Assembly: GCA_903889565.1 (NCBI GenBank)
Contig: CAISYC010000068.1
Location: 62,001 to 126,000 of the forward strand
DNA: 64,000 bases
Direction of reading: 5' to 3'
Origin: an uncultured beta proteobacterium
GTDB lineage: Bacteria > Pseudomonadota > Gammaproteobacteria > Burkholderiales > SG8-41
Shown in pieces: positions 1 through 64,000 of the stretch; positions within the stretch are counted from its first letter, which is position 1, and each line of letters opens with the position of its first letter. The position numbers and the translations under genes are program-made. Below the pieces are notes generated by a model. That model had not been told where the DNA came from. It ran no database searches and worked only from the letters and a program-made list of their open reading frames with translations.

Positions 1-1
1 C

Positions 2-79
2 CGCACCGCGCCGATCTCGACCAACATGGTGCTCGCCTACATCGGGCAGCATGTGCTGGGCATGCCGCGCTCGTACTGA
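2..79 (+). CDS. C-terminal end of a protein cut by the window start (...RTAPISTNMVLAYIGQHVLGMPRSY*), function not recognised
   Basis: Open frame from base 2 to TGA at 77-79, truncated by window edge. Confidence 0.5.
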   Translation, partial: RTAPISTNMVLAYIGQHVLGMPRSY

Positions 80-318
80 TGCGGCCGCATGCCGGTCGAT
101 GATTGTGTGCGGCCGGGCGGACGGTCGGCGGCGCCGGCAATATTGCGGGTTTATTGCATGAATATGCGTTGCCTGTGCCGGGCAGGGTCGGGCACACCAG
201 CCATTGCCTCGCGTTACCGCTCATGGCAAAGTGAAGCGGGTTTTGACGTGCCGCGTTTGCGGCGTGTCAATCATGCAATTGAAATTCGGGGAGATGCGAA
301 AATGGCGGGGGACCGGCA

Positions 319-1986
319 ATGAATGCAGCCGTAAAAATAAGTCCACTGGCGGGGCAACCGGCGCCGGACGACATGCTGGTCGATGTGCCGAAGCTTGTCA
401 CCGCCTATTTTGCGGAAATCCCCGATGCGTCTGTGCGCGAACAGCAGGTCGCCTTCGGCACCTCGGGTCATCGCGGTTCTTCTTTCGAGCGTACGTTCAA
501 CGAATGGCATGTGCTGGCAATCAGCCAGGCAGTGTGCGATTACCGTGCCCGGCAGGGCATCAGCGGCCCCCTGTATCTGGGCGCCGACACGCATGCGCTG
601 TCCGCACCGGCCTGCGCCAGCGCGCTCGAGGTGCTGGCGGCCAACGGCGTCGATGTCATGCTGGCCGTCAACGATGAATACACGCCGACGCCGGCAGTGT
701 CGCACGCCATCCTCGTCTATAACCGCGGTCGCACCGAGGGTCTCGCCGACGGCATCGTCGTGACGCCTTCGCACAATCCACCCGACAGCGGCGGCTTTAA
801 GTACAACCCTCCGAACGGCGGACCGGCCGACGGCAATGTCACCGGCTGGATCGAGGCGCGCGCCAATGAATTTCTGATAAACAATCTCGCCGGCGTTAAA
901 CGTCTGACTTATGACAAGGCGTTGCGCGCGCCGACAACGCACCGTCACGATTATCTAAACACCTACGTCGCCGATCTGGCGAGCGTGCTCGACCTCGAAT
1001 TCATCTGCGCGAGCGGCATCCGCATGGGCGTCGATCCGCTGGGCGGCGCCGGCGTGCATTACTGGGCGGCCATCGCCGCGCATTACGGACTCGATCTCAC
1101 CGTGGTCAACAAGGCGGTCGATCCGACTTTCCGTTTTCTGTCGGTGGACTGGGACGGCCGTATCCGCATGGACCCGTCGTCGCCCTATGCGATGGCCGGC
1201 CTGATTGCGCTGAAAGACCGCTTCGACATCGCGTTTGCCTGCGATACCGATCATGATCGCCACGGCATCGTTACGCGCAGCGTCGGGCTCATGCCGCCGA
1301 ATCACTATCTTGCCACCGCCATTCACTATCTTTTTCAGCACCGCCCGCAATGGAGCGCAGGGGCCGCCGTCGGCAAGACCGTGGTCAGCACGCAGATGAT
1401 CGATCGCGTTGCGGCGCGACTGGGGCGCAAACTGTATGAGGTGCCCGTCGGCTTCAAATGGTATGTCGATGGTTTGTTCGGCGGCGCGTTGGGTTTTGTC
1501 GGCGAAGAAAGCGCGGGCGCGACATTTTTGCGCCGCGACGGCGCAGTGTGGACCACCGACAAGGACGGCTTGGTGCCAGCGCTGCTGGCGGGCGAAATCA
1601 CCGCCCGCCTCGGTCGCGATCCGGGCGAACTCTATCGCGATCTGACGCGCGAGTTCGGCGAGTGTTTCGCCGAACGCTGCGACGCGCCGGCGACGCCGGC
1701 GCAAAAACGCCTGCTGTCGAAGCTCTCGCCGCAGCAGGTGTCAAGCAAACAACTGGCGGGCGACGACATCACCGCGGTATTGAGTCACGCGCCGGGCAAT
1801 GGCGCGGCGATCGGCGGCCTCAAGGTGGCGACCGCCCACGGCTGGTTCGCCGCGCGGCCTTCGGGGACCGAAAACATCTACAAGATTTATGCCGAGAGTT
1901 TCCGCGGCGCCGACCATCTGCAGCGCATCGAAAGCGAGGCGCAGGCGATCGTCGATGCCGCACTGGCGACCGGCACCCAGGCCTGA
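319..1986 (+). CDS. pgm: Phosphoglucomutase, alpha-D-glucose phosphate-specific
   Basis: 555 aa; FGTSGHRGSS N-terminal motif, catalytic VVTPSHNPPDSGGFKYNPPNGGPAD, CDTDHDRHGIV metal loop, RPSGTENIYKIYAE phosphate-binding end. Confidence 0.95.
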   Translation: MNAAVKISPLAGQPAPDDMLVDVPKLVTAYFAEIPDASVREQQVAFGTSGHRGSSFERTFNEWHVLAISQAVCDYRARQGISGPLYLGADTHALSAPACASALEVLAANGVDVMLAVNDEYTPTPAVSHAILVYNRGRTEGLADGIVVTPSHNPPDSGGFKYNPPNGGPADGNVTGWIEARANEFLINNLAGVKRLTYDKALRAPTTHRHDYLNTYVADLASVLDLEFICASGIRMGVDPLGGAGVHYWAAIAAHYGLDLTVVNKAVDPTFRFLSVDWDGRIRMDPSSPYAMAGLIALKDRFDIAFACDTDHDRHGIVTRSVGLMPPNHYLATAIHYLFQHRPQWSAGAAVGKTVVSTQMIDRVAARLGRKLYEVPVGFKWYVDGLFGGALGFVGEESAGATFLRRDGAVWTTDKDGLVPALLAGEITARLGRDPGELYRDLTREFGECFAERCDAPATPAQKRLLSKLSPQQVSSKQLAGDDITAVLSHAPGNGAAIGGLKVATAHGWFAARPSGTENIYKIYAESFRGADHLQRIESEAQAIVDAALATGTQA

Positions 1987-2011
1987 GCGGCGCGCCGTCG
2001 CGGACAGCGGC

Positions 2012-2497
2012 TCAGGTCGCGCCAAAGGTCGCCGCGGCCAGATCGAACAGGTGCTGCTCGACCACCTCACGCGTGAGTTCGGCGAGCGAGTATTCGCCGA
2101 TCACGCTGGCGACGATGCCGCCGCTGGATGTCATGGTGCAGCGGTTGGAGGTGACCTTCCGCTGGTTCGGCGAGGCCTTGTAGGAATTTGACGGATTGCC
2201 GTGGGCCAGTGTCACGGCGTTCGGAAAAATCGTCAACGTAATTTTCGCGGCACTCGCGCTGTCGCCGGGATCGGCCGGCTGATCGACATCGACGGTGCAG
2301 GGGTGGCCGCGCGCAGCGAGTTCGGCGGAAAACTCCTCGAAACAGGGCCGGATGACGTCGCGCGTGGCGTCTGCATAACCGCTGAGAAATTGTTCGAGGG
2401 CAACGCGGCGGTCGTCGCGCTCGCGATTTTCCTCTTGCTGTTTGAGCGCGAAGCCGTCGAGCATGGACTTCAAGGCGGCGCGTCTGCTGGCTTCCAT
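2012..2497 (-). CDS. Conserved hypothetical protein
   Basis: 161 aa open frame in the gap between pgm and the FNR-type regulator; no family recognised. Confidence 0.55.
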   Translation of the reverse strand: MEASRRAALKSMLDGFALKQQEENRERDDRRVALEQFLSGYADATRDVIRPCFEEFSAELAARGHPCTVDVDQPADPGDSASAAKITLTIFPNAVTLAHGNPSNSYKASPNQRKVTSNRCTMTSSGGIVASVIGEYSLAELTREVVEQHLFDLAAATFGAT

Positions 2498-2864
2498 TGC
2501 ATGATTCCCGGAGAGTTATTGCGGTGAATACACCCTGCGCTCGGCGATGCCGGAACCGGTGTCGCGCAACGCGGTGATGCGCCTTGCGGCCAGTATACGT
2601 TGGATCGGTTCCCGCGGGCGTATTGCCGGCGCATGCGCCGGCAACCTTAATTTTTCAGAATCGCATTGCTGCGCATTTTCTTCCGTTCGCCACCGTACAT
2701 AACGATGAATATTTGCATCTGTGTGAATCGGAGGTTGCTACGCCGGTGGGGCAGGGCTATTGTCGGCTTTGCACATTGACCAGCAGTGACCATTGAAACG
2801 CCGAAGGGGCTTTGCAGCCCTATGGCCATCGGGCTTCGGCACCCGCGGCAAACAGGGAAATTCA

Positions 2865-3665
2865 ATGGCACAACTCGCGTTGGTAAAGCCGCCCGCCGAT
2901 GCGCCGGCGCGCGGCGAATGTTCGGATTGCGGTCTCATCACATGGTGCCTGCCGGCCATGCTTGATTCGCCGGAGGTGCATCAGCTTGAGCGCGTGATGC
3001 GGCACCGCCGCGCCATCAGCCGCAATGGCAGTTTGTTTCATGCCGGCGACGCCCTCGGTTCGCTGTATATCGTGCACAGCGGCTCGGTCAAAACCACCAT
3101 CGTCGACGACAACGGACGCGAACAGGTGACCGGCTTTTCGCTGCCCGGCGAAATTGTCGGCATCGAAGCGATCGATGGCGGCAAATATCCGTGCAACGTC
3201 ACCGCGCTGGAGGACAGCAGTTTTTGCGGCATCCATTATGCCGACCTCAACCGTCTCTGCCAGGGCTCGCCGCCATTGCAGAGTCATATCCACCGCGTGA
3301 TGAGCCGCGAGATCACCCGCGACTACGGCCTTATTTTCATGTTGGGCAGCATGGATGCCGAAGAACGCATGGCGACCTTTCTGCTCAACCTCGTGAAAAG
3401 ATGTCCGTCGTCTGCCGATGCCGGCATGCGCTTGCGCCTCACCATGAAACGGCAGGACATTGCCAGTTATCTCGGCCTGCGCGTCGAGAGTATCAGCCGC
3501 ATTCTGGCGCGGTTTTCCGCCGCCGGCGTCATCGAGGTGTGCGGTCGCGAGATCAACGTGACGAACATGCAGGCGCTCGAGCACGTCCTCGCCGATCGCG
3601 GAAAAACAGCTTCGTCATTGCCGCGAAAACCGGCAATCAGTTGGACCAGGCCCGTGATTTTCTAG
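2865..3665 (+). CDS. fnr: FNR-type Crp/Fnr transcriptional regulator
   Basis: ATG at 2865; N-terminal CSDCGLITWC cysteine cluster plus downstream GKYPCNVTALED cysteine, cNMP-binding-like fold, HTH RQDIASYLGLRVESISRILARF. Confidence 0.9.
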   Translation: MAQLALVKPPADAPARGECSDCGLITWCLPAMLDSPEVHQLERVMRHRRAISRNGSLFHAGDALGSLYIVHSGSVKTTIVDDNGREQVTGFSLPGEIVGIEAIDGGKYPCNVTALEDSSFCGIHYADLNRLCQGSPPLQSHIHRVMSREITRDYGLIFMLGSMDAEERMATFLLNLVKRCPSSADAGMRLRLTMKRQDIASYLGLRVESISRILARFSAAGVIEVCGREINVTNMQALEHVLADRGKTASSLPRKPAISWTRPVIF

Positions 3666-3798
3666 CGCGCGCCGGCGCAAAAGCCGGTATTGATCCTTTA
3701 TGGCAGAATCGGCTTCGGTTTGAAAAACACGGATGCAATGATTCTGCAATCGCAAAAATGGCGTTTGATGCCGCTGCGCGCGCCGCGGGCTTGATGTC

Positions 3799-5241
3799 GT
3801 GCGCGTTTTGTATGCCAGTACCGAGATTTATCCGGCGCTCAAGACCGGCGGCCTTGCCGATGTAAACGGCGCGCTGCCGTGCGCGCTTGCCGACGCCGGC
3901 GCCGATGTGCGTTTGCTGCTGCCGGCGTTTCCGGCGATCGCGCAAGCGGCGGGTGTGCTGCGAACGGTGATCAGCTTGCCGTCGCCGTTCGGCGGTGCCA
4001 CCGTGCGCGTGGCGCGCGGCGAACTGGCGGGCGTGCCGGCTTACCTGATCGAGGCTGGCGAGCTGTTCGCGCGTGCGGGCAATCCCTATGTCGATGAGAA
4101 CGGGCGCGACTGGCCCGATAATCATCTGCGTTTCGCCTTGCTCGGCTGGGCCGCGGCACGCTTCGCCGACGGCACCATCGATGACTGGCGCCCCGATATA
4201 GTGCATAGCCACGACTGGCACACCGGTCTGGCGCCCGCTTATCTGGCAGCGCGCGGCGGCGATAGGCCGGCCACGGTGTTTACCGTGCACAACCTCGGCT
4301 ATCAGGGCGATTTCCCGGCCGAAACCTTCCGCGATCTCGCCTTGCCGGCGAATTTCTTCTCGATTTACGGTCTCGAGTTCTACGGCAGGGTCAATTTCAT
4401 GAAGGCGGGGCTGCATTACGCCGACCGCATCACGACGGTGAGTCCCACGTATGCGGCGGAAATTCAGACGCCTGAATTCGGTTTCGGCATGGACGGCCTG
4501 CTGAGATCGCGCGCCGCCGTGCTCAGCGGCATTCTCAACGGCGTCGATCGCGACGTGTGGAATCCGGCGACAGATCCGGCGATTGCCGTGCATTACGGCG
4601 AAAAAAGCCTGCAGGGCAAGGCGCGTTGCAGGACGGCGTTGCGCAAGGCCTGCGGGCTCGCGGTGAGCGACGGCCCGCTGTTCGGCGTGGTCAGCCGGCT
4701 GACTTCGCAAAAAGGGCTCGACCTCGTGTTGGCGGCGTTGCCGGCACTGGTCGCGGCCGGCGGTCAGGTGGTGCTGCTGGGTGCCGGCGAGGCCGAACTG
4801 GAAGCGGGGTTTCTTGCCGCGGCCACGCAGTTTGCGGGCGCAGTCAGCGTGCGCATTGGCTACGACGAAGAATTTGCCCACCGTATTTTCGCGGGCAGCG
4901 ACGTGATTCTGGTGCCGTCACGTTTCGAGCCCTGCGGACTGACTCAGATGTATGCCCTGGCCTACGGCGCGCTGCCGCTGGTGCGCCGTGTCGGCGGGCT
5001 CGTAGACACCGTGGGCGACGCCGATGCGCAAAATCTTGCCGCCGGCACTGCAACCGGCTTCGTTTTTGCCGATGCCGACGTTAAAAGTCTGCAAGCTGCA
5101 CTGAATCGCGCATTTTTGCTGTGGCGCCAGCCGCGACAGTGGTCGCTGCTGCGCCGCACCGCCATGCAACAGGATTTCAGCTGGGCGCCGGCGGCGCGCA
5201 GTTATCTTGCGTTATATCGGGAATTGCGCCCTCTGGCATGA
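3799..5241 (+). CDS. glgA: Glycogen synthase (ADP-glucose type)
   Basis: 480 aa; KTGGLADV near N-terminus, VHSHDWHTGLAPAYL, SRLTSQKGLDL, PSRFEPCGLTQMYALAYG. Confidence 0.95.
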   Translation: MRVLYASTEIYPALKTGGLADVNGALPCALADAGADVRLLLPAFPAIAQAAGVLRTVISLPSPFGGATVRVARGELAGVPAYLIEAGELFARAGNPYVDENGRDWPDNHLRFALLGWAAARFADGTIDDWRPDIVHSHDWHTGLAPAYLAARGGDRPATVFTVHNLGYQGDFPAETFRDLALPANFFSIYGLEFYGRVNFMKAGLHYADRITTVSPTYAAEIQTPEFGFGMDGLLRSRAAVLSGILNGVDRDVWNPATDPAIAVHYGEKSLQGKARCRTALRKACGLAVSDGPLFGVVSRLTSQKGLDLVLAALPALVAAGGQVVLLGAGEAELEAGFLAAATQFAGAVSVRIGYDEEFAHRIFAGSDVILVPSRFEPCGLTQMYALAYGALPLVRRVGGLVDTVGDADAQNLAAGTATGFVFADADVKSLQAALNRAFLLWRQPRQWSLLRRTAMQQDFSWAPAARSYLALYRELRPLA

Positions 5242-5358
5242 TCATTGCATCGGTTTCTACCGATTAATTGCGGGCGCACGGGCGGGGCAGGGGCCCATGC
5301 CGGCGGAGCGTTACAATAACTGCGCAATGACAGCGCGCTCGCCTGAGCGGGAAAATCG

Positions 5359-7821
5359 ATGGATACCAACGTCAAACCAGCAAACGGCACGACCGCCGTA
5401 TTCGATACGGATGCGGTGACACTGCGCGAATCGATCTCGCGGCATTTAATCTACACCGTCGGCAAGGATGCGCTGGCCGCATCCAAACGCGATTGGCTGT
5501 TTGCGCTTTCAACCGCAGTGCGCGATCTCCTGATCGAGCGCTGGATGGACACGACGCGCCGCACTTACCAGCAGGATGCCAAGCGCGTTTATTACCTGTC
5601 GATGGAGTTTCTGCCCGGGCGCACGCTGTCCAACGCGCTGATCGCGCTCGGCATCCACGATGTCTGCGGCGAAGCATTGCGCGGCCTCGGCCTCGATCTC
5701 GATGAACTCGATACGCTGGAGCCCGATCCGGCGCTCGGCAACGGCGGTCTCGGACGGTTGGCCGCCTGTTTTCTCGATTCGATGGCGACGGTCGGCCTGC
5801 CCGGTTTCGGTTACGGCATCCGCTACGAATACGGCATGTTCGCCCAGCGCATCAAGGACGGCCGCCAGGTCGAATTTCCCGACCACTGGCTGGTCTCCGG
5901 CAACCCTTGGGAATTCGTGCGGCCCGAAGTCAAATACACGGTGCAGTTCGGCGGCCGCGTCGAATACCGCGACAAGAGTGCGCGCTGGCTCGACACTGAC
6001 GACGTGTTTGCGATGGCCTACGACACCATCGTGCCTGGCTGCGACAACCGCGTGGTCAACACGCTGCGGCTGTGGTCGGCGACCTCGACCGAGGCGCTCG
6101 ATCTGTCGCATTTCAACCAGGGCAACTACACCGCCGCGATCGAGCGCAAAAACGATTCGGAAAACGTGTCGCGCGTGCTCTATCCGGACGACAGCACCGA
6201 ACGCGGCCGCGAATTGCGCCTCAAGCAGGAATATTTTTTCGTCAGTGCCTCGCTGCAGGATCTGCTGCGGCGCTATTTCAAGGTGCATGCCGGGGTCGAG
6301 CTGCTGGCGCAGAAAGTTTCCATCCACCTGAACGACACCCATCCGGCGATCGCGGTGCCGGAAATGATGCGGCTCCTGATCGATGTGCATCATATTTCAT
6401 GGAGTCTGGCGTGGCGCCTTTGCACCAAGATTTTTTCGTACACCAATCACACGCTGATGCCGGAGGCGCTGGAAACCTGGCCGGTGGCCATGCTCGAGCG
6501 TGTGCTGCCGCGGCACATGAAGATCATTTACGACATCAACGAAATGTTTCTCGATCGCGTGCGTCTGTCGAATCCGGACGAGCCGGATCTGATCGGCCGC
6601 GTGTCGCTGATCGACGAACGCAACGGCCGCCGCGTGCGCATGGCCTACCTGTCGGTGGTCGCCAGTCATCAGGTCAACGGCGTCTCCAAACTGCATTCGC
6701 AATTGTTGCAGGACACGATATTTGCCGATTTCCACCGCCTGTTCCCCGGCCGCTTCACCAATTGCACCAACGGCATCACGCCGCGGCGCTGGCTCGCGCT
6801 GGCCAATCCCGGCCTGTCGGCACTGATCGACCGCCATGTCAAAGGCACGTGGCGCACCGATCTCGAGTTGCTCGGACAGATCAACGCGCTCGCCGCCAAT
6901 CCCGAATTCATCGCCGAATTCCAGGCAGTCAAAATCGGCAACAAGCACAAGCTGGCGAAATACATTCAGCGCGTCACCGGCATCGTGGTCAGCCCGGATT
7001 CGCTGTTCGATGTGCAGATCAAGCGCTTTCACGAATACAAGCGCCAGTTGCTCAACGTGCTGCACGTGATCACGCGTTATCACCGTATCCTCGCCGAGCC
7101 GCAGCGCAACTGGGTGCCACGCACGGTGATTTTCGCCGGCAAGTCGGCATCGGCCTATTTCATGGCCAAGCTCATCATCAAGCTGATCAACGATGTCGCT
7201 GCCGTGATCAATGCCGATCCGCGGGTCGGCGGCCGTTTGAAAGTGGCGTTCGTGCCGAACTACGGCGTGTCGGTGGCAAGCATGATCATCCCGGCGGCCG
7301 ATTTGTCGGAACAGATTTCGACCGCCGGCACCGAAGCCTCGGGCACCGGCAACATGAAGCTGGCGTTGAACGGCGCGCTGACCATCGGCACCGAAGACGG
7401 CGCCAACATCGAGATCCGCGATGCGGTCGGCGCCGAGAATGCATTCATCTTCGGCTTGTTGACCGAAGAGGTCAGGCAGCTGCGCGCGAGCGGATACCGG
7501 CCGCGCGAATACTATGAGGCCAATGCGGAATTGAAACAGGTCATCGATGCCATCGGCAGCGGCGTGTTTTCACCGGGAGAAACCGACCGCTTTCTGCCGA
7601 TCGTGCAATCGCTGCTCGATCACGGCGATCATTATTTCCTGCTCGCCGATTACGCGCATTACGTGGCCGCGCAGGAACGCGTCGATGCGCTGTATGCCGA
7701 CGCCGATGCGTGGACGGCCACGGCGATCCGCAACGTTGCCGCGATGGGCCCGTTCTCGAGCGACCGCACCATCCGCGAATACGCGGACAAAATCTGGGGT
7801 GTGCGATCGCTCGACCTGTGA
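5359..7821 (+). CDS. glgP: Glycogen/alpha-glucan phosphorylase
   Basis: 820 aa; [18 protein letters not shown]-site [28 protein letters not shown]. Confidence 0.97.
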
Positions 7822-7834
7822 GCGTTTGCGCTGC

Positions 7835-10003
7835 ATGCTGAGCCGCGACGATATCGACGCGCTGGCGGCGGCGCGGCACGGTGACCCCTTCGCCGTGCTC
7901 GGCATGCATGAACTCGATGGCGGCATGTGGGTGCGCACCATCCAGCCCGGCGCTGCACAGGTCGAGGTGATCGATGCCGCCAACGGCCGCACCGTGGCGA
8001 ATCTGGGAATTGCGCATGCGGACGGCGTTTTCGACGGCCGTGTGCCGCGCCGGCGCAAACGCTTCAACTACCGTTTGCGCGTGACGCATGGCGTAGTCGC
8101 GCGCGAGATCGAAGACCCCTATCGTTTTCCGCCGGTGCTCGGCGACACTGACCTGTGGTTGCTGGCCGAGGGCCGGCATCAACGGCTGTATGAAAAACTC
8201 GGCGTACATGCCGCAGTGATAGACGACGTTGCCGGATATTCGTTCGCGGTGTGGGCGCCCAATGCGAGCCGTGTCGCGATCGTCGGCGAGTTCAATCAAT
8301 GGGATGGCCGCCGCCATCCGCTACGTTTGCGGCGCGAGTGCGGCGTGTGGGAGATTTTTCTGCCGGGTCTTGGTGCGGGCGCCTGCTACAAATATGAAAT
8401 CAAGGCGGCCGACGGCAGTCTGCTGCCGCTGAAGGCCGATCCCTTTGCCTTCGCCACCGAATTGCGGCCGGCGACCGCGTCGATCGTCGCTGATGCACCG
8501 GCACCGAAGAATCCGCCTGCCCTGCCTTCATCCGCACGCAACCGGCCGGTGAGCATTTACGAAGTGCATTCGGCGTCATGGCAGCGCGGCGACAACGGCC
8601 GCGTCTTGAGCTGGGGTGAACTTGCCGACCGCCTGTTGCCCTATGTGCAGGAACTGGGTTTTACCCATGTCGAGTTCATGCCGGTGATGGAGCATCCATT
8701 CGACGGTTCCTGGGGTTACCAGACCACCGGGCTGTATGCGCCGACCGCGCGGCACGGCGCGCCTGCCGAGTTCGCGGCGCTGGTGCGGCGCTTTCATGCC
8801 GCCGGCATCGGTGTGCTGCTCGACTGGGTGCCGGGCCATTTTCCGGCCGATGCGCATGCGCTGGCGCGCTTCGACGGCTCATGCCTGTACGAACACGCCG
8901 ATCCGCGCCAGGGTCTGCACCCCGACTGGAACACGCTGATCTACAACTACAGCCGCCACGAGGTGCGCAATTTTCTGTCGGCCAACGCGTTGTTCTGGCT
9001 CGAGCGCTATGGTGTGGCCGGATTGCGCGTCGATGCGGTGGCGTCGATGCTCTATCTCGATTACAGCCGCCAGGCCGGCGAATGGATTCCGAACGCCTTC
9101 GGCGGGCGCGAAAATCTCGATGCCGTCGGCTTCATCCGCGAAACCAACGAACTCGTCGGCCGCGGCCATGCCGATGCGGTGATGGTGGCCGAGGAATCGA
9201 CGGCATGGCCGGCGGTGTCGCGGCCGGTGTATGACGGCGGCCTTGGATTTCATTACAAGTGGAACATGGGCTGGATGCACGACACGCTGCATTACATGCA
9301 GCGCGATCCGGTGCACCGGCCGTACCACCACGATGATCTGACCTTCGGCCTCATTTACGCCTTCAACGAAAATTTCATACTGCCGCTGTCGCACGACGAA
9401 GTGGTGCACGGCAAAGGATCGCTGCTGTCGAAAATGCCCGGCGACCGCTGGCAGAAGTTCGCCAATCTGCGGCTCTACTACGGCTTCATGTGGGCGCATC
9501 CGGGCAAGAAGCTGCTGTTCATGGGCGGCGAACTTGCGCAGCAGGCCGAATGGCATCACGACGGCGAACTCGACTGGGGAGCCTTGAACAACGAACACCA
9601 CCGCGGCGTGCAGCGCGTGGTCGCCGATTTGAACCGCGTCTATTGCAACACGCCGGCGCTGCACGAATGCGACTGCGAGGCGCAGGGCTTCGAGTGGATT
9701 GACTTCGCCGACCGCGACCAGAGCGTGGTGGTGTTCCTGCGCCGCGGCTTCGGCGACGACGCGCTGGTCATCGTCGCCTGCAACTTCACGCCGGTGCCGC
9801 GCAACGCCTATCGCATCGGCGTGCCGCGCGGCGGGTATTATGAGGAAGTCATCAATACCGATTCGGCGTGGTATGGCGGCTCGAATCTCGGCAACGGCGT
9901 GGGCCTCAATGCGGTTGCCGCCCCCTGCCATGGCCGCGAGTATTCGCTGTCGGTGACCTTGCCGCCGCTGGCCTGCGTGATGTTTGCATGGCGCCCGGCG
10001 TAA
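7835..10003 (+). CDS. glgB: 1,4-alpha-glucan branching enzyme
   Basis: ATG at 7835 just after glgP stop; [48 protein letters not shown]. Confidence 0.96.
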
Positions 10004-10031
10004 TTGGCGTTTTTGGAATGAATGCACGCGT

Positions 10032-12128
10032 ATGAGAAAACAGACCGAGTTCGAGCATATCGCCAAGGCGCGGCTGGAAACGGGGCGGCCTTATCCGCTG
10101 GGCGCGAGCTGGGATGGCGGCGGCGTCAATTTCGCGCTGTTCTCGGCCAATGCGACCCAGGTCGAGTTGTGCCTGTTCGACGCCGACGCCGCGCGCGAGA
10201 CCGCGCGCGTGATGCTGCCGGCCTGCACCGATCAGGTCTGGCACGGCTATCTGCCGGATGCGCGGCCCGGACTCGTCTACGGCTACCGCGTTCACGGCCC
10301 CTATGAACCTGCGCAGGGCCACCGTTTCAATCCGAACAAGCTGCTGATCGATCCTTACGCGCGCGCATTCGCCGGCAATTTCCGCTGGTCGGATGCGCAT
10401 TACGGTTACCGCGTCGGCCACGTCAACGGCGATCTTTCGTTCGACAGCCGCGACAACGCATGGGCGATGTTCAAATGCCGCGTGGTCGATCCGGCGTATT
10501 CATGGCACGACGACCGCGCGCCGCGCACGCCGTGGACCGACACGGTGCTCTACGAAGCCCACGTCAAGGGCTACTCGATGATGAACCCGGCGGTGCCGGC
10601 GGAACTGCGCGGCACTTATGCCGGGCTCGCGCATCCGGCCTCGATCAAGCATTTGCAGCGGCTCGGCGTCACCGCGGTGGAATTGCTGCCGGTGCATGAA
10701 ATGATCGACGAGCGCCGTCTGGTGCAGGGTGAACTCGTCAACTACTGGGGCTACAACTCGATCGGCTTTTTTGCGCCCGCAGCGCGTTACGCCGGCGGCG
10801 CCGATCCGCTGGTCGAATTCCGCACCATGGTGCGCCGCCTGCATGCCGCCGGCATCGAAGTCATCCTCGATGTTGTTTACAACCATACGGGCGAAGCCGA
10901 GGAGACCGGACCGACGCTGGCGTTCCGCGGCGTCGATAACGCCAGCTATTACCGCCTGCGCGACGGCCGCCGTCACGACGATGTCACCGGATGCGGCAAT
11001 ACGCTGAATGTCGCGCATCCGCGCGTGCTGCAACTGGTGATGGATTCGCTGCGCTGGTGGGTGAGCGAATTGCACGTCGACGGCTTTCGCTTTGATCTCG
11101 CCACTGCGCTCACGCGCGAGCGCGGCGGCTTCGATCCCGGTTGCGCATTTCTCGCCACGCTGCGCCAGGACCCGGTGCTCGCCGGCGTCAAACTGATCGC
11201 CGAGCCGTGGGACATTGCAACCTGCGAGACCGGCCGTTTTCCGCCGGGCATCAGCGAATGGAACGACCGCTTTCGCGATGCCACGCGCGGTTTCTGGCTG
11301 CACGGCTCGGTCAGTTGCGGTGAATTCGCCTCGCGTGTCGCCGGCTCCAGCGATTTGTTTCGTCACAGCGGGCGCACGCCGCAGGCGAGTATTAACTTCA
11401 TCACCGCGCACGACGGCTTTACGCTGGCCGATGTCGTTGCTTACGAGCGCAAACACAACGAGGCCAACGGGCAGGCCAACGCCGACGGCAACAACGACAA
11501 TCGCAGCAATAACTGCGGTGTCGAGGGTGTTACCAAAGACCCATCCGTACTTGAATTACGCGGCCGCCTCCAACGCGCCTTGATGGCGACCTTGTTGCTG
11601 GCGCAGGGCGTGCCGATGCTGGTCGCCGGCGACGAACTCGGCCGCACCCAGGATGGCAACAACAATGCCTATTGTCAGGACAATCCGACCTCGTGGATCG
11701 ACTGGGACGGCACCGACCGGGGGCTCCACGCGTTTGTCGAGCGGCTGGTTGGCTTGCGCCGCAGACATCCGGCGCTGCGGCGCCTGACCTGGTTCGACGG
11801 TTCGCCGACGACGCTTGGCGAGCGCGATATCGCGTGGTTGTGGCGCGACGGCAGCGAGATCACGCGCGAGCAGTGGGAGAACCGCGCCAACCGCTGTTTC
11901 GGTTTTCGCATCGGCCGCGAAGACGCCGCCGAGGCCGCGGTGCTGGTGCTGGTCAATGCCGGCACTGCGGCGGTTGATTTCACGCTGCCGTCCGCGCCGG
12001 GTGAAGGCTGGCGGCTGCAGCTGGATACGACGGCGCCGTCGGTCAGTGGGGGGAAAGATAGCCAAGCTTTCATCGCGGTGCCTGCGCGCGGACTGCTGGT
12101 GCTGACTTCCGCGCCGGTGCCCGCATGA
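10032..12128 (+). CDS. glgX: Glycogen debranching enzyme (isoamylase type)
   Basis: ATG at 10032; YEAHVKGYSMMNP, DVVYNHTGE, DGFRFDLATALTRE, FITAHDGFTLADVVAYERKHNEANG. Confidence 0.96.
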   Translation: MRKQTEFEHIAKARLETGRPYPLGASWDGGGVNFALFSANATQVELCLFDADAARETARVMLPACTDQVWHGYLPDARPGLVYGYRVHGPYEPAQGHRFNPNKLLIDPYARAFAGNFRWSDAHYGYRVGHVNGDLSFDSRDNAWAMFKCRVVDPAYSWHDDRAPRTPWTDTVLYEAHVKGYSMMNPAVPAELRGTYAGLAHPASIKHLQRLGVTAVELLPVHEMIDERRLVQGELVNYWGYNSIGFFAPAARYAGGADPLVEFRTMVRRLHAAGIEVILDVVYNHTGEAEETGPTLAFRGVDNASYYRLRDGRRHDDVTGCGNTLNVAHPRVLQLVMDSLRWWVSELHVDGFRFDLATALTRERGGFDPGCAFLATLRQDPVLAGVKLIAEPWDIATCETGRFPPGISEWNDRFRDATRGFWLHGSVSCGEFASRVAGSSDLFRHSGRTPQASINFITAHDGFTLADVVAYERKHNEANGQANADGNNDNRSNNCGVEGVTKDPSVLELRGRLQRALMATLLLAQGVPMLVAGDELGRTQDGNNNAYCQDNPTSWIDWDGTDRGLHAFVERLVGLRRRHPALRRLTWFDGSPTTLGERDIAWLWRDGSEITREQWENRANRCFGFRIGREDAAEAAVLVLVNAGTAAVDFTLPSAPGEGWRLQLDTTAPSVSGGKDSQAFIAVPARGLLVLTSAPVPA

Positions 12129-14296
12129 ACGAGGCATTGCGGCGGCTCGCCCGCGCGGCAGGCATCGAAGAGCGTTATTGGGACGGCCTCGGCACGCAGC
12201 GCGATTTGCAGGAGACGACCGCGCGCGCATTGCTGGGTGCGCTGGATTTTGATGCGGGCGGCGATGCCGATGCCGATGCCGCGGTGCGACGGCTTGCCGA
12301 CGATGCCCTCACCATGCCGCTGCCGCCGGTGATTGTGCTGCGCGCCGGCGAACCGGTGGTGGTGACCGTTTCACTGCCGCCGCAACAGGCCGGTGAACCG
12401 GTGGCGTGGCAGATCGTGAGCGAAGACGGCCGGCGCGATGTCGGCACCTTCGTGGCCTCACAATTGACGCCGACCGATGCAGGCGAAACAGGCGGGCGTC
12501 GTTACACGCGTTACCGCCTGCCGCTGCTGCCGGCACTGGCGGGCGGCTATTATCGTGTGCGTCTGCCGTCGCTCGGCGCCGAGGCCGCGTTGATCGTGGC
12601 GCCGCCGCGTTGCCATATTCCGCCGGCGTTGAATGCGGGCGCACGTTGCTGGGGTTTCGCGGTGCAGCTCTATGCGCTGCGCTCCGCGCGCAACTGGGGC
12701 ATCGGCGATTTCAGCGATCTCGCCGTGCTCGCAGCGGCCGCCGGTGCGGCGGGTGCGGCATTCATCGGGCTCAATCCCTTGCACGCGCGCCATCTGGTGC
12801 GGCCCGACGAGGCGAGTCCCTATGCGCCGTCGTCGCGGCTGTTTCTCGATCCGTTGTATATCGATGTCGAGGCGGTGGACGGGTTTGCCGCCTGCGCTGA
12901 CGCGCGCGCTGCTATTGCTGCGAAAACGTTTCAGTCGGAACTTGCGCGCCGGCGCGCGCAGCCGCTGGTTGATTACGCCGGCGTGACCGCGCTGAAACTG
13001 CCGCTGCTGGAAAAATTGTTCGCGCATTTTCGTAACAGCGGCGACGCCGCGCAGCAGGCGCGCTTTCGCGAGTTCAGGATGCATAACGGCCAGGCGCTCG
13101 AACGCTTCGCCGAATTCGAGGCGTTGCGGCTGCATCTTGCGGCGGCGAGCGGCAGCACGCCGAACTGGCGCGAGTGGCCGGCGGAGTATCGCGACCCGGG
13201 CGGCAACGCGCTGGCGGCGTTTCGCCGCGAATTCGCCGAACGCATCGAATTCCAGATGTATCTGCAGTGGCTGGCATCGCTGCAGTTGCAGCGCGCTGCA
13301 GACGCCGCGCGCGATGCCGGCATGGCGATCGGGCTTTATCGCGACGTTGCGGTCGGCGCCGCGCACGACAGCGCGGAAACCTGGACCGACCAGGCGCTGT
13401 TCGCGCACGAAGTCAGCGTCGGCGCGCCGCCCGATATGCTCAACCGCCAGGGCCAGACCTGGGGATTGCCGCCGTGGAAGCCGCGCGCGCTGGCTGCTGG
13501 CGGCTATGCGGCGTTTCGCGAATTGCTTGCCGCCAACATGCGCGGCGCGGGCGCCTTGCGCATCGATCACGTGATGGCGCTGACACGGCTGTTCTGGATA
13601 CCCGAGGGCATGCAGGGCGCCGATGGCGGTTATGTGCGCAACGACTTCGAAACGCTGCTGGCCATCGTCGCGCTCGAGAGCGAACGCAATCAATGCATGG
13701 TGATCGGCGAGGATCTCGGTTCAGTGCCCGACGGGCTGCGCGCGCGATTGCGCGAGGCGGGGCTGCTTTCGTACCGCGTGCTCGTTTACGAGCGTCACTG
13801 GCAGGGCGACGGCAGCTTCTGTCATCCGCATGAATATCCGCCGCAGTCGCTTGCCACCGTCGCCACGCACGACATGCCGACCATGGCCGAATTCTGGCGC
13901 GGCGGTGACATTGCGCGCCGCGCTGCGCTCGGCATGTATCCGGGTGATCAACATTGTGACGAGGATTATGCGCGGCGCGATGGCGAGCGTGCCGGTCTGC
14001 TGCGCCTGCTGGCTGAAATCGGTTTGCCGCCGGCGGACGCGACTGATGCGAGCGCGGTCATCGAATCGCTGCATGCGGCGGTCGCGCGCACCGCGGCGAT
14101 GCTGGCGGTGGTGCAATTGGACGATCTGCTGGGGGAAACCGAACCCGTGAACATACCGGGCACCTGGCGCGAATACGCGAACTGGCGGCGCAAACTCGGC
14201 ACGCCGCTCGAAGAGGTCATCCGCGACGCGCGCTGGGCGCGCCTTGCCGCCATCATGCGGTCAAGCGGTCGAGCATCTCCTGCGTCACCAGCGTAA
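12125..14296 (+). CDS. malQ: 4-alpha-glucanotransferase (amylomaltase)
   Basis: 723 aa; [54 protein letters not shown]; start overlaps glgX stop by 4 nt. Confidence 0.95.
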
Positions 14297-15521
14297 CGCC
14301 GTTTTCCGTGCGTTCGAATCGCCGCGCGTCGTCGTCGGCGTCCTCGCCGATCACCATGCCCTGTGGAATCCTGCAGCCGCGGTCGATTACCACGCGGCTC
14401 AAGCGCGAATGGCGGCCGACGGTGACGCCGGGCAACAACACCGACTCGTGCAGGCTCGAATAGGAATTGATGCGGCAGCGCGAGAACAGCAGCGAGCGGT
14501 CCACCTTCGAGCCTGAGATGATGCAGCCGCCGGAAACCAGCGAATCCACCGCCATACCGCGGCGGTCGTCGCGGTTGAACACGAACTTGGCCGGTGGCAG
14601 CTGTTCCTGATAGGTCCAGATCGGCCACTTGGTGTCGTACATGTCGAGCGTCGGCTCCACCGCAGTGAGATCGAGATTGGCCTCCCAATACGCATCGATG
14701 GTGCCGACATCGCGCCAGTACGGTTTGCTCGCGCGGTCGTTGGTGACGCAGCTGTGTTCGAACGAGTGCGCGGCCGCCACGCCTTCCTTCACTGCCTGCG
14801 GAATGATGTCCTTGCCGAAATCGTGGCTCGATGCCGGATCCGCCATGTCGCGCGCGAGGGTCTGGTACAGATAAGCGGCGGTGAAGACATAGACGCCCAT
14901 GCTCGCCAGCGCCATGTCCGGTTTGCCCGGCATCGCCGGTGGATTAGCCGGCTTCTCGACGAAATTGGTGATGCGACCAGACGGATCGACCGCCATCACG
15001 CCGAATCCGGTCGCATCCTTGATCGGAACTTCGATGCAGGCGACCGAACACTGCGCGCCTTTTTCGACGTGGTCGGCGAGCATCAGCGAGTAATCCATTT
15101 TGTAGACGTGATCGCCGGCCAGCACCAGAATGTATTCGGGATCGCTGTCGCGGATGATGTCGATGTTCTGGAACACCGCATCACCGGTGCCGCGGTACCA
15201 GGAATCTTCCGAGATGCGCTGCTGCGCCGGCAGCAGATCGATGTATTCGTTGAGCTCGCTTTTCATGAACGACCAGCCGCGCTGGATGTGGCGCAGCAGG
15301 CTGTGCGATTTGTATTGCGTGGCGAGGCCGATCCGGCGCACGCCCGAGTTGAGGCAATTCGACAGCGCGAAATCGACGATGCGGAACTTGCCGCCGAAAT
15401 ACACCGCCGGCTTGGCGCGCCTGTCGGTGAGTTGCTTGAGGCGGCTGCCGCGACCGCCGGCGAGCACGATGGCGAAGCAGTTTTTCGGCAGTTTCTGCCG
15501 GGTCAGCATGTCGGTGCGCAT
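14253..15521 (-). CDS. glgC: Glucose-1-phosphate adenylyltransferase
   Basis: 422 aa; [51 protein letters not shown]. Confidence 0.96.
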
Positions 15522-15680
15522 CGTCTACTCCGTAGGGCTGTGCAATCAAGCTTCTTATTGGCGTGCCGGCCGGGTGCAAATCCCGCCTGAGGAATGCGGC
15601 TATCATGCCATAGCGCGGCGGCGGCGGGCGCCCGCAGTGACGCAAATTTGATCTGATCGAAGTTTTGCCGCGCGCTGTGG

Positions 15681-18449
15681 CTAACCGCTGTTGCGCAGGC
15701 CGGCGGCGACTCCGTTGATGGTGAGGTGGATGGCGCGGCGTGTGCGCTCGTCGGTGTCGCCGTCTCGGTAGCGGCGCAGCAGCTCGATCTGCAGGTGATT
15801 CAAGGGATCGAGGTAAGGCAGGCGGTGGCGGATGGTGCGCGCGAGTCCCGGCGCGCCGGCGAGCAGGCTGTCGCTCTGCGTGATCGCGAGCAGCCAGCGC
15901 CGGGTCAATTCGAGTTCGCCTGAAAGCTGTGTCCAGATGCGTTCGCGAATTTCGGCGTCGGGCACGAGGTCGGCGTAGCGCCGCGCGATGCCGAGATCGG
16001 TTTTCGCCAGCACCATGTCCATGTTGGCAAGCACGGTGCGAAAGAACGGCCAGTTCTGCGCCATGCTCTGCAGTTCCGCCAGACTGCCCTTGCCGGCGGC
16101 GATGAAGCCCTCGATCGCACTGCCGAAACCGTACCAGCCGGGCAGGATCAGACGGCACTGGCTCCAACTGAACACCCAGGGGATCGCGCGCAGATCGTCG
16201 ATGCGGCTGGTAGCCTTGCGCGACGACGGACGGCTGCCGATATTGAGATCGGCGATTTCGGCGAGCGGCGTCGAGGCACGAAAATATTCGATGAAACCCG
16301 GCGTGTCGCGCACCAGTGTGCGGTAAGCGGCGAACGAGCGCTGCGAGAGGTCTTCGAGCATTTCGCAATAGCGATCGTGAATATTCTTTTCGATCGTGAT
16401 CGGCAGCAGGCTCGCTTCGAGGGTGGCGGCGGCCAGCGTTTCGAGATTGAGCCGGCCGCGCGCCGGGTCGGCGTATTTGCTGGCAATGACTTCACCCTGT
16501 TCGGTCAGGCGCAGCATGCCGCCGACGCTGTCGCGCGGCTGCGCGAGGATGGCGTCGTAGCTGGGACCGCCGCCGCGGCCGACCGAGCCGCCGCGACCGT
16601 GGAACAGCCGCATGCGGATGCCGTTGTCTCGGCAGACCACACCAACGAGTTGCGTCGAAGCTTTGTAGAGCGACCAGTTCGAGGTCAGATAACCGCCGTC
16701 CTTGTTGCTGTCCGAATAGCCGAGCATGATTTCCTGGCAGTTGCCGCGCGCAGTAATCAATGCGCGATAGAGCGGCAGCGCGAAGGCCGCGCGCATGATC
16801 TTGGCGCAGGCGGCGAGGTCGGCGATGGTTTCGAACAGCGGCACGATGTCGATCGACATGCCCGGTTGCGCGCCCGGCTGCAGCAGGCCGACTTCCTTGA
16901 GCAGGATGGCGACCTCGAGAAAATCCGATACCGACTCGCAGTGCGAGATGATGTAATGCTGCACGACTTCGCGGCCGAATTTGCGGTGCGCCTCGGCCAC
17001 CACTTCGAGAATGGCGAGTTCGGACGAGGCGTGTGCGGAGTAGTCGAGGTGCGGCGAGCGCAGCGGGCGGCTGCCGGCGAGTTCGCGCGTTAAAAGTTCG
17101 ATGCGCGCCGCTTCGTCGAGCGCCTGGTAATCGGCGACCACGCCGGCCTTTGCCAGCAGTTCGGTCACGGTGTCGGCGTGCATGTCGGAACTCTGCCGCA
17201 GATCGATTGCCGCCAGATGAAAACCGAAAATGCCGACTGCGCGGCGCAGGTTTTTGAGGCGGCCGTCGGCGAGCAGATTGGCGTTCTGCGCCGCCAGCGA
17301 ACGCGCAATCAAATCGAGATCGGCGCTGAATTCGGCGGCATTCGCATATGGCGGTTTATCGACCTGCGCCGGCGGCATCGCCTGCAGTTGCGCGAGTTGC
17401 GCGCCGGTGGCGGCAAGCCGCGCATAGATTGCGGTCAGCGCCTGGCGATAGGGTTCGTCGCCGCGATGCGGCGAGCTGTCGCCGGAGGCCGCAGCGAAGG
17501 CGGCCAGTGCCGGCGGCGTTTGCGTCAGGCGCGCCGCCAGCGACAGTTCGGTGCTGAGCAGTCGTACTTCATTCAAATAGTATTCGAACACCAGCCGCGC
17601 CTGCGCATTGAGCGCATGCGTGAGCACGCCGGCGTTGACGTTCGGATTGCCGTCACGGTCGCCGCCGATCCAGGTGCCGACGCGCAAAAATGACGCGAGC
17701 GCGACATCATTGGCAACGCCGAATTCGCGTGTCAGCGTCGCTTCGAGTTCGGCATAGAGTTTCGGCAGCTGTTCAAGAAAGGTGATGCGGAAGTAGGCGA
17801 GACCGTTTTCGATTTCATCGGCGACGGTGAGTTTGGTCAGGCGCAGCATCGCAGTCAGCCACAGCCGCAGAATTTCGCGCCGGATCGCCAGTTCCTGGGC
17901 GGCGGGCGTGGCCGGCGTTGCGAGCAGGCGCGCGATCTTGCGTTCGCAATCGAGAATGCTCTGGCGCTGCACTTCGGTCGGGTGCGCGGTCAGCACCGGC
18001 GCGACCATGGCGCTGGCGAACCATGCGACGAGTTTCTCGCCATCGATGCCGCCGGCCTTGGCGCGGGCAAGCGCGCGCGCGAGGTCGCCTGCATGCGCCG
18101 GCGATTCGCCGGGCAGCGCGCGGCCGCCGTGCTCATAGGTGTCCTCGGCGATATTGACAAGGTGCAGAAAATAACTGAACGCGCGCACCACATGCAGCGT
18201 GTCGTCGATCGACAGCGTATTGAGCATGCTGTCGAGACTGTCGGCGGCCGTGCCGGCCGGCGCGTCGCCGCGGCGCAGTACCACCGCCGAGCGCCGGATG
18301 TTTTCGATCATCTCCAGCGTGCCGGCGCCGATCTGCTCGCGGATGACTTCGCCGAGAAGGCGGCCAAGCAGGCGGCGGTCGGCGCGCAGACGTTCTTCGT
18401 CGCCATTGGTCGGGGGCGTCAGCCCTGTGGTCATCTGGTTCATGAGCAA
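15681..18449 (-). CDS. ppc: Phosphoenolpyruvate carboxylase
   Basis: 922 aa; VLTAHPTEVQRQS, GGDRDGNPNV, MLGYSDSNKDGGYLTSNW, FHGRGGSVGRGGGP, C-terminal NGVAAGLRNSG. Confidence 0.97.
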   Translation of the reverse strand: MLMNQMTTGLTPPTNGDEERLRADRRLLGRLLGEVIREQIGAGTLEMIENIRRSAVVLRRGDAPAGTAADSLDSMLNTLSIDDTLHVVRAFSYFLHLVNIAEDTYEHGGRALPGESPAHAGDLARALARAKAGGIDGEKLVAWFASAMVAPVLTAHPTEVQRQSILDCERKIARLLATPATPAAQELAIRREILRLWLTAMLRLTKLTVADEIENGLAYFRITFLEQLPKLYAELEATLTREFGVANDVALASFLRVGTWIGGDRDGNPNVNAGVLTHALNAQARLVFEYYLNEVRLLSTELSLAARLTQTPPALAAFAAASGDSSPHRGDEPYRQALTAIYARLAATGAQLAQLQAMPPAQVDKPPYANAAEFSADLDLIARSLAAQNANLLADGRLKNLRRAVGIFGFHLAAIDLRQSSDMHADTVTELLAKAGVVADYQALDEAARIELLTRELAGSRPLRSPHLDYSAHASSELAILEVVAEAHRKFGREVVQHYIISHCESVSDFLEVAILLKEVGLLQPGAQPGMSIDIVPLFETIADLAACAKIMRAAFALPLYRALITARGNCQEIMLGYSDSNKDGGYLTSNWSLYKASTQLVGVVCRDNGIRMRLFHGRGGSVGRGGGPSYDAILAQPRDSVGGMLRLTEQGEVIASKYADPARGRLNLETLAAATLEASLLPITIEKNIHDRYCEMLEDLSQRSFAAYRTLVRDTPGFIEYFRASTPLAEIADLNIGSRPSSRKATSRIDDLRAIPWVFSWSQCRLILPGWYGFGSAIEGFIAAGKGSLAELQSMAQNWPFFRTVLANMDMVLAKTDLGIARRYADLVPDAEIRERIWTQLSGELELTRRWLLAITQSDSLLAGAPGLARTIRHRLPYLDPLNHLQIELLRRYRDGDTDERTRRAIHLTINGVAAGLRNSG

Positions 18450-18682
18450 ACCCTATCGCAAGAAGCGCGCCGGCTTCGGCGCGGTCGTGCCGCCCAGTAG
18501 CAGGCCCACTGTCGCGGGCATGGGAAAGCCAGCATCGCACAAAAACTGCGCGGACGGCGAAATTGGCGCGCCGCTTTGGTGCGAATCGGGTCGATTACAT
18601 TGGTCCGGGGCGGTAGGAGGGGCAAACGGCTTCGTGATAGGCTCGACCTCAATCTGATTCGGCCGCGTTTTAACCCGCAAAC

Positions 18683-19648
18683 ATGATTCTGGTTGGCGAT
18701 ATCGGCGGTACCAAGACTGTTCTGGAAGCCGGCCGGCTGCAGGAGGGTCGCTGGCTGCCCGCGTTTGGTGCGCGCTACGCGGCCGCCGATCATGGCGGCT
18801 TCGAGTCCGTGCTGCGGCAGTTCATCGGCGAGTGGTCACTGCAGGACCCGCGGCACGCGCCCGTGACAGCCGCCTGTTTCGGCGTCGCCGGTCCGGTCGC
18901 AGACAACCGCGCGCAGATGACCAATCTGCCGTGGATCATCGATGGCGCTGCGATCAGCCGCAGTTTCGCAATCCCGCGTGTGAACGTGATCAATGATTTT
19001 GCCGCCGCCGCGCACGGCATCGCCCTGCTGCTGCCGGCGGATCTTGCGGTGGTGCAGGCCGGCGCACCGATCGCACGCGCGCCGCGACTGGTGATCGGTG
19101 CCGGCACCGGGCTCGGTGTCGCGCATTTGCTTTGGGCCGACGGCGCTTATCGCGTTGTTGCAGGTGAGGCCGGGCACGGCGGTTTCGCGCCGACAAATGC
19201 GGAGCAAGTCGAATTGTGGCGCAGCGTGCATGCGCAGTGCGGCCGCGTCACGATCGAACACATCGTGTCAGGGCCCGGACTCACGCGTATTTACAAATTC
19301 GTTGATCGCGACGCAGTGGCGCGCGGCGTCGATGTCACGCCTGCGGCCATCGTTGCGCGCGCGCTCGAGGCCGGCGATGCGGCGAGTCTGCGCGCGCTCG
19401 ATTTGTTCATTGCCTGTTACGGCGAGGCGGCGGGCAATCTCGCGCTAAGCGTAATTGCGCGTGGCGGCGTATACATTGCGGGCGGCATCGCGCCGAAAAT
19501 TTTTCGGCGAATCGCGCAAGGTGGATTTATTTCGGCTTTCAATGCAAAAGGCAGCCATTCTGCAGTGGTGCAACAGATGCCGGTAACCGTTGTATTAAAC
19601 GAGCGGCTCGGCACGCTAGGCTGTGCCTTGGTTGCCACAATGGATTAG
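18683..19648 (+). CDS. glk: Glucokinase
   Basis: 321 aa; LVGDIGGTKTVLE, VINDFAAAAHGIALL, GAGTGLGVAHL, AGEAGHGGFAP, YIAGGIAPKI. Confidence 0.95.
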   Translation: MILVGDIGGTKTVLEAGRLQEGRWLPAFGARYAAADHGGFESVLRQFIGEWSLQDPRHAPVTAACFGVAGPVADNRAQMTNLPWIIDGAAISRSFAIPRVNVINDFAAAAHGIALLLPADLAVVQAGAPIARAPRLVIGAGTGLGVAHLLWADGAYRVVAGEAGHGGFAPTNAEQVELWRSVHAQCGRVTIEHIVSGPGLTRIYKFVDRDAVARGVDVTPAAIVARALEAGDAASLRALDLFIACYGEAAGNLALSVIARGGVYIAGGIAPKIFRRIAQGGFISAFNAKGSHSAVVQQMPVTVVLNERLGTLGCALVATMD

Positions 19649-19686
19649 CCCGGCCGCTGCCGCAACGGCCATCGGCCTGCGCGCGC

Positions 19687-20193
19687 CTACTTGTCCCTGA
19701 CCGGCAACTTCCAGCCCGGCCGCACGAAATGACAGGTGTAGCCGTGCGGTATGCGCTCGAGGTAATCCTGGTGTTCCGGCTCCGCTTCCCAGAACGGGCC
19801 CGCCGGCGCCATCTCGGTGACGACGCGCCCCGGCCACAGGCCGGACGCATTCACATCGGCGATGGTGTCGGCGGCGATGCGCTTCTGCTCGTCGCTGGTG
19901 GTGTAGATCGCCGAACGATAGCTCGGACCCATATCGTTGCCCTGGCGGTTGCGCGTGGTCGGGTCGTGGATCTGGAAGAAAAATTCGAGCAGCCGGCGAT
20001 AGCGGAGTTTGGCCGGATCAAAAATAATCTCGATCGCCTCGGCATGGCTGCCGTGGTTGCGGTAGGTGGCGTTCGGCACGTCGCCGCCGGTGTAACCGAC
20101 GCGCGTGGAGATGACGCCATCCATTTTGCGGATCAGGTCCTGCATGCCCCAGAAGCAGCCGCCCGCAAGTACTGCACGTTCATTGATGCTCAT
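19687..20193 (-). CDS. msrA: Peptide-methionine (S)-S-oxide reductase MsrA
   Basis: 168 aa; [56 protein letters not shown]. Confidence 0.95.
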
Positions 20194-20639
20194 TACCGTT
20201 CCTCCACCTGATTAAGATAAGCGCCGTAGCCTTCGGCTGCCATGTCGTCGCGATGAATGAAGCGCAGCGACGCCGAGTTGATGCAATAGCGCAGGCCGCC
20301 GCGATCGCGCGGGCCATCGTTAAATACGTGGCCGAGATGACTGTCGCCGGCGGACGAGCGCACTTCAGTGCGGATCATGCCGTGCGATACATCGCGCAAC
20401 TCGTTGACGTTCGCCGGCTCGATCGGCCTGGTAAAGCTCGGCCAGCCGCAGCCTGACTCGAATTTGTCGCTCGATGCGAACAGCGGTTCGCCCGAAACGA
20501 TGTCGACGTAGATGCCGGGTTCGTGGTTGTCGAGCAATTCGCCGCTGCCGGGCGCTTCAGTGCCGCCTTTCTGCGTCACGCGATATTGTTCCGGCGTCAG
20601 GCGCGCCACTGCTTCAGGGGTCTTCCGATAATCAGCCAT
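20193..20639 (-). CDS. msrB: Peptide-methionine (R)-S-oxide reductase MsrB
   Basis: 148 aa; [35 protein letters not shown]; overlaps msrA by one base. Confidence 0.95.
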
Positions 20640-20863
20640 GTTGCTACTCTCCTTTTGTTGCCTTGGTCGCTGCAGGGTGGTGGAACCTTACGCCGATGCA
20701 GCAGCAAGCCATGGTGCCGAATGTGCCAACGCGTGGTGAATTCAGTCAGCCGAAACGCCGGTGGCCCCGGAAATCTTACACTGATCCCATCGATTCGAAC
20801 GCGCCCGGCGATGGCCTGCGGCACCGTGCCTTGCAATCCAGCGGCGCAGCCCCATTTAGGCAA

Positions 20864-21874
20864 ATGGAAGGAGTTCGTGTCGTGGGTGCCCCAGATCAAT
20901 TTTTGCTCGATGCGTATTCGCAAACGGTTTCCGGCGTGGTCGAACGCGTCGGGCCGGGCGTGGCGGCGGTGCGCACGCTTGCCGGCAACGACCCGGCGCG
21001 TTCCGGCAGCGGTTCGGGATTCCTGTTTACGCCCGACGGTTATCTGCTGACCAATTCGCATGTGGTGCGCGGCGGGGTGACTGAGAACAGCCGCGGCAAA
21101 CCGGCGGCACGCTATGAAGTCCTGCTCGACGACGGCCGCGAATTCGCCGCCGAATGGGTCGGCGACGATGCCGACACCGATCTCGCGGTGCTGCACATCG
21201 ATGCGCAGTCGAAGGGCGCGCTGACGCATGCCACGCTCGGCCGCTCGAGCAGGTTGAAGCGCGGCGAAATCGCCATCGCCATCGGCAATCCGCTCGGTTT
21301 CGAGCACACCGTCACCTCGGGCATCGTCAGTGCGCTGGGACGCAGCATGCGCACGAGTTCGGGTCGCCTGATTCCGGATGTGATCCAGACCGACGCGGCG
21401 TTGAACCCCGGCAACTCGGGCGGCCCGCTGTTGAACTCGCGCGGCGAGGTGGTTGGTGTAAACACCGCAATCATACGCGGCGCGCAGTCGATCTCTTTTG
21501 CGGTGGCGATCGACATTGCGGGTTGGGTCATTCCGCAGCTCATGCAGCACGGCCGCGTGCGGCGCGCGCATCTCGGTGTCAGCGGCAGCAGCGTGCCGCT
21601 GCACCGGCGCGTGGTGCTGGCGCACGGCCTGGAACAGGCTGCCGGCGTGCGCGTCGTAGCGGTCGAGGCGGGCAGTCCGGCCGCGCTCGCCGGCGTGCGC
21701 ACCGGCGATGTCATCATCGGTCTTGACGGTGTCACCATCGAATCGGTCGATCGCCTGCATCAGACGCTGGATGCGAGCCGCATCAACCGCGACTGCGCGC
21801 TCAAGCTCCTGCGCGGCGTGATGTCGCCGCAGCCGGTGTTCGTGATCGTTCATCCGGTCGAGCGCGCGGCCTAG
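20864..21874 (+). CDS. Trypsin-like serine protease with PDZ domain (HtrA/Deg family)
   Basis: ATG at 20864; TNSHVV (His), DTDLAVLHID (Asp), TDAALNPGNSGGPLLNSRGEVVGVN (Ser), C-terminal PDZ GVRTGDVIIGLDG. Confidence 0.88.
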   Translation: MEGVRVVGAPDQFLLDAYSQTVSGVVERVGPGVAAVRTLAGNDPARSGSGSGFLFTPDGYLLTNSHVVRGGVTENSRGKPAARYEVLLDDGREFAAEWVGDDADTDLAVLHIDAQSKGALTHATLGRSSRLKRGEIAIAIGNPLGFEHTVTSGIVSALGRSMRTSSGRLIPDVIQTDAALNPGNSGGPLLNSRGEVVGVNTAIIRGAQSISFAVAIDIAGWVIPQLMQHGRVRRAHLGVSGSSVPLHRRVVLAHGLEQAAGVRVVAVEAGSPAALAGVRTGDVIIGLDGVTIESVDRLHQTLDASRINRDCALKLLRGVMSPQPVFVIVHPVERAA

Positions 21875-21953
21875 GCGGTCGTAACGCCCGTCCAGCCAGG
21901 TCGGGCGAACCGGTTGCCATGGAGTGCCCGCCGCGGCCGAATATGTAAGCCTT

Positions 21954-21982
21954 GACAATAACAGCCTAGGCAGGTAATTGTC
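21954..21982. promoter_or_regulatory. Putative MarR/EmrR-type operator overlapping a TTGACA-like -35
   Basis: GACAAT-N4-GCCTAGGC-N5-ATTGTC, near-symmetrical, about 30 bp upstream of the MarR gene start. Confidence 0.5.
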
Positions 21983-22011
21983 GCATCAGCCTGAATGTGC
22001 AGGAGCAGCCG

Positions 22012-22455
22012 ATGGCCGAAATTTACGACGCGAAGTCCTACAACCCGCTCAGCAGCGCCGGTTATCTGCTCAACCGCGTGCGCACGGAGTTGCTGACGGC
22101 GCTCGACCGCGAGTTGGCGCCGCTCGATGTGACGGCCGCGCAATACGCGATCATGGTTCATCTGGCCCATGACATGGCGGACTCGGCGGCAGGGTTGTGC
22201 AAAGGCATCGCCTACGATCCGGGCGCGATGACGCGCATGATCGACCGTCTGGAGGCGAAGAAACTGATCCGCCGCGTGCGCTGTCCGAACGACCGGCGCG
22301 CGATCAATCTCGAACTGACCAACGAGGGCAAGGCGGCGGTGCCGCAAATGAAAGAGGCCGTGGTCGGCGTGCTCAACCGTTTCCTGCGCGGATTCTCCAA
22401 AACCGAGGCGCGCCAGCTCGAAGAATTGTTGAAACGCATGCTCGCCAACGCCTGA
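22012..22455 (+). CDS. MarR family transcriptional regulator
   Basis: AAQYAIMVHLA..., DPGAMTRMIDRLEAKKLIRRVRCPNDRRAINLELTNEGKA winged-helix signature. Confidence 0.92.
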   Translation: MAEIYDAKSYNPLSSAGYLLNRVRTELLTALDRELAPLDVTAAQYAIMVHLAHDMADSAAGLCKGIAYDPGAMTRMIDRLEAKKLIRRVRCPNDRRAINLELTNEGKAAVPQMKEAVVGVLNRFLRGFSKTEARQLEELLKRMLANA

Positions 22456-22534
22456 AAAGTTTTTCATCATAAAGTTGCCTGGGCAGTGACCGCTCGATCA
22501 GAAATACAGCCGCACGAATGCAAGGATCACAACC

Positions 22535-22660
22535 ATGACGACATTCAAAAATATAACCAGACGCGCCGGCCCCTTGCTGGCGCTCGCATTGATCCTGCCC
22601 GGCGGCAGCATCATCGCGCTCGCGCTCTGGCTGTCGCAGCACTGGCACCGGGAGTCGTGA
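22535..22660 (+). CDS. Small single-TM protein (41 aa: MTTFKNITRRAGPLLALALILPGGSIIALALWLSQHWHRES)
   Basis: ATG 22535 to TGA 22658-22660; hydrophobic core between basic ends; sits between marR and the efflux operon; below the ORF-track size cut-off. Confidence 0.5.
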   Translation: MTTFKNITRRAGPLLALALILPGGSIIALALWLSQHWHRES

Positions 22661-22661
22661 C

Positions 22662-24161
22662 ATGCATGCGTCGTTGAAAACGCCCACGCTCATGATGGCG
22701 GCGTTAACGCTGGCGGGCTGCGTCAGCCAGCAGGGCCTGGACACGCATGCCGCTGCCATCGATGCCGATCAATTGCTTGCCGTGCGTTCGTTGGCCGACG
22801 CAACCCCCGCGGCGGCCGCGTGGCCGCGCAGCGAATGGTGGAAGTCGTTCGGCGACCCGCAACTCGATCAACTGATGAGCGAAGCGTTGGCGGGCAGTCC
22901 GACGCTCCGCGTCGCCGCGGCGCGGGCGCGCAAGGCGCTGGCGATTACGCAGGTCGCGCAGGCGGCACTCGCGCCGCAGGTCAACGCCGACGCCGAGGCA
23001 ACGCGCGAACAATTTTCCGGACGCTCGACCGTGCCGCCGCCGTATGCCGGAACCTGGCAGACCCAGGCCCAGCTCGAAGCAACCCTCAATTACGAAGTCG
23101 ATTTGTGGGGCAAGAACCGCGCCGCGTATGCAAGTGCGGTGGGGCAGGCGAAAGCCGCCGAGGTTGATGCGTTTGCCGCGCGCCTTGCATTGACGGTGAA
23201 TATCGCGCAGGCCTATGTGCAATTGCAGCGCGCATTCATGCAACTCGATATCGCCGAAAAGACACTGAAGGAGCGCGAGCAGATCCACCGTCTTACGCTC
23301 GATCGATTTGACGCCGGCATCGACTCGCGCCTTGCGGTAAAGCAGACAGAGTCGGCGCTGCCCGCTGCGCGCGAGCAGATTGCGCAGTGGCAGGAGAGCA
23401 TCGGTCTTGCGCGCAATCAGCTCGCCGCGCTGGTCGGGCAGGGGCCGGATCGCGGACTCGCGCTGGCGCGCCCGGCCGTTCATCTGCTCGCCGGTCTCGA
23501 AATTCCGTCGGTGCTGCCGGCGCAACTGCTCGGCCGCCGGCCCGATATTGTTGCCCAACGCTGGCGCGTCGAGGCCTCGCGCAAGGATATCGAGGTGGCG
23601 CGCGCGCAGTTCTATCCCAACCTCAATCTCGCCGCCTTCATCGGTTTTCAGAGCATCGGCCTGCCGGGCTTTCTGCAGGCGGCAAGCTCGATGACGGGCG
23701 CCGGCCCCGCGCTGACGCTGCCGCTGTTCGACGGCGGCCGTTTGCGCGGCAACCTGGCCGGGCGCAACGCCGATTTCGATCTTGCCGTCGAAACCTATAA
23801 CCAGGCGCTGGTCGATGGCTTGCGCGACGTGGTCGATCAATTGACCTCCCGCCGCAGCGTCGATGAGCAGCACCGCCAGCAGCAACTGGCCGAAGTCACG
23901 GCGCAGGAAGCCTACGATCTGGCGCTGCTGCGTTTTCGCGAGGGCGTCGGCAACTATCTCGAGGTGCTGACCGCTGAATCGCAGTTGCTCGCGCAGCAAA
24001 GCCTCGATGTCGAATTGCGCGCGCGCGAGCTCGCGCTGTCGATCAATCTGGCGCGCGCGCTCGGCGGCGGATTCGACGCCGAACCCATTGCGCTGCCGGT
24101 GGCGGCGGCCGGCCAGACATCGCCGAAGTCATCGTGGCTGAGCCGGATCTTTGCGCACTGA
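22662..24161 (+). CDS. Outer-membrane efflux lipoprotein (NodT/OprM-like)
   Basis: lipobox LTLAGC, two OEP-type repeats, LNYEVDLWGKNRAAYASA, EGVGNYLEVLTAESQLL. Confidence 0.93.
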   Translation: MHASLKTPTLMMAALTLAGCVSQQGLDTHAAAIDADQLLAVRSLADATPAAAAWPRSEWWKSFGDPQLDQLMSEALAGSPTLRVAAARARKALAITQVAQAALAPQVNADAEATREQFSGRSTVPPPYAGTWQTQAQLEATLNYEVDLWGKNRAAYASAVGQAKAAEVDAFAARLALTVNIAQAYVQLQRAFMQLDIAEKTLKEREQIHRLTLDRFDAGIDSRLAVKQTESALPAAREQIAQWQESIGLARNQLAALVGQGPDRGLALARPAVHLLAGLEIPSVLPAQLLGRRPDIVAQRWRVEASRKDIEVARAQFYPNLNLAAFIGFQSIGLPGFLQAASSMTGAGPALTLPLFDGGRLRGNLAGRNADFDLAVETYNQALVDGLRDVVDQLTSRRSVDEQHRQQQLAEVTAQEAYDLALLRFREGVGNYLEVLTAESQLLAQQSLDVELRARELALSINLARALGGGFDAEPIALPVAAAGQTSPKSSWLSRIFAH

Positions 24162-24226
24162 CGGCGGGTCCCCTCTTGCCGTGACCTGAATATTTTGAAT
24201 TTGCTGCACTGAATGCATGGAGAGAC

Positions 24227-25516
24227 ATGATGGATAAACACGCCGGACAAAGCGCCAATGAAAACGGCGCAACCGCCAACGCCAATCGCCGGCGCTGGAT
24301 CGGCCTCATTGTGGTTGTGGTCGCACTGAGCGGCGCCGCCTATGGCGGATACTGGGGGTTAGTGGCGCGTTATTACGAATCCACCGATAACGCCTACGTC
24401 GGCGGCAACGTCGTGCAGATCACGCCGCAGGTGGCGGGCACGGTGGTTGCCATCGGCGCGGACGACACACAGTTTGTCAAAGCCGGCCAGGTGCTGGTCA
24501 GACTCGACAAGGCGGATTCGGTAGTCGCGTTGCAGCAGGCCGAAAGCCAGCTGGCCAAAACCGTGCGCGATGTGCGCAACCTGTTTGCGTCGAGCGCGCA
24601 ACAACAGGCCAACGTCGAGGTCAGGCAATCGGATCTCGCCCGCGCACAGGACGATCTCGCGCGGCGCGAACGGCTGGCCGGCTCCGGTGCAATTTCGCGC
24701 GAGGAGGCGCAGCACGCGCGCGACGCCGTGAAAAGCGCGCAGGCCGCGCTTGCCGCCGCGCAGCAACAACTGGTTGCGACGCGCGCGCTGGTTGATCGCA
24801 CCAGCGTCGAGCAGCATCCGGATGTGCAGCACGCGGCGGCCGCGGTCAAGGATGCCTACCTCGCCTACGCGCGCACCGCTCTGCCGGCGCCGGTGGCCGG
24901 GTTTGTCGCCAAACGCAATGTGCAACTGGGGCAGCGCGTGGGCCCCGGCACGACGCTGATGGCGGTGGTGCCGCTCGATCAGGTGTGGGTCGATGCGAAC
25001 TTCAAGGAGGCCCAGCTTGCCGGCATGCGCGCCGGCCAGCCGGTGTCGCTCACCGCCGACATCTACGGCAGAAAAATCGTTTATCACGGCAAGGTCAGCG
25101 GCTTCGGCGCCGGCACCGGCGCGGCGTTCGCGTTGTTGCCGGCGCAAAACGCCAGCGGCAACTGGATCAAGATCGTGCAACGCGTGCCGGTGCGCATTGC
25201 GCTCGATCCGGGCGAACTGGCGGCGCACCCGCTGCAGATCGGCCTATCGATGCAGGCCGAGGTCGATACGCATGATCGCGATGGCGTGCGACTGCCGCAG
25301 GTTGCGCAAGCCGCGCCCGTTTACCAGACCGATGTATTCGAGGTGCTCGACAAGCTTGCGGAAACGCGGGTCAGGGAAGTGATCGCTGCCAACCGCGGGC
25401 TTGATCCGCACGCGGCAGCACACGCCGACGCTGCTGCCGCCGCAACCGGGGGCGACGCACCGGATGCGGCTGGCCGCGCCGGGCGCGCCGCAGTGGCCCG
25501 TGCAAGACCGCTGTAA
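24227..25516 (+). CDS. emrA: HlyD/EmrA family membrane fusion protein
   Basis: N-terminal TM, STDNAYVGGNVVQITPQVAGTV, ARTALPAPVAGFVAKRNVQLGQRV. Confidence 0.9.
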   Translation: MMDKHAGQSANENGATANANRRRWIGLIVVVVALSGAAYGGYWGLVARYYESTDNAYVGGNVVQITPQVAGTVVAIGADDTQFVKAGQVLVRLDKADSVVALQQAESQLAKTVRDVRNLFASSAQQQANVEVRQSDLARAQDDLARRERLAGSGAISREEAQHARDAVKSAQAALAAAQQQLVATRALVDRTSVEQHPDVQHAAAAVKDAYLAYARTALPAPVAGFVAKRNVQLGQRVGPGTTLMAVVPLDQVWVDANFKEAQLAGMRAGQPVSLTADIYGRKIVYHGKVSGFGAGTGAAFALLPAQNASGNWIKIVQRVPVRIALDPGELAAHPLQIGLSMQAEVDTHDRDGVRLPQVAQAAPVYQTDVFEVLDKLAETRVREVIAANRGLDPHAAAHADAAAAATGGDAPDAAGRAGRAAVARARPL

Positions 25517-25537
25517 TCGACGGCGCGGAATCAAGGC

Positions 25538-27085
25538 ATGAGTGAAAGCGCCATGGCGCAGACGCCACCGCCGCCGCTCAAGGGCGCCGCGCTGGTGGTC
25601 GGCACGATTGCCCTGTCGCTGGCGACCTTCATGAACGTACTCGATACTTCGATCGCCAACGTGTCGATTCCGGCGATTGCCGGCGACCTGGGCGTTTCAC
25701 CCGATCAGGGCACCTGGGTGATCACGCTGTTCGGCGTCGCCAACGCGATTTCGCTGCCGTTGACCGGCTGGCTGGCGCAGCGCTTCGGCCAGGTCCGCTT
25801 GTTTCTGACGTCGGTGTTGTTGTTCGTATTGGCATCGTGGCTGTGCGGACTGGCGACCTCGTTCGAGATGCTGCTGTTCTTTCGCATCGTCCAGGGCGCG
25901 GTCGCGGGACCGATGATTCCGCTGTCGCAGACGCTGCTGCTGTCGAGCTATCCACCGCAGAAGTCGGGCATGGCGCTCGGCATGTGGGCATTGACCACGC
26001 TGGTCGCGCCGGTGGCCGGACCGCTGCTCGGCGGCTGGATTACCGACAACATCGCGTGGCCGTGGATTTTTTACATCAACGTGCCGGTCGGCTTGGCGGC
26101 AGCGGCGCTGACGTGGACGATTTATCGCCATCGCGAATCGCCGAAGAAATCATTGCCCATCGACGGCGTCGGTCTGGGGTTGCTGGTGGTGTGGGTCGGT
26201 TCGCTGCAGGTTCTGCTCGACAAGGGCAAGGATCTCGACTGGTTCGGCTCGAATCAGATTGTCATACTGGCAATCGTCGCAGTGATCGGCTTCTCGCTGT
26301 TCGTTGCATGGGAGCTGACCGAGGCGCATCCGGTGGTCGATCTGCGTTTTTTCACGCGGCGCAATTTTCTGATCGGCACGCTATCCGTTTCGCTCGGCTA
26401 CGGCGCGTTTTTCGGCAATCTCGTGCTGTTGCCGCTGTGGTTGCAGCAATACATGGGCTATACCGCCACGCTGGCCGGCCTTGCGCTGGCGCCGGTCGGC
26501 ATACTTGCCATGCTGCTCACGCCGCTGGTCGGCAAGCACAGCCAGAAAGGCGACCCGCGAATCTTGGCGACCACCGCCTTCCTCATATTCGCGCTGGTGC
26601 TGTGGCTGCGCGGCGGCTTCAATCCTCAGGCCGACTTCGGAACCATCATGGTGCCGACGATCATCCAGGGCGCGGCGATGGCGTTCTTTTTCATTCCCCT
26701 GGTCGGATTGACGCTGTCAGGTCTCAAGCCGCAGGATGTCGCAAGCGCATCGGGGCTGACCAATTTCGTGCGCATCACGATGGGCTCTTTCGGCACCTCG
26801 ATTGCGACCACGCTGTGGTCCGACCGCGCGGCGCTGCATCACGCGCGGCTGGTCGAACACGTCTCGGCGTACGACCCGGCGACGCTGCAGGCGCTGGCGA
26901 ATTTGCAGACCTCCGGTTTTACCGACGGACAGTCGCGCGGCATGCTCAATCAGTTGATCGACCAGCAGGCGGCGACATGGGCGGCGACCGACATCTTCAA
27001 CGCCTCTGCGCTGTTATTCCTGTCATTGATTGCCGTGGTGTGGCTGGCGCGGCCGGCGCGCACTAGACGGATCGCGCCTGGCTGA
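25538..27085 (+). CDS. emrB: DHA2 family MFS drug efflux permease
   Basis: MNVLDTSIANVSIPAIAGDLGVSPDQGTWVITLF, WRWIFYINVPVG-like WPWIFYINVPVG, about 14 hydrophobic segments. Confidence 0.93.
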   Translation: MSESAMAQTPPPPLKGAALVVGTIALSLATFMNVLDTSIANVSIPAIAGDLGVSPDQGTWVITLFGVANAISLPLTGWLAQRFGQVRLFLTSVLLFVLASWLCGLATSFEMLLFFRIVQGAVAGPMIPLSQTLLLSSYPPQKSGMALGMWALTTLVAPVAGPLLGGWITDNIAWPWIFYINVPVGLAAAALTWTIYRHRESPKKSLPIDGVGLGLLVVWVGSLQVLLDKGKDLDWFGSNQIVILAIVAVIGFSLFVAWELTEAHPVVDLRFFTRRNFLIGTLSVSLGYGAFFGNLVLLPLWLQQYMGYTATLAGLALAPVGILAMLLTPLVGKHSQKGDPRILATTAFLIFALVLWLRGGFNPQADFGTIMVPTIIQGAAMAFFFIPLVGLTLSGLKPQDVASASGLTNFVRITMGSFGTSIATTLWSDRAALHHARLVEHVSAYDPATLQALANLQTSGFTDGQSRGMLNQLIDQQAATWAATDIFNASALLFLSLIAVVWLARPARTRRIAPG

Positions 27086-27296
27086 GTGCCGGTTCAAAGC
27101 AGTTGCCCCCCGGGGTGCTGCATGAGTATGGCGTGCCCGGTTTTGATCCTGACGGCTACCGCCGCGACGAGGTGAATGGCGGCACCCTGCGGTTGTAAGG
27201 AAGCGCGCCCCGGAACGACTCAGGCGCATGGATGTCGAATGCGCGGACGCTGTAAGATCGCGTTCACCGGAAAACGAAATTGTGAAGGTGCCTATC

Positions 27297-27965
27297 ATGT
27301 CGAATACCGTGCAGGGCAGGTTCGGACGTTTGTTTAATGTGCTGGTCGTGACCGCGCTCGCGGCGTGCAGCGTGTCGGACGCGGCGGTGACGTTGCCGGA
27401 TCCGGCGGTGGATGCGCAGGCGAAGGGCACGCAGACCGCGGTGTTCGCCGGCGGTTGTTTCTGGGGCATCGAGGCCGTGTTCGAGCATGTGAAGGGCGTA
27501 ACGCAGGCGGTTTCCGGTTATGCCGGCGGCAGTGCCGACACCGCCGATTACCGCAAGGTCAGTTCGGGCACCACCGGACACGCCGAATCGGTGCAGGTGA
27601 CCTACGATCCCGCCGTAGTCAGCTACGGGCAGTTGCTCAAGGTGTTCTTTTCGGTCGCGCACAATCCGACCGAACTCAACCGCCAGGGGCCGGATACCGG
27701 CACGCAATACCGCTCGGCGATCTTCTACGGAAGCGACGACGAGAAGCGCGTGGCGCAGGCTTACATCGCGCAATTGCAGTCCGCCAAAGTGTTTTCGCGT
27801 CCGATCGTGACCGAAGTGTCGCCGTTGAAGGCGTTTTATGCGGCCGAGGCCTATCATCAGGATTACCTCGCGCATCACCCCGATCAGCCGTACATCGTTT
27901 ACAACGATCTACCGAAAATCGCCAATCTCAAACAGCAGTTTCCGAAACTCTACGTCGAACGCTGA
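27297..27965 (+). CDS. msrA: Exported (lipo)protein MsrA, second methionine sulfoxide reductase A
   Basis: FAGGCFWGIEAVFEHVKGV, GYAGGSADTADY; N-terminal hydrophobic stretch ending LAAC. Confidence 0.92.
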   Translation: MSNTVQGRFGRLFNVLVVTALAACSVSDAAVTLPDPAVDAQAKGTQTAVFAGGCFWGIEAVFEHVKGVTQAVSGYAGGSADTADYRKVSSGTTGHAESVQVTYDPAVVSYGQLLKVFFSVAHNPTELNRQGPDTGTQYRSAIFYGSDDEKRVAQAYIAQLQSAKVFSRPIVTEVSPLKAFYAAEAYHQDYLAHHPDQPYIVYNDLPKIANLKQQFPKLYVER

Positions 27966-27998
27966 AGTGCAAACAAACCCGCGCGGCGCCGCCGGGTC

Positions 27999-29183
27999 TC
28001 ACAGCAGGTTGAGGTTTTTCGGCGCCACGCCGGCGAAGACGCGGTCGAGTTGCGCGTTGCCAAGCCCGTACATGCGCGCGAACAATCCGCCGAACACTGC
28101 GCGGTATTCGTTGAGCACCGGGTAATCGCGGTTCTGAAACAGCGTGTTCTGCTCGACGCGGATTTGCTCGCCGGCGACGCTGGGGCTGTGCAGACCGCCG
28201 CCCAGCACCCAGTAAACGCTGCCGTGGCCGTGGTCGGTGCCGCGGTTGCCGTTCTCGCGGAAGGTGCGGCCGAATTCGCTGATGACGACGACGACCGTGT
28301 CCTGCCACGCACCGCCGATTTCGTCGGCGAAGCCGGCCAGGCCGCGGCCGAGTTCTTCGAGACGGCCGGCGAGGTAGCCGCTGGCGCCGCCTTCGCCGAC
28401 ATGCGTGTCCCAGCCACCGACATCGACGAAGCCGACGTTGAACTGTTCCTTCATCAGCTTGGCGATGCGTCGCGCTTCGAGTTCGAAGCCCTTGGTGGTG
28501 ATGGCGTTGCGGCTGGCCGCCTCCATTTCGCCGGCCATTTCCTTCATCACCTCGTTGCGCACCGTGAAGCCCTCGGCGACCTGTGTGGCCAGCCCGGTGT
28601 TTTGATACATCGCGGCGATGTTGGCGCTCTGGCGCGGATCGACGCCGGGTTTGCCGAGCGAGCGCAGCGCCATGTTCGGCACCTGAATCTCGCCATTGAG
28701 CATGATCGGCAGTTGGTCGGTGAATGCGATCGCATGCGATCCCGTCAGCACGCTGACCAGCCGGTTAAGGAAGCCGGAGTTGTAATTGCGCGTGCCGTTC
28801 AACGCCTGGCCGAGTTCGATGCTGTCCTGGGTTTCGAAGTGACTGCGCGTGAGGTCGTCGGTGCCGGCAAACGGAATGAACGCCGCCTGGCCTTTCTGCA
28901 CCAGCGGATAAATCGAGTCGCGCAGCGCCGGATGCAGGCCCCAGTTGGCGTCGAGCGGCAGCGCGGCATTGGCGCCCGCGCCGGGTTTGGGCACCGCGAT
29001 ATTGGGCCGCGCTTCGTAATAAAAATTGCTGGAGACCGGTACCAGCAGATTGGCGGCGTCGTAGCCGCCGCGCATGAACACCACCAGCACGCGCGCAGAC
29101 GTTTGCGGCGCGGCGAACAGGCGGGTGTTTGTTGACAGCAGCGGCGCGGCCACCAGCAGTTTTAACAGTTCGCGTCGTTTCAT
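27999..29183 (-). CDS. DUF1501 domain-containing protein
   Basis: MKRRELLKLLVAAPLL leader, VVFMRGGYDAANLLVP, WDTHVGEGG, VISEFGRTFRENGNRGTDHGHGSVYWVLGG. Confidence 0.9.
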   Translation of the reverse strand: MKRRELLKLLVAAPLLSTNTRLFAAPQTSARVLVVFMRGGYDAANLLVPVSSNFYYEARPNIAVPKPGAGANAALPLDANWGLHPALRDSIYPLVQKGQAAFIPFAGTDDLTRSHFETQDSIELGQALNGTRNYNSGFLNRLVSVLTGSHAIAFTDQLPIMLNGEIQVPNMALRSLGKPGVDPRQSANIAAMYQNTGLATQVAEGFTVRNEVMKEMAGEMEAASRNAITTKGFELEARRIAKLMKEQFNVGFVDVGGWDTHVGEGGASGYLAGRLEELGRGLAGFADEIGGAWQDTVVVVISEFGRTFRENGNRGTDHGHGSVYWVLGGGLHSPSVAGEQIRVEQNTLFQNRDYPVLNEYRAVFGGLFARMYGLGNAQLDRVFAGVAPKNLNLL

Positions 29184-29198
29184 TGCGGACTCCCTCAA

Positions 29199-30767
29199 TC
29201 AGCGGTGCATGAATTCGGGTGACGACAGGAGATACATATTCCATTCCTGCGGCGAGCCGGCCTGATCGAGCGCCTGACGCGTCGGCGTGCCCAGCGTTTT
29301 TTGCATGGCGTTGAAATACAGCGCGTTGGCGAGTTGCGGGAAGGCGGCGCGTTCGACCGGTTGCGGGCCGTCGGTTTTGAACAGGCCGGCGCTGCCGTAA
29401 CCGATGGCGCGCGCGATTTCGAAACGAGTCGCCATCTGACCGGGGCTCGACCATGCGGACTCGATCAGCGGATAACCGTCGGGTGTCGCGCGGCCGTAGA
29501 GCGGCTCGCCCATGCGATTGAGCCAGTTGATAATCGGGCCGGTGTTGAGAATCACCTTGTCGTCATAGGCGAGGCGCACCGCGGAAATCACGTAGTGCAG
29601 CGGATCCTTGAACTTGCGGCCGAGCGATTGCGTGAATTCCGACGATTCGAACAGCATGCGCAGGGTGGCCGCAATATCGCCGTCGGTGGATTGAAAAGTG
29701 CGCGCCATGCGCTCGACCAGCGCCGGCGGCGGTTCGTCGGCAACTAAATAGACCGCCAGCTTGCGGCTGATGAAATTGGCCGTCGCCGGCTGGCGGGCGA
29801 GACGGTCGATCGCCTCGTCGAGTTCGGCGAGCCCGCGGCCGCGCACCGTCTGGCCGAGAAAGGTTTTGTCGCCGTAGTCGTGACGGTTCGGATTGAATTC
29901 GAAGAGGCCATTGCGCACGTACTGGTTCTGCAATTGCGGCCGCACCGCCGGCGCGGCCGGCGCGACGTTGACGCCGACGCCGGTGAGAATGCGCGCGAGT
30001 TCCTGCACATCGCGCTGGGTGTAGCCGCCGTTGACGCCCAGCGTGTGCAGTTCCATCAGTTCGCGCGCATAGTTCTCGTTGATGCGCCCGGCGGCATTTT
30101 GTTCGTTGTCGAGGTAGCGCAGCATTGCCGGGTGATAGACGGTGGCCTTGAGCAGATCGCGGAAACGTCCCAGCGCATGCGCGTGGATGGCGTGCTCTTC
30201 GTAATCGCCGAGCAGCACGCGGATGTTGCTCTTGTACTGATGCACGTTGAAGTGGTTCATCCAGAACCACGTCATCTGCTCCTGCAGCTGGTTGTTCGAA
30301 TACAGCGCGCGCAGCAGCGAACGCGTCGCCGCCTCGCGGCCGATGCGGTTTAGTTCCTGCTGATAGGCCTGCTGCGCCGCTTTCTTTTCATCGGGATCGA
30401 CCACGGCATCGCTGTCCTTGCGCCGCTGCTCGAGTTCGAGCACGAGCTCGGCGAGTGGCCGCTGCGTGATGGTCATGGCGTCTATCTGGGTCTGCACTTC
30501 CGGCGGCAGCGCGGCCGGTGCGGGGCGCAATTGCTGATCCAGGTAACGCGCGCTGCCGGCGTTTGCAATTTGCCGCGCCGAGCTGGTGCTGGCACCCCAG
30601 GTGAGGCGGTCGAGCAGGCGCAACTGCAGGCCAGCATCGACCGCGCGAGGGGCGGCATCAGTGCGCGGCGGCGCTTCTGCCGGGACCGGGGTCGCGCAGG
30701 CGGTGACCATGCCGAGGCAGGCGGCGAGCACCGGGAGGCGTAGGCGGGAAAACGCGATCTTGTGCAT
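29199..30767 (-). CDS. DUF1800 domain-containing lipoprotein
   Basis: start CAT at 30765-30767; lipobox MVTAC, RLTWGAS, MTWFWMNHFNVH, NENYARELMELHTLGVNGGYTQRDVQELARILTG. Confidence 0.9.
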   Translation of the reverse strand: MHKIAFSRLRLPVLAACLGMVTACATPVPAEAPPRTDAAPRAVDAGLQLRLLDRLTWGASTSSARQIANAGSARYLDQQLRPAPAALPPEVQTQIDAMTITQRPLAELVLELEQRRKDSDAVVDPDEKKAAQQAYQQELNRIGREAATRSLLRALYSNNQLQEQMTWFWMNHFNVHQYKSNIRVLLGDYEEHAIHAHALGRFRDLLKATVYHPAMLRYLDNEQNAAGRINENYARELMELHTLGVNGGYTQRDVQELARILTGVGVNVAPAAPAVRPQLQNQYVRNGLFEFNPNRHDYGDKTFLGQTVRGRGLAELDEAIDRLARQPATANFISRKLAVYLVADEPPPALVERMARTFQSTDGDIAATLRMLFESSEFTQSLGRKFKDPLHYVISAVRLAYDDKVILNTGPIINWLNRMGEPLYGRATPDGYPLIESAWSSPGQMATRFEIARAIGYGSAGLFKTDGPQPVERAAFPQLANALYFNAMQKTLGTPTRQALDQAGSPQEWNMYLLSSPEFMHR

Positions 30768-30934
30768 GAGCGGCCCTGTTGGCTGATGTTGCGTCTGCAG
30801 CGCGAACAAAAGAGATGACGGCGATTCGAGATGGCAGTCTAACGCGGCTTTGGCGGTGGCGGATGACGGCGGGGGCGGGGATTGCTGCCTATCTTGTAAG
30901 CAACTGTAACGGCGGCGTCTGCGCCGGGAAGTGC

Positions 30935-31207
30935 CTAGCGGTCGTGGCGGATTTGCGCGGGTTTGGCCGGCGCTTCGACGGTGAATTCGCCTTCGAGCAC
31001 GTCGGCAGGCGCGCGCTCGGCCGCGGTCCGCGGTCGCAGCAGGCGGCGCAGCGCGAGTGCCAGCAGGCCGGCGCCGGCCGCGAACACGAAAAATACGAAG
31101 AAGAAAAACGCCAGCGTGAGCAGCGTCAACGCGGCCACACCGCCCAATACGCGGCCGAGCCAAGTTCGAGGCAGGGTGAAGGTGCGGAATTCAATGCGTT
31201 GGGTCAT
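30935..31207 (-). CDS. Small membrane protein
   Basis: 90 aa with a long hydrophobic segment LTLLTLAFFFFVFFVFAAGAGLLALAL and acidic tail VLEGEFTVE. Confidence 0.6.
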   Translation of the reverse strand: MTQRIEFRTFTLPRTWLGRVLGGVAALTLLTLAFFFFVFFVFAAGAGLLALALRRLLRPRTAAERAPADVLEGEFTVEAPAKPAQIRHDR

Positions 31208-31264
31208 CAGCGATCTGATCCCGCAATCCGCATTAAGTTCGACAGGCGAGGCTGTATTTCGCCA

Positions 31265-32053
31265 TCAGATATCGCGATATTGCAGCCGGTCTTCCGGATT
31301 CATGGCGTCGAGCTCCGATTTAAGGATGCAGATGAGCTCGTTGTCGCCGATGCCGCGCACCGAGATTTTTTTGGTGATCACGCCGCTGTGAAAGAATTCG
31401 CCGGCATTGGGGTCGTCGATATTGATGCCGCGGCGGTTGAAAGCAAACGAGGTGCCCGGCAGTTTCTGGATGCGCGCTGCCATGTTGATGCAGGAGCCGA
31501 CAAAATCCTCGCCGTCGCCGATCGAATAAACGGTGCCGCGCGCGAGTCCGCAACGCAGCAGCGGCGGCGCATCGGTGACCTTGGTGCTGACCATCGGATA
31601 GAAATCGTGCGCGTAACGCAGACAGATTTCGCGGCCGGTGACGACGATGTTACGCCGCGCGTTCTCGTCGGGGCGCGACACATCCCACAGCACCAGCACG
31701 CCGTCGCCGAGAAATTTGACGAAAAACGGCAGCGGCCCGAGCAGCAGCACGCCCTCGTCGTATTCCTCGAACACCATCTCCGAACGGATCTGCTTCATCA
31801 GCCAGTCGAGAAAGAGCTTGAGAAACACCGGCACCGACAGGTGGGGCTCGATCTGCTTGCGGAAATTGGTGAAGCCGCTCAAATCGAACACCGCGGCGAT
31901 CGAATCGGTGGCTACACCGCCGTGGGTCAGTTCGCCGAGGCCGAGAATCGGCGAATTGAAACGCTCGAAGGCTGCTCTGGTCAACAGCCGCCGTCTCGTA
32001 TTTTCGACGGTGGCGATGACGTAATCGGAATCTTTGACTTTGTAGGTGCTCAT
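31265..32053 (-). CDS. Class III nucleotidyl (adenylate/guanylate) cyclase-like protein
   Basis: VFDLSGFTNF and VKFLGDGVLVLWD (both metal-Asp motifs), VGSCINMAARIQ (N-x3-R). Confidence 0.75.
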   Translation of the reverse strand: MSTYKVKDSDYVIATVENTRRRLLTRAAFERFNSPILGLGELTHGGVATDSIAAVFDLSGFTNFRKQIEPHLSVPVFLKLFLDWLMKQIRSEMVFEEYDEGVLLLGPLPFFVKFLGDGVLVLWDVSRPDENARRNIVVTGREICLRYAHDFYPMVSTKVTDAPPLLRCGLARGTVYSIGDGEDFVGSCINMAARIQKLPGTSFAFNRRGINIDDPNAGEFFHSGVITKKISVRGIGDNELICILKSELDAMNPEDRLQYRDI

Positions 32054-32117
32054 GCGGAAATCGCGGTTTGTCGGGGAGCGCGATGTTGATTGCAACAACC
32101 GCATTGAGATGACCGGA

Positions 32118-32192
32118 TGGTGGGCGGTACTGGGATCGAACCAGTGACCCCTGCCGTGTGAAGGCAGTGCTCTACCGCTGAGCTAACCGCCC
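32118..32192 (-). tRNA. tRNA-Val(CAC), CCA encoded
   Basis: reverse complement GGGCGGTTAGCTCAGCGGTAGAGCACTGCCTTCACACGGCAGGGGTCACTGGTTCGATCCCAGTACCGCCCACCA folds as a cloverleaf; anticodon CAC. Confidence 0.95.
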
Positions 32193-32290
32193 AAATGGTC
32201 ATGCTGCGGGAGGCGAATATTACCATCACACGGGCATGGCTTCAAACCCGCCGCGTTATAATCGCGGCTGATTCCCGACCGCTTTTTCCC

Positions 32291-33520
32291 ATGCTGCCGT
32301 TCGAACAACTGCCGGCACCGCCGGCCACAGCCGCCCCCGCATTGTTGAAGGGCGTCACCGTCATCGACTTGACGACCTCGATTGCGGGGCCGTATGCCAG
32401 CATGCTGCTCGCCGACATGGGCGCGCGCGTGATCAAGATCGAACGGCCCGGCGCCGGCGACGACTGTCGTGCGTGGGGGCCGCCGTGGCACGACGGCGAA
32501 TCGCTGTGGTTTCTGTCGGTCAACCGCAACAAGGAAAGCGTTACGCTCGATTATTCGGGCGAGGCCGGCCGCCGCGTGCTGCACGACATGGTGACGAAGG
32601 CCGACGTGGTGATCGTCAATCTGGTCGGCCGCGTGCAGAAAAAACTTTGCATTGACTATGCGACGTTGTCGGCACTCAATCCGCGACTGGTGTTCGTTTC
32701 GCTCACCGGCTTCGGCATGGAGGGTGCGCGCCGAGATTTCCCGTGTTACGACCTGATCGCCGAGGGTTACAGCGGCGTGATGGATCTGACCGGCGAGGCC
32801 GACAGCCCGCCGCAGAAAGTCGGCACGCCGGCGGCCGACCTGATCTCGGGCATGGACGCTGCGATGGCGACACTGGGCGCATTGTTCGAACGCGCCGGCA
32901 GCGGCAAGGGGCATCAGATCGATATCGCGATGGTGGACAGCATGACGCGCTTCATGTCGCCGCGCATCGTGCCTTATCTGGGCGCGGGCGAAATCCCGCA
33001 CCGCAGCGGCGCGCGCGACAGCGTGATCGCGGTCTATCAGGCTTTCGACACGCAGGACAAGCCATTGACGCTGGGTCTCGGCAACGATGCGATCTGGAAA
33101 CGTTTCTGGCAGGCGGTCGGCGAGCCGGCCAAAGGCGAGGATCCGCGCCACGCCAGCAATGCCGATCGTCGCAACGCGCGCGCGGAAATTGTTGCCGATA
33201 TTCAGCGCGTGCTGAAAACAAAACCGCGCGATGTCTGGCTGAAAATATTTTCCGAGGCCAAGGTGCCGGCAGGGCCGGTCAACAGCATCGACGATATGAC
33301 GCGCGATCCGGAACTGGTCGCGCGCGGTTTGTTCTATACCGCGGAGACAGGCGGGCGGCGCGTGCCGCAGGTCGGCTTCGGCATCGGCATCGACGGCAGC
33401 AACGCGACTTACCGTTCGCCGCCGCCGCGTTTAAGCGAACATACCGATGCAGTATTGCGCGACTGGCTCGGATACGATGCTGCCGCGATCGCCCAACTGC
33501 GCGCGCAAAAGCTCGTCTAG
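32291..33520 (+). CDS. Class III CoA-transferase (CaiB/BaiF)
   Basis: LKGVTVIDLTTSIAGPYASMLLADMGARVIKIERP, NRNKESVTLDYSGEAGR, CYDLIAEGYSGVMDLTG. Confidence 0.93.
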   Translation: MLPFEQLPAPPATAAPALLKGVTVIDLTTSIAGPYASMLLADMGARVIKIERPGAGDDCRAWGPPWHDGESLWFLSVNRNKESVTLDYSGEAGRRVLHDMVTKADVVIVNLVGRVQKKLCIDYATLSALNPRLVFVSLTGFGMEGARRDFPCYDLIAEGYSGVMDLTGEADSPPQKVGTPAADLISGMDAAMATLGALFERAGSGKGHQIDIAMVDSMTRFMSPRIVPYLGAGEIPHRSGARDSVIAVYQAFDTQDKPLTLGLGNDAIWKRFWQAVGEPAKGEDPRHASNADRRNARAEIVADIQRVLKTKPRDVWLKIFSEAKVPAGPVNSIDDMTRDPELVARGLFYTAETGGRRVPQVGFGIGIDGSNATYRSPPPRLSEHTDAVLRDWLGYDAAAIAQLRAQKLV

Positions 33521-33534
33521 CTGGGGTTTCGCGC

Positions 33535-34782
33535 ATGCAAGCCGGCCCCAAAAATATCACTGTCATTGGCGCCGGCATTGTCGGCATCGCCACCGCCTGT
33601 TATTTGCGGCGTGACGGTCACAACGTGACGGTAGTCGATCGCGCGCCGCCCGGCGAATACTGTTCGTTCGGCAATGCCGGCATTCTGAGTCCGGGGTCCT
33701 GTGTGCCGATCGCGATGCCCGGCATTCTCGGCAATGTGCCGGGTTATCTGCTCGATCCGATCGGGCCGCTGCGCTTGAAATGGTCGTATTTTCCGCGCGC
33801 GCTGCCGTGGCTGTGGCGCTTCGTCAACAGCACCGGCCGCGCGCAGATCCAAGCCACTGCCGATGCGTTGCGGTCATTGTTGGTGCAGACCTTCGATGCG
33901 CATCTGCCGCTTGCCAATCACGCCGGCTGTGCCGACCTGATCCGTCAAAGCGGTTACATCGTCGTTTACGAAGATGAACAGGGTTACGGCGGTGATGCAC
34001 TGGCGTGGAAGCTGCGCCGCGACCGTGGAATCATCTGCACCGAGCTTGATGCGGCCGGCATTGAGCGCCTGGTGCCCGCGCTCGGCCGCCGCTATCCGCG
34101 CGGCGTGCATCTGCCCGAACAGGGCTTTGTCGCCAATCCGGAACGGCTGACCAAAACGCTGGCGGCGCAGTTTCAGCGCGACGGCGGCTTGATCCTGCAA
34201 CGCGATGTCATCGATATCGAACTCGGTGCGGACGGGCCTGTCGCACTGTTGACCGACACCGGGCGCCTGCCGGTTGAAACGCTGGTTCTGTGCGCAGGCG
34301 TGCATTCCGCGCAGTTCAGCGCAAAACTCGGTGACGCGGTGCCGCTCGAAGCCGAGCGCGGCTATCACGTGATGTTTTCCGATCCGTCGCTGGAATTGCC
34401 AATGCCGGTGGCCTCCGCTCAGCACAAACTCTTCGTCACACCGATGGAAACCGGCACGCGCATCGCGGGGCATACCGAATTCGCCGGCATCGATGCCGAG
34501 CCCGACTACCGGCGTGCCGACGCGCTGGTCGCGCATATGAAGAAGCTGTTCCCGCAGGTGCGCGCGGTCGAAACCACGCGCTGGATGGGCAAGCGGCCTT
34601 CGCTGCCCGATTCGAAACCGGTGATCGGGCGTGCCACTCGCTACGCCAACACGTTCTATGCGTTTGGTCACGGCCATGTCGGTCTGTGCGGCAGCGCGCC
34701 GACCGGGCGTTTGATCGCCGATCTGGTCGCCGGGCGCGCGCCCGGCATCGATCTCGCGCCGTTTCGCGCCAATCGTTTCTAG
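33535..34782 (+). CDS. FAD-dependent oxidoreductase, D-amino acid dehydrogenase-like
   Basis: ATG at 33535; NITVIGAGIVGIATACYLRRDGHNVTVVDR dinucleotide fold, AERGYHVMF, GHGHVGLCGSAPTGRLIADL. Confidence 0.9.
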   Translation: MQAGPKNITVIGAGIVGIATACYLRRDGHNVTVVDRAPPGEYCSFGNAGILSPGSCVPIAMPGILGNVPGYLLDPIGPLRLKWSYFPRALPWLWRFVNSTGRAQIQATADALRSLLVQTFDAHLPLANHAGCADLIRQSGYIVVYEDEQGYGGDALAWKLRRDRGIICTELDAAGIERLVPALGRRYPRGVHLPEQGFVANPERLTKTLAAQFQRDGGLILQRDVIDIELGADGPVALLTDTGRLPVETLVLCAGVHSAQFSAKLGDAVPLEAERGYHVMFSDPSLELPMPVASAQHKLFVTPMETGTRIAGHTEFAGIDAEPDYRRADALVAHMKKLFPQVRAVETTRWMGKRPSLPDSKPVIGRATRYANTFYAFGHGHVGLCGSAPTGRLIADLVAGRAPGIDLAPFRANRF

Positions 34783-34953
34783 CTCCTGATCGCGGCGTCG
34801 GCGCCGCGTTTTTCCTTCGCCCAATCTGCCGCCCGATGGTGCGCGTTCATTGCGATGCACCGAAACGGGCTGCGGATCATTTCAGCGTGCTCGCGCTAAT
34901 TCGTTGATTTATCGCGGTTGATTTTTTCCAAAAGGCTGGCATCCGAATTGCTT

Positions 34954-34995
34954 GTATGCAAGAAGGTATACCGAATTGAATTTCCGGTTGCATAC
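34954..34995. promoter_or_regulatory. Putative operator region upstream of the ABC transporter operon
   Basis: GTATGCAA (34954-34961) and inverted TTGCATAC (34988-34995) flank palindrome GGTATACC (34965-34972). Confidence 0.4.
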
Positions 34996-35076
34996 GTACG
35001 GACCTTTTGATGTTTGCTTGCAGTCGCATCGAACGGGCCGGGTTGTTTAACTGCAGGTTGCACAGGAGTCCCCCCG

Positions 35077-36132
35077 ATGAGCAAGCAGGTTTCGCAACAC
35101 AGCACACAGGTTGGCGGCGAAGTTGGCGTCGAGGACAGCAAGCCGGTCGATCGCACCCGTCGCAGAATAATTGCCGCCGCCGCCGCGGGAACCGCGCTCG
35201 CAATGACCGGCGCGCCGGCCATTGTGCGCGCGCAGAGCGGGCCGAAAATCCGCATCGGGTTCTGGCCGATCGCTTCGGGTCTGCCGTTGTACGTCGCGCT
35301 GGAAAAAGGCTACTTCAAGGAAGCGGGACTCGACGTCGAAGGCCTCAAGTTCGCCGGTGCGCAGCAGGTGATGGAGGCCATTTTGTCCGGTCGCGCCGAA
35401 GGCAGCGCCAACGGCACCGGCTCGGCCAACCTTGCCATCGGCGAGCTGGCGCAACCCGGCACCTTCAAAATATTCGCCACCAACCCGAGCAACGTCAAAC
35501 ACGTGCTCGATGAATTTATCGTCGCTGCCGACAGCCCGATCAAGGCGATTGGCGAACTCAAAGGCAAACGCATCGCCTCCGGACCCGGCATTCAGAACGT
35601 GACGCTGGCCAAGGCGGTGCTCGACAAGGCGGGCGCCACCGGCTACACCGTGACCGAATTGCCGATCGGCCAGCATGTCGCGGCCATCGTCGCGGGGCAG
35701 GCCGATGCCTGCTATACGCTGGAGCCGACCGGCACCGTCGGCCGCATGAACGGCACCACGCGCGTGCTCGAAACCGGTGTCATTGCCAAATATGTTCTCG
35801 GCGATCCGATGGCGCCCTGGCACGGCGGGTCGGCCTCGCTGTCGTCGGCCTTCATCGCCAAGTATCCGGCGGAAACCAAAAAATACATTGCTGCCTATGC
35901 CAAAGGCATCGAGTTCGTGCGCAGCAAACCGGCAGAGGCGCGGCAGTACATGAAGGGCTATACCGCCATCGAAGGGCCGTTGACCGCCGAGGTGCCGCTC
36001 GCCGCCTACATGCTCTACAACGAGTTCACCAAATCGGATATCGCCTACTTCCAGAAATTCTTCGATCTGTTTTCCGACAAGGGCATTTTCAGCTCGCGCC
36101 TGATGGTCGAGCCGATGCTCTACAAGGGGTAA
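35077..36132 (+). CDS. ABC transporter substrate-binding protein (SsuA/THI5/NMT1-like)
   Basis: twin-Arg-like TRRRIIAAAAAGTALAMTGAPAIVRAQ leader, IRIGFWPIASGLPLYVALEKGYFKEAGLDVE. Confidence 0.9.
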   Translation: MSKQVSQHSTQVGGEVGVEDSKPVDRTRRRIIAAAAAGTALAMTGAPAIVRAQSGPKIRIGFWPIASGLPLYVALEKGYFKEAGLDVEGLKFAGAQQVMEAILSGRAEGSANGTGSANLAIGELAQPGTFKIFATNPSNVKHVLDEFIVAADSPIKAIGELKGKRIASGPGIQNVTLAKAVLDKAGATGYTVTELPIGQHVAAIVAGQADACYTLEPTGTVGRMNGTTRVLETGVIAKYVLGDPMAPWHGGSASLSSAFIAKYPAETKKYIAAYAKGIEFVRSKPAEARQYMKGYTAIEGPLTAEVPLAAYMLYNEFTKSDIAYFQKFFDLFSDKGIFSSRLMVEPMLYKG

Positions 36133-36135
36133 ACC

Positions 36136-36963
36136 ATGGCCGAAGCCGCTGCCGCCAAAACCGCGCCATGGACTGGCGCGTCCGACGCCGCACCGGCGTT
36201 GCCGCAGAAATTTCCGTGGGCGCGGCTGCTGCCGGCGCTGGGTCCGGTGCTGCTGTTTGTATTGTGGGACGCGGCGGTGCGTTACGGCTATATCAAGGCG
36301 ATCCTGCTGCCCACGCCGTGGGACACGCTGGTTGCGCTGGTCAGCGGCCTCGCCGGCGGGCCGTTGATGATCGATTTTGCGGTGACCGTAAAGCGCACGC
36401 TCGAAGCGTTCGCGATCGCCGCCATTATCGGTGTGCCGCTGGGTGTGCTGCTCGGCAGCAACGAGCGCGCCTACCGCAGCGTCGAATTTCTGATCGATTT
36501 TTTCCGCTCGACGCCGTCATCCGCATTGATTCCGCTGTTTCTGCTGATTTTCGGCGTGTCGGATGTCAACAAGGTCGCCATCGCCGCCTTCGGCGCTCTG
36601 CTGATCGTGCTCTTCAACAGCGCCTACGGCGTGATGAACGCGCGCAAGCAGCGCATCATGGCGGCGAAAGTGATGGGCGCGTCGCGCTGGCAGATTTTCA
36701 AGGACGTGCTGATCTGGGAAAGTCTGCAGCCCACCTTCGTCGGCCTGCGTTCGGCGGTGTCGATGGCGCTGGTGATCGTGATCGTTGCCGAAATGTTCAT
36801 CGGCTCCGACACCGGGCTCGGCCACCGCATCATCGACGCGCAGCAGGTGTTGAACGTGAAGAGCATGTATTCCGCGATTCTGTCCGCAGGCATTCTCGGT
36901 TACGCACTCAATGTGCTGTTTCTGGTCATCGAACGGCGCGTGGTGCACTGGAGCGGAAGATGA
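36136..36963 (+). CDS. ABC transporter permease (SsuC-like)
   Basis: EAA loop region VMGASRWQIFKDVLIWESLQPTFVGLRSAVSMALVIVIVAEMF. Confidence 0.92.
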   Translation: MAEAAAAKTAPWTGASDAAPALPQKFPWARLLPALGPVLLFVLWDAAVRYGYIKAILLPTPWDTLVALVSGLAGGPLMIDFAVTVKRTLEAFAIAAIIGVPLGVLLGSNERAYRSVEFLIDFFRSTPSSALIPLFLLIFGVSDVNKVAIAAFGALLIVLFNSAYGVMNARKQRIMAAKVMGASRWQIFKDVLIWESLQPTFVGLRSAVSMALVIVIVAEMFIGSDTGLGHRIIDAQQVLNVKSMYSAILSAGILGYALNVLFLVIERRVVHWSGR

Positions 36964-37787
36964 ACGATATGCGTCCGATCAATGTGGCGCCCGTCGCCGA
37001 TGTGCCGGTTGCACCTTTCGTGCCGGGGCCGGCCGGTACTCACATCACCATCCGCGGCCTGACCAAGTATTTCGCCGGCTGGCCGCTGTATGAAAACTTC
37101 GACCTCAATATTCCGAAACACAAGATCGTCTCCGTGTTCGGCCCCAACGGCTGCGGCAAATCGACGCTGATCAACATGATTGCCGGGCTGGTGCCGATTG
37201 ATGCCGGCGAAATCCTGTTCGACGGCAAATCACTCGCCGATACCAAGATCGGTTATGTATTTCAGAATTATCGCGAGGCGATGTTTCCGTGGTTGCGCAC
37301 CATCGACAATATTGCCTATCCGCTGAAACTGGCCGGTAAATCGAAGGCAGAACTCGACCGCCGCGTCGCCGAGCTGGTGGCCTCGTTCGACGTCAAATTC
37401 GATCTCAATCGTTTTCCGTACGAACTCTCGGGCGGGCAGCAGCAGACCGCATCCATCATGCGCGCGCTGGCGCCGGAACCCGAGGTACTGTTTCTTGACG
37501 AGCCGTTCTCGGCACTCGATTTCGAGATGACGCTGTTCATCCGCGAAAAGCTGCAGGAGGTGTTCATGCAGACCGGCACTACCATGATGCTGGTCTCGCA
37601 CGATCTCGAAGAAGCCGTTTATCTGGCCGATGAAGTGCTGCTGCTGACCAAGCGGCCCACGCGCATTGCGGAAATTCTGCGTTACGGGGATGCGCGCCCG
37701 CGCACGGTGGCGACGCTGTCGGAGCCGAGTTTCATCGCCACCAAGAAACAGAGTCTGGAAATATTCCAGCGCGAAGTGAGGCGCTAG
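36960..37787 (+). CDS. ABC transporter ATP-binding protein
   Basis: ATG at 36960 overlapping permease stop; GPNGCGKSTLINM, LSGGQQQTASIMRAL, VLFLDEPFSALD. Confidence 0.94.
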   Translation: MNDMRPINVAPVADVPVAPFVPGPAGTHITIRGLTKYFAGWPLYENFDLNIPKHKIVSVFGPNGCGKSTLINMIAGLVPIDAGEILFDGKSLADTKIGYVFQNYREAMFPWLRTIDNIAYPLKLAGKSKAELDRRVAELVASFDVKFDLNRFPYELSGGQQQTASIMRALAPEPEVLFLDEPFSALDFEMTLFIREKLQEVFMQTGTTMMLVSHDLEEAVYLADEVLLLTKRPTRIAEILRYGDARPRTVATLSEPSFIATKKQSLEIFQREVRR

Positions 37788-37804
37788 CAGGTGATCGTGC
37801 TGAA

Positions 37805-38536
37805 ATGCAAAAGAGCGGCGTCATGATGACGCGCACCTCGACCGCAATGCAGGAAGTGGTAATTGCGCCGGAACCCTCGCTGGCCGAAACCGCCTACGCG
37901 CAGATCAAGGCGAGCCTGTTCGATTTCGAACTGCTGCCGGGCGACCGTTTCAGCGAAACCGAGGTAGCGGCGCGCCTGAAAATGAGCCGCACGCCGGTGC
38001 GCGATGCCCTCTACCGGCTCGAGCGCGAGGGCTACCTGCGGGTGCATCTGCGCGTGGGCTGGAGCGTGCGGCCGTTCGATTTCAAATCGTTCGAGGATTT
38101 CTACGACCTGCGCTTGATACTCGAAGAGGCCTCGGTGACCAAGCTGTGCGAAATGCCTGAACGCGAAGGACTGGACGCGCTGGCGGCGCAATGGCTGGTG
38201 CCGGCGACTGACCGCATTGCCGATTCGCGTGACGCTTCGGCGCTCGATGAAGCTTTTCACATGCAGCTGGTTGCGATCGCCGGTAATGTCGAGGTCGCGC
38301 GTTTTCACCGCGAGGTGACCGAGCGCATCCGCATCATCCGCCGGCTCGACTTCACGCAACGCCACCGCATCGAGGCGACGTACGAAGAGCACGGCAAGAT
38401 CCTGCGCGCCATCATGCGCCGGCGCGTCGAAGAGGCCAACCGCTTGCTGCGCTCGCATATCATCGCCAGCAAGGCCGAAGTGCGCAAAATCACCATGCAC
38501 AGGCTGTATACGGCGCGTTCGGCGCAGCACGCCTGA
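37805..38536 (+). CDS. GntR family regulator with FCD-type domain
   Basis: ETEVAARLKMSRTPVRDALYRLEREGYLRVH wHTH; C-terminal RLILEEASVTKL...FHMQLVAIAGN...RRRVEEANRLLRSHI. Confidence 0.92.
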   Translation: MQKSGVMMTRTSTAMQEVVIAPEPSLAETAYAQIKASLFDFELLPGDRFSETEVAARLKMSRTPVRDALYRLEREGYLRVHLRVGWSVRPFDFKSFEDFYDLRLILEEASVTKLCEMPEREGLDALAAQWLVPATDRIADSRDASALDEAFHMQLVAIAGNVEVARFHREVTERIRIIRRLDFTQRHRIEATYEEHGKILRAIMRRRVEEANRLLRSHIIASKAEVRKITMHRLYTARSAQHA

Positions 38537-38559
38537 ACGATGCGGCCGCGTGGCCGGTT

Positions 38560-39168
38560 TCAGGGCTCCTGTGGTGTCACGCGCTCGTCGCCCAGTGCGC
38601 GGCGGAACTGCTCAAGTTTGCGGTGGTAATCGGCGGCGTCGCCGTAATCCAGAAATGACGTGTAACGGGCGTGCGTGCCGAGGATCTTGCGCGCGTGCTT
38701 GATCGGGCAGAAATACTGCTCGGTGCGCGCGGTGATCTCCGCGGCATAGGCGACGAGGCCATTGGCGTAGGCGCAGTATGTGCAGTGGAAGCGCTCGAAC
38801 CAGTTCAGGTAGCCGAGTTGCTGGCGGTCGATCACGATATAGTCGCCGCGCTGCACTTTGCCGATGCCGTAAACCGGGAAACACAGCGCCTGGTAGATCG
38901 TCACAAAAACATCGAGCACCACCATCGGAATGATCAGGCTGTAGATCACCGGCCCGGTCAGAAAATTCTGCGGCCGGTCAGTAATGATCCAGCGCAGGAT
39001 GCCGCAGCGCAGCCGGCGGTGCGTGGCCTTCATGGTACGCTCGAATTCGACCCGCTTGCCGTCGATCTGGAAGAAGATGCGCGTTTCCTGTTCGTGCAGC
39101 GCCGTGCGCAGTTCGTCCTCCAGCACGCCGATCTGGTCGAGCAGGTTCCTGATCCGGTTGTTCATCAT
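38560..39168 (-). CDS. Conserved membrane protein, function unknown
   Basis: 202 aa; hydrophobic PVIYSLIIPMVVLDVFVTIYQALCFPVYGI followed by cysteine-containing FHCTYCAYANGLVAYAAEI. Confidence 0.75.
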   Translation of the reverse strand: MMNNRIRNLLDQIGVLEDELRTALHEQETRIFFQIDGKRVEFERTMKATHRRLRCGILRWIITDRPQNFLTGPVIYSLIIPMVVLDVFVTIYQALCFPVYGIGKVQRGDYIVIDRQQLGYLNWFERFHCTYCAYANGLVAYAAEITARTEQYFCPIKHARKILGTHARYTSFLDYGDAADYHRKLEQFRRALGDERVTPQEP

Positions 39169-39209
39169 GCTCCAATCATGTGCCGCGCCGGGCGGCGCCT
39201 GCGGTCAAC

Positions 39210-40214
39210 TCAGGTCGCGGCGCTCGACGCTTCGAGCGCCGCTGCTTCCGCGAATGGTTCGAGCGCCCGCCAGTCGCGGTAGACGAGATCGAGCGCGGCC
39301 AAGGCATGCTGTTCCTGTACCGCAATCCAGTCAATCAATAGAGCGGTGGCGCCGGCGGCCTTGCCACGCCCCGCCGGCAACGCCTCAAGCAGGCGGCGCG
39401 CGGTGGCGCAATCGTTGAGTTTGCCCAGCACATCCTGCAGAGCGGAGAGCATCATTTGATGGCGGCGCAGCGTTTTGCGCTCGAACAGCGCCGCAAACAG
39501 TGCAATCGCATAACGCAGTCTTTTTGCGGCGATGCGCACACGGTGCCGCTGCGCGGCATCGGCGGCGGCGAGATTGTCGACCCGTTTCCGCAGGCGCTTT
39601 TCCCGCTGCGCGATACGCGATGCCGCAAACGCAGGCAGGGGCATGCCAAGCAGATCCTGCGCGTCCTCATCGGCGCGCCACGCGGGTGCGGTCGCATACT
39701 GTTCGATCCCGATCATCAAATCGGCATGGTCGGGCGCGTTCAATGCGTCGCGCATCGAACTGATTTGCCGGCGGCGCTCGGCGGCAGAGCGGCGGTGCAG
39801 GGCGGCGAGGCCGGCCGCCTGCGGCTCGCAGCGCATGAGCGGCATGACGGTTTCGCCGATGAATACATCCCAGTCGCGTGCCGGACCCAGCGTGCCGGCA
39901 AGCCGCCGCAACGCGTCGTCGATGGTCGCGTAGGGCGCGGGTTCGAAAAGCGGCCGGTAAATGTGCAGGGCCGAGCGCAGGCGGCGCAGGCCGACACGGT
40001 ACTGGTGCAGGTATTCCGGATTGCGCCCGTGCAAAACGCCGGTTTCGTTCGCCCGCATCTGCTGCAGGCAATTGCGCACCAGTTGGCCGAACGCATCAGC
40101 GACGCCGGTGGTTGGGGCAAGTGCGAGGCTTTGCGCTTTCGCGGGACGCCGCCGGCGCGCGCCGGGTGCGGAATGCGTGTCCGTCATCAGGCCTGCGCAA
40201 CAGCCCCTGACCAC
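39210..40214 (-). CDS. CHAD domain-containing protein
   Basis: EYLHQYRVGLRRLRSALHIYRP, RVRIAAKRLRYAIALFAALF His/Arg-rich repeats. Confidence 0.9.
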   Translation of the reverse strand: MVRGCCAGLMTDTHSAPGARRRRPAKAQSLALAPTTGVADAFGQLVRNCLQQMRANETGVLHGRNPEYLHQYRVGLRRLRSALHIYRPLFEPAPYATIDDALRRLAGTLGPARDWDVFIGETVMPLMRCEPQAAGLAALHRRSAAERRRQISSMRDALNAPDHADLMIGIEQYATAPAWRADEDAQDLLGMPLPAFAASRIAQREKRLRKRVDNLAAADAAQRHRVRIAAKRLRYAIALFAALFERKTLRRHQMMLSALQDVLGKLNDCATARRLLEALPAGRGKAAGATALLIDWIAVQEQHALAALDLVYRDWRALEPFAEAAALEASSAAT

Positions 40215-41800
40215 GGCGACATCACATCCGCGATGCCGGTGTGCTCGCCGGTGCTGACGTTCTGCATGACGGCGCTGGGGCAGGCAAAGTTGTTTGGAAA
40301 CACGACAAGTTCGGTCAGGTTCAGCGGAAATCGCGCGGCGAGCGCCTGCTGCACATCGGCCGGATGCCGCGGATCGACGCCGACCGTGTCGCCGCCGCTG
40401 GCGTCGATGCGCGGTTGATGGAAGGCGTCTTCAAGGTTCATGCCGTGGTCGATCAGGAACGAGCAGACCTGGGTCACCGCCGGCATGATTTTGCGGCCGC
40501 CCGAGGCGCCGATCGCAAACCAGCCTTGACCGTTCTTGCGCACGATTACCGGACACATATTGGTCAGCGGCCGCTTCGACGGGCCGAGATAATTCGGCGA
40601 ACCGGGCCGCGTGTCGAACCAGTTGATGCCGTTGTTCATCAGCACGCCTGAAGTCGGCAGCACCAGCCGGCTGCCATAGACCGACAACAGCGTCTGTGTG
40701 ACGGCGACCATATTGCCTTCGCCGTCGATGACGTTGAAATGCGAGGTGCAGCCGGGAGATTTTTCGTCGCTCGCTTCGCCCATGCTGTTCAGGCGCTCGG
40801 CGTAGGCGTCGCGCAGCGTCTGCGCATAGGCGACAAAGGCGTCGGCACCGGGCTTGCCGCCTTTGGCGAACGATTGTTGCGCCAGTGCTTTCAACACGCC
40901 GGCCATGCTCTGGCCGCCGGTGAGGCCGCCGGCGAGCGACACCTGCGCGCCGCCGTATTCGACCTCCAGCGGCGCGACGATGCGCGCATGAAAAGTCTTC
41001 AGGTCTTCGGCATCGAGCACGCCGCCGAGCGATTGAATATCCTTGACGATATTGCGCGCGACCTCGCCTTCGTAGAAATCGCGCGGGCCGTTTTTGGCGA
41101 GCGTGCGCATGGTGTCGGCGAGGCCTTTGAGCTTCAGGCGGCCGAGCTTGGCGCCCTGCGCGGTAATCGGCGGAAAACCGTTCGGCAGCCACACCGCGGC
41201 ACTTGAGGGGTAGCGCGACAATTCCGCAGCCATTGTTGCCGTCTTCAACGTGAGATACCAGTCGGCGGCAATGCCGAGGTCAGCGAGTTCGATCGCCGGC
41301 GCGATCACTTCGGCGAACGATTTCGTGCCGAATTGCGCCAGTGCGGTGGCATGGCCGTCGACGTGACCCGGCACCGCGATCGACAACGGGCCGTGCACGT
41401 TGCGGTCATCCTTGACCGACGGCCAGGTAAAAAGATCGGTGGTGGTGCCGCCGCTCAAAGGAAAATCGGCGGGATCGAGTTTGCGGGGTGAGATCGGGCC
41501 GAAATCGACGACGTGCACTTTTTTCTCGTGCGCGAGATAGACCAGCATGAAGCCGATGCCGCCGAGGCCGCTGTTCCACGGCTCGACTGCGGCAAGCGCG
41601 AGACCGGTGGCGGCCGCGGCGTCGATGGCATTGCCGCCGGCGTCGAGGATGCGCACGCCGGCTTCGCCGGCGATGCGGTTCTGCGTGGCGACGATGCCGC
41701 CGCGGCTGCGGGCGAGCGGTTTGCGGACGATCCAGTTTTGCGCGAGGTGTTCGAGTGTCATGTCAGGAAGGAATTCCGGGGCGATTGCTGAGGCTTGCAT
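40187..41800 (-). CDS. ggt: Gamma-glutamyltransferase
   Basis: start CAT 41798-41800; GGIVATQNRIAGEAGVRILDAGGNAIDAAAATGLAL, catalytic CTSHFNVIDGEGNMVAVTQTL, LTNMCPVIV. Confidence 0.92.
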   Translation of the reverse strand: MQASAIAPEFLPDMTLEHLAQNWIVRKPLARSRGGIVATQNRIAGEAGVRILDAGGNAIDAAAATGLALAAVEPWNSGLGGIGFMLVYLAHEKKVHVVDFGPISPRKLDPADFPLSGGTTTDLFTWPSVKDDRNVHGPLSIAVPGHVDGHATALAQFGTKSFAEVIAPAIELADLGIAADWYLTLKTATMAAELSRYPSSAAVWLPNGFPPITAQGAKLGRLKLKGLADTMRTLAKNGPRDFYEGEVARNIVKDIQSLGGVLDAEDLKTFHARIVAPLEVEYGGAQVSLAGGLTGGQSMAGVLKALAQQSFAKGGKPGADAFVAYAQTLRDAYAERLNSMGEASDEKSPGCTSHFNVIDGEGNMVAVTQTLLSVYGSRLVLPTSGVLMNNGINWFDTRPGSPNYLGPSKRPLTNMCPVIVRKNGQGWFAIGASGGRKIMPAVTQVCSFLIDHGMNLEDAFHQPRIDASGGDTVGVDPRHPADVQQALAARFPLNLTELVVFPNNFACPSAVMQNVSTGEHTGIADVMSPWSGAVAQA

Positions 41801-41888
41801 CATAGCGAATCGGCGCCGGGTGCGCTCCGGCGGCGCTGCTATAATTTGCGCCTGCTTTTTGTAAAGCTCGACGTTCCGAACATTCAAT

Positions 41889-41925
41889 CCCTCACCCCGG
41901 CCCTCTCCCGCAGAGAGAGGGTGAG
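41889..41925. repeat. Intergenic palindromic repeat
   Basis: ccCTCACCCcggccctctcccgcagagagaGGGTGAG; nested inverted arms. Confidence 0.55.
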
Positions 41926-41930
41926 AACGG

Positions 41931-41956
41931 ACACAATTCGCTGATGTGAATTGTGT
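41931..41956. promoter_or_regulatory. Perfect 9-bp inverted repeat upstream of polysaccharide deacetylase gene
   Basis: ACACAATTC-N8-GAATTGTGT, 16 bp before the ATG at 41973. Confidence 0.5.
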
Positions 41957-41972
41957 GATACAGGAAAAGCGC

Positions 41973-42821
41973 ATGGCCAAACATATTGTCTGTCTGACCT
42001 TTGATTTCGACGGCATCTCCGGTTTTGTCGCGCGCGGCTCACCCACGCCGAGCCCGGTGTCGCGCGGCGAATTCGGACCGCGCGTGGCGGCGCCGCGGTT
42101 GCTCGCGTTGTTCAGGAAATACCGCATCAAGACCAGCTGGTATGTGCCGGGTCACACCATCGAGAGTTTTCCCGATGCGGTGAAGGCGGTGGTCGATCAC
42201 GGTCACGAAATCGGCCACCACGGCTGGCGGCACATTTCACCGGTAGCGTTTTCGCGCGAAGAGGAGGAGGCCGAACTCATCCGCGGCAACGAGTCGATCA
42301 AGCGCATCTCGGGTGAATACGCGCGCGGCTATCGCTCGCCGGGCTGGGACTTGAGCCCGCATTCGGTCGAGCTTTTCATCAAGCACGGCTTCACCTACGA
42401 CACCAGCATGATGGGCGACGACTACGGCCTGTATTACGCCCGCCAGGGCGATGTGCTCGATTTGCACAAGCCCGCGCAGTTCGGTGCGGTGACGCCACTC
42501 GTCGAATTGCCGATCAGCTGGTCCACCGACGATGCGCCCCATTTTGAATACATGCGCACCGGCAACGCGATCCGCCCGGGCATGATGAAAGCCGGCGACG
42601 TGCTCGAAAACTGGATCACCGATTTCGATTACATGCAGAAGACCACGGACTGGGGCGTGCTGACCTTTACCTGCCACCCGTTCATCAGCGGCCGCGGGCA
42701 TCGCATCATGATGCTGGAAAAACTCATCCGGAATCTGAAGCAGAAGGGCGCCGTGTTCCAGCGCGCCGACAAGACGGTGGAAGAATTCCGCAAACGCAGC
42801 AAGGTGCGCAAGGCGGCTTAG
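41973..42821 (+). CDS. Polysaccharide deacetylase family protein
   Basis: LTFDFDGIS, SWYVPGHTIESFPDAVKAVVDHGHEIGHHGWRH, GYRSPGWDLSPHSVELFIKHGFTYDTS. Confidence 0.92.
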   Translation: MAKHIVCLTFDFDGISGFVARGSPTPSPVSRGEFGPRVAAPRLLALFRKYRIKTSWYVPGHTIESFPDAVKAVVDHGHEIGHHGWRHISPVAFSREEEEAELIRGNESIKRISGEYARGYRSPGWDLSPHSVELFIKHGFTYDTSMMGDDYGLYYARQGDVLDLHKPAQFGAVTPLVELPISWSTDDAPHFEYMRTGNAIRPGMMKAGDVLENWITDFDYMQKTTDWGVLTFTCHPFISGRGHRIMMLEKLIRNLKQKGAVFQRADKTVEEFRKRSKVRKAA

Positions 42822-42840
42822 TTATTCTTTGCGTTTTGTA

Positions 42841-42909
42841 GGGTGGGTTTGGCGCGACGCGCCGTAACCCGCCATCGCAAGCGGTGGGTTACGCTGCGCT
42901 AACCCACCC
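42841..42909. repeat. Intergenic nested palindrome
   Basis: outer arms GGGTGGGTT (42841-42849) / AACCCACCC (42901-42909), inner GTAACCC (42864-42870) / GGGTTAC (42886-42892), between convergent genes. Confidence 0.6.
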
Positions 42910-42924
42910 TGCGAATTACGCGAG

Positions 42925-43941
42925 TTAGCCGATCTTCACCGGCTGATGCGTCTGCGCCGATTTCAACACCGCCTCCAGCACCGCCACGCCGTGCGCTTCG
43001 TCGCCGCCGGCGACCGCCAGCGGCCGCTTGGCATTGATCGCATCGGCGAAGTTTTCGAGTTCGGCGCGTTCCGTGCTGGTTTGCGGGAAAGTCACGATCT
43101 GCGGTTTGTGATGCACATGCAGATTGTCCGGGTTGACGTAGCACACGCGCAGTTGCCACGTCGTCAGATGTTCGGTGTCGCCGACCTCGGCCCAGCCCTT
43201 GGAGCCGAACACCTGCATGCGCCAGGTTTCCGCAGTGGCGATAAAGGTGCCGAGATAACCGGTGGCGCCGTTCTTGAAGAGAAACAGCATCGATGTCGTG
43301 TCGTCGATGCCGTAATCGAGGGTGCGGCGATAGCTTTGCGCGTAGACGTTATCGATCTGGCCCGACAGATACATCATCGCATCGACCACATGCACGCCGC
43401 GCCCGGTCATGCCGCCGGCGGGGCCTTCTTCGGGGCGCAGGCGCCAGTGTTCTTTGCCGAAGCGGTAGACGCTGGGGCCGCAGAAATTGCCTTCGATGTG
43501 CTGCAGGACGCCGAGGCGGCCGTCGTCGAGCATGCGGCGGATTTCCTGCAGCGCCGGCTGGAAGCGCCAGTTGTAGCCGACCGCCAGCGTGATCTTGTGG
43601 GCGGCGCAGGCCTTGAGGCAGGCGGCGGCTTCGGCGCCGGTCAGCGTCAGCGGCTTTTCGGTGAACACATGTTTGCCGGCTTTGGCCGCGGCCGTAATGA
43701 GTTCGACGCGCTGCGTATGCGGCGTGGCGACGATCACCGCGTCAATCTTCGGATCGGCGAGCAGGGCGGCGACCGTATCGACCAGCGGGAAGCCCTGTTG
43801 TTTGGCGTAATCGACGGCGTCCTGCGCGCGCGTGCGCGTGGCGCCGGCGACGACGCGGATCTTGTCGCTTTTGCCCTGAATGCTGTTGACGAGGTTTTGC
43901 CCCCAGCGGCCGAGGCCGACGATGCCTGCATTGATCATCAT
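42925..43941 (-). CDS. Gfo/Idh/MocA family oxidoreductase
   Basis: NAGIVGLGRWGQNLVNSI, VFTEKPLTLTGAEA, AVGYNWRFQPALQEIRR. Confidence 0.93.
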   Translation of the reverse strand: MMINAGIVGLGRWGQNLVNSIQGKSDKIRVVAGATRTRAQDAVDYAKQQGFPLVDTVAALLADPKIDAVIVATPHTQRVELITAAAKAGKHVFTEKPLTLTGAEAAACLKACAAHKITLAVGYNWRFQPALQEIRRMLDDGRLGVLQHIEGNFCGPSVYRFGKEHWRLRPEEGPAGGMTGRGVHVVDAMMYLSGQIDNVYAQSYRRTLDYGIDDTTSMLFLFKNGATGYLGTFIATAETWRMQVFGSKGWAEVGDTEHLTTWQLRVCYVNPDNLHVHHKPQIVTFPQTSTERAELENFADAINAKRPLAVAGGDEAHGVAVLEAVLKSAQTHQPVKIG

Positions 43942-44068
43942 GAAAGTCCTGCGTTATGCGCGATCAGCGCGCGAGCCGGCATTTTAGCGGATGGGCGTGA
44001 TTGCGCGTCCGCCCGGCTGACGCAGTGCGGCGGCTCGCGTAAAATGCAACTTTTCCGGCGCCTTTACC

Positions 44069-45460
44069 ATGATCAGAACCCGCTTCGCTCCCAGCCCTAC
44101 CGGTTACCTGCATATCGGCGGCGCGCGCACCGCGCTGTTTGCCTGGGCCTACGCGCGCAAACACGGCGGCAAATTCATTCTGCGCATCGAAGACACCGAT
44201 CTGGAGCGTTCGACCCGGCAGTCGGTGCAGGCGATCCTTGATGGCATGCAGTGGCTGGGGCTTGATTGCGACGAGGGCCCGTTTTATCAGATGCAGCGCC
44301 TCGAGCGTTATCAGGCGATCGCCGAGCAACTGGTGAAGGAGGGCAAGGCCTACCCCTGTTACGCGTCCAAAGAAGAACTCGATGCCATGCGCGAAGCGCA
44401 GCGCGCGCGCGGTGAAAAGCCGCGCTATGACGGACGCTGGCGCGATTCGCTCGAAAAACCGCCGGCCGGCGTCAAGCCGGTGATCCGCTTCAAGAACCCG
44501 CAGGAGGGCGAGGTCAGCTGGGCCGACGAGGTCAAGGGCCTGATCACGGTCGGCAACAGCGAACTCGATGATCTGGTGATCCTGCGCGCTGACGGCGTGC
44601 CGACCTATAACTTCGGCGTCGTCATCGATGATCTCGACATGAACATCACGCACGTGATCCGCGGCGACGATCACGTCAACAACACGCCGCGCCAGATCAA
44701 CATCTACAGGGCGCTCGGCGCGACGCTGCCGAAATTCGGTCACGTGCCGATGATCCTCGGCCACGACGGCGAGCGCCTGTCGAAGCGCCACGGTGCGGTC
44801 AGTGTGATGCAGTATCGCGACGACGGTTTTCTGCCGGAGGCGCTGCTCAACTATCTGGCGCGCCTAGGCTGGTCGCATGGCGACGAGGAAAAATTTTCGC
44901 GCGAGCAAATGGTCGAATGGTTCGATCTGCGACACATCAGCAAGTCGCCGGCGCGCTTCGATCCGGACAAACTGCTGTGGCTCAATCAGCAGTACCTGCG
45001 CGAGGCCGACCATCAGCGGTTGGCCGAACTGGTGCAGCCGTTTCTGGCCGCCGATCAAATCTCGACCGATGACGGCCCGCCGCTGTATGCGGTAATCGAC
45101 CTCCTGCTTCAGCGTGTCAGCAGCCTGCACGAACTGGCAGATGCGGCGGTGCTGTTTTACCGTCCGCTGGAGCCGTCGGCGGCATTGCGCGAGCAGCATT
45201 ACGCTGCGGCGGTGCGGCCGGCGATCGAGGATCTCTATGCGCGTTTTCAGGCGAGCGTGTGGAACCGCGCGGCGATCAATGACGTCATCAGGGCGGTGGT
45301 CGGCGCGCATGCGCTCAAGATGCCCAAGCTCGCGATGCCGCTGCGCGTGATGGTCACCGGCACACCGCAGACGCCGTCAATCGACGCCACCCTCGAACTC
45401 ATCGGCAAGGAAACGGTTTTGGCCCGTATGTCCGCGGAGTTAAAGCACTTTCCGACCTGA
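44069..45460 (+). CDS. gltX: Glutamyl-tRNA synthetase
   Basis: [26 protein letters not shown] (HIGH), KLSKRHG-like [11 protein letters not shown] (KMSKS), [14 protein letters not shown]. Confidence 0.97.
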
Positions 45461-45510
45461 CATTTTCTTTACAGCCCATCGTGCCGTCGGTATAATGCGC
45501 CCTCTTTCGT

Positions 45511-45586
<76 letters not shown>

Positions 45587-45661
45587 GCAACATGTTGATG
45601 CATCACCTTCGTAGTCGTTGTAGCAGTTGCCGTTGTTTCTTTTTAGGTAGTTAGCCTCGCA

Positions 45662-45737
45662 GTCCCCATCGTCTAGAGGCCTAGGACATCACCCTTTCAC
45701 GGTGAGTACCGGGGTTCGAATCCCCGTGGGGACGCCA
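45662..45737 (+). tRNA. tRNA-Glu(TTC), CCA encoded; integration site of the adjacent island
   Basis: GTCCCCATCGTCTAGAGGCCTAGGACATCACCCTTTCACGGTGAGTACCGGGGTTCGAATCCCCGTGGGGACGCCA; anticodon TTC. Confidence 0.96.
45690..45737 (+). repeat. attL: 48-bp tRNA-Glu 3' end
   Basis: caccctttcacggtgagtaccggggttcgaatccccgtggggacgcca, identical to 56698-56745. Confidence 0.93.
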
Positions 45738-45744
45738 ATTAAAA

Positions 45745-45784
45745 CAAGGCGTTAGAGCGATAAGTAACGGTTCTAACGGCCTTG
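45745..45784. other. Hairpin just inside attL
   Basis: CAAGGCGTTAGA (45745-45756) / TCTAACGGCCTTG (45772-45784), one bulged base; no T-run. Confidence 0.5.
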
Positions 45785-46388
45785 TGTCGCGGCCATGTCG
45801 CGCCACCCTCACCAAAAACGCGTTGAATTGAGCGAACGGCATACTGGCTGTTTTCGCGCGTGAGAAAAGAGCCGGTATCGATTGATGCCCGGTCTTTCCC
45901 ATCAACGCAACGTCGCGCTTTTACACAGCCATGCTGTCGCTGATGTTGACGACGACGTGCCGGTCGGCCCCTTGTTGCCCGCACCGTGCGAGTGATGCAC
46001 ACGAAGATGATGGACCGGTCGATACCCCGATCGCATTAACGGCATCGTCGTCGCGTCGTTGATCTTCAATGGACTTGGAACGCGCCACCGGTTGCCACAT
46101 CGGCATATCCGGTCGCGGATCACCGCTCAAACTGTCGCCGGCATCAACCCACGCAGTCACAGCCCGCAAGCGCGAAAACAGGCATACCATGGCCGCAGCG
46201 CGTCCGAATGAACGCGGCATATCGCGTCCTGACGCGTCAATTCTGACCCGATACCGTCGAATAGTAAGCGAATTGAGCAAAGACCCCTCAAAGATCAAAA
46301 GATGCACCGAGTGCAATCACCTGGTTGACGCGCCCACCATGCGTCCCTTGTCGCGCAATCAGAGTGGTGGTGGCGTCAGGAATGTATG

Positions 46389-46532
46389 CTGCGTATTCCG
46401 GACCATCGTGACCGGGGTTTCCGGAGGAACGTGACCGACGATTCCGTTTGATCGTGACCGGCCATTCCGTTCGATCGTGACCGATTTTGGGCTTGGCCCG
46501 GAATCACCGGTCACGATCAACGGAATACGCAG
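46389..46532. repeat. Miniature repeat element: four 23-bp tandem units plus one inverted copy, bounded by CTGCGTATTCCG inverted ends
   Basis: CGTGACCG at 46407, 46430, 46453, 46476 (exact 23-bp spacing), inverted CGGTCACG at 46508; ends CTGCGTATTCCG 46389-46400 and CGGAATACGCAG 46521-46532. Confidence 0.65.
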
Positions 46533-47116
46533 TATGCCCCGACTGTTACGCCCGCGTCATGGCGTTCAGGAAAGCGGTGCGCACCATTTAGCTTGTTCGG
46601 TCGGTCGGCGTTGCCCGATGAACCGATCGCGCGTTCGCTGCCAGTAATGGCCTCGTTGCGAAGAATTTCTTGTGGCTGCCGCCCCTCGCGAAGGAACTCG
46701 TGGGGGAGGGGGGCTACCAACCCGAAGGAAAAAAGCGAACCCCGCACCCCCTAACTAAGGTTCCATCCCACGCGGATAAACGCGGTAGGGGCCTCCTCAT
46801 TTCCGCGGCGGGTCGTTTTCTACGGCCGGCGGCGGTCGCTATAGCGGCGCGGCGCCTTGTTCTCCTGGGCCGACAGACACGACAATGATGCGTGAAGCAT
46901 GGGGTGCGCGACACGAATCGGGAAACCTACGACCCCGCATACAGACTTATTCAAGTGGAGTTACGAACTATTGAATCGGCGTAATATGTTTTGGGACGTT
47001 TTCGTAGCCCCGCGAGTTCGAAGAAAAATGTTAATTTCCTCCACTGACGCTTTCCGTTGGCGGCGTTCGCCCGCGCCAGATACCCGGCAACATGCCTCAT
47101 TAGGGATGTGTTCCTA

Positions 47117-47653
47117 ATGTTTAAAGAAATCGCATGCTTGGTAGCCGGATGCTTGGTGGGGTTCGGACTATTTTTCGCGTTGCAATCGTTCATTCCAGAG
47201 CCGACGTATCCTCATTGCCGCGATGGCTGGAATTCGCCAGCGATCGGCATACAAGGCGCATGTTCACACCACGGTGGCGTTGAAAGCCATGTAACAAAAA
47301 CTCACGACGCGCCTTTTTTAATCGGTAGCCTTCTTGCAGGACTCTTCACATACGTCGGACTACGTAGGCTGTTGGGAATCAATAAAACGCCGTCAAGGTC
47401 AGCCAAAACTATTCCCGATGCGGACGACAAAGAACGAATTATTCGCGACGCCATTGAAAATAAAAATAAAATTGAATTTCAATATTCAAAAAAGGGCGAA
47501 TCGATAAGCAGGCTAAGAACGATTAGGCCGACACGACTTGAATATATCGTTCCGCGCCGAAAAGAAACGCTATGCGTTGTAGGTCACTGCGATCTACGCA
47601 ACGCCCAGAGAAGCTTCGCTTTGATGCGGGTGAAAGACTTGAAAGTGTTGTAA
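47117..47653 (+). CDS. Two-TM protein with a CxDG...CSHHGGV loop and C-terminal WYL-like domain
   Basis: 178 aa; TM1 ACLVAGCLVGFGLFFALQSF, loop CRDGWNSPAIGIQGACSHHGGV, TM2 FLIGSLLAGLFTYVGL, C-terminal KNKIEFQYSKKGESISRLRTIRPTRLEYIVPRRKETLCVVGHCDLRNAQRSFALMRVKDLKVL. Confidence 0.65.
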   Translation: MFKEIACLVAGCLVGFGLFFALQSFIPEPTYPHCRDGWNSPAIGIQGACSHHGGVESHVTKTHDAPFLIGSLLAGLFTYVGLRRLLGINKTPSRSAKTIPDADDKERIIRDAIENKNKIEFQYSKKGESISRLRTIRPTRLEYIVPRRKETLCVVGHCDLRNAQRSFALMRVKDLKVL

Positions 47654-47710
47654 GGTATCAGTAGCCTAACGTGTTCGCGCCAAGGTCAGCAATGCCTTTG
47701 GAATAGACGA

Positions 47711-48182
47711 TTAACACACGCTATTGACCTCAAAGTAGTGTCTTAACCGTTCATATCGAGCAAGCAGTTTCCCGCATTGCTTTGCTTGCCATTGAGTAAT
47801 TTGATCGTCGATGAACTTGCGGGCGTCTGTGTAGACGGCATTTTCGATTTTTCCCGCAATGTGTTTCTTGAAGCCCGCCCCAAGGTAATCAATAATTATT
47901 GAGCCATCAGAGTCCTGTCCGAGTAATGTCAAACAAATAGCAGCCACTTCACGCGAGTAGGAAGTCGCGTGGTCGTCGCCTGACGACTCGGTCGTGGCTT
48001 TAAGAAAGCCAACGACGTGTTGCCCCGCCACAATTCTTGGATATTGGGATACTTTGCTTTCAAGGTGGTAGGCATTGGCGATGACGGGGCCGTATAGTTC
48101 ATTGTCGTTCAACTCAATGCCCCATGCGATATCGATGCCGCCGCGAATTGGTGTGCCGCGAGCCAAGCCGAGCAAGCAAAGC
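47711..48182 (-). pseudogene. 5'-truncated nucleotidyl cyclase-fold-like protein fragment (C-terminal part)
   Basis: GTPIRGGIDIAWGIELNDNELYGPVIANAYHLESKVSQYPRIV resembles the C-terminal half of class III cyclase-like proteins; N-terminal part of the open frame is antisense hsdR. Confidence 0.5.
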
Positions 48183-49085
48183 GACAACCCGGTAAGAGAC
48201 AAGGCGAAGCTGGTTGAGGAACTCCGCGGTGCGGTGAAGGCCGCGACGACGTTTTGCGCGACCAAGCGAGTCGATCTGCCGGCGATCGAGCAGTTGGCGG
48301 CAGGTAGTTTGGACCGATTGCAGCGGATTGACGATGCCGTTAATGCGCTGATTTCGCCTGATCCATTGCGCCGTGAGTTCCTTGGCCACTCCCGGCTGGT
48401 TGGCACGCTCTACAACGCCGTGAAGCCCGATCCCGCGGCCTTGGAGTTTGCCGGGCGCGTGGCCTGCCTTGCGGCGATTGCAGACGCCATTCAAACGAAG
48501 CTGAACCCCGACCCGGTGGACATTACCGCGGTCATGGGCGATATCGGCACCTTGCTTGATGATTCAATCGTTGGCGTAGGGATGCCCGCGAAGCCGGCGC
48601 CGCTGATGGACTTGTCGAAGATTGATTTCGAGGCACTGCGGAAGCGATTTAAAGAGTCAAAGCACAAGAACACCGACCTTGAAGTTCTCAAGGCCGCAAT
48701 CAGCGCGAAGCTGGAAAAGCTGATTAGCCTGAACAAGACGCGCGCCAACTTCGCGGAGTTGTTCGAAGAGTTGATCGAGTCCTACAACACTGGCAGCCGG
48801 AACATTGAAGAATTGTTGGAAGAGTTGATTAAACTCACTCAATCCCTTGATGACGAAGAACAGCGCCATGTCCGGGAGAATATGACCGAAGAAGAACAGG
48901 TCATCTTCGACATCCTGACGCGTCCGGCACCGGCGCTAAGTGCTGATGAGCGCGCCGAGGTCAAGAAGGTCGCCCGCGATCTGCTCGGCCGGCTCAAGGA
49001 ATTGCTGGTCCTAAACTGGCGGCAGAAATCGACCGCGCGTTCACAGTTAAAACTGGCCATTGAGGACGTGCTTGATACCGGGTTC
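48183..49085 (+). pseudogene. hsdR: Type I restriction enzyme R subunit, C-terminal fragment
   Basis: EELIKLTQSLDDEEQRHVRENMTEEEQVIFDILTRPAPALSADERAEVKKVARDLLGRLKELLVLNWRQKSTARSQLKLAIEDVLDTG; no helicase or nuclease domain upstream. Confidence 0.8.
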
Positions 49086-49228
49086 CAAAGGCGACCACGG
49101 CGTCCAAAATTCCTCCCACGATAGAAGGAATTAAAGCGAACGGTTATGATGGTGTCCTCCTACGGTAGTAGGAATCTCATCTTGGATACTTTCCCGAGGC
49201 GGGGAACGCAGGACACAAGGACAGGACA

Positions 49229-49606
49229 ATGAAGGTCGCTAATGCTGCATTAACGCTTTTCTTTCTCCCCCTCGTCGCATCGGCCGGTTGGTTCGGGCCG
49301 TCAAATTACGACGAGTGCATCCTCGAGAATATGAAAGGAGCAGCGAATAGGGAGGCGGCAATTATGATTAGGATGGCTTGCGAGCGGAAGTTTCCGGGGC
49401 CAGCACCGAAGGCCCAACCCGCGCCCCGACCAGTCGCTTGCGAGATATTTCAGCCGGAATCCGTGGATAAACAGGGGCGATCAGTCGCGAGTAGTTTCGT
49501 CACTACCGGGTGCGTGCCGATCAGCAAACAAGAACAACGTAAACTAAAGGCTGCCGGATTTGTGGAATTCAGAGACTTCACCCCTATTCCTGACGATGGC
49601 AAATAA
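49229..49606 (+). CDS. Small secreted protein with a cysteine-bearing ECILENMKGAANREAAIMIRMAC motif
   Basis: signal peptide MKVANAALTLFFLPLVASAG; 125 aa. Confidence 0.6.
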   Translation: MKVANAALTLFFLPLVASAGWFGPSNYDECILENMKGAANREAAIMIRMACERKFPGPAPKAQPAPRPVACEIFQPESVDKQGRSVASSFVTTGCVPISKQEQRKLKAAGFVEFRDFTPIPDDGK

Positions 49607-49615
49607 CGCCGCCAC

Positions 49616-50218
49616 ATGACCGAACCAGAACCAAAGGACAGGGAACCGGGGCCGGCCAAGGAAGAACAGTCGCAACAGTCTACTGGGCAACTGTTCGACC
49701 AAACGCAGGCCCAAGCCGATCTTGAGGCTGCGCTCGCCAACCTGCGGGAGTTATTCGGCATCGACGGCGCTAAGAAGATGGCGCCGAAGTTGAAGAAAAA
49801 GAAGTGTGCCTCCCCTCGGCCGATCAGAATCGCGCAATCAATCGTCCGCGAAACAATCGATCGGTTAAAGGCTATGACTGACTGCCGGATGTCGGGCGAC
49901 GACTCGGGGTTGGCAAACGTGTGGGAAGAAGTTTGCGTCCAGGTGCAGGGAGAACAGTCGATATTTTGGGGTGTGTATCTTGCGACGATTGACGCGCTTC
50001 TTGCGCCCGCGGTGCAAGCCATGGACCCGGTGGTTCGACACGCCTTATGGCTCAAGACCGAGGGCGGCCAAGATTGGAAATTCGATCACGACGACGAGGA
50101 CGATGTTGGGCCACCGACGTTCAACACGGACGACATCATTGAATACCTAAACGAGCGAGTGCTGACGGCAGCGGGGAACTTTGAGAACAGCGCCATCCGG
50201 CGCCATCGCGAGCGGTAG
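49616..50218 (+). CDS. Hypothetical protein
   Basis: 200 aa open frame starting 10 nt after the preceding gene, acidic C-terminal part; no family recognised. Confidence 0.5.
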   Translation: MTEPEPKDREPGPAKEEQSQQSTGQLFDQTQAQADLEAALANLRELFGIDGAKKMAPKLKKKKCASPRPIRIAQSIVRETIDRLKAMTDCRMSGDDSGLANVWEEVCVQVQGEQSIFWGVYLATIDALLAPAVQAMDPVVRHALWLKTEGGQDWKFDHDDEDDVGPPTFNTDDIIEYLNERVLTAAGNFENSAIRRHRER

Positions 50219-50288
50219 GGGTTTACGCTCGACGGCGGACGCGCACGCGCCGCAGAAGCTGGCGGCCGGGAGCCTGTTATCCTTACAT

Positions 50289-50795
50289 ATGACTAAAGAT
50301 AATGGCGACCCGCCGCCCGACGTTGCTGCCTTCATACAGTCGAGCGTCGAAGGGCGGTCACTTGCGGACGTTGCGCGGTGGTTGGCCGACAACGTGGCGC
50401 CCGCCGATAGGCCGACCGCGCTCAACGCGATAGACAATTTGAAAGCGCTTGAGCGATGCTGCGTTACCTTGAGTTTCCGCGTGGCGCACGTAACGGATCG
50501 TGTTCCAGTCGAACTTTTCACCGCTCGTAGCATCACGGCTTACACCTTCGGAAAAGCCATATCGTGCGTCGAAGTGTGGGTCAACGGGGCCGATGTCACC
50601 GGCAAGGTCGGGGTCAGCTATGAAACCCTTTTGAACGAACTTGTCCGCGCGTCCGCGCTAAGTGATGGGGCGGGGGTTCTGGTCGGCCCGGAGGTCGCCA
50701 CGGACGACAACCGTCGCGACCATAGCTATGTTGAGAATGTCGGAGGCAGGCATACCGTTGACCAACAGGCTGTTGGACAGACTGTGTTGACGTAG
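50289..50795 (+). CDS. Hypothetical protein
   Basis: frame 50181-50795, internal ATG giving MTKDNGDPPPDVAAFIQSS; no family recognised. Confidence 0.45.
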   Translation: MTKDNGDPPPDVAAFIQSSVEGRSLADVARWLADNVAPADRPTALNAIDNLKALERCCVTLSFRVAHVTDRVPVELFTARSITAYTFGKAISCVEVWVNGADVTGKVGVSYETLLNELVRASALSDGAGVLVGPEVATDDNRRDHSYVENVGGRHTVDQQAVGQTVLT

Positions 50796-50881
50796 CGGGT
50801 TCGTTGACTCAAGCTGTTGCCAAGTGGGCCGCCGGCGCTCACGGTTTGACGGCCCAGACCGCCACAAGGCTAACATTCTCG

Positions 50882-51355
50882 ATGAAACGATCGATACACG
50901 CTGTTGGTCTTTTCCTGTTCGTGCTATTGATAATGCCCGCTAGTGCCTTCGCACAGATTTTTGAGTGCGTCGACTCCGCCGGCAATATCGAATTCGCGCA
51001 GAAATGCTCGCCAGGCACCGTTAAACAAAGGGAGGTCGTGAACGCCGCGACGACCAATTCCAAGGGTGACAATGCGCAGCCGCAAAAGTCATATAAGGAT
51101 GAAGAGGCCGGCTTTCGCCAACGGCAATTAGAGCGTGAACAGGCCGACGCCAACGACGCGAAGGCAAGATCGGCAGCGGAAGCGGCGATCAAGAAATGCA
51201 AGGACGCTCAATCCAGGCATGTTGCTGTCGAAAATGCCCGGCGCTTGAGCGGGGGCATCGACCCGCAGACGGGCGAAAGAAAATTTCTTAACGATGATGA
51301 ACGGGCAGCGGCAACACAAAAGGCGCGTAACGAAGTCGCGAAGCTGTGTCAGTGA
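50882..51355 (+). CDS. Secreted DUF4124-like protein
   Basis: signal peptide MKRSIHAVGLFLFVLLIMPASAFAQ, then IFECVDSAGNIEFAQKCSPGT. Confidence 0.6.
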   Translation: MKRSIHAVGLFLFVLLIMPASAFAQIFECVDSAGNIEFAQKCSPGTVKQREVVNAATTNSKGDNAQPQKSYKDEEAGFRQRQLEREQADANDAKARSAAEAAIKKCKDAQSRHVAVENARRLSGGIDPQTGERKFLNDDERAAATQKARNEVAKLCQ

Positions 51356-51918
51356 TAGATAATGGTCAGTAGGCCCGTCGCCGCTCACGGTTTTACCGCC
51401 CCGATCACTACCAAGGAAACGAAATGCTCGAAAGATTGTTTGACCGCGCGGATGCCAAGAGCCGGCCGCCCTGGGACTGCATAAAGATAGACGACCCTTG
51501 GAGCGTCAACGCGGCCACCGCCGCGATCGCCGCGGCCAAAGCAGCGGAGCCGCCACCGGCCTCGACGTGGGGAGCGGCGATATGCGCCTGGTTTCGGGTG
51601 CGAGGCAACTGAAGACGGCACGCCAGCCGAGGCCCGTTCTCGGGGAAATCAGACGGAAGATTGGTATCAATCTAACCGCAAACCCGCATGGTTGTTAGCA
51701 TGTGGGGGATTTGGTTTTTCTCTCCCATGGGAATTCCGCTTGCAGTTCAGGCGGCCTGCCCATTGAGCAGGTGGCCCCAAAGGATACCTATAAAAACGGG
51801 GGGTTACGCGACGATGGCCGATGGCCATCAAACGCGGCCATGTTCCGTGTGCGCGACGCCGAACACCGATGCGTGCCGGGCGTGTCAGGCGTGGCCTGGG
51901 CGCACGGCCCGGCGCCGG

Positions 51919-52299
51919 CTAGGGCAACTGACTGAATATCTTGTCACGCATCGCTGTGAGCGCTTCGCGCGGCAACCGGCGCGGTAATTTATAGGCCACC
52001 CGTTTGACCGCGATGACGGGCGCAAGCGGAGCGATGGATGTAGCCGCCGGCGTGCGCGTAAATCGGATTTCGACCGGCTGCGCGCCCCGTTTGCCGGTCC
52101 GCTTCTTCAAAAGCACAATTTCGCCGCCCGCTACCATTTCGCCGAGAACGCCGTTGATGACCGCGCCCTTGATGCTGCTCGGCAGTCGCTCTCGAAGGTG
52201 CCAGCGCGGAACATCCCGCCCGGCGTAAATCCGCGCCAGGCTGGACAGGCCATCCCGCACGGCGCGGCGCTCTTCGGCGGGGGTGTTGCGGGTTTTCAT
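51919..52299 (-). CDS. Hypothetical protein downstream of the replication gene
   Basis: start CAT 52297-52299: MKTRNTPAEERRAVRDGLSSLARIY...; same strand as the Prim-Pol gene. Confidence 0.5.
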   Translation of the reverse strand: MKTRNTPAEERRAVRDGLSSLARIYAGRDVPRWHLRERLPSSIKGAVINGVLGEMVAGGEIVLLKKRTGKRGAQPVEIRFTRTPAATSIAPLAPVIAVKRVAYKLPRRLPREALTAMRDKIFSQLP

Positions 52300-52449
52300 T
52301 TTACGTCCTTTCAAATTCGGAAATGCGCCCATCTGCGCTGATGCGCGCCAATGCGCTGTTTCTTTGACATCGGCGCAGTTTGGCGCAGAGTGCGCGCCAA
52401 AGCGCGAACCATGCGTAGGGGGTATGGGGGATATAAGCGCGCGCACTTT

Positions 52450-54756
52450 TTACGCCCGAATGGCGCACTCGGCGTCCTGCTCGGCGGTGGCTTCTCGGTC
52501 GGCGTCGGCCACCTTTTCGACCGGCATTGGCGCAGGTGCCGGTTCCGGTTCCGGCGCACAAGTGAACACTGGACGCAGCTTTCGCTCGGCGTTTTTTACA
52601 TCGCGACGATAAATAAGGCCGGCATCCTCCGCGTCGCGAACCAAGCGGTCGAATCGGTCCTTCGCCACGCCCTTCGGAAACATCCGCTCATTTTTCAGAA
52701 GTTTGAACATGGTCGCCGGCCCCATGGTCGCCGCGGTTACAGGCTGGCCACGCCGGTCGAAGTCCTTGATCAGCGCAACGATCGCACCCATTTCCGTCTT
52801 GTCCTGGGTGGCCTGCGCCGCTTCGCGGATCGCCTTCGCCGCGTCGGCTCCGGCGGTCGGAACCGTGCCGGCGGGTAGCGGCACGCCATCCAGCCATACC
52901 AGACGTATCTCGTCACCCATCGGCCCGTAGTTCGCTTTCAGTGGCTGAAGAATCAGATTCGCGCCGTCGGCGAACAGACCGAGCCGCGAGCGGACGCTGT
53001 TATTCCACGCCGTGCTGCCCGAGTAGTCCTCGGAACCGGCACTTTTGCCCATCACGGCGCTCACCTTGCTTACGTGCGCGAGCAACAAGACCGCGCGATT
53101 AGGGCGGGCGATGCGCGTCCGCAAGGACCGAATGAACGTTCGCACCCTCGCGCGCACGATTTCATTGTCGTCGTAGGCATCACTGGCGTTGTCAACGATG
53201 ACCAGCCCCACATCGTGCCGCTTCACCTGATCTGCAAGTAATCCAAGCATCCGCGTTTCAAGTTCAATGGATTGACGACCGCCGACGCGCTGTTCGCGAT
53301 GTAGTGCAGGATCAAGGTCGCTGGCGTCGAGAAGATGGAGTTTTCCTTTTAGGTCGGCCACATCAACCTTCATCGCACGACAAATACGCGCTACCCGCTT
53401 GAGAAGGATCGACTTCCCGTCCTCGCAGGAATAAAACAAAACGCTTGCCTGCGTGGTTGCCAGCCCTGCAAATGACACGCCGAGAGCCACACAGATAGCC
53501 ATAACCAAAGCGACATAGGACTTACCGCTGCCGCCGTGGCCGGCCAGCAACGTGACCTCGCCCGCCGGTATTAACTTATCGATGTAGTGCGGTTCCGGTG
53601 CGTCAAGGTCGGCCGGATCATCAAGGTTGACTAGGTGCGCATCCAGATCAACGGGTTCCGTTGTTTCGCTTTTGGGCTGCGGTTCAATTGGAACTTTTTG
53701 GTTCGGATTATTCCTGTTGTGAGTGGCAACAACAGACGCAACAGTCGTTACCAACTCTGTTGCCGATAGCGGCGGACGGTTAGTCTCGTTCCACACCAGC
53801 ATTTGCGCCATTATCTCCGGCACCGAATAACCCCGATTGATAAGCGTGCCGACCCACGACGCGGCTGCGCCGTTCCTGCCGCCCTCGGCAACCGGGCTGC
53901 CGTCCGCCTTGGGCGCGTAGCTGCCGGCGTTGAACCCGTTCAGATTCCCCGCGCCCCCGCGCGGCTGTTCAGGGTTCGCCGCCTGCAAATTGCTGTGGCG
54001 ATACGCCTTCATGGCGTCGATGTCCGACTGTTGCAGCATCGGCAGATCGCACAGCGCCGCGGCGCCGATGCTTGGGTCGATGTCGTCGGTGTAGTAATTA
54101 CCGTTCGAGTGGCGCGAGCCGCCGGCCACGACGTATCCGCCCATGCCGCGCGTGTCCAGCTTGGCGAGCGGATCTGCACTATTGCGCACTTCGATGGCCG
54201 GATTCTCGCGGTAGTAGCTGTGTTCGCCCTTGCCGGTTTTAACGCGCCACGGCGTATAGGTCAGGTTCGCGCGGACCCATGCGACCGATTCGGCACAGTC
54301 CGCGTCCACAGCGACCAGCTTACCGGTGGCGATCCCGATGTTCGCGTCCGGCCATTGCGTCCACCAGCCACGAACAGTCTGTTCGTCTGCCGGCGCGGTC
54401 TGATACGCCTGCCAAGATACGCGCGGCGTCTTGGGCCACTGTTTTGTGGCCTCGGCCAGCGGATCTGCCTTGTCCTTGAACCGCTCGATGAAATACAGCG
54501 GCGGATGCTCGTTGTGGCCGCCTAACGGGAATATGTGAAAGCCGGCTTCGGCCAGATACAGCGCACGATCGAGCATCGATTGACGTTCGACGTTTGGTAT
54601 CGGCGGTGGGGGTATACACAGATTGGCATCCTGCGGTGTTACGGTGCCAGTTTCCCCAACATCAGGGATCGTGTTACTGTTCCATTGAGTTTGCTGTGCC
54701 GAACCTGGTAAGCGCCCGCCGGCGCTTCCAGGTTTTTTACTTTTGGTGGTCATCAT
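52450..54756 (-). CDS. Bifunctional primase/polymerase domain fused to RepA-like (RecA-fold) ATPase
   Basis: Prim-Pol: FHIFPLGGHNEHPP...WWTQWPDANIGIATGKLVAVDADC; ATPase: TLLAGHGGSGKSYVALVMA (Walker A), VGLVIVDNASDAYDDNE (Walker B), AVLLLAHVSK. Confidence 0.85.
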   Translation of the reverse strand: MMTTKSKKPGSAGGRLPGSAQQTQWNSNTIPDVGETGTVTPQDANLCIPPPPIPNVERQSMLDRALYLAEAGFHIFPLGGHNEHPPLYFIERFKDKADPLAEATKQWPKTPRVSWQAYQTAPADEQTVRGWWTQWPDANIGIATGKLVAVDADCAESVAWVRANLTYTPWRVKTGKGEHSYYRENPAIEVRNSADPLAKLDTRGMGGYVVAGGSRHSNGNYYTDDIDPSIGAAALCDLPMLQQSDIDAMKAYRHSNLQAANPEQPRGGAGNLNGFNAGSYAPKADGSPVAEGGRNGAAASWVGTLINRGYSVPEIMAQMLVWNETNRPPLSATELVTTVASVVATHNRNNPNQKVPIEPQPKSETTEPVDLDAHLVNLDDPADLDAPEPHYIDKLIPAGEVTLLAGHGGSGKSYVALVMAICVALGVSFAGLATTQASVLFYSCEDGKSILLKRVARICRAMKVDVADLKGKLHLLDASDLDPALHREQRVGGRQSIELETRMLGLLADQVKRHDVGLVIVDNASDAYDDNEIVRARVRTFIRSLRTRIARPNRAVLLLAHVSKVSAVMGKSAGSEDYSGSTAWNNSVRSRLGLFADGANLILQPLKANYGPMGDEIRLVWLDGVPLPAGTVPTAGADAAKAIREAAQATQDKTEMGAIVALIKDFDRRGQPVTAATMGPATMFKLLKNERMFPKGVAKDRFDRLVRDAEDAGLIYRRDVKNAERKLRPVFTCAPEPEPAPAPMPVEKVADADREATAEQDAECAIRA

Positions 54757-54759
54757 CGC

Positions 54760-54960
54760 TCACGCTCCCGCTCGAGCGATGGTCGTGATGCGCTCCATGT
54801 GCTTGCGCCAATCCTCGGCCGCGGCGACCGATATCAACGTGCGACGACCGACTTTCATGACAGTCGGGCCGTTACCGGATTTTAGAATGTTGTAAAAATT
54901 GGCTCGGCAGATACCGAAGGACGAGCAGAACTGCTTTACAGAAAGGGCGTTCGGGTTCAT
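54760..54960 (-). CDS. AlpA/excisionase-like helix-turn-helix protein
   Basis: start CAT 54958-54960; LSVKQFCSSFGICRANFYNILKSGNGPTVMKVGRRTLISVAAAEDWRKHME. Confidence 0.75.
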   Translation of the reverse strand: MNPNALSVKQFCSSFGICRANFYNILKSGNGPTVMKVGRRTLISVAAAEDWRKHMERITTIARAGA

Positions 54961-55281
54961 GCGTTTCTCCTTTTTTCTTTTTGTGGAGGCGACGCGAACC
55001 CAATTCGAAATCAATTGTTCGTGCGCACTCCCATCCATTTGCTGATGTTCATGGTCAATTCCCTTGCTAATGCCAAATAAGAATGTCTATCGGCGCGCAT
55101 CATAGGATCGAAATGACGGGTTGTGAAGAGGTAAATGCGAAATAATTCGTTTTTAGATTATTTTTTCGGACACCTACCATTTTTTTATATGACATCAGGG
55201 ATTTAGAAGAAGCGGCATAGACGAGGAGGCGAAAAAAAGGCGCGTGTCCGCGCCTTGGGTTTTGGTGCAGCAGAGCCTGGT

Positions 55282-56550
55282 TTAGGCCGCTGCCCGAATC
55301 TCCTCTTTCAATGTCGTTTCAAAACTGGGCAACTTGGTTACGGCAACAGCCAGTGTTGTGTCGGCAAGATGCGCGTAGTGCTTTGCTGTGATGCGTGTGT
55401 CCGAATGCCCGAGCAATTTTGAGATTGTTAGCAGATCGACGCCCGCATTGGCCAGATGCGACGCGTATGTATGGCGCAACTCATGAAAGGATACCATCGG
55501 CGTGACCTCGGCCACTTTGCAGGCCACCTTTAGGGCGCGCACATGATAGTTATGCCCCCATGCTTTGCCATCCTCACGAGTAAAAACGAGTTCATCGCCG
55601 GTCTTGCCGGTGAGGGCGTCGGTGAAGTGCGCCAGACCTTCGGGATTGAGCGGAACATGGCGCGGCTTTCCTGATTTTGATTCCGCGATGTAAATCTGCG
55701 CTTTTTTGAGATTTATATCTGCGACTTTCAGTGCTGCCAGTTCGCCGCGTCGTGCGCCTGTGAGCAGTGCAGCGCGCACAAGGGCGCGAAGGTCCGGTTG
55801 ACAGGCGGTAACAAGGCGCCCCCCCTCCGCGTCGGTCAGGAAGCGGATGCGTGCCTGATCGACGTTCTTATACGGTTTCACCTTTCGCCATGTGGCGTTG
55901 CTGGTTATGTCGCCATCGTTGAAGGCTTTATTTAGCATTGCCTTGAACACAGTCAGGATGCGATTAGCTGTGGACTTGCGCGCCATCTTGTCGGCTGCGG
56001 TTTTAGGTGCAGTGCGACGATTGATTTTCTTCCCAAACTTGCCGGTGCGAAGGCGGGCAGGTGTGGTCGCCAGTTTCTCCTGCCACTCTCGGATACCCTT
56101 GGTGGTCAGGTCGGCCAGTTTTTTCTCACCGAAGGCGGGAAGGATATGCGCGTTAATTGCGCTTTCAGCCATCGCGACACCTTTCTTGTTGACGCGAAAC
56201 CATGACAGGTAATTCTCGGCCGCTTCTTTGACGGTCATGTCCTTAATAAGCACGCCGTTCCGCAACTTGGCCTCGGTGTCCTTGTCCCTTGCCTTGGCCT
56301 GCGCTTCATAGAAAGTCAGCACTGTTACGCCGTCTGCGGGTTGATAGTCGTCGGCAGTTCCCAAGGCCCTCACGGCGTATTTGGTGTTCGGTAGGGCTAT
56401 CTTGACACTCCATGTGCCATAACCCTTGGCGGTGCGTCGGTATATGAGCGTCAGGCCGTCACCAATCTCACGGAAATACCGCTGTCCCGCGGTCAGGCGC
56501 AGACGCGCCGTTCGATTGTCGAGTTTTGCGTCGCGTGCTGATTGGGCCAT
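55282..56550 (-). CDS. int: Tyrosine recombinase (phage-type integrase)
   Basis: LLTGARRGELAALKVADI, HELRHTYASHLANAGVDLLTISKLLGHSDTRITAKHYAHL (R...H-x-x-R...Y); likely start MAQSARDAKLDNR within frame 55282-56607. Confidence 0.93.
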   Translation of the reverse strand: MAQSARDAKLDNRTARLRLTAGQRYFREIGDGLTLIYRRTAKGYGTWSVKIALPNTKYAVRALGTADDYQPADGVTVLTFYEAQAKARDKDTEAKLRNGVLIKDMTVKEAAENYLSWFRVNKKGVAMAESAINAHILPAFGEKKLADLTTKGIREWQEKLATTPARLRTGKFGKKINRRTAPKTAADKMARKSTANRILTVFKAMLNKAFNDGDITSNATWRKVKPYKNVDQARIRFLTDAEGGRLVTACQPDLRALVRAALLTGARRGELAALKVADINLKKAQIYIAESKSGKPRHVPLNPEGLAHFTDALTGKTGDELVFTREDGKAWGHNYHVRALKVACKVAEVTPMVSFHELRHTYASHLANAGVDLLTISKLLGHSDTRITAKHYAHLADTTLAVAVTKLPSFETTLKEEIRAAA

Positions 56551-56649
56551 TCCAGTCTCTCCGTATTGTCCGTGTCGCGGCCGTGTCGCGGCGACATACG
56601 AAAACAATGATAGACACCGGTAGGCTGTAAAGCAAGTAAAGACGAGGGT

Positions 56650-58326
56650 CTACAGGTAGTTATGTTGTATTCTGATGTCTACCGAAAACCGTTTTACCAC
56701 CCTTTCACGGTGAGTACCGGGGTTCGAATCCCCGTGGGGACGCCACTCAGGCACGAAGCTGGGCACCTCTCCCAGCTTCCCTTGTCTGGATAGCGTGACG
56801 GCGCGCGCCAGGGCGCCGTAGCTGCCCTTGATGTGCAGTTCGTTGCCGTCCAGCCGCACCTCATCGACCAGCAAATTCAGGTATGCCTTGCCGAATCCAG
56901 ACTCGGCATCCAGTAGCCGCTCCTTCAACGCCCGGGTGAATTTCGCGATGTGCGCGGTGGTGAGCTGGTTTGCCGACACATCCCATTTGTTCCGCAGTCC
57001 CGCTTGCGCGCTCAGAACGGCTTGCCGACGTGCCTGGAGCTTCTGCGAGCGTTCCTGCAGCGTTGTATCGAGCGGCAGCAGGCCTTTTTCGACCGCCTCG
57101 TAAAGGCGGGCAATTCCCGCGTCGACTTCCTTGAGTTCGCGTGTCAATTCCTGGAGCCGCGCGTCTTCGGTGCCGCGTGCTGCGCGCTGACGTTTGCGCA
57201 ATTCCCGCAGCATGATCTCGACCCGGGTCGGCGTGAACACCTTGTCGGCCAGCGTGGTCAGAACGATCTGCTCCGTGGTTTCCCGGCTCAGGTTGCGCCC
57301 GGTGCAGCGATTTACGCCCTTGTTCATTCGCGTCGTGCATTTGTAGTAGCGATACCGACCGCTCTTGCCGGTGGCCTGAGTCATGCCGGCGCCGCAGTTC
57401 CCGCATTTCATGAGCCCGACCAGCAGTGCCGGCGAGGCGAGCCGTTGCCCCGGTATCTGGCCGGGTTGTCGCGCGTGACGACGGGCCGCGATGCGGTCGA
57501 ATGTCCGCTGATCGACAATCGACGGCACTTCAACCTTGATCCACTCGCTCACGGCCTTTTGCTTGCGTGCGCGACACTCGATCCGGTTGAAATAGAACTC
57601 GCCGACGTAGACGTGATCGGAGAGGATCTGGTCTATTTTCTGAATCCGCCACGGCCGGCCACGAATCGTGATGCCCTGATCGTTCAGGTGGCCCGCAATA
57701 TTCTTCATGCCCATGCTGCGACCGGACCGGCCGTACAGATACAGGTCGTAGATCTTGCGTACGATTTCGGCGTCGACGGGGTCCACCTCAAGGCGGCGTT
57801 TCTGCTTGCCCCGCCGGCCGGTCACATCGACATCGACCACCCGATATCCGAACGGCGCGCGCGATCCGTTCCAGTAGCCCTGCCGTGCGTTCTCCTTCAT
57901 CGCGCGTAGCGTGTGTTTGGCGTTTTCCTTGCTCTGGTATTCGTCAAAGAGGCTGAACAGCTTCCGGGCCATCTCACCCGAGGGATCGTCGCCCGTTTGT
58001 TGTGTGATCGATATGACCTTCACGCCGGACGTCTTGAGTTTCCGCTCGTAGAGCCCGAATTCAAGGGCGTCGCGGAAGAATCGGGAGAGACTATGGACGA
58101 CGATGGCTTCAAACGGTGGTGGGGAAAGGGAGGCATCCCCGATCATTTGCTGGAACACCGGACGCCGGTCATCGGTGGCGGTTGCACCAGCCTCGACGTA
58201 TTCCGACACCAGGTGGTGATGCTGCGCCTTGCACCACTCGCGCAGTTGCCGCAGTTGATCGGGAATGGAGAGATCGTTCTCCACCTGTTTGCCCGTGGAC
58301 ACCCGGGCGTAAATCACCACGTCCAT
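56650..58326 (-). CDS. Large serine recombinase
   Basis: MDVVIYARVSTGKQVENDLSIPDQLRQL, VHSLSRFFRD, recombinase domain RAPFGYRV, zinc ribbon MKCGNCGAGMTQATG...YYKCTTRMNKGVNRCTGRN. Confidence 0.93.
   Translation of the reverse strand: MDVVIYARVSTGKQVENDLSIPDQLRQLREWCKAQHHHLVSEYVEAGATATDDRRPVFQQMIGDASLSPPPFEAIVVHSLSRFFRDALEFGLYERKLKTSGVKVISITQQTGDDPSGEMARKLFSLFDEYQSKENAKHTLRAMKENARQGYWNGSRAPFGYRVVDVDVTGRRGKQKRRLEVDPVDAEIVRKIYDLYLYGRSGRSMGMKNIAGHLNDQGITIRGRPWRIQKIDQILSDHVYVGEFYFNRIECRARKQKAVSEWIKVEVPSIVDQRTFDRIAARRHARQPGQIPGQRLASPALLVGLMKCGNCGAGMTQATGKSGRYRYYKCTTRMNKGVNRCTGRNLSRETTEQIVLTTLADKVFTPTRVEIMLRELRKRQRAARGTEDARLQELTRELKEVDAGIARLYEAVEKGLLPLDTTLQERSQKLQARRQAVLSAQAGLRNKWDVSANQLTTAHIAKFTRALKERLLDAESGFGKAYLNLLVDEVRLDGNELHIKGSYGALARAVTLSRQGKLGEVPSFVPEWRPHGDSNPGTHRERVVKRFSVDIRIQHNYL
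56698..56745 (+). repeat. attR: 48-bp duplicate of tRNA-Glu 3' end
   Basis: identical to 45690-45737; the rest of the tRNA is missing. Confidence 0.93.
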
Positions 58327-58336
58327 AGCACGCTCC

Positions 58337-58486
58337 TTAGTTCTCGGATGAATCGGCCTCGATCAGCAACTGGCGAAGGAGACCTGCGAAATGCGCTTGA
58401 ATGAGGTCGAGTTCCTCGCACGACACGGCGTCCTGCGGGATATCCAAGCTGAACTCAACCGAAACTTCAGGGTTCTGCGGTAGCAA
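58337..58486 (-). CDS. Small protein (49 aa) upstream of the serine recombinase, TTG start
   Basis: LLPQNPEVSVEFSLDIPQDAVSCEELDLIQAHFAGLLRQLLIEADSSEN; GGAGGT 9 nt before the TTG; below the ORF-track cut-off. Confidence 0.4.
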   Translation of the reverse strand: MLPQNPEVSVEFSLDIPQDAVSCEELDLIQAHFAGLLRQLLIEADSSEN

Positions 58487-58510
58487 TCATGCTCCACCTC
58501 CTTTCATTGC

Positions 58511-58873
58511 TCAAGTGGTCCTGCCCGGTCCGTGCCGTTCCTGCCCAGACTCGACGGGGATCGTGTCCAGATCCCTGATGAGCCCGGCTCTGCCAAATTC
58601 GTCCAGGATGAGCCGCCGGAACGCCTCGAACTGGTGTTCCGGAAGTGCCGCCTGCGCAATCAGCAGCACGCGGTTGAGCCGTGCGTTAACCAGCGGCAGA
58701 ATCGCTTCCTTGGTCAGCATGGCATTGCCCCAGTCGTATTCATGTCCAACCCCTTTCCGTCCTGTCAGCCGTTCCGCAATGGCGTTTCCCACCGCGTCGA
58801 GCGTGCATGCAAGTGGAGCGCCGCCCGCCACCGTGGAAAACGCCACAGAGTTCCGGATGGTCGGTGCAGCCAA
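58511..58873 (-). CDS. Hypothetical protein upstream of the serine recombinase
   Basis: 120 aa, same strand as recombinase; C-terminal HQFEAFRRLILDEFGRAGLIRDL. Confidence 0.45.
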   Translation of the reverse strand: MAAPTIRNSVAFSTVAGGAPLACTLDAVGNAIAERLTGRKGVGHEYDWGNAMLTKEAILPLVNARLNRVLLIAQAALPEHQFEAFRRLILDEFGRAGLIRDLDTIPVESGQERHGPGRTT

Positions 58874-59285
58874 ACTGCTATCCGCACATACACCGCCATC
58901 CCATTGCTTCCTTCTTGATACCGATGAATCGAGTCTTGTAGTTGCTGCGTTGTCGCCTTGCTACTGGTGTGTGTTGCCTGTCTGGTCAGTGTTGCTGTCC
59001 GTCTCGGCTGCGTATGCATACGAGATCTACAAGGGACACGGGACACCACGCCCGTTTCGTGCAAGGGTTTTGTTTCTTGCCAGCGCTGCACGGCGCTTTT
59101 GGTTTGGCGTCGATGGTCTTGCCTGTGGGCATTGCGAACACATCGAAGGCCCTTGACCCAGGGCCCACTGGGGCGTCGCAGGGACGCCGGGTACCAATCC
59201 GTGACGGGGATCATTCGGCGAGCGGCATTGCGCCACTTGCGTTACGGGTGGGATGACCGGTTTCCCGGTCATCGAAAGGCACAGA

Positions 59286-59326
59286 TCACCGACGCCGGGC
59301 AGCGCGAGCTGCTGGCGTCGGTGTTT
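59286..59326 (+). terminator. Strong hairpin followed by TTTT
   Basis: CACCGACGCC (59286-59295) / GGCGTCGGTG (59313-59322), then TTTT. Confidence 0.5.
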
Positions 59327-60073
59327 TACGCGCGTTCCATTTCAAGCGAACGCGCGTAGACCCGAGCGGATCCTGTGAGCTAAACACGAGTGTCCAGCGC
59401 ATGCGGAAGTGCATGGCCGGACTATGGGTGCGAACAAGAATCGTGAGGCGGGAGCGATCGCTACCAGTATCGGTAGACGTAACGTGCCCGCGCGCCGCGA
59501 TTGCATCGCAACGATGCCGCCTTTGAGGACGGCGATTGAGACGACTACGGCTGCCGACTGCTGACAGCCATTCGCTACTGACGAATATCCCCGAGCCTTG
59601 CGGCCACCGGCTTTCAGGGGATGAGGCCGGTTTTGGGCGCTCTTTCGAGCAAAGGACGATGCGTAACGGGCATCAACCGGGCTGACACAGCCAGCGCAAA
59701 TCCGAATTCACTGCCGCGCGTAGTTACGTCTGTGCTTTCTTAAAGACGGTATCGGATGATACTGGAACATCCCACTGTCCTGACCGCCGCGCGATTCCTT
59801 CTGTGACTAGGGAACCATGCTCCGAGTTCCGAAAAAATCGCAAAAATTGGCAATCCGATATATCGCAGTGTCAATTTCTAGGCCGAGAGCGAAATTTGCA
59901 GTCCGTCTGCCGCTGGATTGCAGTAGACGTGCAGTCAATATGCAGCATTATTGCAGCATCCTGGCAGCCGGGACCCGGTGGGTTGACTGATGGCAAGTCC
60001 CGATTCGTTACCGTCGAGGACGACTTCGCGCACGGTTGAATCATCACATTGAAAGCTGTCCAACGGACATCGA

Positions 60074-60307
60074 CTGCGCCAGAGCGCGGTCTATTGGATG
60101 AACCCTGCGCCAGTGGAACTAGGGTGCCGAATACGCCAGTTTTGAGCCCGTCACGTGAATCTGCAGGGAGTCGTCACTTGAAAAATCGGCCGTTTGGCTG
60201 CGCCAGTGCTGGATATCAGCGCCTCGTCACTACCGGTTAGCACCCGTAGTGACGATGCGCGTTGGCGCAGACCATTGGCGCAGGAACACGAGAAAATTCT
60301 GGCGCAG
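60074..60307. repeat. CTGCGCCA repeat array (three forward, three inverted copies) around a palindrome
   Basis: CTGCGCCAG at 60074, 60105, 60198; TGGCGCAG at 60263, 60276, 60300; CGTCACTAC (60225-60233) / GTAGTGACG (60246-60254) between the two groups. Confidence 0.65.
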
Positions 60308-60524
60308 AATGCGGTTTCCCCTGAGGCTGCCGCCCTCTTGCCTTAGAAATTCTGGTGCACGCAGCGTTGCGCGACGCCCAGGGCTGGTACACAGAACACG
60401 TTCCAGGCGCAAGGCATATTCGACGCGGCCATAGCCACGAAGCGCAAAGTACTACTTAAGGCCTAACTACCGGCTTGGTCGCAGTGCGTTAACCCAATCA
60501 GGAAATTTCTGTGAGGGAAACGTC

Positions 60525-60662
60525 ATGTCGATTGCGGATAGATGGGTGCGCGACAGGCCGCAAGAAGCGGTGCTGGAGACTGGACGCGCTGCACTGCCCG
60601 ATGACAAATTACTGACGAACTTTCTGCGCACACCGGCCGCGCAATTGCTGGCGGGGATGTAA
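60525..60662 (+). CDS. Possible small protein upstream of IS91 transposase (45 aa)
   Basis: ATG 60525 to TAA 60660-60662: MSIADRWVRDRPQEAVLETGRAALPDDKLLTNFLRTPAAQLLAGM; may be a remnant. Confidence 0.25.
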   Translation: MSIADRWVRDRPQEAVLETGRAALPDDKLLTNFLRTPAAQLLAGM

Positions 60663-60688
60663 GAGATCGCTGTCGGTAAGCGCGCATC

Positions 60689-62149
60689 ATGGGACAAGCG
60701 CTGCAGTCAGCGCCGGCTGGCCACCCTGCCGCCTTTTCGTACGAGCGGCGGCGCCCGGAAGAAACGACGCTCTATCAGGTGGTGCAGGAACAGTTGGAGA
60801 CCTTCCTCGCCGAGGTCGAAGCCAAGACCGGCGCGGGCTTGCCGGAGTTTGTCAAAGACGAGTTCGAGGCCTTTCTCGAATGCGGCATATTGGCGTATGG
60901 CTTTCTGAGGCTACGCTGTGCGGGCTGCGCGCATGAGAAGCTGGTGGCGTTTTCCTGCAAGCGTCGCGGTTTTTGCCCCTCGTGCGGTGCGCGGCGCATG
61001 GCGGAGAGCGCCGCGCACCTGGTCGACGAGGTGATCCCCCGCGTGCCGGTGCGGCAATGGGTGTTGTCGTTTCCAATCCCGCTGCGTATCCTGTTCGCGG
61101 CGCACCCCGAACTACTCACGCCGGTGTTGCGCATCGTCCACCGCGTCATCGCGAGGTTTCTGCTCAAGCAAGCGGGGCTGAAACGCGCCGCAGCCGACAC
61201 CGGCGCGGTCACGCTGATACAGAGATTTGGTTCAGCCGCCAATCTGAATATTCATTTGCATTGTCTGGTGCTCGACGGGGTCTATCGGCGCACGGAGGGT
61301 GAACCGGATTTCCAGGAGGCGCGCGCACCCAGCCGCGATGAATTAGCGGTTTTGCTCGAAAAGATCATCGCGCGCCTGCTGAAAATGCTGATCCGCCTGG
61401 GCCATCTGGTCGAAGAGGAGGGTGTGAGGTACATAGCCGACAGGGATGCGGACAATTCGTTGGCGTCATTGCAAGCTGCCTCCTGCACCTATCGGATTGC
61501 GCTGGGGCCGCGCGCCGGACAGAAGGTGCTGAGCTTGCGCACCGTGGCCGGCCGGAACGAGAAAACCACGACGGCCCTGTGCGCCGAAGCGCACGGCTTT
61601 AGCCTGCATGCCGGGGTGCGCTGTGGCGCCCATCAGCGCAAGGAACTCGAACGGCTGTGCCGCTACATCACGCGCCCCGCGATCGCCAACGAACGGGTGA
61701 AGCGCGATGGATCGGGGGATGTCGTGCTGCAACTCAAAAGCGCGTGGCGCGACGGCACCACGCACATCAGGATGTCGCCGCTGGAATTCATGCAGCGCCT
61801 GGCCGCGCTGGTGCCGCGTCCGCGCCTGCATCTGATCCGCTTTCACGGTGTGCTGGCCCCCAATGCCGGGTTGCGTGCCGCGATCGTGCCGGGCCCACCG
61901 CAGAAACCCGGCGATGATGCAGATCACCATGAGCACGGCGCGCCGGCGCGCATGGGCTGGGCGCGTTTGCTCAAGCGCGTGTTCGATATCGACCTCGAAC
62001 ACTGCCCGCAGTGTGGCGGCGACTTGAAGATCATCGCCGCGATCGAAGAGCCTGCGGTGATTGTCAGGATACTCACGCATCTGGGGTTGCCTGCACGCGC
62101 GCCGCCGCGCTCGCCGGCGCGGCCGCTGGATCTCTTCCAGGCGGCCTGA
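60689..62149 (+). mobile_element. IS91-family transposase gene
   Basis: 486 aa; zinc-finger CAGCAHEKLVAFSCKRRGFCPSCGARRMAESAAHLVDEVIPRVPVRQWVLSFPIPLR, HUH-like NIHLHCLVLDGVY, ITRPAIANERV, C-terminal HCPQCGGDLKIIAAIEEPAVIVRILTHLGL. Confidence 0.92.
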
Positions 62150-62426
62150 TCCTCACGACAAGAGCGGTTCTGCAGCGGGGCTGACGATCCCGCGCGGCCT
62201 GCGCTCGCGTGAAGCGGTCGGAGTGAGGCGATTTGGGACGATGTAGGGCTCAAATAGGCATCGCGAGCGGGGAATTATCGGGGAATTTTCAGCAATTACC
62301 GTCCGATTGACCGCTTGTCGGGCCGGCGATATAGTCGCGGACAGTCAAAAGAGGCGTTTAAATTTCCTATTCGCTATTCGCCGTGTAGAATTCGTCCGAG
62401 AACGCATTCGATCCTCAAGGTACAGC

Positions 62427-62648
62427 GTGATCCGAAAAATTGAAGCCGTGGTTGACGAGCAAGGCACTGTCCGCCTGAAGGAGGCGGTCCGGCTGGTGGC
62501 GCCGCGGCGCGCGGTCGTCACGATCTTCGACGAGGATAGGGCCGGCCAGGTTGGCGAGGCCACCCTGCTCAGCGAACCGGCCCTTGCTCAGGACTGGAAT
62601 CGCCCTGAAGAGGACGCCGCGTGGTCGCACCTTCAGTCGGCTCGGTAG
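62427..62648 (+). CDS. Antitoxin of a type II toxin-antitoxin pair
   Basis: GTG start; VIRKIEAVVDEQGTVRLKEAVRLVAPRRAVVTIFDE...EEDAAWSHLQSAR; overlaps the toxin gene. Confidence 0.7.
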   Translation: MIRKIEAVVDEQGTVRLKEAVRLVAPRRAVVTIFDEDRAGQVGEATLLSEPALAQDWNRPEEDAAWSHLQSAR

Positions 62649-62962
62649 TACTCGTTCCTTTCCCGTTTTCCGACCTCTCTCAGAGCAAGCTACGCCCCGC
62701 CGTCGTGCTCGCCGCTGTCGGTCGCGGCGATTGGATTCTGTGTCAGGTAACCAGCAGTCCATATGCAGATGCGAATGCCATAAGGCTCACGAATTCTGAC
62801 TTCGAAAAAGGCTCCCTCCGCGTCGTCAGCTACGCGCGGCCCGGCAAACTGTTCACTGCCAATCAGGAACTGCTTGTGTCGGAGGTCGGCATTCTGAATG
62901 ATAAGGCGTTTAACCGCCTGCTTGACGCGGTCGTCGGCGTTCTCCGTCCCACGGGAAAATAG
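62621..62962 (+). CDS. MazF/PemK-family toxin
   Basis: VGSVVLVPFPFSDLSQSKLRPAVVLAAVGRGDWILCQVTSSPYAD; start within the antitoxin gene. Confidence 0.85.
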   Translation: MVAPSVGSVVLVPFPFSDLSQSKLRPAVVLAAVGRGDWILCQVTSSPYADANAIRLTNSDFEKGSLRVVSYARPGKLFTANQELLVSEVGILNDKAFNRLLDAVVGVLRPTGK

Positions 62963-63046
62963 AGGCATCCCGGGAACTCACTACTCGACCGATAGAACCT
63001 CGACCCAGTGCCCACCTTCATCCCCTTCGGCACGCCAAAACAAAAC

Positions 63047-63069
63047 AGCCACTGCGAGGTGGCTTTTTT
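63047..63069 (+). terminator. Rho-independent terminator
   Basis: AGCCAC (63047-63052), loop, GTGGCT (63059-63064), T-run. Confidence 0.7.
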
Positions 63070-63124
63070 GTTTCAGGATTTTCATGTCAGTGTTCGCGCA
63101 TCGCGTTGATGAGGCGGGCGCCGG

Positions 63125-64000
63125 TCAAAACCACGCATGCACTCCCGCATAAAGGGTGCGTGGCGCGGCAACGCTGCGAAACTGCTCCGCCGCGCCGGAG
63201 GTCAGGTTGTTGGATCCGAGTATGCCGAAGGTCGCGTACTGGGTATTGAACAGATTGCTGACGCCGCCAAAGACCTCAAAGGTTTTGTCCAGTCGGTGGC
63301 TGACATCCAGCTTGAGCGTGGCAAACCCGGGCACGCGGCCGTTGCTGTCGAGGTTGTTTTCATCGCCGCGCGCATACTGCGGGCCCTGCGCCTGCAGCGT
63401 CGCCCTGAGGCGGGTTTGCGGCGTGAGCGCGTAACCCAGGCGCATTTTCAAGTTCAGCGCGGGAATGCCCGGGATCTTGTCGCCCGCTTGCGCGTTGACG
63501 CCGGCACAGCCGTTGCCCGCACCGTTGGTGGCGATGCAGACGCTGTTCGAACCGTTCGACAGCGTAAACGGACTCTGGAAAGTGGCATCGATCCAGCTCG
63601 CGGCCATCGCATAGTCGAAGCGATTGACCTTGCCATCGAGGCCGAACTCGACGCCCTGACGCCGGGTTTTTCCGACATTGGAAAAGTAGCCCTGCACGGC
63701 ATTCGTTTGGTTGAACAGAATATCGTTATACAGCGCGCTATGAAAAGCGGCGAAGCGCCAGCGCAGTTGTTCGGAGACATTGCCCCTGAAACCGATTTCG
63801 AACGTTTTCGACACCACCGCCTTGAGGTCAGGGTCAGCGCTGAACGCATTGGGCACGCCGGTGCACGGAGAATTCGGATCGGCGCATGCAAGCTCGATCG
63901 CCGACGGGGTGCGGAAGCCCTCCGCGTAGTTGGCGAATCCGGTTGTCCGCGACGAAAGTTGGTAGGTCATGCCCGCGGCGGGATTCAGACGCTGGTAGGC
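63125..64000 (-). CDS. TonB-dependent receptor, C-terminal part, truncated by window end
   Basis: frame stays open to base 64000; YAEGFRTPSAIEL, beta-barrel-like VFGGVSNLFNTQYATFG, terminal aromatic HAWF. Confidence 0.88.
   Translation of the reverse strand, partial: AYQRLNPAAGMTYQLSSRTTGFANYAEGFRTPSAIELACADPNSPCTGVPNAFSADPDLKAVVSKTFEIGFRGNVSEQLRWRFAAFHSALYNDILFNQTNAVQGYFSNVGKTRRQGVEFGLDGKVNRFDYAMAASWIDATFQSPFTLSNGSNSVCIATNGAGNGCAGVNAQAGDKIPGIPALNLKMRLGYALTPQTRLRATLQAQGPQYARGDENNLDSNGRVPGFATLKLDVSHRLDKTFEVFGGVSNLFNTQYATFGILGSNNLTSGAAEQFRSVAAPRTLYAGVHAWF

Follow-up and report, generated by a model that had tools for sequence, protein, structure and literature searches.

Several integrases are already known whose C-terminus is altered by integration, namely those of phage Mx8, the streptococcal rumA ICEs and the DsiB recombinase. 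As far as the accounts in PMC4383910 and PMC4701971 go, attP of Mx8 lies inside the integrase gene, integration replaces 112 C-terminal residues by 13, and the integrated form of the enzyme is less active. In the serine integrases of the rumA ICEs, the att site also lies inside the gene, and a reciprocal 3' exchange with the target alters the C-terminus (PMC4701971). The gene of DsiB, a CcrB-like serine recombinase of the Dehalococcoides ssrA islands, overlaps both attL and the RNA gene at its 3' end, and its stop codon is located only outside the island; the authors of that study suggested that full function of the protein may be limited to the circle (PMC3146451).

According to the Islander paper, the recombinases known to target tRNA genes were all of the tyrosine type and none of the serine type (PMC4383910), and a 2021 Mesorhizobium survey reported six serine-recombinase elements among tRNA and other sites, leaving unstated which sites these were. 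Our literature search, in which subscription journals were thinly covered, retrieved no description of a family of serine recombinases that occupies the CCA ends of tRNA genes of many isotypes, nor of a conserved tail that is lost on integration; both the tRNA-targeting serine family and the conserved lost tail look new. Here we analyze such a recombinase in a 64,000-nucleotide stretch of DNA from an uncultured beta proteobacterium (hereinafter, the window) and compare it with its relatives.

Organization of the locus

The locus consists, in this order, of tRNA-Glu, an 11-kb tyrosine-integrase island, a tRNA fragment, the serine-recombinase element and the native terminator. The tRNA-Glu(UUC) gene (45662-45737, plus strand; predicted by ARAGORN) is the apparent target of both elements. 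Its 3' part is the first copy of a 48-bp repeat (45690-45737, plus strand), the second copy of which (56698-56745, plus strand) would hold the B half-site of the serine element. The block is present in exactly two copies in the window, with 0 expected in shuffles, and a whole-genome BLAST search with the tRNA as the query yielded matches only at these two places. The island between the copies (45738-56697, no strand assigned; about 11.0 kb per repeat unit) has the composition of a tRNA genomic island, that is, a tRNA, a displaced 3' fragment and, between them, a tyrosine integrase (PF00589; 55282-56607, minus strand). Its cargo includes a protein with a type I restriction-enzyme C-terminal domain (48075-49124) and a Prim-Pol/AAA protein (52450-54756). 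In a genome of the same genus (locus L022), the same tRNA-Glu block is accompanied by a related integrase (62%), with no serine recombinase present.

The serine recombinase (558 aa; 56650-58326, minus strand) belongs to an element of 6,292 bp core to core (56746-63037, minus strand). This element also encompasses an IS91-family Y2 transposase (60689-62149) and, near its far end, an ORF for a PemK/MazF-like toxin (62621-62962), upstream of which lies a small ORF (62307-62648) that may encode the antitoxin. The intrinsic terminator that follows (63038-63073, plus strand) is the displaced native 3' flank of tRNA-Glu, now about 17 kb away from it; in relatives, a similar terminator is located directly after tRNA-Glu. 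The flank of the tRNA-Glu genes of sister genomes is absent from the genome of the window. ARAGORN additionally called a tRNA-Tyr inside the recombinase coding sequence (56783-56857), which does not coincide with an att end and which we dismissed as a false positive.

Stacking of the two kinds of elements is not confined to the window: at locus L075, tRNA-Glu is occupied in the same arrangement by a serine recombinase together with a related tyrosine integrase, and further stacked islands occur at tRNA-Asn. The 45-nt tRNA-Asn blocks found beside some of the recombinases (L007, L044, L056, L086) were considered as attP of the serine elements and rejected; these blocks represent stacked islands because full tRNAs lie beyond some of them and tyrosine integrases beside others (L048, L086, L075). 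In Azonexus (L281/L314; G061:C10:225866-244242), a 5.3-kb insertion encoding a DUF4325/HATPase protein, without a recognised integrase, is located between a full tRNA-Asn and a 45-nt tRNA block that adjoins a second copy of the serine element.

The serine recombinase ends in antisense tRNA

The recombinase contains the domains of a large serine integrase in the expected order (Resolvase, PF00239; Recombinase, PF07508; Zn-ribbon, PF13408), and the active-site S10 and R8 are present and invariant in 37 relatives. It misses the CcrB equivalog score that defines membership in SCCmec CcrB (131.5 bits vs 900). Translation of 56650-58326 on the minus strand yields a protein that ends with EWRPHGDSNPGTHRERVVKRFSVDIRIQHNYL and a stop. 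Codons 528-543 (WRPHGDSNPGTHRERV) are the second 48-bp copy read on the minus strand, with W528 being the antisense of the tRNA CCA, and residues 544-558 are encoded by the island (56697-56650, including the stop). When the island was removed in silico, by joining the tRNA (45662-45737) to position 56746, the ORF ended with RERVMS and a stop; an 81%-identical homologue adjoining an intact tRNA-Glu (L034) ends with WRPHGDSNPGYRRERAMS (RERAMS and a stop).

These results bear out the central proposals of an earlier, sequence-only reading of this locus: the last codons of the recombinase are antisense tRNA-Glu, in frame; the tRNA 3' end serves both as att DNA and, in antisense, as coding sequence; the frame at attL continues as MS-stop; and the island exchanged this ending for 15 other residues without breaking the frame. 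The 48-bp block does make 16 codons, as that reading stressed, but the exactness merely reflects the divisibility of 48 by 3, and the identification of the block as an att core holds for the tyrosine-integrase island, whereas the crossover of the serine recombinase appears to fall within the first bases (TGGCGT). The family-wide architecture, the recombinase's own target and the distant, apparently selected tail had been missed.

The ending in tRNA is common to the family. In 60 of 90 homologous loci, an intact tRNA gene is entered in antisense, always with the Trp codon (TGG) exactly opposite CCA; in another 21 it is a tRNA fragment, and 9 loci show neither. Homologues stopping before WRPHGDSN, which would have reduced the tail to accidental read-through, are thus not what is seen: they run into the tRNA. 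The 60 intact targets are tRNA-Asn (23), Arg (17), Glu (10), Ser (6), His (2), Ala (1) and Leu (1). The motif W-x-x-x-x-D-S-N corresponds to anti-CCA, anti-acceptor stem and anti-T-loop, so that the DSN/GSN-type tails seen in this family are accounted for as tRNA translated in antisense. In 52 of the 60 loci, the stop is inside the tRNA, and the tRNA-derived tails, from 3 (WGG and a stop) to 128 residues long, end wherever the tRNA offers a stop; as a protein sequence, this tail is not conserved. A tree of 80 recombinases requires at least 12 changes of target isotype, compared to 33.6 changes in shuffles, and the frame is unchanged, so that target choice tracks the recombinase lineage. In a broad control sample of 88 PF07508 proteins from the phylum, a tRNA ending was seen in only 3, of which two are family members by their tails, and the generalization that all PF07508 recombinases end in tRNA was rejected on this count.

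The genome of the window contains a second family member (L028; G000:C32:136-969), which terminates in tRNA-Arg(acg) with WRARQDSNLLPLGS and a stop, and is cut by a contig end. Three more distant serine recombinases (L011, L030, L168) run in antisense into tRNA-Met, using the two frames not found in the family, with tails that end in GDRI, GFEPTTFGL and GLEPPTPGL, each followed by a stop; the tRNA overlap thus seems to have arisen in other serine-recombinase subfamilies, too.

Target and crossover point

Comparison of occupied and empty sites indicates that the tRNA is the attB of the serine recombinase itself. In Sinorhizobium meliloti ml21, pSymB carries a 38,553-bp element (core to core) in tRNA-Arg(CCG), for which ml59 provides the empty site. 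The left end, the right end and the empty site have only TGGCGC in common, beyond which the left end continues as element DNA and the right end as host tRNA. On pCAV1668-85, a family relative interrupts istA of IS1326 with about 23.9 kb; with the intact istA of R100 as the reference, a T/C difference shows that the crossover lies past the fourth base, in TGGC. The ends of this element were taken from the comparison with the intact istA, the automatic far-end search having missed them. Together, the two pairs point to a crossover at core bases 5-6. A third relative ends in merA. The TGG is therefore borne by the element, even when the target is not a tRNA. In the window element, homology to the pairs from S. 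meliloti and IS1326 assigns the core on the recombinase side to TGGCGT at 56740-56745 (minus strand), with the crossover probably in its last bases. As judged from the occupied and empty pairs of relatives, which share 5-6 bp, the recombinase would join attP to attB over a short core with different flanks, in the manner of large serine integrases.

The family member in L151/L154 (NZ_CP011583.1) forms the end of a 23.9-kb element inside IS1326 that encodes floR, tet(G) and trb conjugation genes and is found on clinical Enterobacter/Klebsiella plasmids; the family accordingly also carries resistance cargo.

The recombinase gene overlaps a predicted attP

Third codon positions are constrained just before the TGG: compared to the rest of the same genes, Val is encoded by GTG in 86% vs 33%, Pro by CCC in 96% vs 25%, and Ser by AGT in 59% vs 8%. 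The codons preceding TGG comprise a conserved DNA arm, GTGCCCAG.TTTGT, an inverted copy of which is present at the far end of the elements. It appears that the recombinase gene overlaps its own attP and that these codons are, at least partly, conserved as the DNA site of the recombinase. In the window, the putative arm GTGCCCAGCTTCGTGCCTGAG (56746-56766, minus strand) lies within the coding sequence, directly preceding TGG, and was called from the third-position constraint together with the mirror copy at the far end. The far end itself, TGGCGTGCCGAAGGGGATGAAGGTGGGCAC (63008-63037, minus strand), combines the core, a stretch resembling the tRNA-Glu end at 15 of 18 positions and then the mirrored arm; it was found with a loose whole-genome pattern, a search of the window for the exact arm having given nothing. 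Across the family, far ends were mostly not found by tRNA similarity alone because the tRNA-like stretch there is only about 18 bp, whereas the search for the mirrored arm succeeded.

The attP sites are reconstructions. Four of them share one centre of symmetry, which is the fifth base of TGGCN: that of S. meliloti with 15 consecutive arm matches, those of two tRNA-Asn elements (4,389 and 4,819 bp) with the same centre, and that of the window with a symmetry equaled in 6 of 20,000 shuffles.

A conserved tail encoded on the circular form

The circular form was rebuilt by joining the far end to the core. Far ends were picked by DNA only (6/6 core matches and at least 12 of 23 inverted-arm matches), which resulted in 22 elements, about half of the fetched upstream stretches containing no convincing far end. 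On the reconstructed circles, the recombinase continues into a tail that starts with W and then R, L or C, followed by an acidic or polar middle, W or Y, a hydrophobic stretch and a stop. The tail of the window element is WRAEGDEGGHWVEVLSVE (62981-63037, minus strand; in the recombinase frame only after excision), and others are WRATADEDGHYSFAVAL, WLTKTDKTGNWIIKILV and WLPELGKSGHWLEVLRMP, each with a stop. An in-frame stop after 17-23 residues is found in 21 of the 22 elements, which are related so that these counts are not independent, compared to three in frame +1, none in frame +2 and 13% at other core sites. Codon 11 encodes an aromatic residue in 21 of the 22 (7% at other core sites), and codons 15 and 17 encode hydrophobic residues in 91% and 95%, respectively. 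In seven close pairs, nucleotide identity is 81% in codons 11-17 vs 27% past the stop, with 10, 5 and 13 differences at codon positions 1, 2 and 3, a weak test given only 7 pairs. Codons 7-10 coincide with the DNA arm, and most of codons 11-17 are outside of it; the far-end scoring window reaches approximately codon 11-12, and part of the similarity in codons 7 to 11 can be DNA-level.

The coding sequence of the selected-looking C-terminus thus lies 6.3 kb off, at the opposite end of the element, and only the circular form allows it to be read. We conclude that the C-terminus under selection is probably the one encoded by the circle, for which integration would substitute antisense tRNA, and we infer that the circular tail is functional as protein. 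For tool builders, a genome annotation would then give the ORF a wrong C-terminus, and the circular-form tail would be the one to test. One chromosomal recombinase (L343; G207:C45:139643-141262) has a circular-type tail, WRASPNKTANTYVIEIALCSQ and a stop, perhaps due to the adjoining far end of another element.

Alternative explanations

Some of these observations could be accounted for by geometry alone, if the protein functionally ended at about residue 500-527 and the att DNA beyond it simply lacked stops, leaving both tails inert. Known family profiles indeed end at residues 496-503, the tRNA tails vary from 3 to 128 residues, and DNA-level constraint is clear up to the TGG. The circular tails, however, keep the aromatic residue, the hydrophobic residues and the stop position past the DNA arm and in one frame only, and their similarity drops to chance directly after the stop, which makes this reading rather unlikely.

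The frame relative to CCA, which is the same in all members through at least 12 changes of target isotype, could suggest that the peptide read from antisense tRNA (WRPHGDSNPGTHRER...) is under selection as a functional C-terminus of the recombinase. Yet the frame at the tRNA is fixed because the element's own TGG core sets it, including at the non-tRNA targets in IS1326 and merA; the tail may consist of WGG and a stop alone, and the two remaining frames are used by other serine recombinases that run into tRNA-Met. We consider such a role highly improbable. There is hardly any probability left for a chromosomal or decayed bystander gene beside tRNA-Glu, its tail an accidental read-through from the tyrosine island: tRNA genes are hot spots of integration in general, and the island is genuine, but homologues abut tRNAs of many isotypes in a base-exact geometry with no island between them, the window holds both the far end and the displaced terminator, and the tail is older than the island, as L034 indicates. 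The comparative data refute the bystander gene, unless the far end at 63037 is spurious.

Proposed mechanism

The account that we favor, and consider very probable, draws on the targets, the core, the symmetry of attP, the empty sites and the conserved in-frame tail of the reconstructed circle, all of which are sequence evidence. The recombinase would be the integrase of a small mobile element, with an attP that overlaps the 3' end of its own gene and recombines with tRNA genes (tRNA-Glu in this case) at their CCA end, the crossover falling just past TGG. As long as the circle is free, the ORF would run through attP into a tail of approximately 17-23 residues that closes with a stop of its own; once the element is integrated, all DNA past the core would belong to the target, and the gene would end in antisense tRNA with a stop set by the tRNA. 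A tyrosine-integrase island appears to have later used the same tRNA, slipping between the tRNA and the recombinase and putting 15 residues in place of MS-stop while keeping the 48 bp at the serine core. Because the island left all 48 bp beside the core intact, the serine half-site should still be usable.

By analogy with Mx8, loss of the tail might lower or redirect the activity of the integrated recombinase. More tentatively, and leaning slightly against it ourselves, we raise the possibility that a widespread integrase family deletes a selected tail on integration and so exists in two forms, a hard-wired switch without a regulator. If so, the circle-encoded form would be integration-competent and the tRNA-tailed form would have lower or altered activity. 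This makes testable whether a serine integrase controls itself by losing a short C-terminal peptide on integration.

Comparison with known systems

As in the case of DsiB, the 3' end of the gene in this family overlaps att and an RNA gene, and the integrated gene has no stop of its own. Unlike DsiB, which targets a single tmRNA gene, ssrA, and for which no conserved circular tail has been described, the present family hits many tRNA isotypes with base-exact CCA geometry and has reconstructed circular tails. The Mx8 integrase is a tyrosine recombinase, whereas here a serine recombinase with a short tail is involved; the target of the rumA ICEs is a protein gene, in contrast to tRNA genes read in antisense. 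The outer 11-kb island is of the Islander type, a tRNA-gene island with a tRNA, a displaced 3' fragment and a tyrosine integrase (PMC4383910), from which the inner 6.3-kb element differs in being serine-type and in having a far-end repeat that is short and imperfect.
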